Part shown: piece after piece, positions 1-64,000 of the stretch | Numbering within the stretch: the stretch's first letter is position 1 | How the letters are laid out: every line of letters begins with the position of its first letter | Origin: an uncultured Holophagaceae bacterium | Lineage (GTDB): Bacteria > Acidobacteriota > Holophagae > Holophagales > Holophagaceae | Reading direction: 5' to 3' | NCBI GenBank assembly: GCA_903863195.1 | Contig: CAIPAY010000182.1 | Location: forward strand, 1-64,000 | Length of the DNA stretch: 64,000 nucleotides | Translations under genes and position numbers: made by a program | The notes under the pieces: model-generated | The model's input: the letters and a program-made list of their open reading frames with translations, nothing else | The model's database searches: none | What the model was told of the DNA's origin: nothing

Positions 1-308
1 ATGGCCTTCAGGGCCTCGGTGCGCTGGCCGCCCCGCAGCCAGGCGACGGCGATGAGGCGGTGGACGTCGGCGTCCTTGGGGCTCTCGAGGCGGGCCGCCT
101 GAAAGCACTCCTCAGCCTTGGCCCGCTCGCCCGCCACCAGGAAGGCCCGCCCATACTCGGCGAGCATCTTGGCGTCCTTGGGGCGCAGCAGGCGGGCGCG
201 GTCCGCGCAGGCGGCGGCGAGCTGCTTGGGGTCGCCCCGGAAGGCGGCCTCATCCAAGGCCTGGGAGAGGAGGGGGAGGGCCAGCAGGCAGCAGGCAAGC
301 AGTCGCAT
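1..308 (-). CDS. TPR-containing exported protein (N-terminal part, cut by window edge)
   Basis: Not usable from the ORF track as given; read by reverse-complementing the window start. The protein begins MRLLACCLLALPLLSQA, a short hydrophobic signal peptide, and continues with helical TPR-like text (ML-EYGRAFLVAGERAKAEECFQAARLESP, then DVHRLIAVAWLRGGQRTEAL). The start at 308 is preceded by GGAGTTCCC, a good ribosome-binding site. The C-terminus lies outside the window, so function cannot be assigned beyond a periplasmic or lipid-anchored tetratricopeptide protein. It is transcribed in the same direction as the carboxyltransferase gene upstream, about 50 bases away, so the two may be co-transcribed. 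Confidence 0.7.
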   Translation of the reverse strand, partial: MRLLACCLLALPLLSQALDEAAFRGDPKQLAAACADRARLLRPKDAKMLAEYGRAFLVAGERAKAEECFQAARLESPKDADVHRLIAVAWLRGGQRTEALKA

Positions 309-357
309 GGGAACTCCAGAAAGGGGTTCCCGCATCCTACCGCCTGTGCCACATGGC

Positions 358-1896
358 CTAAAGGGGGATATTCCCGTGCTTCTTGGGCGGCATGCTGTCG
401 CGCTTGGTCTCCAGGAAGGCCAGGGCCTTCACCAGCTTCATGCGGGTCTCGCGGGGGAGGATGACCTCGTCCACGAAGCCGAACTCGGCGGCGATGTAAG
501 GATTGGCGAACTTCTCGTTGTAGTCGGCCACCAGCTCCGCCTTCTTGACGGCGGGATCCGGCGCGCTGGCAATGGCCTTGCCGTGGAGGACGTTCATGGC
601 GCCTTCGGCGCCCATGACGGCGATCTCGGCCGTGGGGTATGCGAAGTTGAAGTCCGTCCGGATGTGCTTGCTGGCCATGACGCAGTAGGCTCCGCCGTAG
701 GCCTTGCGGGTGATGACGGTGATCTTGGGCACCGTGGCCTCGCAGAAGGCGAAGAGCAGCTTGGCCCCGTGGCGGATGATGCCGCCGTGCTCCTGGGTGA
801 CGCCCGGCAGGAAGCCCGGCACATCCTCGAAGGTGATGAGCGGGATGTTGAAGGCGTCGCAGAAGCGCACGAAGCGGGCGCCCTTCTCGCTGGAGGCGAT
901 GTCCAGCACGCCGGCGTAGAAGGCCGGCTGATTGGCGACGATGCCGATGCTGCGGCCCTCGATGCGGGCGAAGCCCACCACCAGGTTGGGCGCGAAGGCT
1001 TCGTGCACCTCGAAGAAGTGGGCGTCGTCCACCACGCCGCGGATGATGTCGCGGATGTCGTAGGGCTTGCTGGGATCGTCCGGCACGATCTTGTCGAGGT
1101 CGGGGTTCTCCAGGGGCATCTGGGCCTTGGAGGCCCGGCGGGGGGCCTCGCCCAGGTTGTTGCTGGGCAGGAAGGAGAGCAGCTCCCGGGTGTGGGCCAG
1201 GGCCGCCAGGTCGCTGGCGGTGACGAAGTGGGCTACGCCGCTCTTGGCGGAGTGCGTGTGGGCGCCGCCCAGCTCCTCCTTGGTGACCTCTTCATGGGTG
1301 ACGGCCTTGATGACGTCCGGGCCGGTCACGAACATGTAGCTGGTGCCCTTCACCATGGTGATGAAGTCGGTGATGGCGGGGCTGTAGACCGCGCCGCCGG
1401 CGCAGGGGCCCATGATGAGGCTGATCTGGGGGATCACGCCGCTGGCCAGGGTGTTGCGCAGGAAGATGTCCGCGTAGCCGCCCAGGGAGACCACGCCCTC
1501 CTGGATGCGGGCGCCGCCGCTGTCGTTGAGGCCGACGACCGGGCAGCCCACCTTCATGGCCAGGTCCATGACCTTGCAGATCTTCTTGGCGTAGGCCTCA
1601 CTGAGGGAGCCGCCGAACACGGTGAAGTCCTGGGCGAAGATGGCCACCGGGCGGCCGTCCACGCGGCCGAAGCCCGTGATCACGCCGTCGCCGGGGATCT
1701 TCTCCACGCCTTCGGTGCGGTGCACCATCAGGGCGTCCATCTCCTCGAAGGAGCCCTCGTCGAGGAAGGCCGCCACACGCTCGCGGGCCGTCAGCTTGCC
1801 ACCCTCGTGCTGCTTCTTGGTCCGGACCTCGCCGCCCCCGGCCAGGGCCTGGGCGTGCTTGGCTTTCAGTGTCTCGATCTTTTTCTCGAGCGTCAT
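358..1896 (-). CDS. Acyl-CoA carboxylase carboxyltransferase subunit (propionyl-CoA carboxylase beta / methylmalonyl-CoA decarboxylase alpha type)
   Basis: The 512-residue protein is the full length of the crotonase-fold carboxyltransferase that moves CO2 between biotin and an acyl-CoA, usually propionyl-CoA/methylmalonyl-CoA. Visible family motifs are the N-terminal '[19 protein letters not shown]', the first oxyanion-hole segment '[12 protein letters not shown]' and the second '[12 protein letters not shown]'. The start at 1896 has GGGAG upstream. No biotin carboxylase or biotin carrier gene lies beside it, so partner subunits must be elsewhere. Together with IcmF encoded at 48.9-52.3 kb it suggests branched-chain/propionyl-CoA metabolism. 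Sequence alone does not separate the carboxylase from the Na+-pumping decarboxylase role. Confidence 0.93.
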
Positions 1897-2015
1897 GAGG
1901 GAGCTCCCGATGGTGAAAAAGGCTGTCGAATAAAGGGGTTCGCCAACCAGTTTAACCAGACCTCCGGCGGGCCGGGCAGCGGAGTGTGACGGGGCACCCT
2001 CCGGGGTCCGCCAAC

Positions 2016-3875
<1,860 letters not shown>

Positions 3876-3969
3876 GGACAGCACCTCGGGGCCCGGCACC
3901 GGGCAGGGGCCATGGTACTGAGATCACCGGAGAACCTGGTCACGAATGAACCTGGGGGGCGGTTGTCTT

Positions 3970-3980
3970 TACGATTCGTA
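3970..3980. promoter_or_regulatory. Short palindrome between aspA and the transaldolase gene
   Basis: TACGATTCGTA is a perfect odd palindrome (5-1-5) in the roughly 115-base gap between the transaldolase stop and the aspA start. Both genes are on the minus strand, so the site lies upstream of aspA. It could be an operator or part of a promoter, but no factor is recognisable and 11-base palindromes occur by chance. Confidence 0.25.
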
Positions 3981-3990
3981 TAGCCTGGCC

Positions 3991-4638
3991 CTAGCGCCCA
4001 CTCTTCCGCCAATCGGCCAGGAAGCCCTCGACGCCCTTGTCGGTGAGGGGGTGTTTCAGCATCTGGTCGAAGACCTTGGTGGGGATGGTGGCCACGTGGG
4101 CCCCGGCCAGGGCGGACTCGGTGACGTGCCGCGGGCTGCGGATGCTGGCGGCCAGGCACTGGGTGTCGAAGCCGTAGTTCTCGAAGATGGCGCAGATCTC
4201 GCGGATCAGCTCCATGCCGTCGAGGTTGATGTCGTCCAGGCGACCCACGAAGGGCGAGACGTAGGTGGCGCCGGCCTTGGCGGCCATGAGGGCCTGGGTC
4301 GAGCTGAAGCAGAGGGTGACGTTGGTGTGGATGCCTTCAGCCGTGAGGGCCTTGCAGGCCTTGAGTCCCTCGGCGATGAGGGGCAGCTTCACCACGACGT
4401 TCTTGTGGATCTTGGCCAGGCGGCGGCCCTCCTCGATCATGCCGGGGGCCTCCAGGCCAATGACCTCGGCGCTGATGGGGCCGTCCACGATGGCGCAGAT
4501 CTCGGCGATGATCTGCTCGAAGGGCTTGCCTGTCTCCTTGGCGATGAGGCTGGGGTTGGTGGTCACCCCATCCAGGACGCCGAGCGCGTTGATGCGCTTG
4601 ATCTCGTCGATGTTGGCGGTATCGATAAAAAAGCGCAT
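3991..4638 (-). CDS. tal: Transaldolase, fructose-6-phosphate aldolase (FSA/TalC) subfamily
   Basis: At 215 residues this is the short FSA/TalC-type (beta/alpha)8 transaldolase rather than the roughly 320-residue TalB type. Recognisable segments are '[21 protein letters not shown]', '[13 protein letters not shown]', the Schiff-base strand '[14 protein letters not shown]' with the catalytic lysine, '[20 protein letters not shown]' and '[10 protein letters not shown]'. The enzyme exchanges dihydroxyacetone units in the non-oxidative pentose phosphate pathway. The start has GGAG at a good spacing. It lies back to back with thyX and is followed on the same strand by aspA. True F6P aldolase activity cannot be told from transaldolase by sequence here. 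Confidence 0.92.
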
Positions 4639-4715
4639 GGGGGCTCCAGTCGGAACCCAGGATACCAGGGGGCGCGGGAACCCTCGCCGCGATACGCTGG
4701 GAGCGGAGCCGACCC

Positions 4716-5396
4716 ATGCCGAACCCCGAGATCAAGGTCCTGGACAAAGGCTTCGTGCGCCTCATCGACCACATGGGGTCCGACCTCAGCGTGGTCAACG
4801 CGGCCCGGGTCTCCTTCGGCAAGACCAAGGAGGCCTTCGAGGACTCGGACGCCAAGCTGGTGGACTACCTGGCGGAGCACGAGCACACCTCCCCCTTCCG
4901 GCACACGGCGCTGACCCTCCACGTGAAGGCGCCGATCTTCGTCTTCCGGCAGTGGATGAAGCACCGCATCGGCTCGGAATTCAACGAGATCTCCGGCCGG
5001 TACGTCGAGTTCCCCGAGGACGAATACTTCGTGCCCGCGGCCTTCCGGCGGCAGGCGAAGGTGAACAAGCAGGGCAGCGAGGGCAGCATCGACGAGGCGC
5101 ACCGCGAGCGGGCCATGGCCAGCTACCTGGAGAGCTGCCGCGGCGCCGTGGCCCACTACAAGGAGCTGCTGGCCCTGGGGGTCTGCCGCGAGCAGGCCCG
5201 CTGCGTGCTGCCCCTGGGCCTCTACTCGGAGGTCTACTGGACCGTGAGCCTCCAGGCCGTGGCCCACTTCATCCGCCTGCGGGCCGACGGCCATGCCCAG
5301 TGGGAGATCCAGCAGTATGCCGCCGCGGTGCGCGAGCTGGTGGAGCCGCTCTATCCCGTGGGCCTCAAGGCCCTGCTGGCCTCCGGCAAGGGCTGA
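4716..5396 (+). CDS. thyX: Flavin-dependent thymidylate synthase ThyX
   Basis: 226 residues, the usual ThyX length. It makes dTMP from dUMP using FAD, NADPH and methylenetetrahydrofolate. The ThyX motif RHRx7S appears as '[12 protein letters not shown]', with a conservative first-residue Lys for Arg. Also visible are '[24 protein letters not shown]', 'SGRYVE' and C-terminal '[15 protein letters not shown]', the region that contacts dUMP and FAD. ThyX presence suggests that this organism may lack classical ThyA. The gene stands alone on the plus strand between transaldolase (divergent) and the DUF5916 gene (convergent). Confidence 0.95.
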
Positions 5397-5412
5397 ACTG
5401 GTCCCGGTTCAG
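5393..5412. terminator. Hairpin between convergent thyX and DUF5916 gene stops
   Basis: CTGAAC and GTTCAG pair across an 8-base spacer (with further GG/CC pairing inside), and the hairpin spans both convergent stop codons. It lacks a T-run, so a bidirectional terminator is only a reasonable guess. Confidence 0.35.
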
Positions 5413-7847
5413 CGGAACAGCCAGCTGACCTTGGCCTGGATCACGTCATCCGAGGGCAGGTGCCGGAGGAGGGTCAGGTCTGTATAGGCCGCGAGGCTGG
5501 CCCGGTCGTTGATGAGGTCGTTCGTGCTCGCGCCGTGGGTGAAGACGAGGAAGAAGGTCGAGCCGGGCTGGAACTCCCAGCGGGTGATGAGGTTCACGTT
5601 CCAGGTGCGGTAGCTGAAGGCCGTCTGCGGCGTCGTGCCGGCGGGCTGGTCTGGGGGCAGGCCCGCATCCAGCGTGAGGTCGTTGACGTAGTGCTTCAGG
5701 TCGCGATAGTTCCAGTTGGCCGCCAGCCACTGGCTCAGCAGCTGCAGGGACAGCTGCGGGGTGAAGGCGTAGGCCAGCCGTAGGGTCTGGTTCAGCTGGT
5801 TCAGCTGCCGGAGGCCGACGATGGGCGTGGCCACGGGGGTCTCCAGCCACTTCTGCTCGCCCGTCTCGCAGGTCACCACGGTGGACAGCTGGAGTTCCAG
5901 GGCGGACGTGGGCTTCAGCACCAGCAGCTGGGAGGTGTTGGTGGTCGGCCCGCCCTCGGCCCAGGAACGGCTGCTGGCCAGGCGGAGATACCAGGGCTGG
6001 TTGGCCGGGGTGTCGAAGCCCAGGCTGGCGTAGGGCACCGAGGGCCGGGCGAGGTATTTCTTCACGGGGTCGGCGTAGGTCCGCAGCTCCCGGTCATCCT
6101 CGACGGCCCGGTTCACACCGGTCCCGGCCCAGAGGGAGACGAAGTTGGTGAAGTCCGTCCGCGCGGAGCCGTTGAAGTTGCGCAGGAAGGTGCGCCCCGC
6201 CTGGTCCCGGGCCGCGGTGTGGCTGGCGCCCAGGCTCCAGTTCCGCAGCACCCCCCAGGTCTGGTCCCAGGTGCGGGAGAGCGCCGCATAGAGGCGCTGG
6301 TCATCGGAGCGGGCCAGGTAGCCCAGGTCGTTGGGGTTGTAGGTCCGGCCCGTGTTGATGGCCTGGGACTCGAAGCTCCAGCCCCCCCGCCACTCCTGGT
6401 GGTAGCGCAGGCGGGCCCGCCAGCCCTGCTCCTGGGCGTCCCGGGGGCCGGCCTGGCTGCGGCTGAGGGTGCCCTCCACCAGCCCGCTCTGGTCGGCGGT
6501 CTGGTAGGCGCCGTCCACGGCATGGACCTGGGCCAGGCGGCCATTGAGCCCGCCCTGGTGCATGCCCGAGGCGAAGCCGCCCACGTAGCTGCCCCGGTCG
6601 TCCAGCAGCTGCTGGACCCGCAGCACGCCGTAGTTGGTGAGGGGCGAGAGCTCGCGCCTGAAGCGAGTTCCCGCAGCATCCTGGAGCACGGCCTGGGCCG
6701 GCTCCACGCTGGCCCCGAGCAGGCCGACGTTGGTGCCGTTGCTGTATTTGGCGGTGTATTTCGCGGCGGCGGTGATGTCGGTGGCGTTGGGGCGGTCCAC
6801 CAGGCTCTCCCCGGCGTTCAGGGTGGGGTCCGCCACCCCGCGGCCGATGCGCCGGCTGTAGAAGAGGTCCGGTCCCGCCACGCGGAAGAGGTCCATGCCC
6901 TCCAGGAAGAAGGGGCGCTTCTCCGGGAAGAAGGTCTCCACCGTGCCCAGGTTCAGCACCGCCTGGTCCACCTCCACCTGGCCGAAATCCGGCCGGACGG
7001 AGAGGTCCATCTGGGCGTGGGAGCTGAGTCCCCACCGGGCGTCCACGCCGGGGCGCAAGTCCCCGTGGCGGTCGTCGTAGCCGCGGGCGGTCTCGAACTT
7101 CCGCGCGGCGGAGAGGTAGGGGACGACCTCCTGGCGGGGCTGCGGCTCCAGGCCCTCGAGCCCCCGGAGCTCGGGGAAGTGGCTCACGAAGCCGCTCCCG
7201 CCGCGGGGCACCACCATCCAGCGGCTGGACTCGCGGGTGACCCCCTGGTCCACCCGGCCGAAGTTGATGCCCCAGGTCTGGGGGCCCTTGCCCGGCTTGA
7301 AGCGCAGGAGCGACAGGGGGATCTTCAGCTCCGCGGTCCAGCCGTCGGCGTCCACGCTGACCGCGCTCTCCCAGACGCCGTCCCAGCTGGCGTTGTAGGT
7401 GGCGTTGTTGTAGATGATCTGGTCCTTCTGCACCCCCGCGGCGTTCACCTCGAAGACCAGGGCGGTGCGGCGGTCGTGGTTGGAGTCGATGGCCACACTG
7501 AACCAGTCGCTCAGGCTCTCCTGGTCCCGTCGGTGGAGCCGCTGCACCACGGTGGCCTCGCCGTGGTCCAGGACCCGGTCGTGGTGCATCCGGGCGCCGA
7601 CATAGAGGAACCGCGCATCGTAGAGGACCCGGACCTCGGTGCGCTGGAGGGCGGGCACGCCCCGCTGCGGCCACTCCTGGGTGAACTCCGTGGCGACGGG
7701 GGCCCTGGCCCAGGCCGCCTCCTCCAGCCGGCCGTCCAGGCGGATGACCATGGCGGCGGGCTGGGCCTGGAGACTGGACCCCGGCCCCGTCGCAGCCGGG
7801 GCTGGTCCTGAGCACAGGAGGTAGGGCAGCAGGAAGGCGGCGCGCAT
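5409..7847 (-). CDS. DUF5916 domain protein with CBM9-like N-terminal domain (outer-membrane/exported)
   Basis: The preferred start at 7847 (GAGGAG upstream) gives 812 residues with a signal peptide (MRAAFLLPYLLCSGPAPAA); the ORF-track start 151 codons upstream runs through the divergent DUF192 gene and is not credible. Residues about 35-230 resemble the carbohydrate-binding family 9-like sandwich ('RLDGRLEEAAWARA', 'DSNHDRRTALVFEVNAAGVQ', 'DGWTAELKIPLSLLRF'). The rest is the DUF5916 region with its hallmark 'KRPFFLEGMDLF' and 'LFYSRRIGR', then alternating beta segments ending in aromatic/Arg as in outer-membrane barrels. The function of the family is not established; surface polymer binding or transport is inference. 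Confidence 0.88.
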   Translation of the reverse strand: MRAAFLLPYLLCSGPAPAATGPGSSLQAQPAAMVIRLDGRLEEAAWARAPVATEFTQEWPQRGVPALQRTEVRVLYDARFLYVGARMHHDRVLDHGEATVVQRLHRRDQESLSDWFSVAIDSNHDRRTALVFEVNAAGVQKDQIIYNNATYNASWDGVWESAVSVDADGWTAELKIPLSLLRFKPGKGPQTWGINFGRVDQGVTRESSRWMVVPRGGSGFVSHFPELRGLEGLEPQPRQEVVPYLSAARKFETARGYDDRHGDLRPGVDARWGLSSHAQMDLSVRPDFGQVEVDQAVLNLGTVETFFPEKRPFFLEGMDLFRVAGPDLFYSRRIGRGVADPTLNAGESLVDRPNATDITAAAKYTAKYSNGTNVGLLGASVEPAQAVLQDAAGTRFRRELSPLTNYGVLRVQQLLDDRGSYVGGFASGMHQGGLNGRLAQVHAVDGAYQTADQSGLVEGTLSRSQAGPRDAQEQGWRARLRYHQEWRGGWSFESQAINTGRTYNPNDLGYLARSDDQRLYAALSRTWDQTWGVLRNWSLGASHTAARDQAGRTFLRNFNGSARTDFTNFVSLWAGTGVNRAVEDDRELRTYADPVKKYLARPSVPYASLGFDTPANQPWYLRLASSRSWAEGGPTTNTSQLLVLKPTSALELQLSTVVTCETGEQKWLETPVATPIVGLRQLNQLNQTLRLAYAFTPQLSLQLLSQWLAANWNYRDLKHYVNDLTLDAGLPPDQPAGTTPQTAFSYRTWNVNLITRWEFQPGSTFFLVFTHGASTNDLINDRASLAAYTDLTLLRHLPSDDVIQAKVSWLFR

Positions 7848-7952
7848 GGGACTCCTCGCCCATGGTGCCACACCACGCGAGGTATCATGGAGCCGTGGTC
7901 GCCGCCTTGTGCCCGTCGGCACAGCGCCGGTCATGGGTTTCCAGGAGTCCTC

Positions 7953-8435
7953 ATGCGCATGCTGCTCGCCCTGCTCCTGTCCCTGCCGCTGCTGGCCGGG
8001 GGCGGGGGAACCGTCACCTTCAAGCAGACCTCTTTCCTGTCTGAGGTCGCGGCCACAGAGCCGGAAAAGGCGAAGGGCCTGATGTACCGGCAGAGCCTGG
8101 CGAAGGACCGCTGCATGTTCTTCGTCTACCCGGCGGACGGCGACCACGCCATCTGGATGAAGAACTGCCTCATCGCCCTCGACGTGGCCTGGGTCGACGC
8201 CGAGGGCCGGGTGGTGGAGACCGTCGAGCACATACCCCCCTGCAGCCCCATGCGCGGCGACGACTGCCCCACCTATGGCGGCTCCGTGCCGGCCCGGCAC
8301 TTCATCGAGTTCGCGGCGGGGACCTTCAAGCGCCTGGGCCTGAAGAAGGGCGACCGCCTGGGCTGGGAGCTCACCCTGGACGACGGCCGCGTCGTGCGCG
8401 GCGGCGTGCCCGCGGCGAAGGCCCGGAAGAAGTAA
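7953..8435 (+). CDS. DUF192 family exported protein
   Basis: 160 residues with an N-terminal signal peptide (MRMLLALLLSLPLLAGG). The DUF192 fold is visible in 'EPEKAKGLMYRQSLAKDRCMFF', 'AIWMKNCLIALDVAWVDAEGRV', 'VEHIPPCSP' and 'FKRLGLKKGDRL'. DUF192 proteins are small secreted beta-rich proteins of unknown function. The ATG at 7953 has CAGGAG at good spacing; the upstream extension in the ORF track (22 residues) has no ribosome-binding site. It is divergent from the DUF5916 gene, with a short shared promoter region of about 105 bases. Confidence 0.9.
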   Translation: MRMLLALLLSLPLLAGGGGTVTFKQTSFLSEVAATEPEKAKGLMYRQSLAKDRCMFFVYPADGDHAIWMKNCLIALDVAWVDAEGRVVETVEHIPPCSPMRGDDCPTYGGSVPARHFIEFAAGTFKRLGLKKGDRLGWELTLDDGRVVRGGVPAAKARKK

Positions 8436-8464
8436 CCGGACCCCGGCCGCGAGCGTGAGACTCG

Positions 8465-8692
8465 TCAGTTGGTTTGACTGCGAGTCTTTTGCTCTCGTTT
8501 CTTAAGCTCCGCCCGGTAGCCCATCAGTCCCAAGAAGCCACCCATGAAGCCCGATAAAACGCCGCTCATGCCATTGCCCACGGCATTCTGCAGCACGGAG
8601 TGGGGCACGGGGAAGACAAAGTAATTCATCAAGAAACTCATCGCAAAGCCACCCAGCGCACCGATGATTCCCTGTTTGAGTGCATCCTTCAA
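8465..8692 (-). CDS. Small membrane protein, last gene of the azoreductase operon (TTG start)
   Basis: Hidden in the C-terminal part of a longer ORF-track entry. A TTG at 8692, preceded by an excellent AGGAGG with 8-base spacing, opens a 75-residue protein. It has two glycine-rich hydrophobic segments ('GIIGALGGFAMSFLMNYFVF' and 'GMSGVLSGFMGGFLGLMGY') and a strongly basic tail ending in KKREQKTRSQTN. The loop between contains HSVLQNAVGNG. No family was recognised. A nearby GTG at 8698 sits too close to the AGGAGG. It follows azoR on the same strand by about 80 bases, so co-transcription is likely. Confidence 0.65.
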   Translation of the reverse strand: MKDALKQGIIGALGGFAMSFLMNYFVFPVPHSVLQNAVGNGMSGVLSGFMGGFLGLMGYRAELKKREQKTRSQTN

Positions 8693-8775
8693 GGTCACCC
8701 CCTCCTGTTGCTGCCACCGGGGTCCACCGCGATGGCTTGGCACATCCAGGAACTCCTGCCGTGCCGGTTGTAAAG

Positions 8776-9378
8776 CTAGAAAGTCCGGGCGAGCCCCCGG
8801 CTCTTGCGGATGCCCTCGCTGAGGATTGCTTCCGCATCCTGGCCGACGATGTCGAGCAGCTCCGCCGAGAGCGTCTGATAGTTGGTGATGCCGAGGAAAC
8901 CGAAGATGGTCCGGAGATAGCGGTCCCCCATTTCCATGTCGGCAAAGGGGCCATCGGAATACCCACCGCCCCGGGAGGTGATGTTGATGGCCTGCTTGCC
9001 CAGGCAGAGCCCGACCGGTCCCTGTGCGGTGTATTTGAAGGTCACGTTGGCCACACAGATGTAGTCGATGTAGGCCTTCAGGATCGCCGGGATGCCGAGG
9101 TTCCACAGGGGCTCGGAGAGGACGTACTTGTCGGCCTCCAGGAACTGGTAGGCGTATTTCAGCACCGGATGCTCACGGCCCTCCCCCGGCTGGGGATGGT
9201 GCAGGTCGGCGCCCCCCGGCCTCAGGAAGTCGATCCCCTCCTGGTAGAGGTCCAGGGTGATGATCTCGTCCTCGGGGTTCTGCTCGCGGTAGGCCGCGAT
9301 GAAGGCGTCTGAAAGCCGGGTTGTTCTCGATGCATCCGCAGGTTTGATGCTCGCCTTGATGTAGAGGACCTTGCTCAT
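8776..9378 (-). CDS. azoR: FMN-dependent NADH:quinone oxidoreductase / azoreductase
   Basis: 200 residues, the usual AzoR length, with flavodoxin-like fold. N-terminal 'MSKVLYIKASIKPADASRTTRLSDAFI' supplies the FMN phosphate-binding loop; 'EPLWNLGIPAILKAYIDYICVANVTFKYTAQGP' and 'AINITSRGGGYSDGP' are characteristic AzoR segments. These enzymes reduce quinones and azo compounds by two electrons and protect against electrophiles. The start is preceded by AAAGGA. It lies between the DsbA-like gene (upstream, 84-base gap) and the small membrane protein, in an operon divergent from an HxlR regulator, a class often responding to quinones or aldehydes. Confidence 0.92.
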   Translation of the reverse strand: MSKVLYIKASIKPADASRTTRLSDAFIAAYREQNPEDEIITLDLYQEGIDFLRPGGADLHHPQPGEGREHPVLKYAYQFLEADKYVLSEPLWNLGIPAILKAYIDYICVANVTFKYTAQGPVGLCLGKQAINITSRGGGYSDGPFADMEMGDRYLRTIFGFLGITNYQTLSAELLDIVGQDAEAILSEGIRKSRGLARTF

Positions 9379-9462
9379 CGTGGGTGTTCCTTTCCAGGCT
9401 GCCGACGCTGCGGCGGTGGGGGCATCTCCCTTTGGCGGGAAGCAGCTTCAGGTTCTTGTCTG

Positions 9463-10368
9463 TCAGAGACGGCACTGCCCTGTTGTGACATCGCAGGCCA
9501 GCGGGGACGGGGCCCTTTTGAGGAAGGAGCCGTTGCCTGCGGGGACTTGCTGCAAACGACCCGACACCACAAGGGTCTGGACGATGACTTCCCTCTGGGT
9601 GGGGGTCAGGCCAAAGACCATCTCAATCTCGATCGGAGCGACCAGGCCATGCCGGGCGATGAACGCGAGGACCGCTTCCGGAGAGGAATCGACCTGGCGT
9701 CTCGGAAGGTTCCCTGCGCTGAGCGAATCGATGACGGCCTGGAAACTCTCGAAGCGCTGGTAGCCCTGGAGCAGCACTTCGTGTCCTCCGAAACGCAGGA
9801 GAAAGGTGGGGAAGCCGCGGGCTCCGCACTGGCGCGTGAAGGTCTGGTCCTCGCGGAAGGCCCGTTCCGCAGAGCCATCCTCCAGGCTCCGGAGAAAGGT
9901 CGAAAGCTCCAGGCCCACCTCGCTCGCCAGCTCGATCAACACCTCACGCCGTCCTGTCTCCCGGGCTTCCGCCGCGGAGGCCTCTCGCATCCTCCGCAGG
10001 AATTGGGGAGCCCGGTCCGGGTCCGTGAGCTCAGCGGCCTTGAAGGCGATGTTCTGGGGATAGGTCGAGACTGTCTCGGCGGAGAACAGCCGGAACCCCT
10101 CGGTGCGCACAGGCATGCCGTGCTGGGCCGAGGCCTCCAGCCAGTGCTGAGCGATCTGCTGGTTGGACCGGTCCGGATCGCCGCCGATGTCGTTGGCGCG
10201 GTCGTAAAACGCCCGGATGTCCTCCACGAGACCGCCCATCACGTAGCGGACCTTCAGGTGGTCACCGTAGACGGCTTCCAGCTTGCGCAGGATGGGTTCG
10301 CTTCCCCAGCACCAGGTGCAGACAGGGTCCGTGAAGGCGATGAATTCCAGGACATCGGTGGCTGGCAT
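9463..10368 (-). CDS. DsbA-family thioredoxin-fold oxidoreductase (FrnE-like, cytoplasmic)
   Basis: 301 residues without a signal peptide. The N-terminus 'LEFIAFTDPVCTWCWGSEPIL' carries the CTWC redox motif at residues 17-20, followed by the DsbA helical insertion ('EASAQHGMPVRTEGFRLF', 'AFKAAELTDPDRAPQFLRRMREA') and the cis-Pro strand 'GARGFPTFLLRFGG'. This matches FrnE/2-hydroxychromene-isomerase-like DsbA members rather than periplasmic DsbA. A C-terminal extension of about 90 residues ends in CDVTTGQCRL, a possible second Cys pair. The start at 10368 (GGAG upstream) is favoured over the ORF-track start. It is the first gene of the operon with azoR. Confidence 0.88.
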   Translation of the reverse strand: MPATDVLEFIAFTDPVCTWCWGSEPILRKLEAVYGDHLKVRYVMGGLVEDIRAFYDRANDIGGDPDRSNQQIAQHWLEASAQHGMPVRTEGFRLFSAETVSTYPQNIAFKAAELTDPDRAPQFLRRMREASAAEARETGRREVLIELASEVGLELSTFLRSLEDGSAERAFREDQTFTRQCGARGFPTFLLRFGGHEVLLQGYQRFESFQAVIDSLSAGNLPRRQVDSSPEAVLAFIARHGLVAPIEIEMVFGLTPTQREVIVQTLVVSGRLQQVPAGNGSFLKRAPSPLACDVTTGQCRL

Positions 10369-10400
10369 GAGATGACTCCATAGCTTTCTTTGAGGAAGTT

Positions 10401-10417
10401 GATTTCTCAACGAAATC
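10401..10417. promoter_or_regulatory. Inverted repeat upstream of the DsbA-like gene
   Basis: GATTTC and GAAATC form a perfect 6-bp inverted repeat with a 5-base spacer, about 33 bases upstream of the DsbA-like start codon and just downstream of the candidate -10 element. HxlR-type regulators bind dyads, so this is a candidate operator; direct evidence is absent. Confidence 0.4.
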
Positions 10418-10418
10418 A

Positions 10419-10447
10419 AGAATCTTTGAATGGCTTTCTCTTGTCAA
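10419..10447 (-). promoter_or_regulatory. Candidate sigma-70-type promoter for the DsbA/azoR operon
   Basis: On the minus strand a perfect -35 TTGACA (10442-10447) is followed after 17 bases by GATTCT (10419-10424) as a weak -10. The predicted transcript would start near 10412, overlapping the inverted repeat at 10401-10417. The surrounding 150 bases are strikingly AT-rich for this genome and also contain a perfect TATAAT on the plus strand (10508-10513), which might serve hxlR but has no matching -35. Confidence 0.45.
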
Positions 10448-10668
10448 GCCACTATCTATTAGAAAGCAAACCATTGATTTCCAAAAAATATTTGTAACAT
10501 ATTTAATTATAATGTTTAAATTTGTTGATAATTCTTGCTCCCCGTTTTCTCGGCCCCGACTGGGGGTTCTCTGCCCCCCGTCTTGGGTTCAAAGGAAGCA
10601 ACTGTCGTGCGTTAAGCTTCTTTCTCTGGGCTAGTATCTGCTTGACCCACCCTGGCCGAGGCAGATCG

Positions 10669-11004
10669 ATGAACAGCCCCCAATCAGATCCCTGCGAGTT
10701 CTTCCGGACGACCATCGCGCTGCTGGCGAAGCCCTGGACGGGACACATCCTCTGGACCCTCCAGGAAGGGCCGCTGCGCTTCAACGAGTTGGCGACGCGG
10801 GTGACGGGCATCGGCGAAAAAGTCCTGTCGGCCCGGCTCAAGGAACTGGAAGCCCTGAACCTCCTGGTGAGGACGGTGCACCCAACGACACCCGTCCGGG
10901 TGGAGTACGGGCTGACGCCCAAGGGACGGGGATTCCAGGAGGTCGTTGATGCCGTCAACCGCTGGGGGGCACTGATCTCCCAGCCCGAGACTCCAGGCCG
11001 CTAG
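10669..11004 (+). CDS. HxlR-family winged-helix transcriptional regulator
   Basis: 111 residues. The HxlR core is clear: 'CEFFRTTIALLAKPWTGHILWTLQEGPLRFNELATRV', 'IGEKVLSARLKELEALNLLVRTV' and 'VEYGLTPKGRGF'. An N-terminal Cys (CEFF) sits at the position used as the redox or electrophile sensor in family members such as HypR/YodB. The ATG at 10669 is preceded by GAGG. It is divergent from the DsbA-like/azoR operon, so it very probably controls that operon. Its 3' end overlaps by 4 bases the convergent phosphoesterase gene. Confidence 0.92.
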   Translation: MNSPQSDPCEFFRTTIALLAKPWTGHILWTLQEGPLRFNELATRVTGIGEKVLSARLKELEALNLLVRTVHPTTPVRVEYGLTPKGRGFQEVVDAVNRWGALISQPETPGR

Positions 11005-11777
11005 TCTTCCGACCTGCTGCTGTCCTTGCCCTTCCGGGCGGGGCGGGTGAGGGTGCGGAGGTGCTCGGGGGTGGGCGGCAATTCCGCCAGATCCACCGTG
11101 CTGAGGCGGTCGGCGAGCAGCTTCCAGACCCGGGCCTGGCGGGGCAGGCGCTCGGGCTGGATCACCTCGAAGCCCTGGGCGTAGCTCACGAAGGGCGGCA
11201 TCACCAGCGCGAAGCCGGTGTAGAGGAAGGCCGGCAGCCGCAGCCAGTCGGGCTCGCCCTGGGGGCCGGGGCTGGGCACGGCGAAGAGGGGATGTACGCC
11301 GCCATTGATCCAGAAGCCGTTGGACGGGTCGTGACGGGGATAGACGAAGATGCGGCGGCGGTGCATGAGGGTGAAGGGGCCCACGCGATGCTGCTCCACG
11401 GGCACGATGCCGGTGCCGTCCAGCGCGGGGCCGCTGCTGCGGTCCGGGTGGCCCACCACCTGGATGACCTTGCGGCCGCCCCCCTTGAGCTTGCGGAAGA
11501 TGGTGCGCAGCTCGTCGGCCTCTTCGCCTTCAACGGTGCCCTGGCTGGGCTTCAGGTCCCCCAGGAGGGCCACCTGCTCGGGGGCGTACTCGTCCAGGAG
11601 GCTGAAGACCCGCTCCCAGATCTCCATCTGGGGTGTGGCGGGCATGGGGTCGGGGCGGCGGCGGCGGGCGGCGCCCAGGCCGAAGAAGAGGTCCGAGAGC
11701 ACCAGGGTCTTGTGCCGGGGCAGCCACACGGCCCGACGGCTGTCGAGCACCACATCTTCGTTGAGCTGGACCTGCAC
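11001..11777 (-). CDS. Divergent PdeM/YfcE-like metallophosphoesterase with altered metal-ligand motifs
   Basis: 258 residues with the layout of ligase-associated PdeM-type calcineurin phosphoesterases: 'HKTLVLSDLFFGLG' near residue 24, 'ALLGDLKPSQG', 'VIQVVGHPDR', 'FTLMHRRRIF' and 'GGVHPLFAV', then the proline-rich finish typical of the family. Several ligands differ from the usual consensus: DLHLG reads DLFFG, GNHD reads GHPD and GHxHP reads GGVHP. No DNA ligase or Lhr-like helicase is nearby, unlike the classical PdeM locus. It is either an inactive homologue or a phosphoesterase with altered metal site; the family placement is moderately secure. Confidence 0.7.
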   Translation of the reverse strand: MQVQLNEDVVLDSRRAVWLPRHKTLVLSDLFFGLGAARRRRPDPMPATPQMEIWERVFSLLDEYAPEQVALLGDLKPSQGTVEGEEADELRTIFRKLKGGGRKVIQVVGHPDRSSGPALDGTGIVPVEQHRVGPFTLMHRRRIFVYPRHDPSNGFWINGGVHPLFAVPSPGPQGEPDWLRLPAFLYTGFALVMPPFVSYAQGFEVIQPERLPRQARVWKLLADRLSTVDLAELPPTPEHLRTLTRPARKGKDSSRSED

Positions 11778-11899
11778 AGGGGCCTCCGGACCTTCATTTG
11801 ACCATGAGGAGCCGCCGGCGCGGTCCCTGGTCGCGCCCAGCGGGAATTCCGAAAGACACGCCAGCCCGCACTGCGCCAGAATCCGGTGAGGGAGACCGC

Positions 11900-12688
11900 A
11901 TGGTCCTGGACGCGAACCACCTGCTGGCGGGCCTGGGCACGGGCCTGAGTGGCGGCCTGCTGGCCGGGCTGTTCGGCGTGGGCGGCGGCCTGGTGATGGT
12001 GCCCCTCCTGGGCACGATCCTGGGCCTCGACCAGCACCGGGCGCAGGGCGCCACCCTGGCGGCCATGCTGCTGCCCACGGGGCTGCCGGCGGTGCTGCAG
12101 TACCGCCGGCGCGGGGTGGCCTCCAGCCTGCCGCTGGTGGGCGTGCTGATCCTGGGCTTCCTCTTCGGCGTCACCGGGGGCTCCCTGGTAGCCAACGGCA
12201 TCCCCTCCTGGCTGCTGCGCTATGGCTTCGCGGCCTTCCTGCTCTTCCTCGCGGTCCGGACCCATCTGCGCCGGGAGCTGCCGACGGTGGACCGCGCGGC
12301 CGAGCCTCTGGCGGTGCGCGAGGGGCTCTGGGCCCAGGGGCTCCCGATCGGCGCGCTCGCGGGCCTGGTCTCGGGCCTGACGGGCCTGGGCGGCGCGGTG
12401 GTGGTCATCCCCCTGCTGGCCGCGCGGTTCCGCATGACCCAGCACGAGGCGCAGCTGGCCAGCCTCATGATGCTGCTGCCGCCCATCGGCCTGCCCGCGG
12501 TCTTCATCTACAGCAAGGCGCAGGGCGGTCTGCCCTGGGTGATCATCGGCGGCGTGGCGCTGGGGTTCGCGGTCGGGGCGCTGGCGGGGGCCAAGGTGGC
12601 CACCCGCCTCCCGGGCGGCCGCCTGAAGCAGTTCTTCTCGGTGCTGCTGGTCGCCATGGCGCTGCTGGTGGCGCTGCGGGGCCGGTGA
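11900..12688 (+). CDS. TauE/SafE-family membrane permease
   Basis: 262 residues with about eight membrane segments in two related halves. Each half begins with the glycine-rich family motif ('GLSGGLLAGLFGVGGGLVMVP' and 'GLVSGLTGLGGAVVVIPLL'). TauE/SafE proteins export or import sulfur-containing or organic anions; the substrate here is unknown. The start at 11900 (GAGGGAG upstream) is chosen over the ORF-track start 34 codons earlier, which would add a hydrophilic, unrelated N-terminus. It ends 1 base before the convergent DUF1501 stop. Confidence 0.9.
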   Translation: MVLDANHLLAGLGTGLSGGLLAGLFGVGGGLVMVPLLGTILGLDQHRAQGATLAAMLLPTGLPAVLQYRRRGVASSLPLVGVLILGFLFGVTGGSLVANGIPSWLLRYGFAAFLLFLAVRTHLRRELPTVDRAAEPLAVREGLWAQGLPIGALAGLVSGLTGLGGAVVVIPLLAARFRMTQHEAQLASLMMLLPPIGLPAVFIYSKAQGGLPWVIIGGVALGFAVGALAGAKVATRLPGGRLKQFFSVLLVAMALLVALRGR

Positions 12689-12689
12689 A

Positions 12690-14030
12690 TCAGAGGAAGC
12701 CCAGCCGGGGGTAGGCGCTGCCGAGCAGGGTGTCCGTGGCCGTGGCCGCCTGGCCCAGCCAGCGCTCGAGCACCGTGGCGTAGAGACTCCGGAAGTCGGT
12801 GGTGTATTTCATGTTGCCGTTGGAGTCGAGGCTGGTGAGGTCGGGATAGCCGCCGTAGAGGCCGCCCTTGACGGACTTCCCCACACAGAACGCGAGGCCC
12901 GCGGTGCCGTGGTCCGTGCCGCCGTTGTTCTCCTGCACCCGCCGCCCGAACTCGCTGTAGGCCAGGATCATCACGCGGTCCTGGGCGAGGCCTGCGGTGG
13001 TGGTGATGGTGGCCAGGTCGTCGTAGAAGGCCTTGATGGAGCCGCCGAGGGCCCGCTGGAGGTTGGGGTGGTCCACAGCCTGGTTGCTGTGGGTGTCCCA
13101 GCCGCTGAGGCGGGAGAAGTAGACCTGGGCGGGCAGGCCCGCGGCGATCATCTGGGCGATGAGCTTGAGCTGGGAGCTGAGGCTGGTGCTGAGGGCCGCC
13201 CCGCTCAGCTTCAGCACGGGATAGGTGGCATCGCCCGGGTAGGGCACCGTGGGCGTGCGGGCCGTGAGGGTGCCGCCGGTCCCGAAGGCCGGGTTGTTCT
13301 GGGCGTCGAAGAAGAGCTTGCCGGCCTGGGCCGCCGCGAGGATCCCCGGGTCGGCGCTGCTGGCCGAGAGGGCGGTGCCCCAGCCGGTCTCCAGGGTGGC
13401 TGCGTCGGGTACGGTGCTGGTGCTGAGCAGGTAGGCGGGGTAGACGTAGCCGCCGGCGCTGGTGATCGAGACGAAGCTGCGGGTGGTGCCCTTCAGCATC
13501 ACGGGCAGGTCCGGGGTCACCGTGAGACCCCGGAGGACATCTCCCGAGGGATTGAAGGCGGTGTCCGCGAAGCGGCCCAGCCAGCCGTTCCCGGCCGGGA
13601 CGGCGGCGCCCTGCCCCCACAGGTCGATACAGGTGAAGTGGGAGAGGTTGGGATTGGGCATGCCGATGCCCGGGATCCAGGCCACGTGCCCCAGGGCGTG
13701 GAGCGTGTCCATGCCTGTGAAGTCCTTGTTCAGGGCCATCCCGCTGCCGAGATCGGTGAGCAGGGCCGGGTTCGTGATGCCGAGGGTGGCGCGCTTGGTC
13801 TGGTAGACGCCCAGGTTGGTGCCCGCATTGGGGGGCGTCACGTTCAGCCAGTCGTAGCCTCCATCGATGTTCACGATGACAAGGATGGGCGAGGCCGGTA
13901 CCGGGGTAGGGGTCGGCGTGGTGCCGCCGCCCGAGCTGGAACCCTTCCCCCCGCCACCGCAGGCGTCGAGCCCGGCAAGCAGGGCTCCCGTGGAGCCCAG
14001 GGTCTGGATGAACTCGCGACGCGTGGTCAT
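12690..14030 (-). CDS. DUF1501 family Tat-exported protein
   Basis: 446 residues. The N-terminus 'MTTRREFIQTLGSTGALLAG' is a twin-arginine signal, and 'LAGLDACGGG' could be a lipobox, giving a Tat-exported lipoprotein with a Gly/Ser/Thr/Pro spacer. The body matches DUF1501 (alkaline-phosphatase-superfamily-like): 'ILVIVNIDGGYDWLNVTPPN' near the start of the mature part, 'SRLSGWDTHSNQAVDHPNLQRAL' and the C-terminal 'SEFGRRVQENNGGTDHGTAGLAF'. Function is unknown; the family is nearly always encoded beside DUF1800, as here (11-base gap). The domain usually holds metal-binding D/H residues, and those motifs look intact. Confidence 0.93.
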   Translation of the reverse strand: MTTRREFIQTLGSTGALLAGLDACGGGGKGSSSGGGTTPTPTPVPASPILVIVNIDGGYDWLNVTPPNAGTNLGVYQTKRATLGITNPALLTDLGSGMALNKDFTGMDTLHALGHVAWIPGIGMPNPNLSHFTCIDLWGQGAAVPAGNGWLGRFADTAFNPSGDVLRGLTVTPDLPVMLKGTTRSFVSITSAGGYVYPAYLLSTSTVPDAATLETGWGTALSASSADPGILAAAQAGKLFFDAQNNPAFGTGGTLTARTPTVPYPGDATYPVLKLSGAALSTSLSSQLKLIAQMIAAGLPAQVYFSRLSGWDTHSNQAVDHPNLQRALGGSIKAFYDDLATITTTAGLAQDRVMILAYSEFGRRVQENNGGTDHGTAGLAFCVGKSVKGGLYGGYPDLTSLDSNGNMKYTTDFRSLYATVLERWLGQAATATDTLLGSAYPRLGFL

Positions 14031-14041
14031 AGCGGCCTCCC

Positions 14042-15700
14042 TTAGTAGAGCTGGCCCGAAGGCGAGCAGAGGATGAGGAAGGCCAATTCCCGGGCCTTGG
14101 TCTGGGAGGCTGAGTCCCAGGTGAAGGTCGTGGGCCAGAGGGCCGCAAGCCAGGCGGCGGAGACGCTCGCCGGGATGGGCGCGGGCTGCAGGAGGGCCGC
14201 GAGCCGGTCATAGACGGCCTGGGCCGAGGCCGGGGCGGAGGGGAACCAGTCCGTGGTGACAAAGGTGGGGAAGAGCGGGTAGGTGGTTCCGTTGTAGGCG
14301 CGCGTCTCGTTCAGGGCCAGGGCGGCTACCGCCTTGGCCCGATAGCGCATGGTGTTGCTGTTCAACCAGGCCGTGTGCTCCTTCCAGCCGTTGGGGCCGG
14401 TGGGGTCCAGCAGCTTCATGCCCATCTGGTCGAAGGTGGTGGCACTGTTCGTCACCAGCCGCCAGGCGGGGTAGCCCTTGGGCGTCTGGGCGCTGCCCGC
14501 AGGCAGCGCAGGGCAGAGCATGCGGGTGGCCCGCACCAGCCAGGAGACGGGGCCTTCGACCAGGGCATACCGGCTGGCGGCGCTGAAGAAGAACTGGGAC
14601 TTGAGCAGGGTCTTCAGGACCACGCGCAGGTCGAAGGCGGCGCCCTGGATCAGGTTGGCCACGTCGGTCTGGTCCTGGGCGCTGTAGCCCGCGGTGACGA
14701 AGTGGGTGAGCAGGCGCCTGGCCAGGAACTGGGCGCAGTTGGAGCCCTTCGCCGAGATGATGCTGCGGATGGCGTTCTCGCCCTTCGCCCACCCGTTGGC
14801 GGTGGTGGTGACATCGAGGGTCTGGCTGAAGAGGGTGATGCTGCCCGTGGCGTGCAGGTTGGAGCTGACGGTGGCCGCGCCGCCCCACCAGAGCCGCGTG
14901 TCCGGAGCGATGGCCGTGCCGTCGTAGACCTTGAACCGGGCATCGGCGGCGAACTTCTGGCCCGGGTTCGCGGGGTTCTGGATGTAGTCCGCCTCGGCGA
15001 AGGTGAAGCTCCAGCCGCTGAGGGCCCGGGCCAGCTGGGTGATGTCGGTCTGGTTGTAGCCATTGTCCGCGCCCAGGCTGTAGAGCTCCATCACCTCGCG
15101 GGCGTAGTTCTCGTTGGGGATGTTGGCGCCGGCGGCGTTGTTGAGCACGGAGTCCAGCCAGAGGGCCATGGCCGGATCCTTGCTGACGAGCACGAGGAGG
15201 TCGTCGAACTTCGCCAGCCCCTGGCTCCGGAACAGCTGCAGCTGCTTGAGCATCAGGGCGGTGTTGTCGACCTTGTGCCAGCCGGTGGCGAAGAGGTTGT
15301 GCCAGAAGAGCGCCAGGCGCTCCTCGAAGGCGTGGGGGTTGTGCTGCATCCGCCAGGCCAGCAGCGCCTGCGCTGTGTTGAGGCTGTTCCGCCAGGTGTC
15401 GGCGCCCTGCACCAGGAACGGGTGGGGCGCGGCCACCGCCGCCACGTCCACGCTGCCGGCCACGGCCGTGTTGGCGCTGACCAGGGGCTCCAGGACCACG
15501 TCCGCGGTCGCCAGCGCCGCGTTGAAGGCCGCGGGATCGTAGGCGGTGCCGGTGCAGTCGATCCAGGCGTCGATGGCCGCGCCCGGCGCCAGGGCCTGGA
15601 GGACCGCCGCGTCCGCGGGCGTGAGGCCGAAGCCCGCCCTCCGGGCGAAGTGCTGCGCATCGGCAAGGGTCCAGCTGGTGATGGCGGTCAGGTCGGCCAT
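14042..15700 (-). CDS. DUF1800 family protein
   Basis: 552 residues. Hallmarks are 'ADAQHFARRAGFGLTPADAAV' at the N-terminus, 'RLALFWHNLFATGWHKVD', 'NENYAREVMELYSLG' and 'ALSGWSFT', all diagnostic of DUF1800. No clear signal peptide is seen, so export may occur with its DUF1501 partner through Tat. The pair is widespread in Acidobacteria, Planctomycetes and Proteobacteria, and its biochemical role is not established. The gene is second in a three-gene operon: cytochrome-like lipoprotein, DUF1800, DUF1501. Confidence 0.93.
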   Translation of the reverse strand: MADLTAITSWTLADAQHFARRAGFGLTPADAAVLQALAPGAAIDAWIDCTGTAYDPAAFNAALATADVVLEPLVSANTAVAGSVDVAAVAAPHPFLVQGADTWRNSLNTAQALLAWRMQHNPHAFEERLALFWHNLFATGWHKVDNTALMLKQLQLFRSQGLAKFDDLLVLVSKDPAMALWLDSVLNNAAGANIPNENYAREVMELYSLGADNGYNQTDITQLARALSGWSFTFAEADYIQNPANPGQKFAADARFKVYDGTAIAPDTRLWWGGAATVSSNLHATGSITLFSQTLDVTTTANGWAKGENAIRSIISAKGSNCAQFLARRLLTHFVTAGYSAQDQTDVANLIQGAAFDLRVVLKTLLKSQFFFSAASRYALVEGPVSWLVRATRMLCPALPAGSAQTPKGYPAWRLVTNSATTFDQMGMKLLDPTGPNGWKEHTAWLNSNTMRYRAKAVAALALNETRAYNGTTYPLFPTFVTTDWFPSAPASAQAVYDRLAALLQPAPIPASVSAAWLAALWPTTFTWDSASQTKARELAFLILCSPSGQLY

Positions 15701-15709
15701 GGCTGACTC

Positions 15710-16189
15710 CTAGTTGCTGGGGGCGCCAGCGTTGATCCAGGCCGTGAGGGTATCCACGGTCGGCTGGCAGAGGTTCGGCGCCGCCTGCGGCATGCGGGTG
15801 CCATAGCCCGAGCCGCCTGGCTGGTCCTTGGTGACCTTCTCGAGGATCCAGGAGTGGGCGGGGTCGCCCGGCTTCACCAGCACCCAGCCCAGCCCGGGCG
15901 GGGCGTTGGCCGGGACGACGTTGACCAGCCGGGCGTGGAGCTCGGCCGCAGTGCCCGAATACATCACGTGCCCCGTGGGGGAGGTGCCGCCGTGGCAGCT
16001 GGTGGCTGCGGCGCCGCAGCTGCCCTGTAAGGCAGGGACGAGGTCCACCGCGAACGAGGGACTGGCCTTGGCCACCGGAATCGGGCAGGTGGTGGGTGTG
16101 GGTGTGGGGGCCGGGGTGGGCGAACTTGACCCACCGCCGCCACAGCCCAAGGGCAGGATCAGGAGGACCAGGGAAATCAACGGGCGCAT
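15710..16189 (-). CDS. Cytochrome-c-like lipoprotein, first gene of the DUF1800/DUF1501 operon
   Basis: 159 residues from the ATG at 16189. 'MRPLISLVLLILPLGCGGGG' is a lipoprotein signal with lipobox LPLGC, followed by a Ser/Pro/Thr linker. The mature part resembles the cytochrome-c-like domains of cell-surface proteins ('SFAVDLVPALQGSCG', 'SCHGGTSPTGH', 'MPQAAPNLCQPTVDTLTAWINAGAP'). The haem site is odd: C-x6-C-H rather than C-x2-C-H. The closing 'LTAWINAGAP' is typical of such domains. It may bind haem atypically or keep only the fold, with the cysteines forming a disulfide. It precedes DUF1800 by 9 bases. Confidence 0.75.
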   Translation of the reverse strand: MRPLISLVLLILPLGCGGGGSSSPTPAPTPTPTTCPIPVAKASPSFAVDLVPALQGSCGAAATSCHGGTSPTGHVMYSGTAAELHARLVNVVPANAPPGLGWVLVKPGDPAHSWILEKVTKDQPGGSGYGTRMPQAAPNLCQPTVDTLTAWINAGAPSN

Positions 16190-16218
16190 GGGTCTCCTGA
16201 GTGCGTAGAACCAGAATG

Positions 16219-16238
16219 GACCTGCCGCGCGGCAGGTC
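16219..16238. promoter_or_regulatory. 20-bp perfect palindrome in the divergent promoter region of the DUF1800 operon
   Basis: GACCTGCCGCGCGGCAGGTC reads identically on both strands and lies 30 bases upstream of the lipoprotein start, between that operon and the divergent small membrane protein gene. On the minus strand it overlaps a TTGACC hexamer, followed 16 bases later by CATTCT, so a dimeric repressor bound here would cover the promoter spacer. A 20-bp perfect palindrome is unlikely by chance in so short a gap. Confidence 0.55.
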
Positions 16239-16322
16239 AAGGTCGCGACAGGTAACTTGTTCGACCCAAGAGGGCTGCACTCGGTTTAGACACCATGCGC
16301 TATCCTCGTCATGGAGGTTGCC

Positions 16323-16670
16323 GTGCCCCTGGATGCCCCGACCCCCCTCTACACGGGGGAGCGACTGCGAGACCTGATCCTCTGCTACGCGGGGCCCTGG
16401 GCCTTCGTGCCCTACATCCGGAACCGGGAGGACAGCGAGCTGCTCTGGCATGCGCGGCAGGGCGTGATCCTGGCCTTCGCCGAGTGCGTGGTGGGCTTGG
16501 CCATCGTCATCACCGGGCTGTTCCCGATCTTCGGCTGGGTCTTCCTGCGCTTCCTGCTGCCGCTCTGGCTGCTCTGGTGCCTGGGCATGTCCGTGACCAG
16601 CATCCTGCAGGCCTCCAAGGGCAAGCGGCACCGGATCCCGGTCCTGCACCAGTTCGTCGAGTATCTCTGA
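16323..16670 (+). CDS. Small membrane protein (DUF4870/Tic20-like)
   Basis: 115 residues starting at a GTG preceded by GGAGG with 5-base spacing; the ORF-track ATG 12 bases upstream overlaps that ribosome-binding site. Sequence features are a cytoplasmic N-terminus ('YTGERLRDLILCYAGPWAFVPYI'), 'NREDSELLWHARQGVIL', which resembles the His/Gln-containing DUF4870 segment, then two hydrophobic helices ('CVVGLAIVITGLFPIFGW', 'LRFLLPLWLLWCLGMSV') and a basic tail. DUF4870-like proteins are small membrane proteins of unknown role. It is followed by a REP-like palindrome. Confidence 0.7.
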   Translation: MPLDAPTPLYTGERLRDLILCYAGPWAFVPYIRNREDSELLWHARQGVILAFAECVVGLAIVITGLFPIFGWVFLRFLLPLWLLWCLGMSVTSILQASKGKRHRIPVLHQFVEYL

Positions 16671-16733
16671 TCCTTGGCGGGTCGCGGAGCAGGCGACTGA
16701 ATGTCGTCTGCGGAGCGGGGACCCGCCGGGATC
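16669..16733. repeat. REP-like palindromic element, copy 1
   Basis: The 65 bases between the convergent small membrane protein gene and queA form one long imperfect palindrome. The outer arms GGCGGGTC/GACCCGCC pair perfectly and are extended outward by GATCC/GGATC with mismatches. A GGG bulge lies on the 3' side, GCGGAGC faces GCGGAGC (GC pairs around a GGA/GGA internal loop), and a stem AGGCGAC/GTCGTCT closes on the loop TGAAT. The same architecture occurs at 52300-52353. It could also act as a bidirectional terminator, although no T-run follows. Confidence 0.6.
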
Positions 16734-16737
16734 AGAA

Positions 16738-17805
16738 TCAGGTAGGGGTGCTCTGGGCGTTCAGCACCAGCATCGCGTCGCCGTAGCTGAAGAACCGATA
16801 CTGCTGCCGCACGGCCTCGGCGTAGGCCGCCTGGGCCAGGTCCAGTCCCAGCAGCGCGGAAACCAGCACGAACAGGGTGCTCTCCGGCAGGTGGAAGTTG
16901 GTGAGCAGGTGGTCGGCGGTGCGCAGCCGGTAGCCGGGGGTGATGAAGAGGCGGGTGGCGCCCTGGCGCGCCAGGGTGCTGCCATCCCAGGCGCCTTCGA
17001 GGGTGCGCAGGGAGGTGGTGCCCACGCAGAGCACGGGACGGGACCGGTCCCGCAGCACCGGCTCCAGGGCCGCGGCGGTGGCCTCGGGCACCTCGAAGCG
17101 CTCCTCGTGCATGGCGTGGTCCTCGAGGCGGTCCGCGGTCATGGGGCGGAAGGTGCCGAGGCCCACGTGCAGGCGCACGGGCTGCCAGCTGCAGCCCTGC
17201 GCCCGCAGCGTGGCGATGATCTCCGGCGTGAAGTGCAGGCCGGCGGTGGGCGCCGCCACGGCCTCGCCCTCCCGGGCGGCGAAGACGGTCTGGTAGCGGG
17301 TCTCGTCTTCGTCTTCCGCCAGGTGGTCGATGTAGGGCGGCAGGGGCAGGCGGCCGATGCGGTCGATCTCGTCCCAGTCGAGGCCATGGCCGGACTCGAC
17401 CTGGACCACGCGGAGGCCCTCGGGCAGGGTATCCAGCACCGTGATCCGGGCCAGGTCGGCGCCGGTGACGGGATCCACCACGGTGGCCGCGGCTCCCGGC
17501 TTGAGGCGCGCCCCGGGCTTCACCAGGGCCTCGAAGCGGCCCGGACCCAGGCTCCGCAGCAGCAAGGCCTCCCCGGCGCCACCCCCGGCCCGCCGGAGGA
17601 AGAGCCGGGCGTGGCGGACGCGGACATCATTGGGCACGCAGAGGCTGCCGGCGGGGATCAGCCCGGGCAGGTCGCGGATGGTGCGGTGGGACCAGACGCC
17701 GGTGCGCGCATCCACCACCAGGAGGCGGGCGCCGTCCCGGTCCGGCGCGGGGTGCTGCGCGATGAGCTCCGGCGGGAGGTCGAAGTGGAAGTCGGAACGT
17801 CTCAT
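16738..17805 (-). CDS. queA: S-adenosylmethionine:tRNA ribosyltransferase-isomerase
   Basis: 355 residues, the expected length. QueA transfers and isomerises the ribosyl part of SAM onto preQ1 at the tRNA wobble base to give epoxyqueuosine. Conserved segments are visible in order: 'RSDFHFDLPPELIAQHP', 'PNDVRVRHARLF' (NDTRV in most), 'KPGARL', 'GRLPLPPYI', 'RYQTVFA', 'AAPTAGLHFTPE', 'HVGLGTFRPM', 'GTTSLRTLE', 'NFHLPESTLFVLVSA' and 'YRFFSYGDAML'. It starts 10 bases after the msbA stop, so it is probably co-transcribed with msbA. No other queuosine genes are in the window. Confidence 0.95.
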   Translation of the reverse strand: MRRSDFHFDLPPELIAQHPAPDRDGARLLVVDARTGVWSHRTIRDLPGLIPAGSLCVPNDVRVRHARLFLRRAGGGAGEALLLRSLGPGRFEALVKPGARLKPGAAATVVDPVTGADLARITVLDTLPEGLRVVQVESGHGLDWDEIDRIGRLPLPPYIDHLAEDEDETRYQTVFAAREGEAVAAPTAGLHFTPEIIATLRAQGCSWQPVRLHVGLGTFRPMTADRLEDHAMHEERFEVPEATAAALEPVLRDRSRPVLCVGTTSLRTLEGAWDGSTLARQGATRLFITPGYRLRTADHLLTNFHLPESTLFVLVSALLGLDLAQAAYAEAVRQQYRFFSYGDAMLVLNAQSTPT

Positions 17806-17815
17806 CGAGCGGAGA

Positions 17816-19624
17816 TCATCCTTCGGCGAACTGCAGCTTGTGCAGCCGGGCGTACTCGCCCTGGCGGGCCAGCAGGTCCTCGTGGGTGCCGACCTCGACG
17901 ATGCGGCCCTGCTTCATGGCGCAGATGCGCGTGGCCCGCTGGATGGTGCTGAGCCGGTGGGCGATGACCAGGGTGGTGCGGTTCTGCATGAGGGTCTCGA
18001 GGGCATCCTGCACCGCGCGCTCGCTCTCGGTGTCCAGGGCGCTGGTGGCCTCGTCCAGGATGAGGATGGGCGGATCCTGGAGCAGGGCGCGGGCGATCGC
18101 CAGGCGCTGGCGCTGGCCGCCGCTGAGGCTGGAGCCGGTCTCGGCCAGGGGCGTGTCGTAGCCCTTGGGCAGCGCCAGGATGAAGTCGTGGGCGTGGGCC
18201 TGTTTGGCCGCGGCGATCACGGCCTCACGGCTGGCCCGCAGGCCGTAGGCGATGTTGTCGTGCACCGTGTCCATGAAGAGCAGGGTCTCCTGGGTGACGA
18301 TGCCGATGGTCTTCCGCAGCTCCCGGGGGTTGAAGTCCCGGAGGTCGATGCCGTCCAGGGTGAGGCGACCGGCGGTGGGATCGAAGAAGCGGGGTACCAG
18401 GTTCACCAGGGTGGTCTTGCCGCCCCCGCTGCCGCCCACCAGGGCCACGGTCTCCCCGGCGCGCACATCGAGATCGATGCCGCTGAGGACTGCGTGTTTG
18501 CCGTCGTAGGTGAACGCAACGCCCTCAAAGCGCAGCAGGCCGGGGCGGGCGGGCACCGGCGTGGGGCTCGGGTTCTCGGGCAGCTCGGGCTGCCGGTCCA
18601 GCATGGTATAGACCCGGTCCAGGCTGGCCGAGGCCACCTGGATCTCGTTGTTGAGCTTGGTGAGGCGCCGGAGCGGGTCGTAGAGGGCGTAGATGCCCAG
18701 GATGTAGGCGAGGAAGTTCTCGGTGGTCAGGGTGCCGGACTTGAAGTGGCCCGAGGCGTAGGCGGCGAGGCTCGCGAGCAGAAGGCCGCCCACCAGCTCC
18801 ATGATCGGCGTGGACAGGGCCGAGGCCCGGGCGCTCTTCATGCCGAGGCGGTAGAGCTCCTGGTTCTGCACCTGGAAGCGGCCCACCTCGTAGGACTCCC
18901 GGGCGAAGGCCTGGACCACGCGGATGTTGCTGAAGACTTCCTTGAGGCGCTGGAGCAGGCGGCTGGAGGCCTCCTGGTTCCGGTGGTTCACGCTGCGGAT
19001 GCGCTGGCTCAGCCGCTTCACCGGGTAGACCACCAGGGGGCCGGCCAGGAACAGGGTGAGGCTCAGCTGCCAGTCCATGTAGAGCACCGTGGCCAGCATG
19101 GTGACCGCCACGCAGACCTCGCGCACCGCCTCGGCCAGCTGGTTGCTGGCGATGCCCTGCACGGCGCCCACGTCGCTGATGCTGCGGGTGATCAGCTCGC
19201 CCACCGGGTGTTTCTGGAAGAAGGCGGGCTCCTGGGCGAGGAAGTGGGCGAAGAGTCGCTCGCGGAGGGCCTGGGTGGCCCGGATGCCGCTGCGGACCAT
19301 GAGCAGGGTGCCGGAGTAGGTGAACAGTCCCTTCAGGGTGAAGAGGGACACGAGCAGCAGCGGCACCAGCAGGCCGCTGCTGCGCAGGACCGAGGCCTCG
19401 GGCAGGCGGGAGAGAGCCCAGGCGCGCAGGTGCTCCAGCTGGGCGAAGAGGCCGTGCTGTCCGGCGGGCAGGACATGGACCTTGCCGTCATCGAAGACGA
19501 ACTTGATGGAGGCGATCAGCGCCCCCTGGCACAGCCCGGCCAGGAGCAGCAGCAGCGAGGCCCCCGCGATGGTGGGCGCGTGGGTGCGGAGGTGGTCTTT
19601 GAAGAAGCGCAGGAGTCTCGACAT
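17816..19624 (-). CDS. msbA: ABC exporter with fused permease and ATPase domains (MsbA-type lipid flippase)
   Basis: 602 residues with six predicted membrane helices in residues about 15-320, then a nucleotide-binding domain. Walker A '[12 protein letters not shown]', Q-loop '[11 protein letters not shown]', signature '[16 protein letters not shown]', Walker B '[13 protein letters not shown]' and H-loop 'VIAHRLST' are all intact. The coupling region '[29 protein letters not shown]' is typical of MsbA, which flips lipid A core across the inner membrane; a general multidrug exporter is the alternative. The start has GGAG upstream. It lies between the TPR/HEAT protein (37-base gap) and queA. Confidence 0.88.
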
Positions 19625-19661
19625 GTCTGACTCCAGCTTAGGGCTTCTTGGTGGATCGCGG

Positions 19662-20474
19662 CTATTCGACCGTCACCGTCACGGTGCTCTTGGTGTCGTC
19701 GAGGCTGAACAGCTCGGTCCCCTTGGGGGCGTTCAGCGCCTGGTCCATGATCCGGTCCAGGTCCACGCCCTTGCCCTTGGCCTGGCGCAGCTGCTCGTCT
19801 GAGAGGTAGCCGCCCACGGCCCGGGCGAGGCCCAGGGCCAGGCGCACCGTGAGGACGTCGGGCTTGCTCCGCTCCTTGATGCGCACCACCAGGAAGCGGC
19901 CCTGGGCGGGGCCGGCGGCCTGGGGCTGGGCGCCCATGCCGAGAAGGGCCAGGCGGCAGGCCTCGGAGGAGAGGTTGGCGCTCAGCCCCGCCTGCAGCAC
20001 CGGCACGGCCCGGCTGTCCCGGCGCTTGGCGAGCTGCAGGGCCGCGGCGATGCGGACCTCTTCGCGCTCATCCGCAAGGGCGCTGACCAGCCCCGGGGTC
20101 GCGGCGGGGTTGTCCCACTGGCGGATGCCCCAGCACCGCACGCGGTTCAGCCGGGCCTCCTTGCCGAGCAGGCGCTGGTCGGGGTGTCGGGACAGGAACT
20201 CCGCATAGGCGTCGATGGCTTCGTCCCAGCGCCGATCCTGCTCCAGGCTGGCGGCCAGCCAGTAGCGCGCGTCGGCGGCCCTGGTGGTGGCGGGGAACTC
20301 CCGGAGCAGGGTGCGGTAGGCCTGGGCCGCTTCGTACCAGCGCTGGGCATAGCGCAGGTCGCGGCCCTGCTGGAACAGCTGCTCCGCGTGGTTCTCAGAG
20401 GCGGCGCCGAAGGCGGGCTCCGGCGCCGTGATCTTGACCAGGGCCGGCACCACCAGCAGGAAGACTGGCATCAT
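19662..20474 (-). CDS. Exported TPR/HEAT-repeat protein of the sigma-factor operon
   Basis: 270 residues. The ATG at 20474 overlaps the preceding gene's TGA in an ATGA arrangement, and GGGGAG lies upstream; the ORF-track extension belongs to the other frame. A signal-like N-terminus (MMPVFLLVVPALVK) is followed by TPRs ('AEQLFQQGRDLRYAQRWYEAAQAYRTLLREFP', 'ADARYWLAASLEQDRRWDEAIDAYAEFLSRHP') and a HEAT-like part ('VSALADEREEVRIAAALQLAKRRDSRAVPVLQAGL'). The C-terminus ends in a Thr/Val strand STVTVTVE. Probably periplasmic and translationally coupled to the anti-sigma-like gene; specific role unknown. Confidence 0.72.
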   Translation of the reverse strand: MMPVFLLVVPALVKITAPEPAFGAASENHAEQLFQQGRDLRYAQRWYEAAQAYRTLLREFPATTRAADARYWLAASLEQDRRWDEAIDAYAEFLSRHPDQRLLGKEARLNRVRCWGIRQWDNPAATPGLVSALADEREEVRIAAALQLAKRRDSRAVPVLQAGLSANLSSEACRLALLGMGAQPQAAGPAQGRFLVVRIKERSKPDVLTVRLALGLARAVGGYLSDEQLRQAKGKGVDLDRIMDQALNAPKGTELFSLDDTKSTVTVTVE

Positions 20475-21163
20475 GCGCCGTCTCCCCGGAGGCGGCGTTC
20501 CATGCGCTCGGACTCGGTCTCGAGGTTGTGGGCCGCAGCCCACTGGCGTAGGGCCTGGGCCCGCTCCACGGGCAGGCAGTTGTCTTCGAAGGCGACCTCG
20601 GAGAGCCAGGCATGGAGGCTGGCGCGGATCACTTCCGCCTCCTGGAGAGGGGCGCCCTGGGCGGCGAGCTGGTGGCTGGCCTCGAGCAGCGCCACGGCCA
20701 TCTCGCGCTCCTGGCGGCGATCCTCCTCGCCCTTCAGGCACAGGTTGGGGTTCTGCTCGAAGTCCTGGAGGAGGGTGGTGCTCTGCTGGAAGAAGGCGAT
20801 CCAGGCGCGGTCCTGGGTCCGCTTCTGGGCCAGGGATTCCAGGCGGGCGGTGTCCCGGGCCAGGGTCCGGATGGACTGGATCCGCTGGACCGTGAAGGCG
20901 GCGGGGATGAGGGCCACCAGCAGGACGGCGGCGGCGGCCAGGCTCCAGGAGCCGGTCCAGCGGGCTCGGGGGGCTGGCGCCAGGTCAGCGGCCAGCTCGG
21001 GCCCGTGGCTGGTCAGGGCCAGGTGCAGCTCCAGCAGGCCCGCCAGCTCCGCCTGGATCGCGGTGTCCTCGGGCCAGAGCTCGGGCTGCTCGAGGAGCTC
21101 GAAGAGCCGGTCCTCGTCCAGGGGGCTGGAGTCGGGGCGCTGGGGGTCGAAGGGGGAGGTCAT
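20471..21163 (-). CDS. Probable anti-sigma factor (single membrane helix)
   Basis: 230 residues from the ATG at 21163, which overlaps the sigma-factor stop (ATGA). Acidic N-terminal cytoplasmic part ('DEDRLFELLEQPELWPEDTAIQAELAGLLELHLAL'), one membrane helix ('SWSLAAAAVLLVALIPAAFTV') and a C-terminal predicted coiled or helical domain ('LARDTARLESLAQKRTQDRAWIAFF'). No zinc anti-sigma HxxxCxxC motif was seen, so the call rests on topology and on its position directly after an ECF-type sigma gene. It is followed, also by ATGA overlap, by the TPR/HEAT protein. The ORF-track start 25 codons upstream overlaps the sigma gene and is not favoured. Confidence 0.6.
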   Translation of the reverse strand: MTSPFDPQRPDSSPLDEDRLFELLEQPELWPEDTAIQAELAGLLELHLALTSHGPELAADLAPAPRARWTGSWSLAAAAVLLVALIPAAFTVQRIQSIRTLARDTARLESLAQKRTQDRAWIAFFQQSTTLLQDFEQNPNLCLKGEEDRRQEREMAVALLEASHQLAAQGAPLQEAEVIRASLHAWLSEVAFEDNCLPVERAQALRQWAAAHNLETESERMERRLRGDGA

Positions 21164-21750
21164 GGCTGGGGTCCAAGGTTCTTGCGGAGTTTCTGGAGGC
21201 TCTGGAACAGGGTGGCTTTCACGGTCCCCTCGGCGCACCCGAGCTCCTGGGCGATCTTTTTCACGGGGTGCTCATGCACGTAGTAGGCGGTCACCATGGC
21301 CCGCTGGCGGGGGGTCAGGCCCTCCAGGGCTCCGCGCAGAGCCTGCAGTCGCCGACTTTGGTCCACGGATTCCCAGGGTGAAGCCTGGTGGGGATCGGGT
21401 GCGTCAAAGGTCTCGGGAGGGGATACCTCTCGACCTCTTCTACGCAGGTGGTCCGTCGCCGCATTAGCCGCCAACGTAAAAAGCCAGGCAGCCACCGGCC
21501 GACCCTCTTCAAACCGTTGACAATGCTGGAGGCACTTAAGAAAAACCTCCTGAGCCAGCTCCTGTACGACCCCGGCCTCGCCCTGGAGGCGCCGGTGCAG
21601 GAAGGCGAAGAGGGGCCGCTCGAACCGGGCCATGAGGTGGGCTAGGGCCTCCTCCCGGCCCGCCTTCAGCTGGGCCATCCAGTATTCGGGGGTCGGCTCC
21701 TCCGGCGCCGTGAGGCCGCCGCCCGGGGAGAGGGAGAGCGCCGGGTTCAT
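21160..21750 (-). CDS. ECF-type RNA polymerase sigma factor
   Basis: 196 residues. Region 2: 'LMARFERPLFAFLHRRLQGEAGVVQELAQEVFLKCLQHCQRFEEGRPVAAWLFTLAANAATDHLRRR'. Region 4: 'LRGALEGLTPRQRAMVTAYYVHEHPVKKIAQELGCAEGTVKATLFQSLQKLRKNL', a clear helix-turn-helix. It would direct RNA polymerase to an unknown regulon. The ATG at 21750 overlaps the upstream lipoprotein stop, and its own stop overlaps the anti-sigma-like start, so all four genes (lipoprotein, sigma, anti-sigma, TPR/HEAT) look translationally coupled. The ORF-track start at 22155 lies deep in the lipoprotein gene and is rejected. Confidence 0.9.
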   Translation of the reverse strand: MNPALSLSPGGGLTAPEEPTPEYWMAQLKAGREEALAHLMARFERPLFAFLHRRLQGEAGVVQELAQEVFLKCLQHCQRFEEGRPVAAWLFTLAANAATDHLRRRGREVSPPETFDAPDPHQASPWESVDQSRRLQALRGALEGLTPRQRAMVTAYYVHEHPVKKIAQELGCAEGTVKATLFQSLQKLRKNLGPQP

Positions 21751-22757
21751 GCCTTGGGGCCCCGGCTCAGGGTCGGGAACGTGAGCCCGGACTGGCCCAG
21801 CTTCTCCATCACCAGCTTGAGCTGCTCGGCCGTGAGGCTGCAGCGCAGGCCGACCCGCCGCTTCTCCTGCAGCAGCTCCGGGGTCGAGCCGGGCGTGGAC
21901 TGCACGGCGTTGGCCGCGGCCACCAGACGCTGCAGCCACGGGGTCACCTGGTTGATGCCTTCGGGGGTGCCCGCCAGGGCCAGCTCGAACTGCAGGGGCT
22001 GGCCCGGCTCGGCCCCCGGGGTGATGCCCCAGAAGAGGGCCTTGACCCCCTGGGGCAGGTCCTTCACGAAGCTGCCTGCAAGGTTCTGGCGCAGGGTTCC
22101 CAGCAGGGCGTCCGGCTGGATGAAGCCCTGGAAGGGCGCGCGGGGGCTGATCCACTCCGCCGCCAGCGCCGCATCCGGCTGGGAGCTGAGGCCCTCCTTG
22201 GCGGCCATGCGGGTCAGGGACTCCAGGGCGCCGATCCAGATCTGGCCCTTCTCGTCGCTGGCGGCCCGGATGTGCGCCTTGGTGCCATGGGTCTCGAAGT
22301 CGAGGATGACGTGCAGGGGCCAGTCCCGGCCCTGGAGGCGGAGGCTGCCCTCCTGGGGGAAGGACTCGGCCAGGGCGGCCACCAGCGCGGCAGGATCCCG
22401 GAACTGGTTGAGCTGGATCACGACGTGCTCAAGCCCCTTCTGGAGGGTGGCCTCCGCCTGCTGGGGCACCCCGACGACATGGAAGGTGACCCGGCCCGTC
22501 TCGGTGCGGGGGTTGATGTGCGCCTTCTGCAGGAAGATCTCCAGCGCCCGCTCGACCATGGGATCCCGGCCGAGTAGGCCCTGAACCTCCTTGTGGGTCA
22601 GGACCCAGCCGGCCTCGCCGCTGAAGGCCAGCACGCTGTCCGCGGGGGCGGACTGCACCCACCCGGGCACCCGCACCTTGGGTCGGCAGGAGCTGGCAAA
22701 GGGCAGGCACACCAGAGCCACCGCGGCGGGGATCAGCATGACTGCGGGGCGTCGCAT
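21747..22757 (-). CDS. Lipoprotein of unknown function upstream of an ECF sigma factor
   Basis: 336 residues with signal peptide and lipobox 'LPFASSC'. The mature protein begins RPKVRVPGWVQSAPADSVLAFSGEAGW and resembles acidobacterial exported proteins that monitor or titrate something through an alpha/beta repeat pair; no named family was recognised. The start is supported by AGGAG. It is the first gene of the sigma/anti-sigma cluster and overlaps the sigma start by 4 bases. The position suggests that the lipoprotein either feeds the signal for the sigma factor or belongs to its output. Confidence 0.7.
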   Translation of the reverse strand: MRRPAVMLIPAAVALVCLPFASSCRPKVRVPGWVQSAPADSVLAFSGEAGWVLTHKEVQGLLGRDPMVERALEIFLQKAHINPRTETGRVTFHVVGVPQQAEATLQKGLEHVVIQLNQFRDPAALVAALAESFPQEGSLRLQGRDWPLHVILDFETHGTKAHIRAASDEKGQIWIGALESLTRMAAKEGLSSQPDAALAAEWISPRAPFQGFIQPDALLGTLRQNLAGSFVKDLPQGVKALFWGITPGAEPGQPLQFELALAGTPEGINQVTPWLQRLVAAANAVQSTPGSTPELLQEKRRVGLRCSLTAEQLKLVMEKLGQSGLTFPTLSRGPKA

Positions 22758-22806
22758 GGGGGCTCCTGGAGGGGCTACGCAGGGGCAGGATATTTGTTTA
22801 TTCCAA

Positions 22807-24591
22807 TCAGCCCAAGGCCCGGAGGGCGGCGGGCAGGTGGGGGCTGCGCAGGATCTGCTGTTGTTCCGCCTCGGAGAGCAGGCCCCAGATCCTCAGGGCC
22901 GATTCCCGGGGGGTCTTGGGGTTCAGCAGCAGCTCGGACATGATCGCGGCGTGGGCCATCAGCACCGGGTGCCCCGCGATCTGGCTGAGCACACTGCGCG
23001 GGGTGAGCTTGTTCCGCGCCAGGCGCAGGAGGATGCCTGGATCCAGCTGGCGGTCAGCCACCATCCGGAGGAGGGTCTCCTCGTCCTGCAGCACTTCCTG
23101 GGGCAGGTGGCGCATGAGCTCCCCGCCGGATGTGCGCAGGGCCGTGATGCGGTCGGCCACGGGCATGGCCTGGTAGAGCGAGCGGAGCGTCTCGAGGGCC
23201 CGCCGCTTGACCTCCAGGTGCAGCACCCGGGGATCCCGCAGGACCTCGATGAGGGCCTTGCTGCCGGCCAGCCGGCCGAGGAGGCGGAGGGCCGAGGCTT
23301 CCGACAGGCCGGGGTGGTGGACCAGGGCCTCGGCCACCAGGGCCTCCCCGGACCAGGCCTGGTGCGCAGCCACCACCTCTGCACGCTCCCGGGAGAAGGC
23401 CGGGAGCGTGGAGGCCAGCAGCCGCGGAGTCAGGGCCGGATTTTCCAGGGCGAGCCGGAAGACCTGGGGGTCGGGATCCTTCAGCACCTGGCTGATCTGC
23501 TCTTCCTGGGTGGCCTGGGTGGCGAGGAAGACCCGCTCCTCCAGCGTGGCCCAGCGGCCTTCCTCGCCCCGCTCGGGCAGCGCGGACGCGAGGCCCGAGC
23601 GCTGTCGCTGGAGGCGGTCGTAGAAGTACTTCACGATGCGGAGGAGGTGCGGCGCGTGGCGCTTCGCCCAGAAGGTGATGAACTGGTACTCGCTCTCGTC
23701 CAGCTGCGTGAACAGGCTCACGATCCGCCGCAGGCTAGAGGGGTCCTTGGCGCCCAGCTCCAGCACCGCCACCAGCTGCTGGGACAGGGCTGCCCGCCGG
23801 CTCAGGTCGCCGGGACAGCCGGGGGCCTCCTGCAGGCTCTGCCGCACAGGATCGCGGAAGTACCAGCGGGCCTCGGCGTAGATCTCCTCGAAAAAGGCCG
23901 CCTCGTCGGACTGGGCCAGGGCCTGGCAGACCAGGTCCTCGGACACCAGCGGGTTCTGGAGCGCCGCATGGCGGAGCTCCGCATCCGCGTCCACCAGAAA
24001 GGTGAGCAGCTCGTCCGGCTGGGCTGTCTGCCGCGCCTGGCCGAGCCGCCGGGAACGATCGAGCTCCTTCGCCATCAGCTGGTCCGGCAGGGGGGCCGGC
24101 AGGGCGGCCAGGGCCTCCCAGTCCGGATGCTCAGGCGGAAGCGCCGGCAGCTCCTGGGTGGTCCCGGTCGCGGTGACCGTCTTGGCCAGCTGCTTCGCAA
24201 GGAGCTTGGCGACGGGCTTCAGGCCGGCGTTGAGCTGGGAGTAGAGAGCCTTCACTGACTCGGCGCGCTCGGCCTTTTCCTCAGCGGGAGCCTTGTCCAT
24301 CTCCCGCATCTGATCGAAGAGCGACACGACCATCTCCAGGTCGCGGCGGATGGCTTCGGGGGTGGCCTCATTCTCGGCCACGCCCAGCAGGATGGGCCAG
24401 TGGGCCAGCCAGTGGGGCGTGCGGGCCATGACCGTGAGCAGCCGCGGCGAGGCCAGGGTGCGCGCCAGCCCCTCGAGCATGTGGATCTGGCTCTCGGAGG
24501 GGAGCTGGGAGCGCACCAGGGCCAGGTGCCTGAAGTGGACCCTCTCCGACTCGCCCAGGGACTCCAGGAATTCGGACTCCCGTGTGCTCAC
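22807..24591 (-). CDS. Large HEAT-like repeat protein of unknown function
   Basis: 594 residues, GTG start preceded by GGAGGGG at suitable spacing. No signal peptide or membrane segment. Helical repeats are visible across the chain: 'LVDADAELRHAALQNPLVSEDLVCQAL', 'LKDPDPQVFRLALENPALTPRLLASTL', 'MVADRQLDPGILLRLARNKLTPRSVLSQI' and 'MSELLLNPKTPRESALRIWGLLSEAEQQQILRSPHLPAALRAL'. The 'NP.(T/L)...A' pattern resembles HEAT/DUF2336-type repeats often found in delta-proteobacteria and acidobacteria. Likely a cytoplasmic scaffold. It sits 13 bases downstream of the HisA-like gene. Confidence 0.6.
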   Translation of the reverse strand: MSTRESEFLESLGESERVHFRHLALVRSQLPSESQIHMLEGLARTLASPRLLTVMARTPHWLAHWPILLGVAENEATPEAIRRDLEMVVSLFDQMREMDKAPAEEKAERAESVKALYSQLNAGLKPVAKLLAKQLAKTVTATGTTQELPALPPEHPDWEALAALPAPLPDQLMAKELDRSRRLGQARQTAQPDELLTFLVDADAELRHAALQNPLVSEDLVCQALAQSDEAAFFEEIYAEARWYFRDPVRQSLQEAPGCPGDLSRRAALSQQLVAVLELGAKDPSSLRRIVSLFTQLDESEYQFITFWAKRHAPHLLRIVKYFYDRLQRQRSGLASALPERGEEGRWATLEERVFLATQATQEEQISQVLKDPDPQVFRLALENPALTPRLLASTLPAFSRERAEVVAAHQAWSGEALVAEALVHHPGLSEASALRLLGRLAGSKALIEVLRDPRVLHLEVKRRALETLRSLYQAMPVADRITALRTSGGELMRHLPQEVLQDEETLLRMVADRQLDPGILLRLARNKLTPRSVLSQIAGHPVLMAHAAIMSELLLNPKTPRESALRIWGLLSEAEQQQILRSPHLPAALRALG

Positions 24592-24604
24592 GGCCCCTCC
24601 CGGA

Positions 24605-25321
24605 TCAGGCGCAGGTGGCCTGGAGGAAGGCGAGGAGCCGGGGGTCCTGCCGGAACAGCACCGCGTCCACCAGCCCGCCCTTCAGGCTCGGGTGGGTGGC
24701 CAGCGTGTCCAGGTGGGTGGGAAGAGTGAGGCTGCCGCCCATGATCAGGGGCAGGCCTGTCGCGGTCGCCAGCTCATCCGCGGTCTGGAAGTCCGGCAGC
24801 GCGTCGGCATCTTCGGGAAGATCCACGAAGAGCAGGCGGCGGAAGCCGTAGGCCTTGGCCCGCTGAGCCAGCTCCAGGGCGCTCATGGGAGTGGTGTCCA
24901 CCCAGCCGGAGCGATGGACCTTGCCTCCCCGGGCGTCGATGGCGGCGACCAGGTTGTTCTGGAAGCGGGCCATGAGCTGCTCGGAGACCATGGGGGACTT
25001 GTGGAGGATGGTGCCGGCCACCAGCCAGCTGGCGCCGAGATCGAGGAAGAACTGAGCCTGATCGGAGCTGCGGATGCCCCCGGCGACCTGGAGGCAGACC
25101 TTCCGGTCCCGGGCCCGGCAGCGCTGGAGGACCTGGCCGATGATGTCGCGGTTGTTGCCCTTGCCCAGGGCCGCGTCGACATCCACGAGGGCCAGGCGGG
25201 TGGCGCCCTCGTCGATGAGCCGGTCAGCCAGCTCCTGCGGACTTTCCACACAGGACGATGCCGCCATGGCGGTGGAGACCACACGGCCGTTCTGGAGGTT
25301 CAAGGTAGGGTAGATCTTCAA
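24605..25321 (-). CDS. HisA-like TIM-barrel protein lacking the first catalytic aspartate
   Basis: 238 residues, close to HisA length. 'KIYPTLNLQNGRVVSTAMA', 'ADRLIDEGATRLALVDVDAALGKGNNRDII', 'CLQVAGGIRSSDQAQFFLDLGASWLVAGT', 'VAAIDARGGKVHRSGW' and 'LPLIMGGSLTLPTHL' follow the HisA (phosphoribosylformimino-AICAR-P isomerase) pattern, including both phosphate-binding strands. However the N-terminal motif, normally P-A-I-D-L, reads P-T-L-N-L, so the first catalytic Asp is Asn; the second (AIDARGG) is present. No other histidine genes are near: it lies between rnc and a HEAT protein. Either a true HisA with an unusual active site or a paralogue of different function. Confidence 0.72.
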   Translation of the reverse strand: MKIYPTLNLQNGRVVSTAMAASSCVESPQELADRLIDEGATRLALVDVDAALGKGNNRDIIGQVLQRCRARDRKVCLQVAGGIRSSDQAQFFLDLGASWLVAGTILHKSPMVSEQLMARFQNNLVAAIDARGGKVHRSGWVDTTPMSALELAQRAKAYGFRRLLFVDLPEDADALPDFQTADELATATGLPLIMGGSLTLPTHLDTLATHPSLKGGLVDAVLFRQDPRLLAFLQATCA

Positions 25322-25361
25322 GCGCTCACCTTGGGCGACAGGCCAATGGGAGTGTAACGCA

Positions 25362-26072
25362 TCAGGAGGGGGACCGCGCCGCGATCAGGTCCAGCAGCTT
25401 TCGGGCGGCGTCGCTTTCGGCCCGCTTGCGCGTGAGGCCTTCCGCCTCGGCCGAGAGCTCGCCGATGGCGGCCCGCATAGTGAAGCGGGGCGCGTGGCCG
25501 GGTCCGGCCTGCCCAGCCTGGGTGTAGACCGGTGCGGCGAGGCCGAGCCGGGCTGCGGTCTCCTGGAGGTGGGTCTTGGGATCCCGCTGGGTGAGGGTGT
25601 CCGCCCGGGCTGTCCGGACGCCCTCAAGGAAGCGCGCCTCGACCAGCACCTTCACCGTGGCATCGGCATCCGCGCCAGCGGCGTGGGCATCGAGGTAGAT
25701 CGCCGCGAGCAGGGCCTCCAGGGCATCCGCCAGGGGCTTGGGACCCATGGGCGGCGCTTTGCGCGGGTGGGAGGCGCTCAGGAGCTTGTCCAGGCCCAGG
25801 TCCAGGGCCCAGGCCGAGAGGGACTCGGTGCAGACCAGCAGGCCCCGGAGCTTGCTCATGGGGCCCTCCTGCCAGTCCGGGTGGGCTTCGAAGAGGATTC
25901 GGGCCATGGTGAAGTTGAGCAGGGCGTCCCCGAGGAACTCCAGGCGCTGGTTATCTTGCCCCTTGGTGGCCGAGGCGTGGGTGAGCGCCTCCACCAGGAA
26001 GGCCCGGTTGGAAAAGGTGTAGGCCAGGCGGGTCTCGAGAGCATCCTGGCCGCTGGTCTGCCTGGCGCGCAT
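25362..26072 (-). CDS. rnc: Ribonuclease III
   Basis: 236 residues. Endonuclease domain with signature 'NQRLEFLGDALLNFTMARILFE', which contains catalytic Glu and Asp, and 'LADALEALLAAIYLDA' with the second acidic pair. A C-terminal double-stranded RNA-binding domain follows ('DPKTHLQETAARLG', 'GELSAEAEGLTRKRAESDAARKLLDLI'). RNase III processes rRNA and structured RNAs. Its start codon shares one base with the stop of the upstream kinase (TGATG), implying translational coupling; elsewhere rnc is usually next to era, acpP or lepB. Confidence 0.94.
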   Translation of the reverse strand: MRARQTSGQDALETRLAYTFSNRAFLVEALTHASATKGQDNQRLEFLGDALLNFTMARILFEAHPDWQEGPMSKLRGLLVCTESLSAWALDLGLDKLLSASHPRKAPPMGPKPLADALEALLAAIYLDAHAAGADADATVKVLVEARFLEGVRTARADTLTQRDPKTHLQETAARLGLAAPVYTQAGQAGPGHAPRFTMRAAIGELSAEAEGLTRKRAESDAARKLLDLIAARSPS

Positions 26073-27721
26073 CAGTCCCCGAGGTCGGAAGGCAGCTTCC
26101 CGTTGAGCCGGGCCTGATTGAACACGGACCTGAAGCGGGCGTTGCGGGAGGTCATCTGGGAGAGGATCCCCTGTCGGCGGGCCTGGTGGAGCTCCTGGTT
26201 GAACTCGGCCTGGCGGCCCTGGTCATAGAGGACCACCGCCAGCCAGGCGTGGGCGTTGATGTTTGAGGGGTCGGCCTTCAGGGCCTGGCGGAAGCCTTGG
26301 ATGGCCTTCTCGGGCTGGCTATCCGCCAACTGGATGGCCTCGCTGAGGGAGACGTTGCCGAGGTTGAGGCGCTCGTGGACCTCGAGCTTGTTGAGCTTCT
26401 CGGGCTGGTAGAGGTCCGGCTGCTCGATGGCCTTGGTTCCTGGAGCGGGCTTCGCTTTGACCGACGCCGACTCCGGCCTGGGTTCGGGTTTGGACTCCGC
26501 CTTCACTGCCGCAGGGGTCTCCACCTTGGCGGGGCCAGGCGGCACCGGGGCGGGGACCGACGAGACCCCCGGGTTCCGGGGAGCCGGGGCGGGGCCCTGC
26601 TGGGGAGCGGGCGCGGCTGGTTTTGGCTCGGGGCTGGCGGGGCCCTCGGGGAGCGGCGCCCGGCCCCGGAGGGTCCACCAGGAGGCGGCACCCCCGCCGA
26701 CGAGCAGCAGGGCCGTCAGGCCCAGCCACAGGGCCTTGTTGCCAGAGCCCGAGGCAGCCGCAGGGCGCGGGGCGATGGGCGGCGCGAGGGGGGCCGCGGC
26801 GGGCACCTGCTGGGTGGCCGCAGAGGCGGGTGGGGGTGGGGTCTGCAGCGTGGGGGCCGAGGCCTGCAGGCGGGCCGTCGCATCTTCGACCTGGCCCATC
26901 CAGGAGGGATCCTTGGCGGCGCGGAGCGCCTTGGCGAGGTCTTCCGCCGTCTGGAAGCGCTCGTCGGGATTCTTGCAGAGGGAACGGTCCAGCACGGACC
27001 GGATCGCAGGGCTGATGCCGTGCAGCTGGTCGAGATCGATGGGGTCCGGCGGCTCGTTCACAATCTTGTACAGCACGGTGGGGGTCGTGTCGCCCGAGAA
27101 GGGCTTCCGGCCGCTCAGGCCCTCGTAGAGCATCACCCCCACGGCGAAGAGGTCACTGCGGGGGTCGGGCTTGCCGGTGCGGATGTACTCGGGCGCCATG
27201 TAGCTCACGGTGCCCATCACCATCCCCGTGGCGGTCATGTCGGAGTTGCTGATCTTCGCGACCCCGAAGTCCATGACCTTGGCGTGGAGGCGCTTCCCGT
27301 CCCGCTGCACCCGCACGTTGGCGGGCTTGATGTCCCGGTGCACAATGTGCTGCCGGTGGGCGAAGCCCAGCCCATCGCAGACCTGGGCCAGCACTTCCAG
27401 GGTCTCGGAGCGGGTGAGGGACTGATCCCGGAGCAGGTCCTCAAGGTCATGCCCCTTCACGAACTCCATGGCGATGTAGAGGACCCCCTGGTCCTCGCCG
27501 AATTCGTAGATGGTCACGAGGTTGGGATGGTTCAGCACGCCTGCGGCACGGGCCTCGCGGGCGAAGCGCTCCTTGGCGTCCCCGCCCTGGGCCGCGGCGG
27601 GAAGGATGGTCTTGATGGCCACCTCGCGTCCGATGGAAGGGTCGATGCCGAGGTAGACTTCCCCCATGGCGCCGTTTCCGAGCACCCGCCTGATTTCGAA
27701 TTTTCCGAGCTTCTCGAACAT
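26072..27721 (-). CDS. Membrane-anchored Ser/Thr protein kinase with C-terminal TPR domain
   Basis: 549 residues from the ATG at 27721 (GAGAGG upstream; the track begins at a TTG). Kinase domain, residues about 8-275: glycine loop 'GNGAMGEVYLG', 'REVAIKTI' with the ATP lysine, 'HRDIKPANV' catalytic loop, 'DFGV' and 'MAPEYI'. A Pro/Ala-rich linker, one membrane helix ('ALWLGLTALLLVGGGAASWW'), another Pro/Ala/Lys-rich stretch, then a TPR-like C-terminus ('ADSQPEKAIQGFRQALKADPSNINAHAWLAVVLYDQGRQ'). PknB/Hanks family. Upstream gene of a run including rnc; divergent from the DUF4388-TPR gene. Confidence 0.92.
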   Translation of the reverse strand: MFEKLGKFEIRRVLGNGAMGEVYLGIDPSIGREVAIKTILPAAAQGGDAKERFAREARAAGVLNHPNLVTIYEFGEDQGVLYIAMEFVKGHDLEDLLRDQSLTRSETLEVLAQVCDGLGFAHRQHIVHRDIKPANVRVQRDGKRLHAKVMDFGVAKISNSDMTATGMVMGTVSYMAPEYIRTGKPDPRSDLFAVGVMLYEGLSGRKPFSGDTTPTVLYKIVNEPPDPIDLDQLHGISPAIRSVLDRSLCKNPDERFQTAEDLAKALRAAKDPSWMGQVEDATARLQASAPTLQTPPPPASAATQQVPAAAPLAPPIAPRPAAASGSGNKALWLGLTALLLVGGGAASWWTLRGRAPLPEGPASPEPKPAAPAPQQGPAPAPRNPGVSSVPAPVPPGPAKVETPAAVKAESKPEPRPESASVKAKPAPGTKAIEQPDLYQPEKLNKLEVHERLNLGNVSLSEAIQLADSQPEKAIQGFRQALKADPSNINAHAWLAVVLYDQGRQAEFNQELHQARRQGILSQMTSRNARFRSVFNQARLNGKLPSDLGD

Positions 27722-27878
27722 CGAAGCCTCTCGTGGCGGCGGCAAGGACAGGGAGACAGCATAGGTCCAGATGGGTCCGGGGCCAAGATGATTGGATTAT
27801 CCCGGCAAGAGAATCGGCTGTCTGGGTCTGGCATCCTGGCCCGGAACGTGCAAACTAGGTAGCACTCACGGAGCCTAA

Positions 27879-29327
27879 GTGCCCGAAGTCCGTCCGCGCC
27901 ATTTCTTGCCGGCCCTCATGGGATCCCTCCTCCAGCAGCAGGCGGCGGGGGAGTTGGTGCTGGAGCAGAATGACGGAACCCGCCGGCTCCACTGGCTGAA
28001 CGGTCACCTGCACCACCTGCGCAGTGACGCGGTGGGTGAGCAGTTCGGGAACTTCCTGATCCGCCGGGGCGTGTTGGACATGGCCTCTCTGAAAGAGCTG
28101 CTGGCCGACGGCGAGGGCTCGCGGGTCGGGGATCGCGTCGTGCAGTGGGGCCTCCTGACGACCACCGAGCGGGACGAACAGCTCCACGAGCTGTTGGGCT
28201 CGGTCCTGCTCCACGCCATGGAGCACCCGATCCTCCGCATGACCTGGCTACCGGCCGCCCCTGGGGAAGGGATCGCTGTTGAGCACCAGTTCCGCCTGAA
28301 CCATCGTCGTCTGGTGTGGGACACCTTTCAGAGCGCGCAGATCGACCGCGAGCTGATCGAGATGTTCCGCAGCGAGCCCGACTGGCGCTGGCAGGCCCGC
28401 CCTGATCTCCTGGAGTCGCTGAGTGACCTGCCCCTCACGCCCTCCCTTGCCTACGCGCTGACCCTGTTCGGGACGGAGCCTCTGGGCTGCAACACCATTG
28501 CGTCCCTGGCGGGTCTCCCCCTGGAGCAGGCTGCCCGGCTGGTGGCCACCCTCTGGGCGCTGGGCGGGCTCCGGTTGGTGAGTGGTGCCCTGCCCCTCGT
28601 GCCGCGAGAGCCGGCACCGCTTCCGCCCGTGGTGCGTGAGCCACCACCCATGCTCATCCCGCCGTCTGCGCCTGCGCCCGCAGTCGAGGTAGAGGTAGAG
28701 GACGGGCTCGAGCCGGAGCCCGAGTTCCTGGCCGATCCCGAGCCGGAACCCGAGCCACTCCTGCTGGCCCAGGAGGACCTGCTGCCTTCCGCGCCAGCCA
28801 TGCCGTTCCCGCCACTGGCTTTGGATGCGCTGGTTCCGCAGGCCACGCCTCCGCCGATGCCGCCCTTGGATGAGGGCTCACTGTCACCTCAGGAGCGCGC
28901 CCGAAGGCTGCTCGTGAAGGCCAAGTCCTATGTGATGCAAGAGCGCACGAGCGAGGCCATCCGGGCCCTGGAGCAGGCCATCAAGCTGGATGGAGAATCC
29001 CCGGCGGCCTTCGAGGCCTGGCTGCTGCTCGGGCGGCTCCGCATCAGCAACCCGGCCTGGTCCACCCGGGCCATCGAGGCCCTCCAGGTGGCGTCCCGGC
29101 TCAACCCCCGCTCCGCGGAACCCTGGGCTCTCATGGGTGACCTCTACCACCGCAAGGGCTTCCGGGCCAACGCCCAGGGCTGCATCCGCCGCGCCTTGGA
29201 GCTGGACCCCTCGGTGGCAGTGCCTGCCGGATGGTCCCGGCCGGAACCCGCAGAGCCCACTGCCCGCGAGGGCCAGGCCGGCCTGATGGGCAAGCTTCGG
29301 GGCATCTTCGGTCGCGAGAAGTCCTAG
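27879..29327 (+). CDS. DUF4388 (PATAN) domain protein with C-terminal TPRs
   Basis: 482 residues from a GTG with GGAG upstream. The N-terminal part 'LPALMGSLLQQQAAGELVLEQNDGTRRLHWLNGHLHHLRSD' is a PATAN/DUF4388-type domain; residues about 60-240 are helical and winged-helix-like. A highly acidic/proline linker ('EVEVEDGLEPEPEFLADPEPE') separates C-terminal TPRs ('SEAIRALEQAIKLDGESPAAFEAWLLLGRLRI', 'NPRSAEPWALMGDLYHRKGFRANAQGCIRRALELDP'). PATAN proteins occur in gliding/type IV pilus and surface signalling in myxobacteria and cyanobacteria; a regulatory adaptor role here is inference. Divergent from the Ser/Thr kinase, a plausible partner. Confidence 0.8.
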   Translation: MPEVRPRHFLPALMGSLLQQQAAGELVLEQNDGTRRLHWLNGHLHHLRSDAVGEQFGNFLIRRGVLDMASLKELLADGEGSRVGDRVVQWGLLTTTERDEQLHELLGSVLLHAMEHPILRMTWLPAAPGEGIAVEHQFRLNHRRLVWDTFQSAQIDRELIEMFRSEPDWRWQARPDLLESLSDLPLTPSLAYALTLFGTEPLGCNTIASLAGLPLEQAARLVATLWALGGLRLVSGALPLVPREPAPLPPVVREPPPMLIPPSAPAPAVEVEVEDGLEPEPEFLADPEPEPEPLLLAQEDLLPSAPAMPFPPLALDALVPQATPPPMPPLDEGSLSPQERARRLLVKAKSYVMQERTSEAIRALEQAIKLDGESPAAFEAWLLLGRLRISNPAWSTRAIEALQVASRLNPRSAEPWALMGDLYHRKGFRANAQGCIRRALELDPSVAVPAGWSRPEPAEPTAREGQAGLMGKLRGIFGREKS

Positions 29328-29331
29328 CTCA

Positions 29332-30660
29332 TCAAAGGTTGCTGGAGATCTCCAGCAGACTGGCCAGTCGGGGGTGCGCAGGGTAGACCCGCAGGCCCTG
29401 CTCGAGAATGAGGCGGCCCTTGGGGACCTCGCCGCTCTTCAGGAGGAACCCCGCCACCAGGGCATGCCAGAGGCCGCCGCCCCCATTGGGGATCCTGGCC
29501 AGGGCACTCCAGGCATCCAGGGCGGCCTGGGCTTCCTCGCCCATCTGGAGATCCACCATGACCTGGCGCTCGCGCAGGCGCGCGTCGCCGGGGCAGACCT
29601 CGATGCCCTGCTTCAGCGTCTTGCGGGCCTGCTCGACCCTGTTGGCATTCAGCTGGAGCTCCGCCAGGTTCAGCCGGGGAGTGGGGAGCTCGGGCTGGGC
29701 CTTGATGAGGCGCTCCAGGAGCCGCTGGCCTTCATCCCTGTGCCCCGTCTGCGCCAGTGCGACCGCCAGGCGGGTGGAGGCCATGGCGTGCTTCGGGTTG
29801 CCGAGCAGCACCCGCCGGAGGAGAGGGATGGCCTCCGCGGGCCGCCCGGCCTCCTGGAAGGCGAGGGCCATCGTGGTCAGCACCGTGGGGAGGGGCCGGG
29901 GCTGCAGGGCCAGGAAGGTCTCACCGGCCTGGATGACGAGCTCCCAGTTGCGGGCGGCAGCGGCCTGGATCATCACGTTGAACCAGGCCTGGCTGTTCTT
30001 GGGGTCCGCCGCCGCCTGGTCCTGGGCCATCCGCAGGTAGCGGTCCTTCTTCTCCTCCTCTCGGGCAATATCTACCTTCCCGAAGTGGTGGATGACCGCT
30101 TCCAGGGTTCCCACAGGGAGCTTCCGCTCCAGAAAGTAGGTGGCCAGCAGCTCGTGGATGCGCCCCTCGAAGCGGAGGTCCGGGAACCGCCGGCTCAGGC
30201 GGACCGAGGGAAAATCGGCGTAGTGGCCGTATTCAGAGCCCTCCTGGTAAGGCGTGTCATTGGGGCGGATGACCTGGTCCAGCATGACGCCGCCAGCATC
30301 CAGGAAGTAGCTCCGGAGGGTGAGGAAGTAGCCGGCGGGACCCTCCTCTGTGCAGACGTTTCGGATGCGGGCGTGGTCCAGCGCGTCCACGGACTCGTCC
30401 CCGTCGAGGATCAGCACCCAGTCGCCAGTGCACCGGCGCAGGCTCTCGTTGCGGGCCGCGGCGAAGTCATCGATCCACTGGAAGGAGCTGACCTTGGCGC
30501 CGAAGGACTGGGCGATGCCCACGGTGTCGTCCGTGGAGCCGGTGTCCACGACGACCACCTCATCCACGAGGCCCTGGACCGACCGCAGGCAGCGCGGCAG
30601 GTTGGCGGACTCGTTCTTGACGATCATGGCCAGGGAGAGGGTGGGCATGGGGCCGATCAT
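29332..30660 (-). CDS. Family 2 glycosyltransferase fused to TPRs
   Basis: 442 residues (438 if the ATG at 30648 is used; neither has a clear ribosome-binding site). The GT2 domain covers residues about 5-240: 'LSLAMIVKNESANLPRCLRSVQGLVDEVVVVDTGSTDDTVGIA', then 'DDFAAARNESLRRCTGDWVLILDGDE' with the DxD-like motif. C-terminal TPRs ('AEAIPLLRRVLLGNPKHAMASTRLAVALAQTGH', 'TPRLNLAELQLNANRVEQARKTLKQGIEVCP'). GT2-TPR enzymes often glycosylate proteins or surface polymers. It lies divergent from flagellin, so flagellin glycosylation is a reasonable hypothesis. Confidence 0.88.
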   Translation of the reverse strand: MIGPMPTLSLAMIVKNESANLPRCLRSVQGLVDEVVVVDTGSTDDTVGIAQSFGAKVSSFQWIDDFAAARNESLRRCTGDWVLILDGDESVDALDHARIRNVCTEEGPAGYFLTLRSYFLDAGGVMLDQVIRPNDTPYQEGSEYGHYADFPSVRLSRRFPDLRFEGRIHELLATYFLERKLPVGTLEAVIHHFGKVDIAREEEKKDRYLRMAQDQAAADPKNSQAWFNVMIQAAAARNWELVIQAGETFLALQPRPLPTVLTTMALAFQEAGRPAEAIPLLRRVLLGNPKHAMASTRLAVALAQTGHRDEGQRLLERLIKAQPELPTPRLNLAELQLNANRVEQARKTLKQGIEVCPGDARLRERQVMVDLQMGEEAQAALDAWSALARIPNGGGGLWHALVAGFLLKSGEVPKGRLILEQGLRVYPAHPRLASLLEISSNL

Positions 30661-30679
30661 ACCGTCTAGAAAAAAAGGT

Positions 30680-30706
30680 TAAAGGTCTTGTGATACCAAG
30701 CCGAAA
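30680..30706 (+). promoter_or_regulatory. Sigma-28 (FliA)-type promoter of the flagellin gene
   Basis: TAAA at 30680-30683 and GCCGAAA at 30700-30706, separated by 16 bases, closely match the flagellar sigma-28 consensus TAAA-N15-GCCGATAA. The site lies 78 bases upstream of the flagellin start. The adjacent poly-A (30671-30676) may act as an UP-like element. This predicts class-3, FliA-dependent expression of the filament cluster. Confidence 0.7.
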
Positions 30707-30783
30707 CATCGTTCGACGGGGATGTACCCCCGCCACCGCCCCGGCAGCACGGACGCTGCCCTAACCGCATCACGGAGGATGCA

Positions 30784-31590
30784 ATGGCTTCAATTCTTAA
30801 CAACGTCGCCGCACTTGGCGCCAGCCGTCAGTTGGATATCACCAGTGTCGGCCTGTCCAAGACCATCAAGCGGCTCACCACCGGCAAGCGTGTCAACAGC
30901 GCCCCTGACGACGCCGCAGGGCTCGTCATCAGCAACAAGCTGAACACGGATGTCCGCACCGCCTCGCAGGCCCAGCGCAACGCCAACGATGGGGCGTCCT
31001 GGCTGCAGACCGCCGACGGCGTGCTGGAGGAAGTCACCAACCTGCTGCAGCGGGCGGCAGAGTTGGCCCAGCAGGCCACCAGCGGCACCTCGGGTGCGGA
31101 CTCCAGCACAGGCAAGATTGCCTTGAACGCAGAGTTTCAGAGCATCATCACGACCCTGTCGGACATGCAGTCCAAGACCACCTTCAACGGCGCCAGCATC
31201 TTCGGCGCCGCCGCCATCTCGGTCTCTGTGGGCGGCTACTCGTCCGTGACCCTGACCGTGGGCACCTTCGCCACCCTGGCGGCGGGCACGGATTTCCTGA
31301 CCACGGCGGCCGGCGCCACCACCGCCGCCAATGACGTCAACACCGCCATCAACACCATCGGGGCCATGCGGGGCACCATCGGAGCGAGCAGCCAGCAGCT
31401 CAACAGCCTCGCGAACACCCTGGGCATCGAGGTCCAGAACTGGACCGCCGCCTCCAGCGGAATCACGGATACGAACGTAGGCAGTGAAGTTGTGAACCTC
31501 TCCAAATTCCAGATCCTCAACCAGTCTGGCATCAGCGCGCTAGGCAAGGCCGATCAGTCCGCTCAATCGGTATTGGCCCTCCTCCAGTAG
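30784..31590 (+). CDS. fliC: Flagellin (short, D0/D1 type)
   Basis: 268 residues. N-terminal D0/D1 'SILNNVAALGASRQLDITSVGLSKTIKRLTTGKRVNSAPDDAAGLVISNKL' and C-terminal 'GTIGASSQQLNSLANTLGIEVQNWTAASSGITDTNVGSEVVNLSKFQILNQSGISAL' are the conserved filament-forming parts. The central region is only about 100 residues, Ser/Thr/Ala-rich, so the D2/D3 domains are mostly missing, as in many short flagellins. The start is preceded by GGAGG. Upstream lies a sigma-28-type promoter and a divergent GT2-TPR glycosyltransferase; downstream are flaG, fliD, fliS and a fliT-like gene. Confidence 0.96.
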   Translation: MASILNNVAALGASRQLDITSVGLSKTIKRLTTGKRVNSAPDDAAGLVISNKLNTDVRTASQAQRNANDGASWLQTADGVLEEVTNLLQRAAELAQQATSGTSGADSSTGKIALNAEFQSIITTLSDMQSKTTFNGASIFGAAAISVSVGGYSSVTLTVGTFATLAAGTDFLTTAAGATTAANDVNTAINTIGAMRGTIGASSQQLNSLANTLGIEVQNWTAASSGITDTNVGSEVVNLSKFQILNQSGISALGKADQSAQSVLALLQ

Positions 31591-31610
31591 AGGGCTGAAC
31601 CGTTCCATAC

Positions 31611-31641
31611 CCAGGGGGGTGGGCACACCCTGCCCTCCTGG
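31611..31641 (+). terminator. GC-rich hairpin between flagellin and flaG
   Basis: CCAGG and CCTGG bracket an imperfect stem (GGGTGGG/CCCTGCCCT) with a short loop. There is no T-run, and the flaG ribosome-binding site follows 12 bases later. It may partly terminate or stabilise the 3' end of the abundant flagellin mRNA. Confidence 0.35.
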
Positions 31642-31665
31642 TCCTGAAAAAGAAGGAGGGTTGTG

Positions 31666-32043
31666 ATGAGCGATCAAGTCACCCCCACCAGCCCGTTGAC
31701 CATGGCGCCTCCCCCGCCCCCTCCCGTGGCCCCAAAGGCCGCTGCCGCGCCCGCGAAGTCGCCGCCCGGCAGCCCCGCCGAGGCGCCTCCTGCGGCTCCT
31801 ACGCAAGCCAGCCTCGAGGCTGCGGCCGGCGACGTGAAGGCCTTTATATCAAAATCAAACTCAGACCTGGAGTTCCAGGTCGACAAGAGCAGTGGCCGGT
31901 TCTATTTCAGGGTGGTGGACCCCAAGACGAAGGAGGTGATCCTCCAGGTGCCCTCCGAGGAGACCCTGGCGATGGCCCGCAAATTGCGGGAGCTGTCGAG
32001 TTCCAAGGGCGCCGCTGGCGTTCTGGTGGACAAGCAGGGATAG
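31666..32043 (+). CDS. flaG: FlaG family flagellar protein
   Basis: 125 residues from the ATG at 31666 (AAGGAGG upstream; the track starts one codon earlier at a GTG). The first 50 residues are Pro/Ala-rich and disordered. The FlaG core is 'VKAFISKSNSDLEFQVDKSSGRFYFRVVDPKTKEVILQVPSEETLAMARKLREL'. FlaG affects filament length in several bacteria. It sits between flagellin and fliD, its usual place. Confidence 0.9.
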   Translation: MSDQVTPTSPLTMAPPPPPPVAPKAAAAPAKSPPGSPAEAPPAAPTQASLEAAAGDVKAFISKSNSDLEFQVDKSSGRFYFRVVDPKTKEVILQVPSEETLAMARKLRELSSSKGAAGVLVDKQG

Positions 32044-32068
32044 GCCCAATCCCGAAAGGGGGTCCAGC

Positions 32069-33808
32069 ATGGCGACATCCGCACTGAGCTTCCAGGGCCT
32101 GGCGACCGGGTTGCAGACCGACACCCTGGTCAATGCCATTATCCAACAGGAAGGACAGCCTCTTCAGCGATTACAGGCGAAGCAGACGACCAACACCTCG
32201 CGGCTGAACGCCATCCAGACGATCCAGACGGGCATGACTGCGCTCTCGACGAGCCTGGCAACCCTGTCCAGCACCAGCTTCGATGCCCGCACCGTGACCA
32301 GCACGGACAGCAATGGCACCTATGTCACCGCCACCGCCACAGCCAGTGCGCCCGGCAGTTATGACCTGCAGGTGACCAAAGTAGCCACCGCCGGCAGGAT
32401 CACGCCCACCATGGTGGGAGGCGCCCCTACCAACCTGGCCGTGGCCGACCCCCTGGCCACGACGATCTTCGATGCGGGCACCGGTGGAACGGGCACGGCC
32501 TCGTTCGCCATCAAGGGCACCGACGGCGTCATCAAGACGCTGACCCTCACCAGTGGCAACAACAACCTCTACGGCCTGCGCGATGCCATCAACGCCCTCG
32601 GGACCGCGGATCCCGCCGTGCCGGGGTCTACGGGGCTGGGTGTCACGGCCACCGTGGTGAACACCGGCAGCGGCACGAACAAGTACGAGCTGGTGCTCAC
32701 AGCCAAGCTCTCCGGCACCGGCACCACCGGCGGTGTCGTCACCATCGCGGACATCTCGAACAACACCGTCGGCGGGGCCGCGGTGAACACCCTCGGTATC
32801 ACCCACGGCACTGTGGACAGCCTCACCACGCCCACCACACTCTCCGGGGGCCTCGGCTCCGGCACCGCTGACGTGGCCCAGGATGCCCTCTTCATGGTCA
32901 ATGGACTCCAGCTCACGCGGCAGTCCAACACAGTGACGGACGCCGTGGATGGCGTCACCTTCACGCTCAAGCAGGGGAACCAGACGACTTCGACGACCCT
33001 CACTGTAGGTCAGGACAAAGGCACGCTGACCAGCGCCCTGCAGGACGTCGTGAGCAAGTTCAACGCTCTGGTGACGAGCTTCAAGAGCGCCTCCGCAACG
33101 GGCGGGGCCCTGGCGAACGATCCCACGGTGCGGAGCCTCATCGCCCAGGTGCGCTCGGCGCTGTCGGGTGCGCCATCAGGGTTGCCGTCTTCCGCGACCT
33201 TCACTTCTGCCGCCGACCTGGGCATGACCACGAACCGGGACGGGTCGCTCAGCCTGAACACCACGATCCTGTCCGCGGCCCTGGACAAGGACCCGGCCGC
33301 GGCCAAGCGCATCTTCGCCTTCTCGGGGCAGTCGTCCAATGGTGCAGTGTCCTTCTATCAGGGCGGCGCCAAGACCACCACCGGTGCCGTGAGCTTCAAC
33401 ATCACCTCCTTCGCGAGCGGGGGTGCTGTCTCGGGCACCTTCACGGTCAACGGGACGGAATACGCCCTCAGCGGGAGCAACGGCACCCTTGGCGGCGCAG
33501 CGGGGACACCCCTCGAAGGCCTGATCCTCTCGGTCAACGGTCTGGGGAGTGGCACCCTGACCTTGAGCCGTGGGGTCGGCCAGGCCGCCCGGGACGTTGT
33601 CTCGAACCTCACGGCCTCGGCGACCGGCAACATCCCGCAGATCATCGCGAGCATCAACGCCCAAAACACCAACCTGACTCAGCAGATCACAGTTGGGCAG
33701 GCGCGGCTCGATCGGCGGAAGGTTGTCCTCCAGAACCAGTTCTCCCAGCTGGAGGCGACCGTAAGCCAGCTGCAGGCCGCGGGCTCCAGCCTGGCCGGCC
33801 TCAGCTGA
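32069..33808 (+). CDS. fliD: Flagellar hook-associated protein 2 (filament cap)
   Basis: 579 residues. N-terminal coil 'LSFQGLATGLQTDTLVNAIIQQEGQPLQRLQAKQTTNTSRLNAIQTIQTGMTALSTSLATL' and C-terminal coil 'QDVVSKFNALVTSFKSA' through 'QITVGQARLDRRKVVLQNQFSQLEATVSQLQAAGSSLAGLS' are diagnostic. The middle is Thr/Gly/Ala-rich beta structure. FliD caps the growing filament and promotes flagellin folding. FliS and a FliT-like chaperone follow directly. Confidence 0.95.
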   Translation: MATSALSFQGLATGLQTDTLVNAIIQQEGQPLQRLQAKQTTNTSRLNAIQTIQTGMTALSTSLATLSSTSFDARTVTSTDSNGTYVTATATASAPGSYDLQVTKVATAGRITPTMVGGAPTNLAVADPLATTIFDAGTGGTGTASFAIKGTDGVIKTLTLTSGNNNLYGLRDAINALGTADPAVPGSTGLGVTATVVNTGSGTNKYELVLTAKLSGTGTTGGVVTIADISNNTVGGAAVNTLGITHGTVDSLTTPTTLSGGLGSGTADVAQDALFMVNGLQLTRQSNTVTDAVDGVTFTLKQGNQTTSTTLTVGQDKGTLTSALQDVVSKFNALVTSFKSASATGGALANDPTVRSLIAQVRSALSGAPSGLPSSATFTSAADLGMTTNRDGSLSLNTTILSAALDKDPAAAKRIFAFSGQSSNGAVSFYQGGAKTTTGAVSFNITSFASGGAVSGTFTVNGTEYALSGSNGTLGGAAGTPLEGLILSVNGLGSGTLTLSRGVGQAARDVVSNLTASATGNIPQIIASINAQNTNLTQQITVGQARLDRRKVVLQNQFSQLEATVSQLQAAGSSLAGLS

Positions 33809-33856
33809 TTCTCCAGTTCTCGCCCCGGTGGCCGAAAGAGCCCAAGGAAGGTAGCC

Positions 33857-34282
33857 ATGACCCCCTACGCCAAAGCCAGTGACCAGTACCTCGTCCAGCG
33901 TGTGATGGGAGCCAGCGCAGAGCAGCTGGTGGCCCTGCTGCTCGAAGGGGGGCAGCGGTTCATCGCCCAGGCCACCCACGCCATTGCCCGGAAGGATTAC
34001 GCCGCCAAGGGCCAGGCGATCAACCGGGTCAGCTCGATCCTGGAGGAGCTGACCGTGCACCTTGACCTCGAGGGTGGCGGGGAGCTCGCCCAGAACCTCC
34101 TGCGCCTCTACGATTGGTGGGGTCGTGAGGTCCTGAACGCCAGCTCCCGCCTCGACACCACCCGCCTGGAAGTGGTGTCAAGGCAGATGGGCGATCTGCG
34201 ACAGAGCTGGGAACAGTCTCATCAGCAGCGCATCGGCGTGGCCCGCACCGAGGGCTTCAAGGCGGGAGATCTGGTCGGATGA
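33857..34282 (+). CDS. fliS: Flagellin export chaperone FliS
   Basis: 141 residues, helical. 'YLVQRVMGASAEQLVALLLEGGQRFIAQATHAIARKDYAAKGQAINRVSSILEELTVHLDLEGGGELAQNLLRLYDWW' is the canonical FliS core that binds the C-terminus of flagellin before export. Start preceded by AGGAAGG. Its stop overlaps the next start (ATGA). Confidence 0.95.
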   Translation: MTPYAKASDQYLVQRVMGASAEQLVALLLEGGQRFIAQATHAIARKDYAAKGQAINRVSSILEELTVHLDLEGGGELAQNLLRLYDWWGREVLNASSRLDTTRLEVVSRQMGDLRQSWEQSHQQRIGVARTEGFKAGDLVG

Positions 34283-34578
34283 GCGACGCCGAACTGCTCC
34301 GGGAAATCGAGCGGATGGAGGCCTGGATCCAGGACCCCCCGTCGATGCCCGGGGCCGAAGGCTTGGCCGCATGGAACCAGGCCTTCCAGTCCGCCTTGCG
34401 GGGTGCCGAGCGAGGACCGCGTTGGCCCGAGCTCGTGTCCCGCGCCCACGCCCTGGGAGAGCGGGTGGCTGAATGTACCTCCCTGCTCGCCGCCCAGCGG
34501 GACCAGGTTCACGCAGAGTTGGATGCGCAGGCCCGTGGCGGCAGGGCGTTGAAGGGCTACGGCGCCTCTGTGTGTTGA
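34279..34578 (+). CDS. Small helical protein in the FliT position
   Basis: 99 residues, wholly helical ('AELLREIERMEAWIQDPPSMPGAEGLAAWNQAF', 'ELVSRAHALGERVAECTSLLAAQRDQVHAELDAQARGGRALKGYG'). The start overlaps the fliS stop. Position, size and helicity fit a FliT-like chaperone for FliD, but sequence similarity to FliT is low to my eye, so the call is positional. The closing 'KGYG' is common at the end of FliT-like proteins. It ends immediately before the convergent upp stop. Confidence 0.6.
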   Translation: MSDAELLREIERMEAWIQDPPSMPGAEGLAAWNQAFQSALRGAERGPRWPELVSRAHALGERVAECTSLLAAQRDQVHAELDAQARGGRALKGYGASVC

Positions 34579-35205
<627 letters not shown>

Positions 35206-35433
35206 GGGGAACCTCGGCATCAGATTCATCAAGTGTCGCGCACTGCGGTGTCCCGAACAGCGGAAAAGAATGAGCACTCGGCGAGGCGGTAGCGTCAAAA
35301 AAAATGAAGATTTTTTGTTTTTTGCTGTTGACCTCATCCAGATCGCTGGTTTCATGTTGAATCAGAGGGATATTGGCCAACCATCTTCCGCATAGGGCCA
35401 GCAGTGAGGTATCTGAGATTTGGAGCGTGGTAA
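35206..35433. promoter_or_regulatory. Intergenic promoter region between upp and the IGPS-like/H1-tail gene
   Basis: 228 bases without a gene. It contains an AT-rich block with runs of A and T (near 35298-35328), unusual for this genome, and a TTGACC hexamer at about 35334 on the plus strand without a convincing -10. Divergent promoters for both genes probably lie here; no palindromic operator was found. Confidence 0.4.
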
Positions 35434-38243
<2,810 letters not shown>

Positions 38244-38275
38244 GAGCGCCCTGGCTCTCTTCGGAGACACTCCTC

Positions 38276-38578
38276 ATGAACGCCAACTGGCTCCTGAAGT
38301 CCTCCACTCTGTGGGGCGTCCTCGGAGTCTCGGGGCTCCTGTCGCTCATGGCCATGCTCTTCTCCCAGGGGGGCATCCCAGAGCTGAACCGGCGAGAGGC
38401 CGAGCTGGCCACGGCCCGGGCCCGTCTGGTGGAGCTCAACCACCGGAACCGCGAGCTGCTGGACGAGGTTCAGCGGCTCGCGGCGAAGGACCCTGAGCTG
38501 ATGGAGGCGCTGGCCCGTCGGCAGGGTTATGCCCGCAAGGGAGAGACCGTCTACACCTTCCGGAATCGCGAGCGCTAG
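38276..38578 (+). CDS. ftsB: Septum formation protein FtsB/DivIC-like
   Basis: 100 residues: short cytoplasmic N-terminus, one membrane helix ('LWGVLGVSGLLSLMAMLFS'), then a periplasmic coiled coil ('ELNRREAELATARARLVELNHRNRELLDEVQRLAAKDPELMEALARRQGYARKGETVYTF'). The 'ARxxGYxRxGExVY' ending is diagnostic of FtsB/DivIC, part of the FtsQLB divisome complex. Located 32 bases after eno, as in many Gram-negatives. Confidence 0.92.
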   Translation: MNANWLLKSSTLWGVLGVSGLLSLMAMLFSQGGIPELNRREAELATARARLVELNHRNRELLDEVQRLAAKDPELMEALARRQGYARKGETVYTFRNRER

Positions 38579-38579
38579 C

Positions 38580-39383
38580 TTGGACCTCTGGCTGGCGGCC
38601 GCGTCCGGGAATCGGTTCGGTTACCTCTGGGCAGATGAGGTTAAAGGTTGTATGGGTGAAACCTATGCTCGGGTCCTGTGTCCAAAGGGGACAGGATTCG
38701 GTTTAGATGGCCTTTTTTTGATGCAAACACCCAGAACAGGGCCCTGGAGCCTTGACCACTGGGACACTGATGGATCCAAGTCCTTTTGTTCCAATGGAAG
38801 CAGGGCCGGAATATGTCTTCCAGGGGCTCCCGAGGGTGACCTGATCGAGGCGGTCTCCAACGGCGAGCGCATCCTGCTCCGCCGCGCCGGCGACGAGGTC
38901 GGCATCCGCATGCCTGAGGGTGAGGGCTTGGGATTGCGTGATGTGCCGATGCCGATGGCGCAGCCCGCGGGCTTCGGCTGGATCGGCAATCCGCAGCTGG
39001 TGGTGCGTGTGCCCACGGTGGCCGCGCTCGACCTCGCCGTGTTCGCACCGCCGCTGCGGCACCACGCGGCGATCACCGGCGGCACCAACGTGAGCGTCGT
39101 CGAGGTGCTCGCGCCCGGCGAGGCGAGGATCCGCTCCTGGGAGCGCGGCGTGGAGGGCGAGACCCTCTGCTGCGGCACCGGGTGCGCGGTCGCTGCCGCC
39201 TGGCTGGCGCAGACCGAAGGCACCTCCGCCTGGCGACTCCACACCGCAGGCGGTGACGTGGTGACGGTCACGCTGGAGCTGGACGCCAAGGGCGCCTGGC
39301 GGGAGCTGTGGCTGACGGGCCCCGTCCGCAACCTCGGCGTGGTGCATCCAGATCCCTCACAGCTGCTGCGCTTGCGGGCCTGA
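38580..39383 (+). CDS. dapF: Diaminopimelate epimerase (mosaic composition)
   Basis: 267 residues from a TTG directly after the ftsB stop, chosen because the alignment begins there (MDLWLAAASGNRFGYLW matches M..F.K..G.GNDF); the ATG at 38529 would add an ftsB-overlapping leader. Both catalytic cysteines are present: 'NTDGSKSFCSNGSRAG' (C70) and 'ERGVEGETLCCGTG' (C198). It epimerises LL- to meso-diaminopimelate for peptidoglycan and lysine. Local composition is odd: by hand count about 51% GC over 38641-38820 against about 70% in the next 120 bases. The middle is shorter than in most DapF proteins. Confidence 0.82.
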   Translation: MDLWLAAASGNRFGYLWADEVKGCMGETYARVLCPKGTGFGLDGLFLMQTPRTGPWSLDHWDTDGSKSFCSNGSRAGICLPGAPEGDLIEAVSNGERILLRRAGDEVGIRMPEGEGLGLRDVPMPMAQPAGFGWIGNPQLVVRVPTVAALDLAVFAPPLRHHAAITGGTNVSVVEVLAPGEARIRSWERGVEGETLCCGTGCAVAAAWLAQTEGTSAWRLHTAGGDVVTVTLELDAKGAWRELWLTGPVRNLGVVHPDPSQLLRLRA

Positions 39384-39496
39384 CGGGGCGCCCTCTTCGC
39401 CGTGGAACCCGACCTGCTAGACTGGTTGTTCCACACCCGAAGGGATTCCGAGATGCTTGGTTCGACGAGCGCCTGCGCGATGATGAGGGCGGCCTG

Positions 39497-40276
39497 ATGC
39501 GCGCCCGGGTGGTGGCTCTGGCGAACCAGAAGGGCGGCGTGGGCAAGACCACGACGGCCATCAACCTGGCGGCCTCCCTGGCCATGATGGAGAAGATGGT
39601 CCTGCTGGTGGACTTCGATCCTCAGGGCCACAGCACCACGGGCCTGGGCTTCGCCAAGCCGGACCACCGAGCCGGCTCCTACGCCCTTATGAAGGGCGCC
39701 CCGGCGGAGGCGCTGCTCCTCAGCACGGAAGTGCCGATGCTGCAGGTGCTCCCGGCGGGCAAGGATCTCGCGCAGCTGGAGTTCGAGCTCTTCGAGATGC
39801 CCCAGCTCCAGGTGCTTAAGCAGGCCCTCGCGCCGCTCATCCACCGCTTCGACTACATCCTCATCGATCCGCCCCCCAGCCTCGGCATGATCACCCTCAA
39901 CGCCCTCACGGCCTCGGACGAGGTCATCGTGCCCATGCCCTGCGAATTCTTCGCCCTGGATGGCCTGGCGGAGCTGACCGAGACGCTGCGCCGCATCCAG
40001 GCTGGTCCCAACCCCCGGCTCAAGCTCGGCGGCATCCTGCTCACCATGGCGGAGGAGCGCACCAACCTCGGCGCCGCGGTGGCCAGAGAGGTGCGCCACG
40101 CCTTCCCGGGGAAGGTCTTCGAGACCATGATTCCCCGGAACATCCGCCTGGCCGAAGCGCCCAGCCACGGCAAGCCGGTGGCCTTCTACGATCTGCGCTC
40201 GAAGGGCGCTCAGGCCTACCTCGCCCTCGCGAGAGAGTGGGTGGGCCAGGAGACACTGGCCAGGAGGGAAGCTTGA
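39497..40276 (+). CDS. parA: Chromosome-partitioning ATPase ParA (Soj)
   Basis: 259 residues. Deviant Walker A 'NQKGGVGKTTTAINLAASL', 'VLLVDFDPQGHSTTGLG', 'DYILIDPPPSLGMITLNALTASDEVIVPMPCEFFALDGLAEL' and 'EAPSHGKPVAFYDLRSKGAQAYLALAREW' identify a chromosomal ParA. The ATG at 39497 follows GAGGG. The stop overlaps parB (TGATG). Distance to the origin is unknown; no DnaA box cluster is in the window. Confidence 0.95.
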   Translation: MRARVVALANQKGGVGKTTTAINLAASLAMMEKMVLLVDFDPQGHSTTGLGFAKPDHRAGSYALMKGAPAEALLLSTEVPMLQVLPAGKDLAQLEFELFEMPQLQVLKQALAPLIHRFDYILIDPPPSLGMITLNALTASDEVIVPMPCEFFALDGLAELTETLRRIQAGPNPRLKLGGILLTMAEERTNLGAAVAREVRHAFPGKVFETMIPRNIRLAEAPSHGKPVAFYDLRSKGAQAYLALAREWVGQETLARREA

Positions 40277-41142
40277 TGATCCCGTTGAAGCGTCCGGCCC
40301 TGGGCCGGGGACTGACCTCGCTCATGAGCCAGATGGCGCCCGAAGACTCCCCCCAGCGGGAGCTGCCGCTCGGCAGCCTGCTGCCCAACCGGGCCCAGCC
40401 CCGCACCAACTTCGACGAGACCGCCCTGGATGAGCTGGCCGAGAGCCTCAAGCAGCACGGCATGGTGCAGCCCATCGTGGTGCGCAAGGTCGGCGAGCAG
40501 TTCGAGATCATCGCCGGCGAGCGCCGCTGGCGCGCGGCCCGCAAGGCGGGTCTCGCCATGGTCCCCGTGGTGATCAAGGAAGTCCCGGATGACCGGCTGC
40601 TGGAGATCGCCCTGGTGGAGAACATCCAGCGCCAGGAGCTGAACCCCATCGAAGAGGCCACAGCCTACTGGCAGCTGGGGGAGCACCTCCGCCTCACCCA
40701 GGAGCAGGTGGCCGACCGGGTCGGCAAGTCCCGCCCCCAGGTGGCCAACACCCTCCGCCTGCTGCGGCTCCCCGCCGAGCTGAAGCAGGATGTGGCGAAG
40801 GGACGGCTCAGCACGGGCCACGCCAAGGTGCTGCTGGGTGTCGCCGACCTGCGGCTCCAGGAGCAGCTGGCCCACGAAGTGGTGGCACAGCAGCTGAGCG
40901 TCCGGGCGCTCGAGGCCCGCATCCAGCACCTCCAGAAGCTGGCCCGCCCCAAGACCCGGAAGCGGCATCCCCAGGACATCTTCATCAAGGCCGCCGCCGA
41001 GGAGCTCACCCAGTCCTGGGGCACGCACATCGAGATCAAGTCCAAGGGCAAGGCCGGCACTCTGGTGATGCACTTCGGCAGCGAGGCCGAGCTCGACCGT
41101 CTCTTCGAGGCGCTCAAGCCTGGTCCGGCCAAGCGCCGCTAG
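40276..41142 (+). CDS. parB: Chromosome-partitioning protein ParB (Spo0J)
   Basis: 288 residues. 'RPALGRGLTSLM' start, CTPase/ParB domain 'LLPNRAQPRTNFDETALDELAESLKQHGMVQPIVVRKVGEQFEIIAGERRWRAARKAGL' including the GERRWRA motif, then the parS-binding helix-turn-helix 'LTQEQVADRVGKSRPQVANTLRLLRLP' and a C-terminal dimerisation region. Start at 40276 with AGGAGG upstream; the track adds 13 residues. No convincing parS site was found nearby. Confidence 0.96.
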   Translation: MIPLKRPALGRGLTSLMSQMAPEDSPQRELPLGSLLPNRAQPRTNFDETALDELAESLKQHGMVQPIVVRKVGEQFEIIAGERRWRAARKAGLAMVPVVIKEVPDDRLLEIALVENIQRQELNPIEEATAYWQLGEHLRLTQEQVADRVGKSRPQVANTLRLLRLPAELKQDVAKGRLSTGHAKVLLGVADLRLQEQLAHEVVAQQLSVRALEARIQHLQKLARPKTRKRHPQDIFIKAAAEELTQSWGTHIEIKSKGKAGTLVMHFGSEAELDRLFEALKPGPAKRR

Positions 41143-41174
41143 GACCTGTTCCACGTCACCGGTAGGAGTCCGCC

Positions 41175-42029
41175 ATGTCGTCCTGGTTCGTCAAGAAGCG
41201 CCTGCAGAAGACCGCCGTCGAGGAGAAGACCGTCCGGGTCCCCGAGGGCCTCTGGATCAAGTGTGAGGCCTGCAAGGAGCTCATCTACCGCAAGGAGCTG
41301 GTCAACACCCACAACGTCTGCCCCAAGTGCGGGTACCACTTCCGCATCGGTGTGGAGGAGCGCCTCGAGAACCTCATGGATGCCGGCTGGACCGAGCTGT
41401 TCGGGGAGCTGCGCAGCGCCGACCCCCTGGGCTTCGTGGCCATCAAGAGCTACAAGGACCAGCTGAAGAAGCTGGAACAGGACGGCCAGACCGAGGATGC
41501 GGCGATCGTTGTGGAGGGCACCCTCTCGGGCCACCCCGTGGTGACCGCCATCATGAACTTCGACTTCCTGGCGGCCAGCATGGGGAGCGTCGTGGGCGAG
41601 AAGCTGCGCCTGGGTGCCGAGCGGGCCATCGAGAAGCAGTGCGCCTACCTCATCGTCAGCTGCAGCGGCGGCGCCCGCATGCAGGAGGGCACCCTGTCCC
41701 TCATGCAGATGGCCAAGGTGAGCGCGGCCCTGGCCAAGGTCGAGCGGGCGGGCCTGCCCTACCTCAGCATCTTGACCGACCCCACCACGGGGGGCGTCAG
41801 CGCCAGCTACGCCATGCTGGGCGATCTCAACATCGCCGAGCCCAAGGCTCTCATCGGCTTCGCCGGTCCCCGCGTCATCGAGCAGACCATCAAGCAGAGC
41901 CTTCCCGAGGGTTTCCAGCGGTCCGAGTTCCTGCAGGCCCACGGCATGGTGGACAAGGTCGTCAACCGGGACCACCTGAAGGACTTCATCGCCGCCTGCC
42001 TGGCGTGGATGATGCCGTCGACCACCTGA
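41175..42029 (+). CDS. accD: Acetyl-CoA carboxylase carboxyltransferase subunit beta
   Basis: 284 residues. N-terminal C4 zinc finger ('IKCEACKELIYRKEL', 'VCPKCGYHFRIG') and crotonase-fold core with 'DSYKDQLKK'-like 'SYKDQLKKLEQ', 'VEGTLSGHPVVTAIMNFDFLAASMGSVVGEKL', 'CSGGARMQEGTLSLMQMAKV' and 'YLSILTDPTTGGVSASYAMLGDLNIAEPKALIGFAGPRVIEQTIKQ'. It makes malonyl-CoA for fatty acid synthesis with AccA, AccB and AccC, which are not in the window. folC follows 13 bases later, a common gene pair. Confidence 0.96.
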   Translation: MSSWFVKKRLQKTAVEEKTVRVPEGLWIKCEACKELIYRKELVNTHNVCPKCGYHFRIGVEERLENLMDAGWTELFGELRSADPLGFVAIKSYKDQLKKLEQDGQTEDAAIVVEGTLSGHPVVTAIMNFDFLAASMGSVVGEKLRLGAERAIEKQCAYLIVSCSGGARMQEGTLSLMQMAKVSAALAKVERAGLPYLSILTDPTTGGVSASYAMLGDLNIAEPKALIGFAGPRVIEQTIKQSLPEGFQRSEFLQAHGMVDKVVNRDHLKDFIAACLAWMMPSTT

Positions 42030-42042
42030 ACAACGGCACCCG

Positions 42043-43272
42043 GTGACCTGCGCGTTCCAGCCCAGCCACATCCCGCGCCTCCAGGAGCGGGGGCACCTCG
42101 GCATCAAGTGCGGGCTGGAGAACATCCGCGCGCTGCTGGGCGGACTCGGCCATCCGGAGGCAGGGTTCCCCGTCATTCTCATCGCCGGGACCAACGGCAA
42201 GGGCAGCACTGGCGCCTTCCTGGCGCACATGCTCAGGTCCGCGGGCCTGGTGGTGGGCTGGACCACCTCGCCCCACCTCACGGAGGTCACTGAGCGCATC
42301 TGGGTGGATGGCCAGCCCATCGGTACGGGCGCCCTCGACCTGCTGCTGGGAGAGGCCTTTGAGACCGAGGTCCGCCTGGGCCTTCAGGCCACCTACTTCG
42401 AGCTCATGATCACGGCGGCCCTGTCGGCGTTCCGCATGACCGGTGTGGAGGTGGCCGTCCTGGAAGTGGGCATGGGCGGCCGCTGGGATGCCACCAACGC
42501 CACGGAGCCCATCCTCACGATCGTCACCACCATCGGTCTCGATCACCAGGAGTACCTGGGGGACACACGAGAGGCCATCGCCCGGGAGAAGCTCTGCACA
42601 GCCCGGGACGGCCGGCCGCTCGTGCTGGGGCCTTCGCTGGATCCGGACTGGATCCGTCCCCTGCTGCCCACCTCGCCCGTGCTGCATCCGGCGCCGCGGC
42701 TCGGTCCCGCCGACATCCGCTGGGACCACTCCCGGGTGGGCGGCAGGCACGTGGCGCTGCCGGGCCTCCACCAGCTGGACAACCTGGCCACGGCCTTCGA
42801 GGCGGTGCGGCAGCTCCAGGCGCTGGGGTTCCCCATCCCCGAGGCGTGCCTCTGGGCCGGAGTGGCGGCCACCCGCTGGCCAGGCCGGCTCTGGAAGGTG
42901 CCCACGCTCTCTGGTGTGTGGATGGACGGCGCCCACAATCCCGAGGGAGCACGCGCCCTGGCGGACCATGCCCTCGCCTGCGGAGTCCGGCCCCACCTCT
43001 TCTTTGGCGCCATGGGCGACAAGGATCTCGTGGGCGTGGCCCGGGAGCTGAAGCGCATGCGGCCCCTGTCGGTCACCTTCATCCAGGGTGACGCGCCCCG
43101 CTACGCCAAGGCGGCCCCGCTGCGGGAGGCCTGGGGGCTGGAGGCGCCGCTGCTAAGCATCCAGGAAGCTGCGGCCCAGCTGCGAGCGTCGTCGGACGCG
43201 CCAAGGCTGGTATCGGGGTCGCTCTACCTGCTGGGGGACCTCCTCCGGGAGCTGGGCATCCCGCCCTTCTAA
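42043..43272 (+). CDS. folC: Folylpolyglutamate synthase / dihydrofolate synthase
   Basis: 409 residues from a GTG (no clear ribosome-binding site; probably translationally coupled to accD). P-loop 'VILIAGTNGKGSTGAFLAHMLRSAG', 'WTTSPHLTEVTERIWVDG', 'ATYFELMITAALSAFRMTGVEVAVLEVGMGGRWDATNATEP', 'TTIGLDHQEYLGDTREAIAREK' and 'GVWMDGAHNPEGARAL' are the Mur-ligase-family FolC signatures. It adds glutamate to (dihydro)folate in the cytoplasm. Its product feeds ThyX-dependent dTMP synthesis indirectly. Confidence 0.95.
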   Translation: MTCAFQPSHIPRLQERGHLGIKCGLENIRALLGGLGHPEAGFPVILIAGTNGKGSTGAFLAHMLRSAGLVVGWTTSPHLTEVTERIWVDGQPIGTGALDLLLGEAFETEVRLGLQATYFELMITAALSAFRMTGVEVAVLEVGMGGRWDATNATEPILTIVTTIGLDHQEYLGDTREAIAREKLCTARDGRPLVLGPSLDPDWIRPLLPTSPVLHPAPRLGPADIRWDHSRVGGRHVALPGLHQLDNLATAFEAVRQLQALGFPIPEACLWAGVAATRWPGRLWKVPTLSGVWMDGAHNPEGARALADHALACGVRPHLFFGAMGDKDLVGVARELKRMRPLSVTFIQGDAPRYAKAAPLREAWGLEAPLLSIQEAAAQLRASSDAPRLVSGSLYLLGDLLRELGIPPF

Positions 43273-43305
43273 TGTCCCGGCCGCCGCCCGGCCGATAAGC
43301 CCCCC

Positions 43306-43974
43306 ATGCGGTGCTTCCTGCTCAGCCTCGGTCTTGCCGGCCTCCTCGGAGCCCAGGTGCCCCTCCACATCGTCGCCGTGGAGCGCCGGGGTCCGCCGCC
43401 CTATGAGGTCGCGGACCGGATCTACGGCGTGGAAGGCGAGCACGACCAGGGGCTACGCGTGGGTGAGCGGCTGCTCGTGAAGCGGGCCGGCGCGGCGGTG
43501 ATCCTGGGGCACCTCCGGGTGATCGAGAGCCGCCCCGGCCGCGCCAACGCGCTGTTCGAACCCCTGGAGACGAGCTATCCCATGAAGGGGGACCTGGTCC
43601 TGCGCTCGGAGCTCAGGCTCATGCCCGCAGCGCCAGCCCTGGATCCCGCGCCACTGGTGTCGCTGCCCAAGCCGAAGGCCAGCGCGGAGCCGCCTCCCCG
43701 GGAAGGCCTGCTCTACTTCCTGCCCGGCCGCTCGGACCTCAGCATCGGGGGCGTGCGGAAGCTGGAGGCCTGGGTCGAGTCCTGGGGCGCCGGGGGACGC
43801 TGGGCGCTGCAGGTGCCCACGACCAAGGGGATCAAGCCCGAGCTGCAGAAGCTGCGGGCCGAGTCCCTCCAGGCCGCCCTGCGGGCCCTGGGCATCGAGC
43901 CGGCGGAAGTGGAAACGGGTCCGCGCACCGCGGAGGGTCTCAACCACCCCACCTGGGTCCGCCACTGGGACTGA
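43306..43974 (+). CDS. Exported protein with OmpA-like C-terminal fold
   Basis: 222 residues with a short signal peptide (MRCFLLSLGLAGLLGA). The mature protein has an N-terminal beta domain ('IYGVEGEHDQGLRVGERLLVKRAGAAVILGHLRVIESRPGRANALFEP') and a C-terminal part ('LYFLPGRSDLSIGGVRKLEAWVESWGAG', 'LQKLRAESLQAALRALGIEPAEVETGPR') that follows the OmpA/peptidoglycan-binding layout of beta-alpha segments. The key Asp/Arg peptidoglycan contacts could not be confirmed. The start codon lacks a strong ribosome-binding site. Function unknown; periplasmic by prediction. Confidence 0.62.
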   Translation: MRCFLLSLGLAGLLGAQVPLHIVAVERRGPPPYEVADRIYGVEGEHDQGLRVGERLLVKRAGAAVILGHLRVIESRPGRANALFEPLETSYPMKGDLVLRSELRLMPAAPALDPAPLVSLPKPKASAEPPPREGLLYFLPGRSDLSIGGVRKLEAWVESWGAGGRWALQVPTTKGIKPELQKLRAESLQAALRALGIEPAEVETGPRTAEGLNHPTWVRHWD

Positions 43975-44038
43975 CGGGTTCCTTGCCTGCGCAGCCACGG
44001 CTGATTCGCCGCACACTGGAGACTCTCCGGGAACCGCC

Positions 44039-45064
44039 ATGCTCCTCCTGACCGCCCTGCTACTGCTGCAAACACCGACGCCACCCTCGAAGCCCGAGGC
44101 GGCGCCTCCCGCGCGCATCGAGCTGACCACGCCCTTCCCGGCGCACCTCGGCAGCGTGGGTCCCCGGGAGGTGCGGGAGGCTGTCTTTGGCATCAAGAGC
44201 TTGCATGACCGCCCCTTCCGGTTCCGGATCCTCGATCTCTCCCTGGGCGTGAGCCTCGACCCGGCCCAGCTCGCAGAACCCCTGCAGCCGGGGGAAGTCC
44301 GGATGGTGCGGCTGAAGGTGGCCACGGAGGGCATGGAGGGCCCGGTGAAGGGGGCGGTGCGCCTGGGTACCGACGACCCGGCCCAGCCCAACTACATCCT
44401 GCGCTACGACGTGGACGTGCGCCCCGAGGTGAGCCTGGATGGCCTCCGCAAGAGCTTCGGGGAGGTGGCCCGGCACGAGCACCCCGAGGCCCGCTACCGG
44501 TTCACCCGGGAAGGTGGCGAGCCCCTCAAGCTGGTGTTGGCCAGTGCCGTGCCCGCCTACCTCGACACGGAGCTGCTCCACGAGGGCGCCACCGCCGAGC
44601 TGCGCGTGCGGCTGCGGCCGGAGCGACTAGAGCCCGGCATGGCCGCCGGGCTGGAGGTCCTGAAGGTGGCCACCAATGGCCCGCGGCAGCCGCTGTTCAC
44701 CCTCTACCTGGACTGGCGCGTCGTGACCGCGGTGCTGCCCTCGCCGTCGCGGCTGGTGTTCGGCGACCGGAAGACCACGCGCCTGGAGCTCGACCTGACC
44801 GCGCGCGACGGCAAGCCCTTCCGAATCCTCCTGGCCACGATCGAGGGGAAGGGCTTCCGGCTCCTCGATGCGCCCGGTCCTGAGGCCGTGCGACATCAGC
44901 TGCGGATCCAGCGCACCGGGACCACGGCAGAGGCTATGCTGATCCTCCAGTGCTCCAGCATGGATGAACCCCTGCGGGTGCCCCTGAGGTTCCTGGATCC
45001 CGCGGCCCGTCCGGCCACGGTGACCCTGCCGCCTGATCCGATCGACGAACACCACCACCATTAA
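44039..45064 (+). CDS. Exported DUF1573-like beta-sandwich protein with natural His-rich C-terminus
   Basis: 341 residues. A short hydrophobic N-terminus (MLLLTALLLLQTP) is followed by repeated immunoglobulin-like segments ('FPAHLGSVGPREVREAVFGIKSLHDRPFRFRI', 'QPGEVRMVRLKVATEG', 'LRKSFGEVARHEHPEARYRF'), the pattern of DUF1573/ASPM-like domains common in Bacteroidetes and Acidobacteria. The chain ends DEHHHH. Role unknown. It lies between the OmpA-like exported protein and the SPFH protein; the SPFH start follows after 36 bases. Confidence 0.7.
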   Translation: MLLLTALLLLQTPTPPSKPEAAPPARIELTTPFPAHLGSVGPREVREAVFGIKSLHDRPFRFRILDLSLGVSLDPAQLAEPLQPGEVRMVRLKVATEGMEGPVKGAVRLGTDDPAQPNYILRYDVDVRPEVSLDGLRKSFGEVARHEHPEARYRFTREGGEPLKLVLASAVPAYLDTELLHEGATAELRVRLRPERLEPGMAAGLEVLKVATNGPRQPLFTLYLDWRVVTAVLPSPSRLVFGDRKTTRLELDLTARDGKPFRILLATIEGKGFRLLDAPGPEAVRHQLRIQRTGTTAEAMLILQCSSMDEPLRVPLRFLDPAARPATVTLPPDPIDEHHHH

Positions 45065-45100
45065 TAAGATGGTGGCCGCACACTCCCCCTGGAGGGACTC

Positions 45101-46012
45101 ATGGTCCTGATTGCCATCCTGCTCCTGCTTGTTGCTGGCATCGCCTGGCGCATGAAGACCAAGCTGGGCTTCCCGCTCTCGGCCCGGCTCATTGTGGTCC
45201 AGTGGGTGACCCTGGCCCTGGGGCTGGTGGTCCTCCTCGGGTCCATGGCCGTGATCATCCCGCCGGGCCAGGCGGGCGTGGTGGTGCTCTTCGGCACCGT
45301 CCGCGAGCAGGTGTTGCCCGCGGGGCTGCACTTCATCAACCCCTTCTCCCAGGTGGTGGAGATGGAGGTCCGCACCCGGAACTACACCATGTCGGGCATC
45401 GCCGACGAGGGCCAGAAGAAGGGCGATGACTCCATCCCGGTGATCACCTCCGACGGCCTCACAGTGAAGCTGGATGCCACCGTCTTCTACCACCTGGATC
45501 AGGAGCGCTGCCCAAAGATCTACGAGAAGATCGGCACCGACGTGGAAGGCCAGATCCTGCGCAGCCAGATCCGCACCTCCCTGCGGGACGCCGCCGCGGG
45601 CCTGTCGGCCACGGAGCTCTACACCACCCACCGCATGGGCTTCGTGGAGAACGTCACCAAGACCCTCACCACGGCCTTCAAGGAGCGCGGCATCGTCATG
45701 GAGCAGGTGCTGCTCCGCAACGTGCTGCTGCCCGACCAGATCACCAAGGCCATCAACGACAAGATCGCCGCGGATCAGGATGCCCAGAAGATGGCCTTCG
45801 TGCTCCAGAAGGAGAAGCAGGAAGCCGAGCGCAAGCGCATCGAAGCCGAAGGCCAGGCCAAGGCCCAGCAGATCGTCAGCCAGAGCCTCACGCCCCAGAT
45901 CATCGAGTACCAGCGCATCCAGGCCCTGCGGGACATCGGCGCCAAGGGCAACCTGATCATCACTCCCATGGGCGGCGCCACCCCCATGATCCAGGTGCCT
46001 GCCCGGAAGTGA
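45101..46012 (+). CDS. SPFH/prohibitin-family membrane protein
   Basis: 303 residues. Two N-terminal hydrophobic segments ('VLIAILLLLVAGIAWRM', 'VVQWVTLALGLVVLLGSMAVI'), then the SPFH domain ('PPGQAGVVVLFGTVREQVLPAGLHFINPFSQVVEMEVRTRNY', 'SDGLTVKLDATVFYHLDQERCPKIYEKIGTDVEGQILRSQIRTSLRDAA') and a C-terminal helix rich in EAERKRIEAEGQAKAQQI. These form ring-like membrane assemblies that often regulate FtsH-type proteolysis or organise lipid domains. Start has GGAGG upstream. Its stop abuts the convergent HtrA stop. Prohibitin versus HflC/HflK cannot be told without phylogeny. Confidence 0.9.
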   Translation: MVLIAILLLLVAGIAWRMKTKLGFPLSARLIVVQWVTLALGLVVLLGSMAVIIPPGQAGVVVLFGTVREQVLPAGLHFINPFSQVVEMEVRTRNYTMSGIADEGQKKGDDSIPVITSDGLTVKLDATVFYHLDQERCPKIYEKIGTDVEGQILRSQIRTSLRDAAAGLSATELYTTHRMGFVENVTKTLTTAFKERGIVMEQVLLRNVLLPDQITKAINDKIAADQDAQKMAFVLQKEKQEAERKRIEAEGQAKAQQIVSQSLTPQIIEYQRIQALRDIGAKGNLIITPMGGATPMIQVPARK

Positions 46013-47212
46013 TCAGAGCGCAGGGAGGACCGGCTTGCTCACCTTCTCTTTGGCAGGAGAGCCGGTCTTGTTTTTCAGGTTGAGCGTCACCTTGATGTCC
46101 TGATCCCCCCGCTGCACGTCGAAGACCACTTCGTCGGCGGGGGGCTCGAGTTCCAGCATGGCCATGAACTGGCCTTCGTTCTCGATGGCGCGGCCCTGGT
46201 AGCCCAGCAGGACGTCGCCCAACTGCTTGACCTTGCCTGTCTCATCCAGCTCCAGGGGGCGCAGGCCCGCCCGGCCTGCCGGGGAATCGGGTGCCACCGT
46301 GATCACCAGCAGCCCCTGCTTGAGGCCGAACTTCTGCTGGGCCACGGAGGCCGCCAGCACCTCGAAGCCCATCCGGGGGGGCTCGAGCCTGCCCCGGGCG
46401 ATGAGCTGGGGCACGATCTGGTTGAGGGTGTCCACGGGAATGGCGAAGCCGACGCCGACCGAGCCCTCTCCCTTTGTGGCCATGATGGCCGTGTTCATGC
46501 CGACGAGGCGGCCGCCGCTGTCCAGGAGTGGGCCCCCGGAGTTTCCCGGGTTCACCGCGGCATCCGTCTGGATGGCGTTCAGGATGCGGGTGTTGTAGCC
46601 CGTGTCGATCTCGCGGTCCTTGGCCGAGATGACGCCTCGGCTGAGGGAGTGGTCCAGGCCGAAGGGGTTGCCGATGGCAATGACGGTCTGGCCCACCTGG
46701 AGCGTCTTGCTGCGCCCGAGGGGGATGGGTGGCATGGCTTCGAGGGGGGCAAAGACCTGGAGGACAGAGATGTCGTAGGCGAAGCTGGAGCCGATGACCC
46801 GGCCCTTGTAGGTCTTGCCGTCCGAGAGGGTGACTTCGGCCTCCTCCACCTCGCCGAGCCGCTTGCCGCCTTCCTCCACAGTGATGATGTGGTGGTTGGT
46901 CACCACGTGCCCCCACTCGTCCCAGACAAAGCCGGTGCCCCGCGCCGTGGGGACCTTGGTCTCGTCCATGGTCCGCAGATCCCGAAGCGGGGCGACCGCT
47001 GACACGAACACCACGCTGGCCTTGGCCTCCTTGAAGCGCCGGATGGTGTTCCGCTCCTCGGCGCTGAGCGGCGCCGCCGGCGCGACCTTGCGCACCTTGG
47101 CGTGGGTCCGGAACCGCTGGATGGTGGCCTCCTCCGTGGGGGCCGGGGGCTTGGGCGGGGTCTGGGCGGACAGGGTGAGGGTGGTCACGGCGAGCAGGGT
47201 GGCGCGGATCAT
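46013..47212 (-). CDS. HtrA/DegP-like serine protease with PDZ domain
   Basis: 399 residues with a signal-like N-terminus (MIRATLLAVTTLTLSAQ). Protease domain with catalytic triad: His in 'VVTNHHII', Asp in 'YDISVLQ', Ser in 'VNPGNSGGPLLDSGGRLVGMNTAI'. A single PDZ domain follows ('GFEVLAASVAQQKFGLKQGLLVITVAPDSPAGRAGL', 'GDVLLGYQGRAIENEGQF'). An unusual insert of about 45 residues precedes the protease domain ('RFRTHAKVRKVAPAAPLSAEERNTIRRF'). It degrades or refolds damaged envelope proteins. Convergent with the SPFH gene. Confidence 0.93.
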   Translation of the reverse strand: MIRATLLAVTTLTLSAQTPPKPPAPTEEATIQRFRTHAKVRKVAPAAPLSAEERNTIRRFKEAKASVVFVSAVAPLRDLRTMDETKVPTARGTGFVWDEWGHVVTNHHIITVEEGGKRLGEVEEAEVTLSDGKTYKGRVIGSSFAYDISVLQVFAPLEAMPPIPLGRSKTLQVGQTVIAIGNPFGLDHSLSRGVISAKDREIDTGYNTRILNAIQTDAAVNPGNSGGPLLDSGGRLVGMNTAIMATKGEGSVGVGFAIPVDTLNQIVPQLIARGRLEPPRMGFEVLAASVAQQKFGLKQGLLVITVAPDSPAGRAGLRPLELDETGKVKQLGDVLLGYQGRAIENEGQFMAMLELEPPADEVVFDVQRGDQDIKVTLNLKNKTGSPAKEKVSKPVLPAL

Positions 47213-47267
47213 GGAGGCTCCCAGGATGATTATGGTGCCACGCGGGGATGATCTATCCTGGGAGGCG

Positions 47268-48785
47268 ATGTCCCGGTCTCTTCCACGCCCCTCGCGTACG
47301 GCCCTCCTCCTCGGTGTGGCCTTCCTGCTCCTGCTTGCGGGGGGGATCGGGCTGGCCTGGATGCTGGCCCGTCAGGGGGTCCGCTCCCCCCTCAAGGTGG
47401 TGCTGGTCACGTCCTCCGCCGCCGCCACGGTGCCCACGCTGGAGACAGGTCAGGGCCGAGCCATCGGCGCCCTGGTCCAGGAACACCTGGAATACTACGG
47501 CGGCTGCGCGGTGACCAGCGTGACGGAGGTGCCCGCCGACCTGGAGCTCCTGCGGGGGCAGCGGCACACGCTGCTCGTCCAGCTGGAGCCCCGGCGCCAG
47601 GGGCAGCACCTCGAGCTCTCCTACCGGTATGTCTGGGGGCGGCAGCTCGAGAAGGGACAACCGCCGGCCTGGGTGGTGCGCCAGGCCACGGCGCTCCCGC
47701 CTGCCGAGGCCTTCGAGGCCTTGCTCAGGGAGTTCCCCCGGGCCGTCAAAGTCACTCCGACCCTCCTGGCGCCCCGGGCTCCAGGTGTGTTCTGGGACAT
47801 GGTCCAGGCGGCGGCCTGGCGGCTGCGGAACCAGAACCTGGAGCAGGCCATGGCGCTCGCCGAGCAGGGGACCCGCCAGGAACCCGCCTGTGCAGGGACC
47901 TGGATCCTGCTGGGCAACCTCCGCTATCGGTGGACCCTCGACCGGCCCGGGACCTTCCGCGCCGAGCAGTCCGAAACAGAGTCCCTGCTGCAGCGGGGCC
48001 TGGTCCTGGCGCCCGGCCATCCCCGGGCGGCCTTCCTGCTCTCCCTGCTCAGGTCGGACAGTGGCAACCAGCGCGAGGCCCTGGACCTGCTGCTCCAGGC
48101 CCGGCGCAGGCAGCCCTTCAACCCGACGCTGCTGACGGGCATCGCCTACGCGGCGCGAGGCGCGGGACTGCTGCCCCTGGCCCGTCGGGCCATGGACCTG
48201 CGCGACGAGCTGGCCTTCGCCCGCCTCGCCCCCCAGGCCGTGGACATCACCTGCCTCTACACTGGGGAGATCGCGCGCTTCGAGGCCAGCCTCCAGGAGC
48301 AGCCGGGGCACCTGCGCACCACCTCGGGCGTGCTGCCCTTCTACCGGGGCTATCTGGCCCTGGTGCGGGGCGACCGGGATCTGGCCCATCAGGAGTTCCG
48401 CCTGGCCTCGACCCTGGCCCACGGCTATCCGAACATCCTGCGCCTGAGCGAGATCTATGACCTCATCCTCGAAGGCCGGAAGGAAGAGGCCTGGCAGAAG
48501 CTCCGGGAGTACGACCAGGAACGCATCGGCATGCGCGAGCCCGACGGCGAGTTCACCATCCGGCTCGCGGAGGCCTATGCCTTGATCGGCGACCGGGCCA
48601 GTGCCATGGAGATGGCCACCCGGGCCTTCGCGCGCGGGTTCGGCTGCACAGAGTGGTACGAGCGCAGCCCCATGCTGGAGCCATTGCGGGGGCTGCCGAA
48701 GTGGCACGCCCTGATCCAGCACCTGCGGGAGCGGCAGAGCCTCATGGAAGACCGCTTCCCGGTGGGGCTGCTGGAAGAGAACTGA
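47268..48785 (+). CDS. Membrane-anchored TPR protein
   Basis: 505 residues from the ATG at 47268; the ORF-track leader of 151 residues comes from antisense of the HtrA gene. One N-terminal membrane helix ('RTALLLGVAFLLLLAGGIGLAWMLA'), then a mixed domain ('VVLVTSSAAATVPTLETGQGRAIGALVQEHLEYYGG', 'PADLELLRGQRHTLLVQLEP') and TPR repeats ('RGLVLAPGHPRAAFLLSLLRSDSGNQREALDLLLQARRRQPFNPTLLTGIAYAARG'). The layout recalls the C-terminal region of CadC-type or OmpR-TPR proteins without their DNA-binding part. GGAGG is close to the start codon. Function unknown; probably periplasmic. Confidence 0.75.
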   Translation: MSRSLPRPSRTALLLGVAFLLLLAGGIGLAWMLARQGVRSPLKVVLVTSSAAATVPTLETGQGRAIGALVQEHLEYYGGCAVTSVTEVPADLELLRGQRHTLLVQLEPRRQGQHLELSYRYVWGRQLEKGQPPAWVVRQATALPPAEAFEALLREFPRAVKVTPTLLAPRAPGVFWDMVQAAAWRLRNQNLEQAMALAEQGTRQEPACAGTWILLGNLRYRWTLDRPGTFRAEQSETESLLQRGLVLAPGHPRAAFLLSLLRSDSGNQREALDLLLQARRRQPFNPTLLTGIAYAARGAGLLPLARRAMDLRDELAFARLAPQAVDITCLYTGEIARFEASLQEQPGHLRTTSGVLPFYRGYLALVRGDRDLAHQEFRLASTLAHGYPNILRLSEIYDLILEGRKEEAWQKLREYDQERIGMREPDGEFTIRLAEAYALIGDRASAMEMATRAFARGFGCTEWYERSPMLEPLRGLPKWHALIQHLRERQSLMEDRFPVGLLEEN

Positions 48786-48871
48786 CCACCTCTATAGCTC
48801 CAATGATCAGAGGCTCATGCTGGAGCCGATGGCCGTTAGACTAGGAGTTCGTCCGATAAGGGGGGGAATCC

Positions 48872-51800
48872 ATGCCCACGTCTGCCGTACCCGAGCTCGA
48901 GTCCCTCCCCCGGGAGGGCTATGTCCCGAAGCACAAGGTTCGCTTCGTCACTGCCGCCAGCCTCTTCGACGGCCATGACGCCAGCATCAACATCATGCGG
49001 CGCATCCTGCAGGCCACCGGCTGCGAGGTGATCCACCTGGGCCACAACCGCGCCGTGCAGGACATCGTCGACACCGCACTGCAGGAAGACGCCCAGGGCA
49101 TCGCCATCTCCAGCTACCAGGGCGGCCATGTCGAATACTTCAAGTACATGGTGGACCTGCTGCGGGAGAAGGGCGCCGGTCACATCCAGATCTTCGGCGG
49201 CGGCGGCGGTGTCATCTCCCCCGAGGAGATCGAGGAGCTGCAGGCCTACGGGGTCGCGCGGATCTACAGCCCTGAGGACGGCCGCCACATGGGCCTCCAG
49301 GGCATGATCGACGACATGGTGCAGCGCTGCGACGTGGATCCCCGGACCACGCCGGAGTTCCACACCCTGGCGCGGCGGATCACCCAGATTGAGCTCGGCG
49401 AGGCCGGGGCCATACCCATGAGCCAGCCCACGCGGACCATTCCGGTCCTCGGCATCACCGGCACGGGCGGCGCCGGCAAGTCCTCGCTCATCGACGAGCT
49501 GCTGCGCCGCTTCCTGGTGGACTTCCCGGACAAGCAGGTGGCCGTGCTGAGCGTGGACCCCTCCAAGCGCAAGACCGGCGGCGCCCTGCTGGGTGACCGC
49601 ATCCGCATGAACACCCTCTACCATCCGGAGCTGCGGGACCGCGTGTTCATGCGCAGCCTCGCCACCCGCAGCGCCGCCCACCGGGCGACCAGCGAGGCCC
49701 TGGCCGCCAGCATCCTGGCCGCCAAGGACGCAGGCCACGACCTGGTGATCGTGGAGACCGCAGGCATCGGCCAGAGCGACAGCGAGATCGCGGACCTGGT
49801 GGATTTGGCCATGTATGTGATGACGCCGGAGTACGGCGCCGCCAGCCAGCTCGAGAAGATCGACATGCTGGACTTCGCCGATGTGGTGGTGCTGAACAAG
49901 GCCGACAAGCGCGGCGCCGAGGATGCCCTGCGCGACGTGCGCAAGCAGTACCAGCGCGCCCACAAGCGCTTCTCCGAGTCCGCCGACGAGATGCCCGTCT
50001 ATGCCACCTGCGCCAGCCAGTTCAACGACCCCGCCACCAACTGGCTCTTCGTGAACCTGGTGAAGGCCATCGCCACAAAGACCGGCGTGGACTGGGTGCC
50101 CCGGCTCGAGGCCGCCCCCGGGAACCCCCGCCGCTCGGCCATCATCCCCCCGGAGCGGGTGCGCTACCTGGCCGAGATCGCCGACACGGTGCAGGGCTAC
50201 AAGGCCTGGGCCCGCCGGCAGGCGGAGACCGCAGAGCTGTGCCACGCCCTCTGGGCCAGCCTCCGCGCCCTGGGCGACAAGGTGCCGGCCGCCGGCGCCT
50301 TCTATGACGCCATCCACCTCCTGGAGCCCGGCGAGGGCGACCAGGGTGCCGCCGTGCTCCTGCTCCGTCAGCGCTACCAGGAGCACCTGGGCGAGCTGCA
50401 CGGCGAGAGCCGCCGCCTCATCCACGACTGGGCCGAGGTCAAGCGCAGCTACACTGAGCCCGAGAACGTCTACGTGGTGCGCGGCCGCGAGATCCGCACC
50501 GCGAACTACACGGCGTCCCTCAGCGGCTCCATGATCCCCAAAGTGGCCCTGCCGTCCTACTCAGGCTGGGGCGAGCTGCTGCGCTGGCAGCTGCTGGAGA
50601 ACCTGCCCGGCTTCTTCCCCTACGTGGCGGGAGTCTTCGAGTACAAGCGCGTGGGTGAGGATCCGACCCGCATGTTCGCCGGCGAGGGCACGCCCGAGCG
50701 GACCAACAAGCGGTTCCACTTCGTGAGCAAGGGCCAGCCCGCCGTGCGGCTCAGCACCGCCTTCGACAGCGTGACCCTCTACGGTGAGGATCCCCACGTC
50801 CGCCCCGACATCTACGGCAAGATCGGCAACAGTGGCGTCTCGGTGTGCACCGTGGACGACGCCAAGAAGCTCTACTCGGGCTTCGATCTGCTCTGCCCCA
50901 CCTCCAGCGTCAGCATGACCGTGAACGGCCCCGCGCCCACGGTGCTGGCCTTCTTCCTGAATGCCGCCATCGACCAGCGCGCCGAGGTCTGGCTGGCCGA
51001 GCACGGCCAGCTGGCCGCCGCCCAGGCCAAGATCGACACCAAGTACGCTGCCAAGGGCATGATCCGGCCCTGCTACGGGGAGACCCTTCCCGAGGGCAAC
51101 CACGGCCTCGGCCTCGCCCTGCTGGGTGCCACCGCCGACGAGGTGCTGCCGCCGGAGGTCTACGCCCGGCTGCGCATGGAGGCCCTCCAGACCGTGCGCG
51201 GCACGGTGCAGGCCGACATCCTCAAGGAGGACCAGGCCCAGAACACCTGCATCTTCAGCACGGAGTTCAGCCTCAAGGTCATGGGCGACATCCAGTCCAC
51301 CTTCATCGAGGAGAAGATCCGCAACTTCTACTCGGTGAGCATCAGCGGCTACCACATCGCTGAGGCTGGCGCGAACCCGATCAGCCAGCTGGCCTTCACG
51401 CTGGCCAACGGCTTCACTTTCGTCGAGTACTACCTCTCCCGGGGCATGCACATCGACGACTTTGCGCCGAACCTCAGCTTCTTTTTCAGCAACGGCCTCG
51501 ACGCGGAATACAGTGTCATCGGCCGCGTGGCGCGCCGCATCTGGGCCATCGCCATGAAGGAGAAGTATGGCGCCAACGACCGCAGCCAGAAGCTGAAGTA
51601 CCACATCCAGACCAGCGGCCGCTCCCTGCACGCCCAGGAGATCGACTTCAACGACATCCGCACGACCCTGCAGGCCCTCTACGCCATCTACGACAACTGC
51701 AATAGCCTGCACACCAACGCCTACGATGAGGCCATCACCACGCCCACCGAAGAGAGCGTGCGCCGGGCCATCGCCATCCAGCTCATCATCAACCGCGAGC

Positions 51801-52294
51801 TGGGCCAGGCGAAGAACGAGAACCCGCAGCAGGGCGCCTTCCTCATCGAGCAGCTCACGGAGCTGGTGGAGGAGGCCGTGCTGGCCGAGTTCCGCCGCAT
51901 CAGCGACCGCGGCGGCGTGCTGGGCGCCATGGAGACCATGTATCAGCGCGGCAAGATCCAGGAAGAGTCCATGCACTACGAGCACCTCAAGCACAGCGGG
52001 GAGCTACCCATCGTCGGCGTGAACACCTTCCTGAATCCCCAGCCCCCGGAGCTGGGCGCGCCGGAGCTGATCCGCAGCACCGAGGCAGAGAAGCAGCAGC
52101 AGATCGACAACCTGGCAGCCTTCCACGCCCGGAACGCCGACGTGGCCCCCGCCGCCCTCCTGCGCCTCAAGGAAGTGGCCCGCGCCGGCGGCAACCTCTT
52201 CGAGGAGCTGCTGAACGCCGCCAAGGTCTGCAGCCTCGGCCAGATCAGCCAGGCCCTCTACGAAGTGGGCGGGCAGTACCGTAGGAATATGTAA
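48872..52294 (+). CDS. icmF: Fused isobutyryl-CoA mutase IcmF (B12 mutase with internal G-protein chaperone)
   Basis: 1140 residues, the IcmF layout. B12-binding domain ('[33 protein letters not shown]', 'IFGGGGGVI'); MeaI/ArgK-type GTPase ('[21 protein letters not shown]', '[21 protein letters not shown]', '[17 protein letters not shown]', 'NKADKRG'); mutase TIM barrel ('[38 protein letters not shown]', '[47 protein letters not shown]'). Where methylmalonyl-CoA mutase has Arg in 'KEFMVRNTY', this has Gln ('KEDQAQNTC', Q790), arguing against methylmalonyl-CoA as substrate. It isomerises isobutyryl-CoA and n-butyryl-CoA using adenosylcobalamin. Start has GGGGGG. Confidence 0.95.
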
Positions 52295-52299
52295 GCGAC

Positions 52300-52353
52300 C
52301 GTCGGGTGGCGAAGTGGAGGACTTGATGTCCTCCACGAAGCCGGGACCCGACG
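52300..52353. repeat. REP-like palindromic element, copy 2 (best preserved)
   Basis: CGTCGGGT/ACCCGACG outer stem, GGG bulge on the 3' side, GGC/GCC stem, a symmetric GAA facing GAA internal loop, GTGGAGGAC/GTCCTCCAC inner stem and loop TTGAT. Position is immediately after the icmF stop. It could act as a terminator, but the shared architecture with 16669-16733 suggests a dispersed element. Confidence 0.65.
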
Positions 52354-52369
52354 CGGAGCTTATGCCACG
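52327..52369. repeat. 43-bp near-identical direct repeat, unit A (partner at 52546-52588)
   Basis: TGTCCTCCACGAAGCC through GAGCTTATGCCACG recurs 219 bases downstream with 4 mismatches in 43 positions. It overlaps the right half of copy 2, so a full second element may have been truncated or rearranged. Confidence 0.75.
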
Positions 52370-52390
52370 AGACCGTCGGGGCGAAGCCCA

Positions 52391-52441
52391 GGCGGGTGGC
52401 TCGGGACGCTGCTGTGCAGCGTTCCAAGCCGGGCACCCGCC
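52391..52441. repeat. REP-like palindromic element, copy 3 (diverged)
   Basis: GGCGGGT/ACCCGCC outer stem, a GGGC bulge on the 3' side, GGCT/AGCC stem, single C/A mismatch, GGGACGCTG/CAGCGTTCC inner stem with one G-T pair and loop CTGTG. Same plan as copy 2 but the GRA/GRA internal loop is replaced by one mismatch. Confidence 0.5.
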
Positions 52442-52485
52442 GGGTTGAGCATCATCTTCGGTGCCGCCTGGGCTCTCCGCCGGAC

Positions 52486-52508
52486 GCCCAGGACATCAAG
52501 TCCTGGGC
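52486..52508. repeat. Palindrome related to the REP-like family, copy 4 (opposite orientation)
   Basis: GCCCAGGAC-ATCAA-GTCCTGGGC is a perfect 9-bp inverted repeat. Its centre read on the minus strand is GGACTTGATGTCC, identical to the centre of copy 2. The outer arms are not conserved. Confidence 0.5.
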
Positions 52509-52545
52509 TCCTGCGCGCCCTGCGGGCTTGCAGCGTCGGAGCCTC

Positions 52546-52588
52546 TGTCCTCCACGAAGCCGAAACCCGACGAGGAGCTTGTGCCACG
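52546..52588. repeat. 43-bp direct repeat, unit B
   Basis: Second copy of the sequence at 52327-52369 (4 mismatches). Here the left half of the palindrome is missing, so no hairpin forms. It ends 49 bases before the lytic transglycosylase start; the 52295-52637 interval has no gene. Confidence 0.75.
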
Positions 52589-52637
52589 CACGCCGCTCGG
52601 TGAACCTCAGCCCCCCAGGGCGTATCATGTACCCCGG

Positions 52638-53477
52638 ATGCTGCGCTCCGCCCTGATCCTTCCCCTGGCCGCCCTGGCGCTCTTCGCCGGGTCGCCGAGG
52701 TCTGGCGCGAAGTCCGGTGCCACGTACCTCTATACCTACTACGACAAGCAGGGCGGGCTGATCATCAACAACCTGCCGCCCAGCTACATGAAGGGCCAGG
52801 GGCTGGTGCTCAAGAGTGTCGGCGTGGGCAAGGTCCGCCTCGCGGTGACCCCCGCCGAGATGGCCAAGGCGCTCCGAAGCCCTGAGCTCATCGCCCTGGT
52901 GGACGAGATCACTTCGGTGGAAGGCGTGGACACCCACCTGGCCCGGGCCATCATCCAGGCCGAGAGCGCCTTCAACTACCGGGCCCGCTCCCGGGCCGGG
53001 GCCCTGGGCCTCATGCAGCTCATGCCCTCCACGGCGCAGCGCTTCGGGGTCCTGGATCCCTTCGACCCCCGCCAGAACATCAACGGCGGTGTGAAGTACC
53101 TGAAGTGGCTGCATACCTACTACGAGGGCGACCTCACCAAGGTGGTGGCGGCCTACAACGCCGGCGAGGGCGCCGTGAATCGGCACAAGGGCATCCCGCC
53201 CTTCCGCGAGACCCAGGCCTATGTGCCCCGGGTGCTGGACCTCTACCGCCGCAAGGCTGTGCAGCCGGACCCCAAGCTGGCGGGCAGCATGGCCCTGCTG
53301 CAGAAGGGCCGGGGCGGCTTCAAGGTGGATGACGAGAAGACCGTGCCGGAGCCGACCCCCCAGCAGCAGGCCGCCACCCGGATCTACCAGTGGACGGACG
53401 CCAACGGCCGCATCCAGATCAGCGACCAGCCCCCGCCCAAGGGCACGCCCGGCGTGAAGCCCTACGGCGCGCCCTGA
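52638..53477 (+). CDS. Lytic transglycosylase (SLT domain) with flanking DUF4124-like segments
   Basis: 279 residues from the ATG at 52638; the ORF-track leader is read through the repeat region. Signal peptide (MLRSALILPLAALALFAG), then a DUF4124-like piece ('YLYTYYDKQGGLIINNLPP'), the SLT catalytic domain ('LARAIIQAESAFNYRARSRAGALGLMQLMPSTAQRFGV', catalytic Glu E109; 'NINGGVKYLKWLHTYYEGDLTKVVAAYNAGEGAVNRHKGIPPF') and a second DUF4124-like end ('RIYQWTDANGRIQISDQPP'). It cleaves peptidoglycan glycan strands in the periplasm. The ribosome-binding site is weak, which may reflect low expression or an uncertain start. Confidence 0.92.
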   Translation: MLRSALILPLAALALFAGSPRSGAKSGATYLYTYYDKQGGLIINNLPPSYMKGQGLVLKSVGVGKVRLAVTPAEMAKALRSPELIALVDEITSVEGVDTHLARAIIQAESAFNYRARSRAGALGLMQLMPSTAQRFGVLDPFDPRQNINGGVKYLKWLHTYYEGDLTKVVAAYNAGEGAVNRHKGIPPFRETQAYVPRVLDLYRRKAVQPDPKLAGSMALLQKGRGGFKVDDEKTVPEPTPQQQAATRIYQWTDANGRIQISDQPPPKGTPGVKPYGAP

Positions 53478-53478
53478 C

Positions 53479-53859
53479 TCAGGCCTGGCCCGGCCTCTGC
53501 TTCAACTCTGTGAGATAGATCTGGAGGGCCTCCAGGGAGGACTGGAAGCAGGCCTCCAGCCGGGCCTCCAGGTCCGGACCCGCATCGGCAGAGCCGTCCC
53601 GGCCCAGGGCCTCCAGGTCCGCGGCCAGGTAGCGCAGGGCCTTGGCGCCCAGGGCCCCGGCGCCGCCCTTCAGGGCGTGGGCGGCGCGGGAGAGCTCTTC
53701 GGCCTCGCCCTTGGCGGCGGCGGCGAGGATGTCCTGGATGCGGCGCGGGGTGTCGTCCCGGAAGATCTCCAGCATCTCTTCGAGCAGCGTGTGGCCGCCA
53801 TCATCGAGCTCCACCAGGTTCTGGAGGGTGACGAGGTCCAGCAGATCCGAGGGCGACAT
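53479..53859 (-). CDS. Stand-alone HPt (histidine phosphotransfer) domain protein
   Basis: 126 residues from the ATG at 53859 (GGAG upstream). 'ELDDGGHTLLEEMLEIFRDDTPRRIQDILAAAAKGEAEELSRAAHALKGGAGALGAKALRYLAADLEALGRDG' is the four-helix HPt core; the phosphorylated His is H61 in 'AAHALKGGAGALGA'. It would relay phosphate between hybrid kinases and response regulators; no partner is adjacent. The much longer ORF-track entry runs antisense through the divergent gene and was trimmed. Confidence 0.92.
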   Translation of the reverse strand: MSPSDLLDLVTLQNLVELDDGGHTLLEEMLEIFRDDTPRRIQDILAAAAKGEAEELSRAAHALKGGAGALGAKALRYLAADLEALGRDGSADAGPDLEARLEACFQSSLEALQIYLTELKQRPGQA

Positions 53860-53929
53860 GGGAGACTCCTGCCCCCCATGCTGAGGCAGGCGGGTCCATT
53901 CGTCCAACAGGATGCAGTAGGCTGGGATC

Positions 53930-54403
53930 ATGGACGCGACGCACCCGATGACTCCCGCCGAGACAGCCCTCTCCCTCCTGTTCCGGAAACTGCACCCGCA
54001 CCTTGAGGATGCGGCCCATGCCTTGGCCTCCGGGGCGGCCCGGCGGGACCTGGAGCGCCTGCACCTGAAGCTCCTGACGGCGCGGCTCAAGACCGTGGAG
54101 TTGCTGGGAGCGGCGGCGGAGACGCTCTCGGAGGAAGACCCCCTTGCCGAGTTCCTCGAGACCCTCTCGGCCAACCTCACCCCCGTGGGCGAGAGCTTCC
54201 GGCAGAGCCTGGTGCTCACCCAGCTCTGCCTCGAGGACGCGCCGGCGGACCTGCTGCCCCACGTGCCGGAGGGCGCCGTGGCGGGTTCCTCCTGGGGACC
54301 GCGCATGACGGCCTTCCTGGCCCGCCTGGAAGAGCCCGGCTTCCAGGCCCACCAGCGCTGGGAGTCGGTCCCCGAGGACATCGGCGAGACCGAGGAAGAG
54401 TAG
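53930..54403 (+). CDS. Small helical protein of unknown function
   Basis: 157 residues, divergent from the HPt gene (70-base gap). Predicted all-helical: 'ETALSLLFRKLHPHLEDAAHALASGAARRDLERLHLKLLTARLKTVELLGAAAETLSEEDPLAEFLETL' and an acidic tail (ETEEE). No family recognised. The ribosome-binding site is modest. A role with the neighbouring HPt protein is possible only by proximity. Confidence 0.6.
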   Translation: MDATHPMTPAETALSLLFRKLHPHLEDAAHALASGAARRDLERLHLKLLTARLKTVELLGAAAETLSEEDPLAEFLETLSANLTPVGESFRQSLVLTQLCLEDAPADLLPHVPEGAVAGSSWGPRMTAFLARLEEPGFQAHQRWESVPEDIGETEEE

Positions 54404-54434
54404 TCTCGGGCTTTTTCTCTAGACGTTTCAGCCT

Positions 54435-54470
54435 CGTTTTTTGCGGGGGCACAAGGCCCCTTGAAAAACG
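54435..54470. other. Hairpin with A/T outer stem between 54403 and the PstS-like gene
   Basis: CGTTTTT...GCGGGG pairs with CCCC...AAAAACG around the loop GCACAAGG. The T-run is on the 5' arm and the A-run on the 3' arm, so it is not a standard Rho-independent terminator in either direction. No Pho box was seen upstream of the PstS-like gene. The 54404-54578 gap otherwise shows no feature. Confidence 0.4.
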
Positions 54471-54578
54471 CACCGCCCGGGGGGAAGGTTACTATAGGAA
54501 ACTGCTTATCTGCTTCTCGTTGAGTGCCCCTGGCCAAGCCTGCGCCCGGGTCCGCTCTAGCCTCGATCGGGAGTCCCC

Positions 54579-55559
54579 ATGCGTCCCTTCCTCTTTGCGC
54601 TCGCGGTCAGCACCCTGCTCCTCGGCCAAGGGGTCGTCCAGTACGCCCCCAAGGTGGATCCCAACCTGCCCCCCTATGTCCCCGGGGTGCAGATCGACAC
54701 CACCATCGAGAGCATCGGGGCCGACTCGCTGACCGATGTCTGGGATGAGTGGAAGGACGCCTTCAAGCTCCAGCAGCCCCGGGCGCAGTTCCGGGTCGTC
54801 CAGACCCTCTCCACCACGGCCGTGAAGGCCCTCATGGAGAGCAAGGTCTCCATGATCCACCTGGCCCGGGAGCTCACCCCCGAGGAGTTCCAGGCCTTCG
54901 AGAAGAAGTTCGGCTACAACGCCACCAAGGTGGTGGTCTGCTACGACGCCTTCATCGTGTTCGTGAACTCCGGCAACCCCCTCCGGGAGATCGGCATGGA
55001 CCAGCTGGACGCAATCTACTCCACCACGCGCCTGGCCGGCTATCGGCCGGAGGTGCCGGTGGAAACCTGGGGTGACCTGGGGCTCCGGGGCGACTATGTG
55101 AAGCGGCCGATCCACCCCTACATGCGGGCCGAAGGCACAGCAGCGCGCGGTGCCATCCGGGACCAGGTGCTGCTGAAGGGCAAGTACAAGCCCAGTGTCA
55201 TCGATGCCGTGGACTGGCCGAGCATCGCGGAGAAAGTGATGACCGACGCCTCGGGCATCGGCATCGCCACGCTCTCCAACTGGCTCTCGCGGAACAAGAC
55301 TCTGGCGGTCACGCCTCTGCAGACCAAGGACGCGGTCTCTCCCACCCAGGAGAACGTAGTCACGGGCAAGTATCCCCTGTCCAGGACCTACTACTTCTAC
55401 CTGAACCGCGAGCCCGGGAAGGCCCTGGCGCCGGACCTGTGGGAGTTCCTGCAGTTCATTCTTTCGCAGCAGGGGCAGACCGCCGTGACCCAGGCCTCGC
55501 TCTACCCGATGCCTGCGGACATCGCCCAGGTCTACCGCAAGCGCCTCCGGAGCAACTGA
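54579..55559 (+). CDS. PstS-like substrate-binding protein
   Basis: 326 residues with signal peptide (MRPFLFALAVSTLLLG). PBP-fold segments 'IESIGADSLTDVWDEWKDAFKLQQPRAQFRVVQTLSTTAVKALMESKVSMIHLARELTPEEFQAFEKKFGYNATKVVVCYDAFIVFVNSGNPLREIGMDQLDAIYS' match PstS-type phosphate-binding proteins, although the phosphate-contact Ser/Asp motif is not clearly conserved. No pstCAB permease follows, so it may be a stand-alone sensor or scavenger. Start has GGGAG. Confidence 0.82.
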   Translation: MRPFLFALAVSTLLLGQGVVQYAPKVDPNLPPYVPGVQIDTTIESIGADSLTDVWDEWKDAFKLQQPRAQFRVVQTLSTTAVKALMESKVSMIHLARELTPEEFQAFEKKFGYNATKVVVCYDAFIVFVNSGNPLREIGMDQLDAIYSTTRLAGYRPEVPVETWGDLGLRGDYVKRPIHPYMRAEGTAARGAIRDQVLLKGKYKPSVIDAVDWPSIAEKVMTDASGIGIATLSNWLSRNKTLAVTPLQTKDAVSPTQENVVTGKYPLSRTYYFYLNREPGKALAPDLWEFLQFILSQQGQTAVTQASLYPMPADIAQVYRKRLRSN

Positions 55560-55715
55560 CCAGCCCGGAAACCTTCGGGAAGGCCCTCCACTCATCCCCC
55601 CGCAGCTGTCATTCGATGGCCTGCAGGTGTCATCCATCGATCCGGATGCACCAAACCCCGCGGAGAGGTATCTCCTGGTGTGGACGGACAGCCCGCCCCC
55701 ACCCAGGAGTCACTC

Positions 55716-56234
55716 ATGAGCACCCACCCCCTTCGCTTTGCCGCCCTCACCGCGGCCCTGCTGGCCATCGGCGTTTCCCTCTCCGCTCAAGGCCCCGGAT
55801 TTGGTCCCGGCCCCGGCACCCACCAGGGTCCCGGCTTTCGGGGGCTGAACCTCACCGGGGACCAGCAGACCAAGGTGAAGGCCATCCATGAGCGCCACCA
55901 GGCCGCCTTCAAGACCAAGGGCGAGGCCGCCCGGGCCACCCACGAGGCTCTGCGCACCGCCATGGCGGATGCCGCCACCGATGCCACGGTCCTGCGGACC
56001 CTGCACGACAAGGTCTCCGCCGCCCAGTTCGAGATGATGCTCGAGCACCGGGCCGTGCAGCAGGAGATCCTGCCCCTCCTGACCACGGAGCAGAAGGCCA
56101 AGTTCCAGAAGGGCCCCATGGGCATGGGCCCCGGTCAGGGCAAGGGGCCTCGTGGCAGAGGCGGCATGGGCATGGGGCGCGGCCCCGGGGGCCCCGGCAT
56201 GATGGGCACCGACTGCCCCCCCGCGAAGCCCTGA
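55716..56234 (+). CDS. Spy/CpxP-like periplasmic protein with Met/Gly-rich tail
   Basis: 172 residues from the ATG at 55716 (AGGAG upstream). Signal peptide ending in LSAQG, then Gly/Pro-rich start, 'LNLTGDQQTKVKAIHERHQAAFKTKGEAARATHEALRTAM' (LTxxQ-like helix as in Spy/CpxP), 'LLTTEQKAKFQ' as second LTxxQ-like motif, and a tail rich in Met and Gly ('GPMGMGPGQGKGPRG', 'GGMGMGRGPGGPGMMG'). Such proteins act as periplasmic chaperones or metal-binding stress proteins. It lies just before the LytS/LytTR pair (24-base gap), suggesting a common regulon. Confidence 0.8.
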   Translation: MSTHPLRFAALTAALLAIGVSLSAQGPGFGPGPGTHQGPGFRGLNLTGDQQTKVKAIHERHQAAFKTKGEAARATHEALRTAMADAATDATVLRTLHDKVSAAQFEMMLEHRAVQQEILPLLTTEQKAKFQKGPMGMGPGQGKGPRGRGGMGMGRGPGGPGMMGTDCPPAKP

Positions 56235-56257
56235 CGAGCCCGGTATCCTGACAGTCC

Positions 56258-57382
56258 ATGCGCGCTTCTGCGGTCCTGCACACCACCTTCCAGCAGCTGC
56301 GGCGCCCCCGAACCTGGGGCGCCGCACTGCTGTTCGGCCTGGTCTGGAACGGCGCCAGGGTGCTCCTGGGCGGCCCCGAGCCTGGCCCGGTCGAGGCTCT
56401 GGTGCCGGTCCTCTGGGTGGCCCTCTTCATGGTGCTGGTGCCGCTGCCCTGGCAGTGGACCGGCGATGACGCACCCATGGCCAGCGTGCTGCGCGGGGCC
56501 GCCCAGGCCCTGCCCTGGATGGCCGCGCTGACCCTGGGCATTCTGCTGCTCCTGGGCTCGGCCGCACCCCAGGTGCTGCCCGGCCGGGGGATGGGCCCCG
56601 GGATGGGGCCAGGCATGAGCATGATGGAGCGCGGCCCGATGCACCGGGGCCTGCGCCCGCCGCCGTTGGAGGCCCGCTGGCTGGCGATCCATCCCCGGCT
56701 CTGGCTGCTGGGGCTGGCGCACTTCTCCTTCGGGCTGCTGCTGGGCTGGATCCTGGCGGGCCGCGAGCGGGCTGAGCTGCAGGCCACCGCCGCGCAGCAG
56801 GCGGCCGACGAGGCCAGGGCCCGGACCCTGCAGGGCCAGATGAACCCCCATGTGCTGTTCAACGCCATCAGCGCCCTCACGGAGTTGGTGCGCGAGGATC
56901 CCGTGGCGGCGGAGCGCGCCCTGGTCAGCCTGTCAGACCTGCTGCGCGCCCTGCTGGAGCACGGCTCGCGCCTGCGGGCGCCCCTGGGCGACGAGCGCCG
57001 CCTGGTGGAGCACCACCTCGCTCTGGAGCGCCTCCGCCTAGGGCACCGCCTCCGGGAGACCTGGGACTGGCCCGAGGCCCTCGATGCACTGGAGATTCCT
57101 CCCCTGATGGTGCAGCCCCTGGTGGAGAACGCCCTCAAGCACGGAGTCTCCGTGGCCGTGGGCGGTGGCAGCCTGGACGTGCGCATCACCCGGGAGGGCA
57201 GCCTGCTCCGGGTGCGCGTGGCCAACACCGGGCCGGCCCCGGCGGCGGGCGAAGGTGCGGGCATCGGCCTGAAGAACCTGCGGGAGCGGCTCCGCCTGCA
57301 GGGCGCCCCGGCGGACGCGCTGCAGCTCACCCGCGAGGGCGACTGGACCATCGCCGAGCTGAAGCTCCAGGTGCCCGCATGA
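56258..57382 (+). CDS. LytS-type sensor histidine kinase with periplasmic Met-rich loop
   Basis: 374 residues with about four membrane helices (around 20-37, 48-64, 86-102, 147-166). The third and fourth helices bracket a loop (103-146) with 'GMGPGMGPGMSMMERGPMHRG', predicted periplasmic. The kinase part has 'QGQMNPHVLFNAISALTELV' (phospho-His H198) and 'PPLMVQPLVENALKHGVSVAVG' with 'GIGLKNLRERL', the His_kinase/HATPase pattern of LytS/YehU-type kinases. Its stop overlaps the response regulator start (ATGA). Met-rich loop suggests copper or other soft-metal sensing. Confidence 0.9.
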   Translation: MRASAVLHTTFQQLRRPRTWGAALLFGLVWNGARVLLGGPEPGPVEALVPVLWVALFMVLVPLPWQWTGDDAPMASVLRGAAQALPWMAALTLGILLLLGSAAPQVLPGRGMGPGMGPGMSMMERGPMHRGLRPPPLEARWLAIHPRLWLLGLAHFSFGLLLGWILAGRERAELQATAAQQAADEARARTLQGQMNPHVLFNAISALTELVREDPVAAERALVSLSDLLRALLEHGSRLRAPLGDERRLVEHHLALERLRLGHRLRETWDWPEALDALEIPPLMVQPLVENALKHGVSVAVGGGSLDVRITREGSLLRVRVANTGPAPAAGEGAGIGLKNLRERLRLQGAPADALQLTREGDWTIAELKLQVPA

Positions 57383-58095
57383 GCGCCTCGGCCCTGCGCG
57401 TGCTGGTGGCCGAGGACGAGCCCTTCAACCTGCGGCGGCTGTCACGGCTGCTGCGCGAGGCGGGCTGCGAGGTGGTGGCGGAGCTGGAGGACGGCCCCTC
57501 GGTGCTGGCGTGGCTGGCCCGGGGAGAGCCCGTGGACGCGCTGTTCCTCGACATCCAGATGCCCGGCCTCACGGGCCTGGACCTGGCGGCGGAGCTGGCC
57601 CATGAGATCCCGGTGGTGTTCGTCACGGCCTACGCCGAGCACGCCGTGCGGGCCTTCGAGCAGGCGGCCACGGACTACCTGCTGAAGCCCGTCACCGCCG
57701 AGCGGCTGGCGGCCACACTGCAGCGCCTGCGCAGCCCCGCCCACCGCGACCCAGCCCGGCCCGCGGGGCCCTTCCGCGTGCCCGTGAAGGCTGGCGAGGG
57801 CCTAGTGCTGGTGGACCTGGGAAAGATCACCCACTTCAGCTTCGAGGACGGCGCCGTGTGGGCCTTCTTGGGCGAGCCTCTGCGCACCACCTGGAAGACC
57901 CTGGCCGAGGCGGAGCAGGCCCTGGGGGACCGCGTCGTGCGCGGCCACCGCCACCTGCTGATCCGCCCCGAGGCCGTGGTGGGCCTGCGCGCCAGTGAGT
58001 CCGGTCGCCTCCTCGTGCGCCTCAGCGGCAACGTCGAGCTCGAAGTGAGCCGAGGCGCCGCGCCCGCCTTCAAGGCAAGGTTGGGGCTCGCGTAG
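57379..58095 (+). CDS. LytTR-family response regulator
   Basis: 238 residues. Receiver domain: 'LRVLVAEDEPFNLRRLSRLLREAG', phospho-Asp D58 in 'ALFLDIQMPGLTGLDLAAEL', 'PVVFVTAYAEHAVRAFEQAATDYLLKPV'. C-terminal LytTR DNA-binding domain: 'GLVLVDLGKITHFSFEDGAVWAF', 'LAEAEQALGDRVVRGHRHLLIRPEAVVGLR'. Paired by overlap with the upstream kinase. Likely target is the adjacent Spy-like gene, in which case an LytTR repeat (two roughly 9-bp direct repeats) should lie upstream of it. Confidence 0.95.
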   Translation: MSASALRVLVAEDEPFNLRRLSRLLREAGCEVVAELEDGPSVLAWLARGEPVDALFLDIQMPGLTGLDLAAELAHEIPVVFVTAYAEHAVRAFEQAATDYLLKPVTAERLAATLQRLRSPAHRDPARPAGPFRVPVKAGEGLVLVDLGKITHFSFEDGAVWAFLGEPLRTTWKTLAEAEQALGDRVVRGHRHLLIRPEAVVGLRASESGRLLVRLSGNVELEVSRGAAPAFKARLGLA

Positions 58096-58104
58096 CGCGG
58101 GTGT

Positions 58105-58479
58105 CTACACTTCCGCGATGAGCTCGATCTCGACTTTGGCACCGCGGGGGAGGGCCGCGACCTGGATGGTGCTGCGGGCGGGCTTGGCGCTGCCGAGGAC
58201 CTTCTCGTAGACGGCGTTGAAGGCGGCGAAGTCGCCGAGGTCCGTGAGGAACACCGTGGTCTTCACCACGCGGTCCCAGCTGGTGCCGGCATCGGCGAGG
58301 ACGGCGCTGAGGTTCTTCAGCACCTGCTCGGTCTGGGCCTCGATGGGACCCGTGACCATCTCCATGGTCTCGGGGACCAGGGGGATCTGGCCGGCGGTGA
58401 ACAGGTGGTTGCCCGAGATCTTGGCCTGGCTGTAGGGGCCGATGGCAGCAGGGGCGGCGGGGGTCGAGATCGTGCGCAT
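58105..58479 (-). CDS. ridA: RidA family (2-iminobutanoate/2-iminopropanoate) deaminase
   Basis: 124 residues from the ATG at 58479 (GGAG upstream; the track adds 9 residues). 'TISTPAAPAAIGPYSQAKISGNHLFTAGQIPLVPETMEMV', 'QTEQVLKNLSAVLADAGTSWDRVVKTTVFLTDLGDFAAFNAVY' and 'PARSTIQVAALPRGAKVEIELIA' are canonical RidA; the catalytic Arg is in 'PARST'. It hydrolyses reactive enamine/imine intermediates. Convergent with the response regulator. Confidence 0.95.
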   Translation of the reverse strand: MRTISTPAAPAAIGPYSQAKISGNHLFTAGQIPLVPETMEMVTGPIEAQTEQVLKNLSAVLADAGTSWDRVVKTTVFLTDLGDFAAFNAVYEKVLGSAKPARSTIQVAALPRGAKVEIELIAEV

Positions 58480-58554
58480 GGAAAACTCCAGGAAACGGCA
58501 AGCCAATAACCATACCCCAGAAAGCCAGGGCAGAGGGTCAGACCAAGCCTTCAG

Positions 58555-59529
58555 TCAGTGCTTCTTGCCCCAGCGGCGCTTCTTGTGGCGCCAGTTGCGG
58601 CCGGGCTTGGGGGCGGGCTGGAGGGGAGCGTCGAAGGGCGAGGCCGGTTGTTCCAGCTCGGGCTCGCCGTCACCGTCACCGTCGTCCATGCGCCGCGGGC
58701 CTTCCTCGATCTGCTGCTGCACCCACTGGGCCGTGCGGTGCATGAGCGCCGCGAGGCAGAGGCTGGTCTCGATGCGGGCATAGGGCAGGGGGCCGAGCTG
58801 GGTGAACACCGAGGGATCCGGCGGGATCACCCGGGGGATGATCACCTCGGGCAGCGGCATGGGCAGGGCGTCGTAGGCCTCCTCGGGCAGGCGGCGCCAG
58901 ATCTCTGGCTGGGCCTGCTCCTGCTTGAGCAGGTCCGCCACAGTCTGGCGCTTCTTGGGGGGCCGGCCGCGCTTCTTGGGGGCGGCCACGGCGGCGGCGT
59001 CCAGGGCGGTCTGCAGGGCCTTGAGGACCTCGCCGCGGCTCTTGCCGCGCAGGTCGAAGAGCAGCCAGGGGTCGCGGTCCAGGGCCTCGGCCATGACGTA
59101 GCACACGGCGGCCACGTGCTTGCAGGGGTTGGCCCAGTCCGGGCAGTCGCAGTGGGTCTGCAGTTCCTTGGGTACGCGGGGATAGAGGCTGGCGCCCGCC
59201 TCGCGGAAGGTCTCGTCCAGGCCCTGGGGCATCTCGCCCGCCAGCAGCGAGGCCACGAAGCGGCTCTCCAGGGCGATGCGGTCGAGGGCCTTCTCCCACT
59301 GGGCCGAGGTCAGGGCGGGCAGGCCCAGGGTCACGTTGTAGGTCTTGCGGCCGTGGACCCGGGCCTGGATCTCGCCCGGCTGCACGCCGAAGTGGGAGAC
59401 GTGGCCGTCCTCGGCGTACTTCTTCCCGCGGGGCAGGCGGTTCTCGTAGTCGTCTCCGAGCTTCTCGAGGCCCTGAATCCAGAGGCGGCCCCACCAGGTG
59501 GCGCCGAAGCGGTCGGCGTGGCTCATCAT
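58555..59529 (-). CDS. SWIM zinc-finger protein, partner of the SNF2 helicase
   Basis: 324 residues. The SWIM motif CxCxnCxH is present as 'THCDCPDWANPCKHVAAVCY', with a preceding beta/alpha region ('WGRLWIQGLEKLGDDYENRLPRGKKYAEDGHVSHFGVQPGEIQARVHG', 'YNVTLGLPALTSAQWEKALDRI') typical of YwqB-like proteins. A basic AT-hook-like stretch ('KKRGRPPKKRQ') and a very basic C-terminus (NWRHKKRRWGKKH) suggest DNA or nucleic-acid binding. The start overlaps the helicase stop (ATGATG). The YwqA/YwqB-type pair is widespread, role unknown. Confidence 0.9.
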   Translation of the reverse strand: MMSHADRFGATWWGRLWIQGLEKLGDDYENRLPRGKKYAEDGHVSHFGVQPGEIQARVHGRKTYNVTLGLPALTSAQWEKALDRIALESRFVASLLAGEMPQGLDETFREAGASLYPRVPKELQTHCDCPDWANPCKHVAAVCYVMAEALDRDPWLLFDLRGKSRGEVLKALQTALDAAAVAAPKKRGRPPKKRQTVADLLKQEQAQPEIWRRLPEEAYDALPMPLPEVIIPRVIPPDPSVFTQLGPLPYARIETSLCLAALMHRTAQWVQQQIEEGPRRMDDGDGDGEPELEQPASPFDAPLQPAPKPGRNWRHKKRRWGKKH

Positions 59530-62500
59530 GGCGCCACCTCCTTCGCGGTGCGCCGCACGGGCTTGGGGGCGGCTTCTTCGCCGTTGCCTTCATCCGGGTC
59601 CAGCAGCTCGGCGTCCGGGTCCAGCGCCACCAGCTGGCGCAGGGCGTCGTCGTCCAGCTCGGTGAGCCAACCTTCGCCGGAGCCGACCACGCGGTCCGCG
59701 AGGTCGCGCTTGGACTCCAGCAGCGCGTCGATCTTCTCTTCCAGGGTGCCGATGGTGACCAGCTTGTGGACCTGCACGTTCTTGGTCTGGCCGATGCGGT
59801 AGGTGCGGTCCGTGGCCTGGTCCTCCACGGCGGGGTTCCACCAGCGGTCGAAGTGGAAGACGTGGGTGGCGGCCGTGAGATTCAGGCCGACGCCGCCCGC
59901 CTTGAGGCTGAGCAGCAGCACCGGGGCCGCGTCCGCGTCCTCCTGGAAGGTGCGCACCATCTCGTCGCGGCCCTCGCGGGTGGTGCCGCCGTGCAGGAAG
60001 GGCGGCTCGAAGCCCAGGGCCTCCTGGAGGTGCACCTGCAGCCGGTCGCCCATCTCCTTGAACTGGGTGAAGACCAGGGCGCGCTCGCCGGCCTCCACGA
60101 CCTCTTCGAGCATCTCGGTGAGCCGGTCCAGCTTGCCGCTGCGGCCGCGGTAGGGACCCTGCTGCTTGAGGAACTGGCTTGGGTGGTTACAGATCTGCTT
60201 GAGGTGCGTGAGCAGGGCCAGGATGCGGCCGCGACGCTCGATGCCGGTGGCCGCGTCCAGCTCTTCGTCCATCTTCTCGACGCGGTACTGGTAGAGCTCG
60301 GCCTGCTCGCGGCTGAGGGTGGTGTACACCTTCATCTCGTGCTTCTCGGGCAGGTCCTGGATGATGCTCTTGTCGCTCTTGAGGCGGCGCAGGATGAAGG
60401 GGCCGATGCGCTGGCGCAGCTCGTTGGCGGCGTCGGGATCACGGTACTTCTCGATGGGCGTGGCGAACTGCTCCTTGAACTGGGACTCGCTGCCCAGGTA
60501 GCCCGGCAGCCCGGCGCTCATGATGGCCCAGAGCTCCGTGAGCCGGTTCTCGATGGGCGTGCCCGTGAGGGCAAGGCGGAAGCTGCCGCGCAGCTTGCGG
60601 ATGGCCTTGGCCTGGGCCGACCCTGCGTTCTTGATGGCCTGGGCCTCGTCCACGACCATCATGCCCCAGTGCCGCTTGGCGAAGGTCTCCTCCTCACGGC
60701 GCACCACGCCGTAGGTGGTGAGCACCAAGGTGTGGGGCTTGAAGGTGGCGGGCAGGCGGTCCCGGTTGTTGCCGTGGTGCACGAAAACCGGCAGGGTGGG
60801 GGCGAACTTGGCCAGCTCCCGCTCCCAGTTGCCCAGCAGCGAGGTGGGGCAGACCAGCAGCGTGGCCGGACCGTCCTTGGGTTTCTGGGTCTGCCGGTGC
60901 AGCAGCAGGGCCAGCACCTCGATGGTCTTGCCGAGGCCCATGTCGTCGGCGAGGATGCCGCCCAGGCCCAGGCGGCACAGGCCTTCCAGCCAGGCGAGGC
61001 CGCGCAGCTGGTAAGGGCGCAGCTGGCCCTGGAAGCTGGCGGGCTGGGTGATGGGCTTGTCCGGCAGGATCTTCAGGTCTTCCAGGGCCGCGCCGAAGTC
61101 ACCGGCGACCTCCACCTCGATGGCCTCGCTCACTCCGGGGATGCTGGCGGTGCCCGTGAGGGCGGCGGCCAGGGCCTCGCCCTTGCTCATGCTGCCGAAG
61201 CCCGCGCCGCGGCTGGCCTGGATCACGGAGCTGATCTGCTTGAGGGTCTCGGGGTCCAGGGCTACCCATTTGCCCTTCCAGGCCACCAGTGGGTGCTTGA
61301 GGCTGGCCATCTGGGCGAAGTCCTCCACGCTCAGGGCGTCGTCGCCGAGCATGAGCGACCAGTCGGCGCTGACGCTGCCCTCGAGCCCGGCCTGGGCCAG
61401 GGGAGTAGCCTCGGCCACGTCCCGGGCGCCCAGGCGTACTTTGGCGCGGAGCCGCTTGGCGCCGCCGAAGTCCGCCAGGGCCTCGGGGATGTGGACCAGG
61501 AAGCCGGCCTCCTTCAGCTGGGCCGCGCCGCGGGTCAGGAAGCCCCAGGCCTCCGTGGGCCGCAGGACCAGGTCCTCGGGCTTCTGGCCCGAGAGCGCCC
61601 GCTCCAGGGCGGGGAAGAAGGGCACGGCCCGGGCCAGGCCCCGCAGCAGCGACTGGCGGGCCTGCAGCACGTCGGGCTCCGTGGAGGGCTCCCAGAGCTT
61701 GGCCACGCCGATGTCGGCCCCGGCCTCGGTCTCCAGGCCCACCTTGAGGATCCAGCCCACCTCGGCGAGGCGGTCAGCGTCCTGCACGGTCTGGCCGATG
61801 GCGGGCACCGGCGGCGCCTCCAGGCGCAGGCTCGGCCGCAGCCACTGGGGCCGCGCGCCCTCGCTCCACTGGTCCAGCTGCTCGCCCAGGGTGCGCTCAG
61901 TGATGCCGGTGGTGGGGAACTCCGGCAGCTGGTGGGAGAGGGCCACCATGATGCGCTCGTCCCAGGGCAGCCGGTCCCGCTTGTGGCCGCGCAGGCGGTG
62001 GATGAGGCCCAGTCGCGGGTCATCCCCGGCCCGGAGGCCCCCGGCCACGAAGCGCATGATGAAGTCCGCGCCATCCTCCAGGAAGGCGGTCAGCACCTGG
62101 TCCGCAGCCGGCGGCATGGCCAGGTCATCCTCGATGTCGAAGGCGTCCAGCTCGCCCAGGGGGACGGTCTTGGTGAAGGCCCAGAGGTCCGCCTCGGGGA
62201 ACGCCAGGGCCGCCGGCGGCATGGCTTCCGCCAGCTCCCGCAGGATGGCGCGGTCTGAGGGGCTGGTGAGGCTCACGCCCCAGCGGGCCTTCCAGGGGGT
62301 GCCGGTGGTGTCCAGCTGGGGCAGCAGGGCGCCACGGACCACCAGGGACTGGAGCAGGCGCAGGGCCGTGGCCCAGTAGCGCAGGGTGGGGCCGGCGTTC
62401 CCGGGCCGCAGGGCCAGGGAGGACAGCCAGGGGTAGGCCCGCTGCCAGCGGAGGGGCAGGGTGTGCATCTCCACCAGGGAGCCGTCGGCCACGAAGAGCT

Positions 62501-62651
62501 GGGCCTTGGCGGGGGTGAGCCGCTCCCGGCCCTGGAGCTCGCCGGGGATCGTCCGCAGGGCCCGGAGCCACTCGGCAGGTTCCACCGCCTCGGGCATGCA
62601 GAGGAGGAACCCGCGGTCCTGGGGTCGATACTGGAGGAAGGGATTCAGCAT
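59526..62651 (-). CDS. SNF2-family DNA-dependent ATPase/helicase
   Basis: 1041 residues. N-terminal SNF2-associated region of about 550 residues, then the motor: motif I 'GGILADDMGLGKTIEVLALLL', motif II 'VVDEAQAIKN', 'LALTGTPIENRLTELWAIMS', motif IV-VI region 'RALVFTQFKEMGDRLQVHLQEAL', 'LLSLKAGGVGLNLTAATHVFHFDRWWNPAVEDQATDRTYRIGQ'. Chromatin-remodeller-like translocase of the bacterial RapA/YwqA type. Forms a coupled gene pair with the SWIM protein. Start at 62651; divergent from rpiB by 44 bases. Confidence 0.95.
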   Translation of the reverse strand: MLNPFLQYRPQDRGFLLCMPEAVEPAEWLRALRTIPGELQGRERLTPAKAQLFVADGSLVEMHTLPLRWQRAYPWLSSLALRPGNAGPTLRYWATALRLLQSLVVRGALLPQLDTTGTPWKARWGVSLTSPSDRAILRELAEAMPPAALAFPEADLWAFTKTVPLGELDAFDIEDDLAMPPAADQVLTAFLEDGADFIMRFVAGGLRAGDDPRLGLIHRLRGHKRDRLPWDERIMVALSHQLPEFPTTGITERTLGEQLDQWSEGARPQWLRPSLRLEAPPVPAIGQTVQDADRLAEVGWILKVGLETEAGADIGVAKLWEPSTEPDVLQARQSLLRGLARAVPFFPALERALSGQKPEDLVLRPTEAWGFLTRGAAQLKEAGFLVHIPEALADFGGAKRLRAKVRLGARDVAEATPLAQAGLEGSVSADWSLMLGDDALSVEDFAQMASLKHPLVAWKGKWVALDPETLKQISSVIQASRGAGFGSMSKGEALAAALTGTASIPGVSEAIEVEVAGDFGAALEDLKILPDKPITQPASFQGQLRPYQLRGLAWLEGLCRLGLGGILADDMGLGKTIEVLALLLHRQTQKPKDGPATLLVCPTSLLGNWERELAKFAPTLPVFVHHGNNRDRLPATFKPHTLVLTTYGVVRREEETFAKRHWGMMVVDEAQAIKNAGSAQAKAIRKLRGSFRLALTGTPIENRLTELWAIMSAGLPGYLGSESQFKEQFATPIEKYRDPDAANELRQRIGPFILRRLKSDKSIIQDLPEKHEMKVYTTLSREQAELYQYRVEKMDEELDAATGIERRGRILALLTHLKQICNHPSQFLKQQGPYRGRSGKLDRLTEMLEEVVEAGERALVFTQFKEMGDRLQVHLQEALGFEPPFLHGGTTREGRDEMVRTFQEDADAAPVLLLSLKAGGVGLNLTAATHVFHFDRWWNPAVEDQATDRTYRIGQTKNVQVHKLVTIGTLEEKIDALLESKRDLADRVVGSGEGWLTELDDDALRQLVALDPDAELLDPDEGNGEEAAPKPVRRTAKEVAP

Positions 62652-62695
62652 GGAGCCCCGCTGCGGCGGTAGGCTGAGAGCCAGGGGGCAGAGCG

Positions 62696-63130
62696 ATGCG
62701 ACTCGGATTTGCTAGCGATCATGCTGGATTCGACCTGAAGGAGCGACTCAAGGGTTGGGCGCGGGAACACGGTCATGAGGTGGTGGATTTCGGCACGGAT
62801 GGCTTGGCCTCGGTGGACTATCCGGAATTCGCGCACCGCGCGGCGGAAGGCATGGATCAGTGGGAGCGCCTGGTGTTGGTCTGCGGATCCGGCATCGGCA
62901 TCAGCATCGCGGCCAACCGCCATGCTGGCATCCGCTGCGCGCTGGTGACCTCCCCCGAGCACGCGGCACTGGCCCGGCAGCACAATGACGCAAACGCCAT
63001 CGCTTTCGGCCAGCGGCTAACGGATCCGCTCAATGCAGAATCCTACCTGAAAATCTTCCTGGATACACCTTTTGAAGGTGGCAGGCACCAGGGGCGGGTC
63101 GACAAGATCGAGTGGAAAGGCTGCTGCTGA
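62696..63130 (+). CDS. rpiB: Ribose-5-phosphate isomerase B
   Basis: 144 residues. 'LGFASDHAGFDLKERLKGWAREHGHEVVDFGTDG', 'SVDYPEFAHRAAEGM', 'RLVLVCGSGIGISIAANRHAGIRCALVTSPEHAALARQHNDANAIAFGQRL' are the RpiB/LacAB family motifs; the catalytic Cys is in 'VCGSGIG'. It interconverts ribose-5-phosphate and ribulose-5-phosphate, complementing the transaldolase in the window. Its stop overlaps the rph start (TGATG). Confidence 0.96.
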   Translation: MRLGFASDHAGFDLKERLKGWAREHGHEVVDFGTDGLASVDYPEFAHRAAEGMDQWERLVLVCGSGIGISIAANRHAGIRCALVTSPEHAALARQHNDANAIAFGQRLTDPLNAESYLKIFLDTPFEGGRHQGRVDKIEWKGCC

Positions 63131-63846
63131 TGCGTGGAACCGAGGAATTACGCCCCCTGACCCTGGAAAAGAGCGTGCAGCTGCACGCCTCCGGCTCCTG
63201 CCTGGTGAGGCTGGGCCGGACCCACGTCCTCTGCGCCGCCAGCCTGGAGGAGCGGGTGCCCGGCTGGATGAAGGGGCGGGGCCAGGGCTGGCTCACCGCC
63301 GAATACGGGATGCTGCCCGCCGCCACCCACACCCGGTCTGACCGTGAGGCGGCCCGGGGCAAGCAGCAGGGCCGCACCGTGGAGATCCAGCGGCTCATCG
63401 GCCGCAGCCTGCGCCAGGCCGTGGACCTGGGTGCCCTGGGTGAGCGCACCCTCACCGTGGACTGCGACGTGCTCAATGCCGACGGCGGCACCCGCTGCGC
63501 GGCCATCACCGGCGCCTGGGTGGCCGTGGCGCTGGCGCTGCGGGGCCAGGGGCTGGAGCGCGCCCTGGTGCGCCAGGTGGCCGCCGTGAGCGCCGGGATC
63601 GTGGAGGCCGGCGAGGGCCGCCGCGGGCTTGTGCTGGACCTGGAGTACGAAGAGGACCACCTCGCGGCCGTGGACTGCAACCTGGTGGCGGCCCGCCGCA
63701 TGGGGGGTGGCGAGCTGGAGCTGGTGGAGCTCCAGGGCACCGGCGAAGGGCGGTCCTTCACCCGCGCTGAGGCGGCGGGGCTCATGGACCTGGGCCTGGC
63801 GGGCTGCGCAGCGCTCATGGAGGCGCAGCGGATCACCCTCGCATGA
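63130..63846 (+). CDS. rph: Ribonuclease PH
   Basis: 238 residues from the ATG at 63130 (the track begins 6 codons earlier in the rpiB tail). 'RGTEELRPLTLEKSVQLHASGSCLVRLGRTHVLCAASLEERVPGWM', 'GWLTAEYGMLPAATHTRSDREAARGKQQGRTVEIQRLIGRSLRQAVDL', 'GERTLTVDCDVLNADGGTRCAAITGAWVA' and 'LVLDLEYEEDHLAAVDCNLV' define RNase PH, which trims tRNA 3' ends phosphorolytically. It usually contains two catalytic Asp residues, visible in 'DCDVLNADGG' and 'LDLEYEED'. The next start overlaps its stop. Confidence 0.96.
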   Translation: MRGTEELRPLTLEKSVQLHASGSCLVRLGRTHVLCAASLEERVPGWMKGRGQGWLTAEYGMLPAATHTRSDREAARGKQQGRTVEIQRLIGRSLRQAVDLGALGERTLTVDCDVLNADGGTRCAAITGAWVAVALALRGQGLERALVRQVAAVSAGIVEAGEGRRGLVLDLEYEEDHLAAVDCNLVAARRMGGGELELVELQGTGEGRSFTRAEAAGLMDLGLAGCAALMEAQRITLA

Positions 63847-64000
63847 GAGCCCTGCTGCTGGCAGCGGCCCTGCCCGCCCTGGTGGCGGGTCAGGGCATGC
63901 CGGCAGCGACACCGGACCAGCCTGCGGTGCCCCGGCGCATCGAGGTCGCCCTCCAGCCCCCGGACATGGTGTTCCGGTTCCTGCCCCGGGTGGTCATCCC
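63843..64000 (+). CDS. Exported protein, N-terminal part (cut by window edge)
   Basis: Starts by ATGA overlap with rph and reads MRALLLAAALPALVAGQG, a signal peptide, then a Pro-rich stretch. Only 52 residues are in the window. In related genomes a gene after rph often encodes RdgB-type pyrophosphatase, but the signal peptide excludes that. No function can be given. Confidence 0.55.
   Translation, partial: MRALLLAAALPALVAGQGMPAATPDQPAVPRRIEVALQPPDMVFRFLPRVVI

Follow-up and report, generated by a model that had tools for sequence, protein, structure and literature searches.

The gap between two convergent genes in our window (the whole 64,000-nt stretch of DNA analysed here, from an uncultured Holophagaceae bacterium) is filled by a copy of a mobile, REP-like palindrome specific to the Holophagaceae, which probably acts as a hairpin in the 3′ UTR of the upstream gene, at its stop codon. 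The repeat is dispersed, extragenic and multi-copy, a REP in the broad sense, and it is restricted to this family. In one class of copies the stop codon of the preceding gene lies within the outermost helix, the opposite strand of this helix changes with the type of stop, and mismatches are biased toward those compatible with pairing on the sense strand.

A hairpin between two convergent genes

A covariance model recognised the element at 16666-16741 on the + strand (55.7 bits, E 2.5e-12 in the window), between the ORF at 16311-16670, which is DUF4870-like by a weak match under the DUF4870 cut-off, and queA, encoded on the opposite strand and identified by PF02547. In the outermost helix, read from the sequence and recovered in the fold, TGATCC (16668-16673) pairs with GGATCA (16729-16734). 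The TGA stop of the upstream ORF (16668-16670) is part of the 5′ strand, and the 3′ strand complements this stop codon and the bases after it. Further inward there is an 8-bp GC stem (GGCGGGTC, 16676-16683, with GACCCGCC, 16720-16727; sequence and fold), a GGG bulge on the 3′ side (16717-16719; read from the sequence), a 2-bp GC step (GC/GC, 16684-16685 with 16715-16716, in the fold), a symmetric internal loop GGA/GGA (16686-16688 and 16712-16714; read from the sequence) and a variable 9-bp inner stem (GCAGGCGAC, 16689-16697, with GTCGTCTGC, 16703-16711) capped by the loop TGAAT (16698-16702). A tail, GAATCA (16735-16740), contains on the other strand the TGA stop of queA (16738-16740). The element thus fills the gap, since its outer helix holds one stop codon and its tail the other. 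Class III copies, described below, end in this tail as well, and this copy is a hybrid: its outer helix, with the stop codon, is class I-like, and its tail class III-like.

The initial annotation had limited the palindrome to the 65 bases at 16669-16733. The hairpin itself was confirmed, yet its extent had to be revised, because the outermost helix reaches 16668 and 16734 and includes the upstream stop. The 65-base span folds at -44.4 kcal/mol on the + strand (z -5.88; none of 200 shuffles was equally stable), versus -35.3 kcal/mol on the - strand. A second copy near 52300 had been described as sharing the plan of stem, GGG bulge, purine loop and 5-nt loop, and we found this plan in the sequence of both. 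The 52300 copy has GAA/GAA as internal loop and TTGAT as terminal loop, and folds at -39.0 kcal/mol on the + strand (z -5.74) and -36.4 on the - strand.

A descriptor scan of the window found the full plan in non-coding sequence only in the 16669 and 52300 copies, and the covariance model revealed two further, weaker copies beside the latter. The 52300 copy (52289-52370, + strand, 92.2 bits) is a class I copy following an icmF-like mutase gene; the stop TAA (52292-52294) lies inside a TAAGC/GCTTA helix (52292-52296 with 52358-52362), and the tail is TGCCACG. Directly 3′ of it is a related, diverged copy of what we call family B (52381-52455, + strand, 34.4 bits), and the same intergenic cluster holds a decayed copy (52509-52589, + strand, 23.4 bits, 3′ half GGAGCTTGTGCCACG). 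Family B is a second, related compound palindrome (GGCGAAGCCCAG-RCGGGTGGC...GCCGGG-ACCCGYC-GGGYTGAGCATC) that adjoins class I copies or takes their place at the same stop codon, and it is found at the icmF stop in four loci (L265, L273, L321, L327). The pattern GCCGGGACCCG alone was rejected as a family marker: among its 11 matches in the genome, the hairpin is present only at the 52300 copy.

The repeat family is restricted to the Holophagaceae

We aligned 16 copies under a hand-written structure (alignment A1) and derived from them the covariance model R1. In A1, 96.5% of cells are paired and 16 of the 25 pairs show two-sided changes. Its covariation score was 0.540, versus 0.181 ± 0.019 in shuffled alignments and at most 0.107 when the structure was slid, supporting the earlier suggestion that the folded form is under selection. 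R1 found at least 10 places in the genome of the window at E <= 0.1, about 7 of them convincing, and copies in at least 46 of 47 genomes of Geothrix, to which the window belongs, the richest of which has at least 26 at E <= 0.001. Matches extended to 10 of 30 Holophagaceae genomes outside Geothrix, and the other families of the class, represented by 16 genomes, had none. Of 297 genomes sampled across the phylum, the 23 that matched at E <= 1e-5 all belong to the family of the window, and the 270 other Acidobacteriota genomes sampled contained 0 copies. The initial annotation had proposed dispersed copies with a conserved fold, an idea to be abandoned if a covariance model found no further ones; the proposal holds, since R1 finds them in Geothrix and in other Holophagaceae genomes.

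Other searches gave a similar picture. BLAST searches started from the 16669 copy and from a second copy matched further contigs of the window's genome as well as 11 of 21 related genomes, all from a single genus, several of them with copies in tandem ~72 bp apart. A strict pattern, leaving the inner stem and flanks unconstrained, matched 114 times, versus 0 for its reversed control. Rfam covariance models gave no match in the whole window at the gathering cut-off, nor at four loci at E up to 1, and a literature search of open papers returned none describing repeats of this kind in Geothrix.

The element is about 72-80 nt long. The class I interior consists of a GACCG/GAGGAG internal loop, the GC stem with its 3′ GGG bulge, the purine 3x3 loop and the variable 9-bp stem. 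Among the 84 strict copies that could be parsed (out of 89 different ones) there are 39 different inner 5′ arms, and the stems of the strict copies stay complementary: 1107 cells are Watson-Crick, 23 G.U, 12 A.C and 34 other. The 3x3 loop is GNA/GNA in 58 of the 84, the bulge GGG or AGG in 75 of the 84, and the sense fold is more stable than the antisense one in 70 of the 89.

Copies differ in their ends, of which we distinguished three kinds: TRASC-GACCG ... GAGGAG-SYYA-TGCCAC in class I, TGNGC ... followed by the tail ATGCCAGTG in class II, found inside larger composite repeats, and TCSC-GACCG ... GGAG-SGAATCA in class III. At five loci (L127, L149, L160, L165, L181) the composite around class II contains repeated GGGCCGGGCTTGCC palindromes and occupies the space between two genes, often as two rounds in tandem. 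At one site orthologous to that of the 16666-16741 copy (L222, 2858 onward) only the outer parts are left (TGATCCCTAGCGGGGACCCGCCGGGATCA), the hairpin having been deleted internally, between GGG runs. We considered a start codon in the ATGCC of the 3′ end, a reading that was dropped because several copies have lost the ATG (GTTACGCC, CTTTGCC).

The stop codon is paired in the outer helix

In class I, the 5′ strand of the outer helix is TRASC, made up of the stop codon of the gene plus the two bases that follow, and it pairs with GSYYA at the 3′ end of the element. In 108 copies found by the GACCG...GGAG pattern only, with no use of the stop codon, the stop of a coding gene on the same strand lies exactly at -5 from GACCG in 48, while any other offset occurs at most 3 times. 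Next in frequency are -77 and -79, which mostly stem from the second copy of a tandem array. With its stop starting 5 nt before GACCG, class I lies within 15 nt of a stop codon. The 64 class I model matches located behind coding genes represent 23 gene families, HU, Fe-SOD, icmF and SDR among them.

Across the class I model matches, whose pairing counts are not independent since the copies are related, the partner strand follows the stop. TAA faces TTA in 41/41; TGA faces TCA in 21 copies, TTA in 6 (a G.U pair) and a rearranged end in 1; TAG faces CTA in 6 and TTA in 1 (again G.U). Seven of the eight exceptions are thus G.U wobbles, and TAA with TCA or CTA, which would give A.C, was never seen among these matches. 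Over all stems of the 65 unique class I copies we counted 33 G.U versus 10 A.C, with a p-value (6e-4) that is indicative only, given the kinship among copies and the use, in ranking part of the set, of a model with a higher score for G.U than for A.C. Read on the opposite strand, each G.U becomes an A.C; the 33:10 bias therefore favours the sense strand as the one that folds, and hence a fold as RNA.

Many copies of classes II and III have no stop codon in the helix and their outer helix is paired nonetheless, so the paired ends may serve the element itself. Recoding of the SECIS kind was rejected, since TAA and TAG are used besides TGA and the C-terminus of IcmF is unchanged with or without the element.

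The icmF gene, upstream of the 52300 copy, allowed us to follow one orthologous locus. Its product ends in YRRNM-stop in 43/43 genomes; the element sits right at this stop in 18 of the 43 and is absent in 25, some of which carry remnants (TATGCCACG) or a family-B repeat instead. On the icmF gene tree, presence and absence require 13 changes, at least 7 of them forced by well-supported branches, and within the 18 bearers we count 5 changes of stop type and 6 of the partner. Two-sided Watson-Crick changes affect 13 of 24 pairs, and the paired fraction is 0.975 versus 0.842 when shuffled. For instance, an inner-stem pair differs between genome G048 and the window by a compensated change from A-T to G-C (L250 vs L251), and the IcmF fragment of G048 is identical to that of the window. 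The conserved C-terminus and the compensated changes indicate that the icmF stop codon is native and that the partner strand follows it. Gene conversion between copies could be an alternative source of matched ends, also at this locus.

The repeat is gained, lost and flanked by duplicated gene ends

We compared orthologues of the 16666-16741 locus from 46 records. The site is empty at L203, L211, L217, L223, L233 and L236, where the two genes overlap or nearly abut, and at L194, L195, L196, L208, L218 and L235 it holds the element, in copies of various types; at L212 the end of queA is duplicated beside a class III copy. In one Geothrix the 3′ end of the Fe-SOD gene is present as a tandem duplicate, in which one copy lacks the element (GGGAAGTAA-GGCGCGCGAG) and the other carries it (GGGAAGTAA-CCGACCG...GTTATGCC-GCGCGCGAG). 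Direct duplications of 18-121 nt from the 3′ end of the adjacent gene on the opposite strand flank 20 of 29 class III copies, the left copy being flush with the element in 19; the controls for these duplications include orthologous loci, which inflates the control scores. In class I, flanking duplications accompany 2-3 of 53 copies. Judging from the empty orthologous sites and the duplicated gene ends, the repeat is one that spreads, and the insertions we see are those that leave the gene end intact.

Several arrangements were noted alongside. The last ~30 bases of the HU gene recur about 214-270 nt downstream, after a GC-rich repeat (CACCATCCGACCG...GAGCCA), and this duplicated end carries the element at seven loci (L101, L107, L111, L117, L123, L129, L158). 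At L104 (G023, 1050-1800, minus strand), tandem duplications of ~300 bp containing the Fe-SOD 3′ end and 3′ UTR occur with and without the element. Tandem element arrays with a ~72-bp period follow a single stop codon at L096, L141, L148, L183 and G007:C2:111300-111521.

PF01797, the Y1 transposase of REPs and IS200/IS605, is absent from the genome of the window and from 42 of 47 Geothrix genomes. IS200-like transposases occur in the other 5 of 47, with 5 to 7 copies in two of these. The ten Y1 loci that we inspected (L240-L249) showed no full element copy and transposases unlinked to the repeat, with one weak partial match to the middle hairpin (19.7 bits). We therefore rejected RAYT/IS200 as the mobiliser: PF01797 is found in 5/47 genomes and the repeat in at least 46/47, and the loci are unlinked. 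Mobilisation would instead be carried out in trans by a separate enzyme.

These data invite a reading in which the repeat is selfish DNA with no role in the mRNA, its palindrome maintained only for an enzyme that needs a single-stranded hairpin, and its position at stop codons reflecting target choice or the survival of harmless insertions. Empty sites and recurrent gain and loss at orthologous loci are what it would predict, as are the gene-end duplications flanking class III copies, the tandem arrays at ~72-bp spacing and the outer helices that are paired away from stop codons too. We consider this possible, though clearly less probable than a hairpin working in the 3′ UTR: against it speak a partner strand that tracks the stop type with almost only wobble exceptions, the excess of G.U over A.C and the joint change of stop and partner within the icmF locus, and no linked transposase was found.

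In a further and, we think, rather unlikely reading, the stop codon would be the target of a mobile element. The 3′ end GSYYA would guide insertion by pairing with TRASC, just after the stop, leaving the protein unharmed; other versions of the element would insert close to the end of a gene and restore that end with a copy of the gene's 3′ end, some enzyme running the process. If true, stop-guided insertion would represent a novel way for a transposable element to choose its target.

A putative 3′-UTR hairpin

The position and orientation of the element, its co-variation with stop type and the mismatch bias make an RNA hairpin with the stop codon inside it our favoured reading. We prefer a scenario in which palindromes spread much as REP/MITE-type elements do and come to rest at the 3′ ends of genes. 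There the fold would operate at the RNA level, within the 3′ UTR of the mRNA from the upstream gene. By reaching the stop codon, the hairpin might block 3′-to-5′ exonucleases and/or slow termination. An effect on mRNA 3′-end stability and/or termination is proposed here from the nearest described behaviour: E. coli REPs located <=15 nt from a stop codon stall ribosomes and lower translation, according to earlier work cited in PMC12306157, and MITEs and REPs can alter mRNA stability (PMC3733652).

A strong GC hairpin at gene ends, filling a gap between convergent genes in the case of 16666-16741, could also be an intrinsic (Rho-independent) terminator, possibly a bidirectional one, and the initial annotation had suggested an assay of terminator activity in both orientations. 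The idea behind that assay lacks support in the sequence: in the 15 nt after the element, the longest T-run is <=3 in 65/65 unique class I copies. Moreover, in 18 of the 65 a separate canonical hairpin with a T-rich tail lies <=150 nt downstream, as after the HU gene, so that the element there would lie inside the 3′ UTR. The fold is also strand-asymmetric, in its purine loop, in its GGG bulge and in the greater stability of the sense strand noted above. We regard termination of this kind as improbable.

Comparison with known repeats

Least probable of all, and largely refuted for Geothrix, is a classical REP (GTAG/RAYT) or IS200/IS605-derived element moved by a Y1 tyrosine transposase: extragenic dispersal, tandem and mosaic arrangements, closeness to stop codons and the reported ability of GTAG REP termini to supply a TAG stop to flanking ORFs (PMC3733652) speak for it, but PF01797 is missing from most repeat-bearing genomes, the ten Y1 loci hold no full copy, neither a GTAG nor a CGTC tag is present, and the length is about twice that stated for REPs. 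Like REP/BIMEs, the Geothrix element is a short extragenic palindrome scattered close to the 3′ ends of genes; it forms mosaics and tandem arrays, comes in sub-families with alternative complementary stems, and has termini that can contain a stop codon (PMC3733652). Unlike them, it measures about 72-80 nt instead of 20-40 bp, the size by which REPs are defined (PMC3733652); it ends in TRASC-GACCG and GAGGAG-SYYA-TGCCAC instead of an unpaired GTAG-type tag; it has no linked Y1 transposase flanked by copies; it contains a bulge and a symmetric purine internal loop; and its outer helix pairs all three stop codons through matched partner changes. CGTC-tagged REPs are likewise palindromic and without a dedicated transposase, and come from 5 phyla, Acidobacteriota not among them (PMC3733652), whereas our element has no CGTC tag at either end.

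MITEs (ERIC, YPAL, Correia) resemble it in being non-autonomous, foldable and located beside genes, but the element makes no fixed short target duplication: few class I copies have any, and those of class III vary in length. Integron attC sites are imperfect palindromes with bulged bases and a variable inner part, located just after a stop codon, and in all of this they are similar; they require RYYYAAC/GTTRRRY ends and cassette arrays. We rejected attC on its ends, since those of the element vary (TAAGC, TGACC, TAGCC, TCCC) and its contexts are unrelated chromosomal genes.

Stop-proximal E. coli REPs, as reported in PMC12306157, share a hairpin very near the stop codon, at the mRNA 3′ end; in Geothrix, by comparison, the stop codon occupies a fixed place inside the helix and changes in step with its partner. 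Neither extragenic palindromes nor REP termini supplying a TAG stop are new (PMC3733652). A family with native stops of all three kinds in its outer helix, each with a matching partner, is not among the known families that we compared. Geothrix thus harbours a spreading repeat without a known transposase, with gene 3′ ends duplicated around its insertions, and its matched and wobble stop/partner pairs form a natural series for testing stop accessibility and hairpin control of mRNA stability or termination. Repeats near stop codons are familiar; here the repeat takes in the stop itself, base-paired and co-varying, for three stops and in 23 gene families.

Follow-up and report, generated by a model that had tools for sequence, protein, structure and literature searches.

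The interval that follows icmF (52295-52637) in a 64,000-nt stretch of DNA from an uncultured Holophagaceae bacterium (hereafter, the window) is a mosaic of three families of palindromic elements, designated A, B and C. In the reading that we favor, with a probability of around 0.55 and judged from sequence, this mosaic is specific to the Geothrix group, and its type-A elements would act as REP-like hairpins of the mRNA 3' end into which the stop codon of the host gene is paired. An earlier note on this DNA had described the interval as a cluster of REP-like palindromes, mobile or amplified, with a possible link to a REP-associated tyrosine transposase (RAYT). Its REP-like and mobile or amplified character is supported, while the RAYT link is not. 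Beyond that first reading, the main element is anchored on a native stop codon, which is base-paired within it, and the three families are nested in one another.

The gene icmF (48872-52294, forward strand), which according to Pfam encodes a fused acyl-CoA mutase (B12-binding, MeaB-like GTPase and MM_CoA_mutase), has its native stop clasped by element A1 (type A, 78 nt, 52292-52369, forward strand; 103.3 bits with R1, the covariance model of type A). The 5' start of A1 is the icmF stop TAA itself (52292-52294), and the array begins there rather than at 52295, where the earlier note had placed its start; the interval otherwise reads as described there. A basal helix pairs 52292-52296 with 52358-52362, and the remaining parts are an outer helix with an RGG bulge, an inner hairpin with the loop TTGAT and a tail, TGCCACG. 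Behind A1 there is a second type-A unit, whose 5' arm (GACCGTCGGGGCGAA, 52371-52385, forward strand), read directly from the sequence and with intact counterparts in G023 and G060, is interrupted by B and C and overlaps the start of element B (type B, 75 nt, 52380-52454, forward strand; 95.5 bits with R2, the model of type B). Element C (type C, two hairpins, forward strand, about 52474-52546, with approximate ends) is nested in this second unit, occupying the position of its loop, and the same insertion is found in G060 and G023. This second unit closes with its 3' arm and tail (52546-52588, forward strand), which fall within a weak R1 match at 52512-52588; as a whole it extends from 52371 to 52588, its center filled by B and C. 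The array A-A-B-C at 52292-52588 is a BIME-like mosaic, other combinations of which appear in congeners, and it is followed by a gene for a transglycosylase SLT domain protein (Pfam; 52638-53477, forward strand).

The three palindromes listed in the earlier note are real, and correspond to the A1 hairpin (52300-52353), the B hairpin (52391-52441) and the first hairpin of C (52486-52508). None of 200 shuffles folds as well as A1, B or C (z -6.0, -5.3 and -4.5, respectively). The 43-bp direct repeat also noticed there (52327-52369 and 52546-52588) has 91% identity between its two units, which are the 3' arms of two type-A copies, and the GGG bulge is present in both A and B and conserved family-wide as RGG. 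A repeat search found in addition a 15-nt perfect inverted repeat in the interval (AGGACTTGATGTCCT/AGGACATCAAGTCCT), and GGACTTGATGTCC has two exact occurrences in the window, one per strand, both within the interval. Elsewhere in the window, GCCGCCAAGAAGCCG recurs four times (36508-36786), probably as a repeat rich in lysine and alanine within a protein that resembles histone H1.

In the alignment, type A follows the pattern stop codon, SCGACCGCCGGGTGGCG, hairpin, AAGCCGGGACCCGGCGAGGAGS, complement of the stop and TGCCAC. The aligned termini read TRASC...GSTYATGCCAC, 98% of the cells are paired, and over the whole structure there are 48 cells in which both sides have changed, compared with 14.8 in shuffles. 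Type B (GGCGAAGCCCAG-CGGGTGGC-hairpin-GAGCCGGGCACCCG-CGGGCTGAGCATCA) has the same frame as type A with a different tail (TGAGCATCA), and R1 and R2 score each other's copies, which indicates that both types share a structural frame. The third family, type C, is matched in 13 of the 47 genomes of the genus. In G060 and G023 it lies precisely within the loop of an A hairpin that is intact in all other respects, and G006 and G016 carry it in the loop of another hairpin.

Several arrangements of these elements were observed at individual loci. After icmF of G018 (L043, 1045-1574), there are at least six tandem copies of a 65-bp unit, which combines the 3' half of one B element with a spacer. The B copies of L343, L344, L350, L359 and L339 reach into the 3' coding portion of a gene whose product ends in ...ESGSWMAML and whose TGA stop falls within the B stem, and in some genomes a permease-like gene has had its 3' coding portion duplicated together with the B element behind it (L338, L047, L048 and L349). 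A subclass of type A (L129, L146, L149, L154 and L163) is preceded by CTTGCCA(C/T)G and has TGG, TGC or TGT, and no stop, at its start; its basal pairing is kept within a larger palindrome ending in GATTCGCAAG.

The repeat mosaic is genus-specific and is found almost only in Geothrix-type bacteria. With blastn, the interval has significant matches in 31 searched genomes (that of the window and congeners) and none in the searched genomes outside the genus; within its own genome, the other copies are few and diverged, and give only weak matches. Covariance models reach further: across 47 genus genomes (Geothrix/Holophagaceae), R1 has matches in 45 (0-29 per genome) and R2 also in 45 (0-24 per genome), these counts being lower bounds, and A- and B-type matches number in the hundreds over the genus as a whole. 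The genome of the window itself holds at least six A-type and at least five B-type matches, so that the motif is not absent from the rest of the genome, the condition by which the earlier note would have been refuted. Among 149 Acidobacteriota genomes, R1 matched 10 members of the genus and one weak outsider. Beyond the family, genome contigs were searched with a short pattern that yields many chance matches, and 69 of the loci listed were scored with R1; among these there are three strong matches (two in Holophagaceae and one in Acidobacteria with the same HU context) and a weak one in Roseibium, which is probably due to chance. Being palindromic, dispersed, extragenic and multi-copy, with tandem and nested arrangements at many loci, the elements are REP-like and amplified in the broad sense, at a modest copy number.

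Out of 117 unique aligned type-A copies, 79 (about 70%) start with TAA, TGA or TAG, at a distance of 0 nt from the stop, and 66 of these 79 close open frames of at least 100 codons. The stop-anchored copies represent 25 C-terminal groups, of which three are doubtful, with short frames (22-25 gene groups), and they have a single polarity, with the gene stop at the 5' end of the element. The basal helix, of 5 bp, joins the stop codon and the bases next to it with the 3' end of the element, most often as TAACC/GGTTA (27 copies), TGACC/GGTCA (19) and TAAGC/GCTTA (15), followed by TAGCC/GGCTA (5), TGAGC/GCTCA (3) and a few others. Within orthologous groups the stop varies and its partner follows, as at icmF, where TAAGC/GCTTA, TGAGC/GCTCA and TAGCC/GGCTA are all found. 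Over 40 distinct group-by-variant combinations, 114 of the 120 variable pairs are Watson-Crick, six are G.U and none is A.C, while permutations give a mean of 72 and a maximum of 90. When all pairs are considered, G.U versus A.C counts are 37 versus 13 in stop-anchored copies and 26 versus 18 in non-stop copies, a small excess calculated without phylogenetic correction and to which a coding-strand C-to-T bias could add. The remaining ~30% of the examined A copies lie off stop codons and still keep the basal pairing.

A second A-like element in the window (16667-16742, forward strand; 52.1 bits with R1 and 47.2 with R2), delimited from the sequence and the ORFs, is more diverged than A1 and has the same stop-codon clasp. 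It embeds the TGA stop (16668-16670) of the ORF 16311-16670 in a basal helix CTGATCC/GGATCAG, and a convergent ORF (16738-17805) lies on its other side.

The stop is native to the host gene at the two loci where element-free orthologues were compared, icmF and HU, because these orthologues keep the same C-terminus and stop. The C-terminal region of icmF is present in 44 of the 47 genomes, and in the ends read directly the stop position is conserved with or without an element behind it; several congeners have no element at icmF or HU. In element-free genomes, HU ends in ATG TAA, followed by a spacer of ~20 nt and a terminator-like hairpin (AAGGCCGCC..GGCGGCCTT), and in element-bearing genomes this stop and this hairpin are both present, with a type-A element lying between them. 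For these two loci, the possibility that the element supplies the stop codon has therefore been rejected. Since it sits between the stop and the terminator-like hairpin, the type-A element of HU would be transcribed, and it is probably not the terminator. In several genomes, including that of the window, the last 30-odd bases of HU (AKTAKGLKDQM-stop) and the type-A element are also found a second time, as a fragment of their own some hundreds of bases downstream of the intact HU gene (L117, G000:C137:6133-8010, element at 901-978; similarly L087, L104, L105, L114, L118 and L137), a partial duplication of the gene end together with the element.

According to the reading that we favor, type A, set flush on the native stop of its host gene, would form the first structure of the 3' untranslated region of the mRNA. 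The hairpin would work in RNA. Its most likely roles would be to protect the 3' end against exonucleases and to slow or shape translation termination, as has been described for E. coli REPs at less than 16 nt from a stop (cited in PMC12306157). The stems would be kept by selection together with template switching, one arm serving to repair the other as the DNA is replicated. An RNA function is favored because the copies lie on real stop codons, with a single polarity, and because the basal helix contains G.U pairs and no A.C. The copies off stop codons that keep the basal pairing, the low copy number and the congeners with no element at icmF or HU weigh against it. The dispersal, the position on stops, the pairing with its covariation, the nesting and the template-switch signature are seen in the sequences themselves; that the elements are transcribed, that they affect termination or mRNA stability, and how they spread are what we infer.

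The most serious competitor, which we consider somewhat less probable, is that these are selfish or inert REP/BIME-like DNA palindromes with no role in RNA, with stems maintained by template switching alone and a location at stops reflecting an insertion-site preference combined with the avoidance of gene disruption. It has been reported that template switching can yield, in one event, multi-base compensatory changes that perfect a stem (PMC8794818), and clustered changes between near-identical type-A copies carry this signature. In ten A copies, the inner internal loop has been converted into perfect pairing, and comparison with their nearest partners reveals there 2-3 clustered substitutions, exactly complementary to the other arm (pairs L088/L100, L084/L102, L133/L085 and L092/L089). 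The clearest case is L088 versus L100, in which only three adjacent bases differ over the whole element. As template switching explains such changes of the inner stem with no need for RNA selection, covariation alone is no proof of RNA function. The nesting of C in hairpin loops, the tandem copies and the pairing kept by non-stop copies also suit inert palindromes, as does the over-representation of TAA among target stops: most members use it in 10 of the 25 A-bearing groups, against 9% of G063 genes. Several A-host genes end in a methionine codon (ATG TAA), among them icmF, HU and at least two others, and both this ending and the TAA enrichment may point to a target preference. A target-site duplication was also considered and is unsupported, the paired ends being inverted and not direct. 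Against inert insertion, however, a preference for TRA would also strike many intergenic TRA sites that are not stops, whereas nearly all A copies starting with TRA are on real stops; the basal helix has G.U without A.C; and no dedicated transposase was found.

A more ambitious proposal, which goes further than the 3'-end hairpin and which we hold only tentatively, is that type A could be a dedicated RNA device. In this case, the 3' hairpin would lock the native stop in a helix that the terminating ribosome must open, controlling termination, ribosome release or mRNA half-life of around two dozen genes, and it would have spread by a stop-targeting mechanism.

Far less probable is that type A represents intrinsic terminators that start at the stop by chance. 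The elements are strong GC-rich hairpins directly after genes, which would suit terminators, but the copies read have no U-tract behind type A, and at HU a separate terminator-like hairpin follows the element. In addition, the ordinary hairpins of the genome generally begin further downstream, and a general habit of hairpins starting at stops in the genus has been rejected on G063, where a downstream complement is rarer for arms of 6-9 nt that begin at the stop than for those that begin 7-18 nt later (539 genes from 800 kb, with rough gene prediction). Least credible of all is the mobilization by RAYT suggested in the earlier note, since, although bulged palindromes, mosaic arrays and extragenic position resemble REPs/BIMEs, the elements lack the GTAG tag, Y1 transposases (Y1_Tnp/RAYT) have no match in the genome of the window (93% complete), and they are found in only 5 of 41 congeners (5-7 copies in two of those), compared with repeats in 45 of 47.

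Type A may serve as a natural test case, both for the effect of stop-adjacent extragenic palindromes on mRNA and for the origin of compensatory stem changes, as in many orthologous pairs one member has the element and the other lacks it, and the TAA, TGA and TAG versions all keep the pairing. The template-switch-like repair of stems in near-identical copies is also a warning against taking covariation alone as proof of RNA function. The same one-event, multi-base changes perfecting a stem are seen in RNA hairpins maintained by template switching (PMC8794818); that work reconstructs the histories of RNA genes, whereas here the pattern appears in a dispersed bacterial repeat.

A search of Rfam 15 returned a single match to the interval (E 4.8, far below the gathering score), and a partial literature search, covering Geothrix repeats and stop-codon-clasping repeats, gave no matches and no description of a repeat whose helix holds a variable native stop with covariation. 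By its sequence, the mosaic is best described as a genus-specific variant of the REPs, one member of which, type A, has an unusual stop-codon clasp. Like REPs/BIMEs (PMC3733652), the elements are short, dispersed extragenic palindromes near genes, single, in tandem or in nested mosaics, but they measure about 75-78 nt instead of 20-40, and have no conserved GTAG or CGTC tag and no RAYT. CGTC REPs have no dedicated transposase, and show a terminal CGTC tag, a stem of 8-9 bp, a loop of 4-5 nt and a CCA tail (PMC3733652); here, CGTC is not terminal, the family consensus at that place is CGCC, the stems are longer, and the TGCCA tail of type A bears only a loose likeness to the CCA tail. The ends of GTAG REPs often supply a TAG stop (PMC3733652). 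In contrast, type A has no terminal unpaired GTAG, and its stop is native, of all three kinds, with the other end of the element changing along with it. A further parallel is offered by REPs of E. coli that lie within 15 nt of a stop, which can down-regulate translation (as cited in PMC12306157): both are strong hairpins immediately downstream of a stop, but in type A the distance is zero and the stop itself lies inside the helix.
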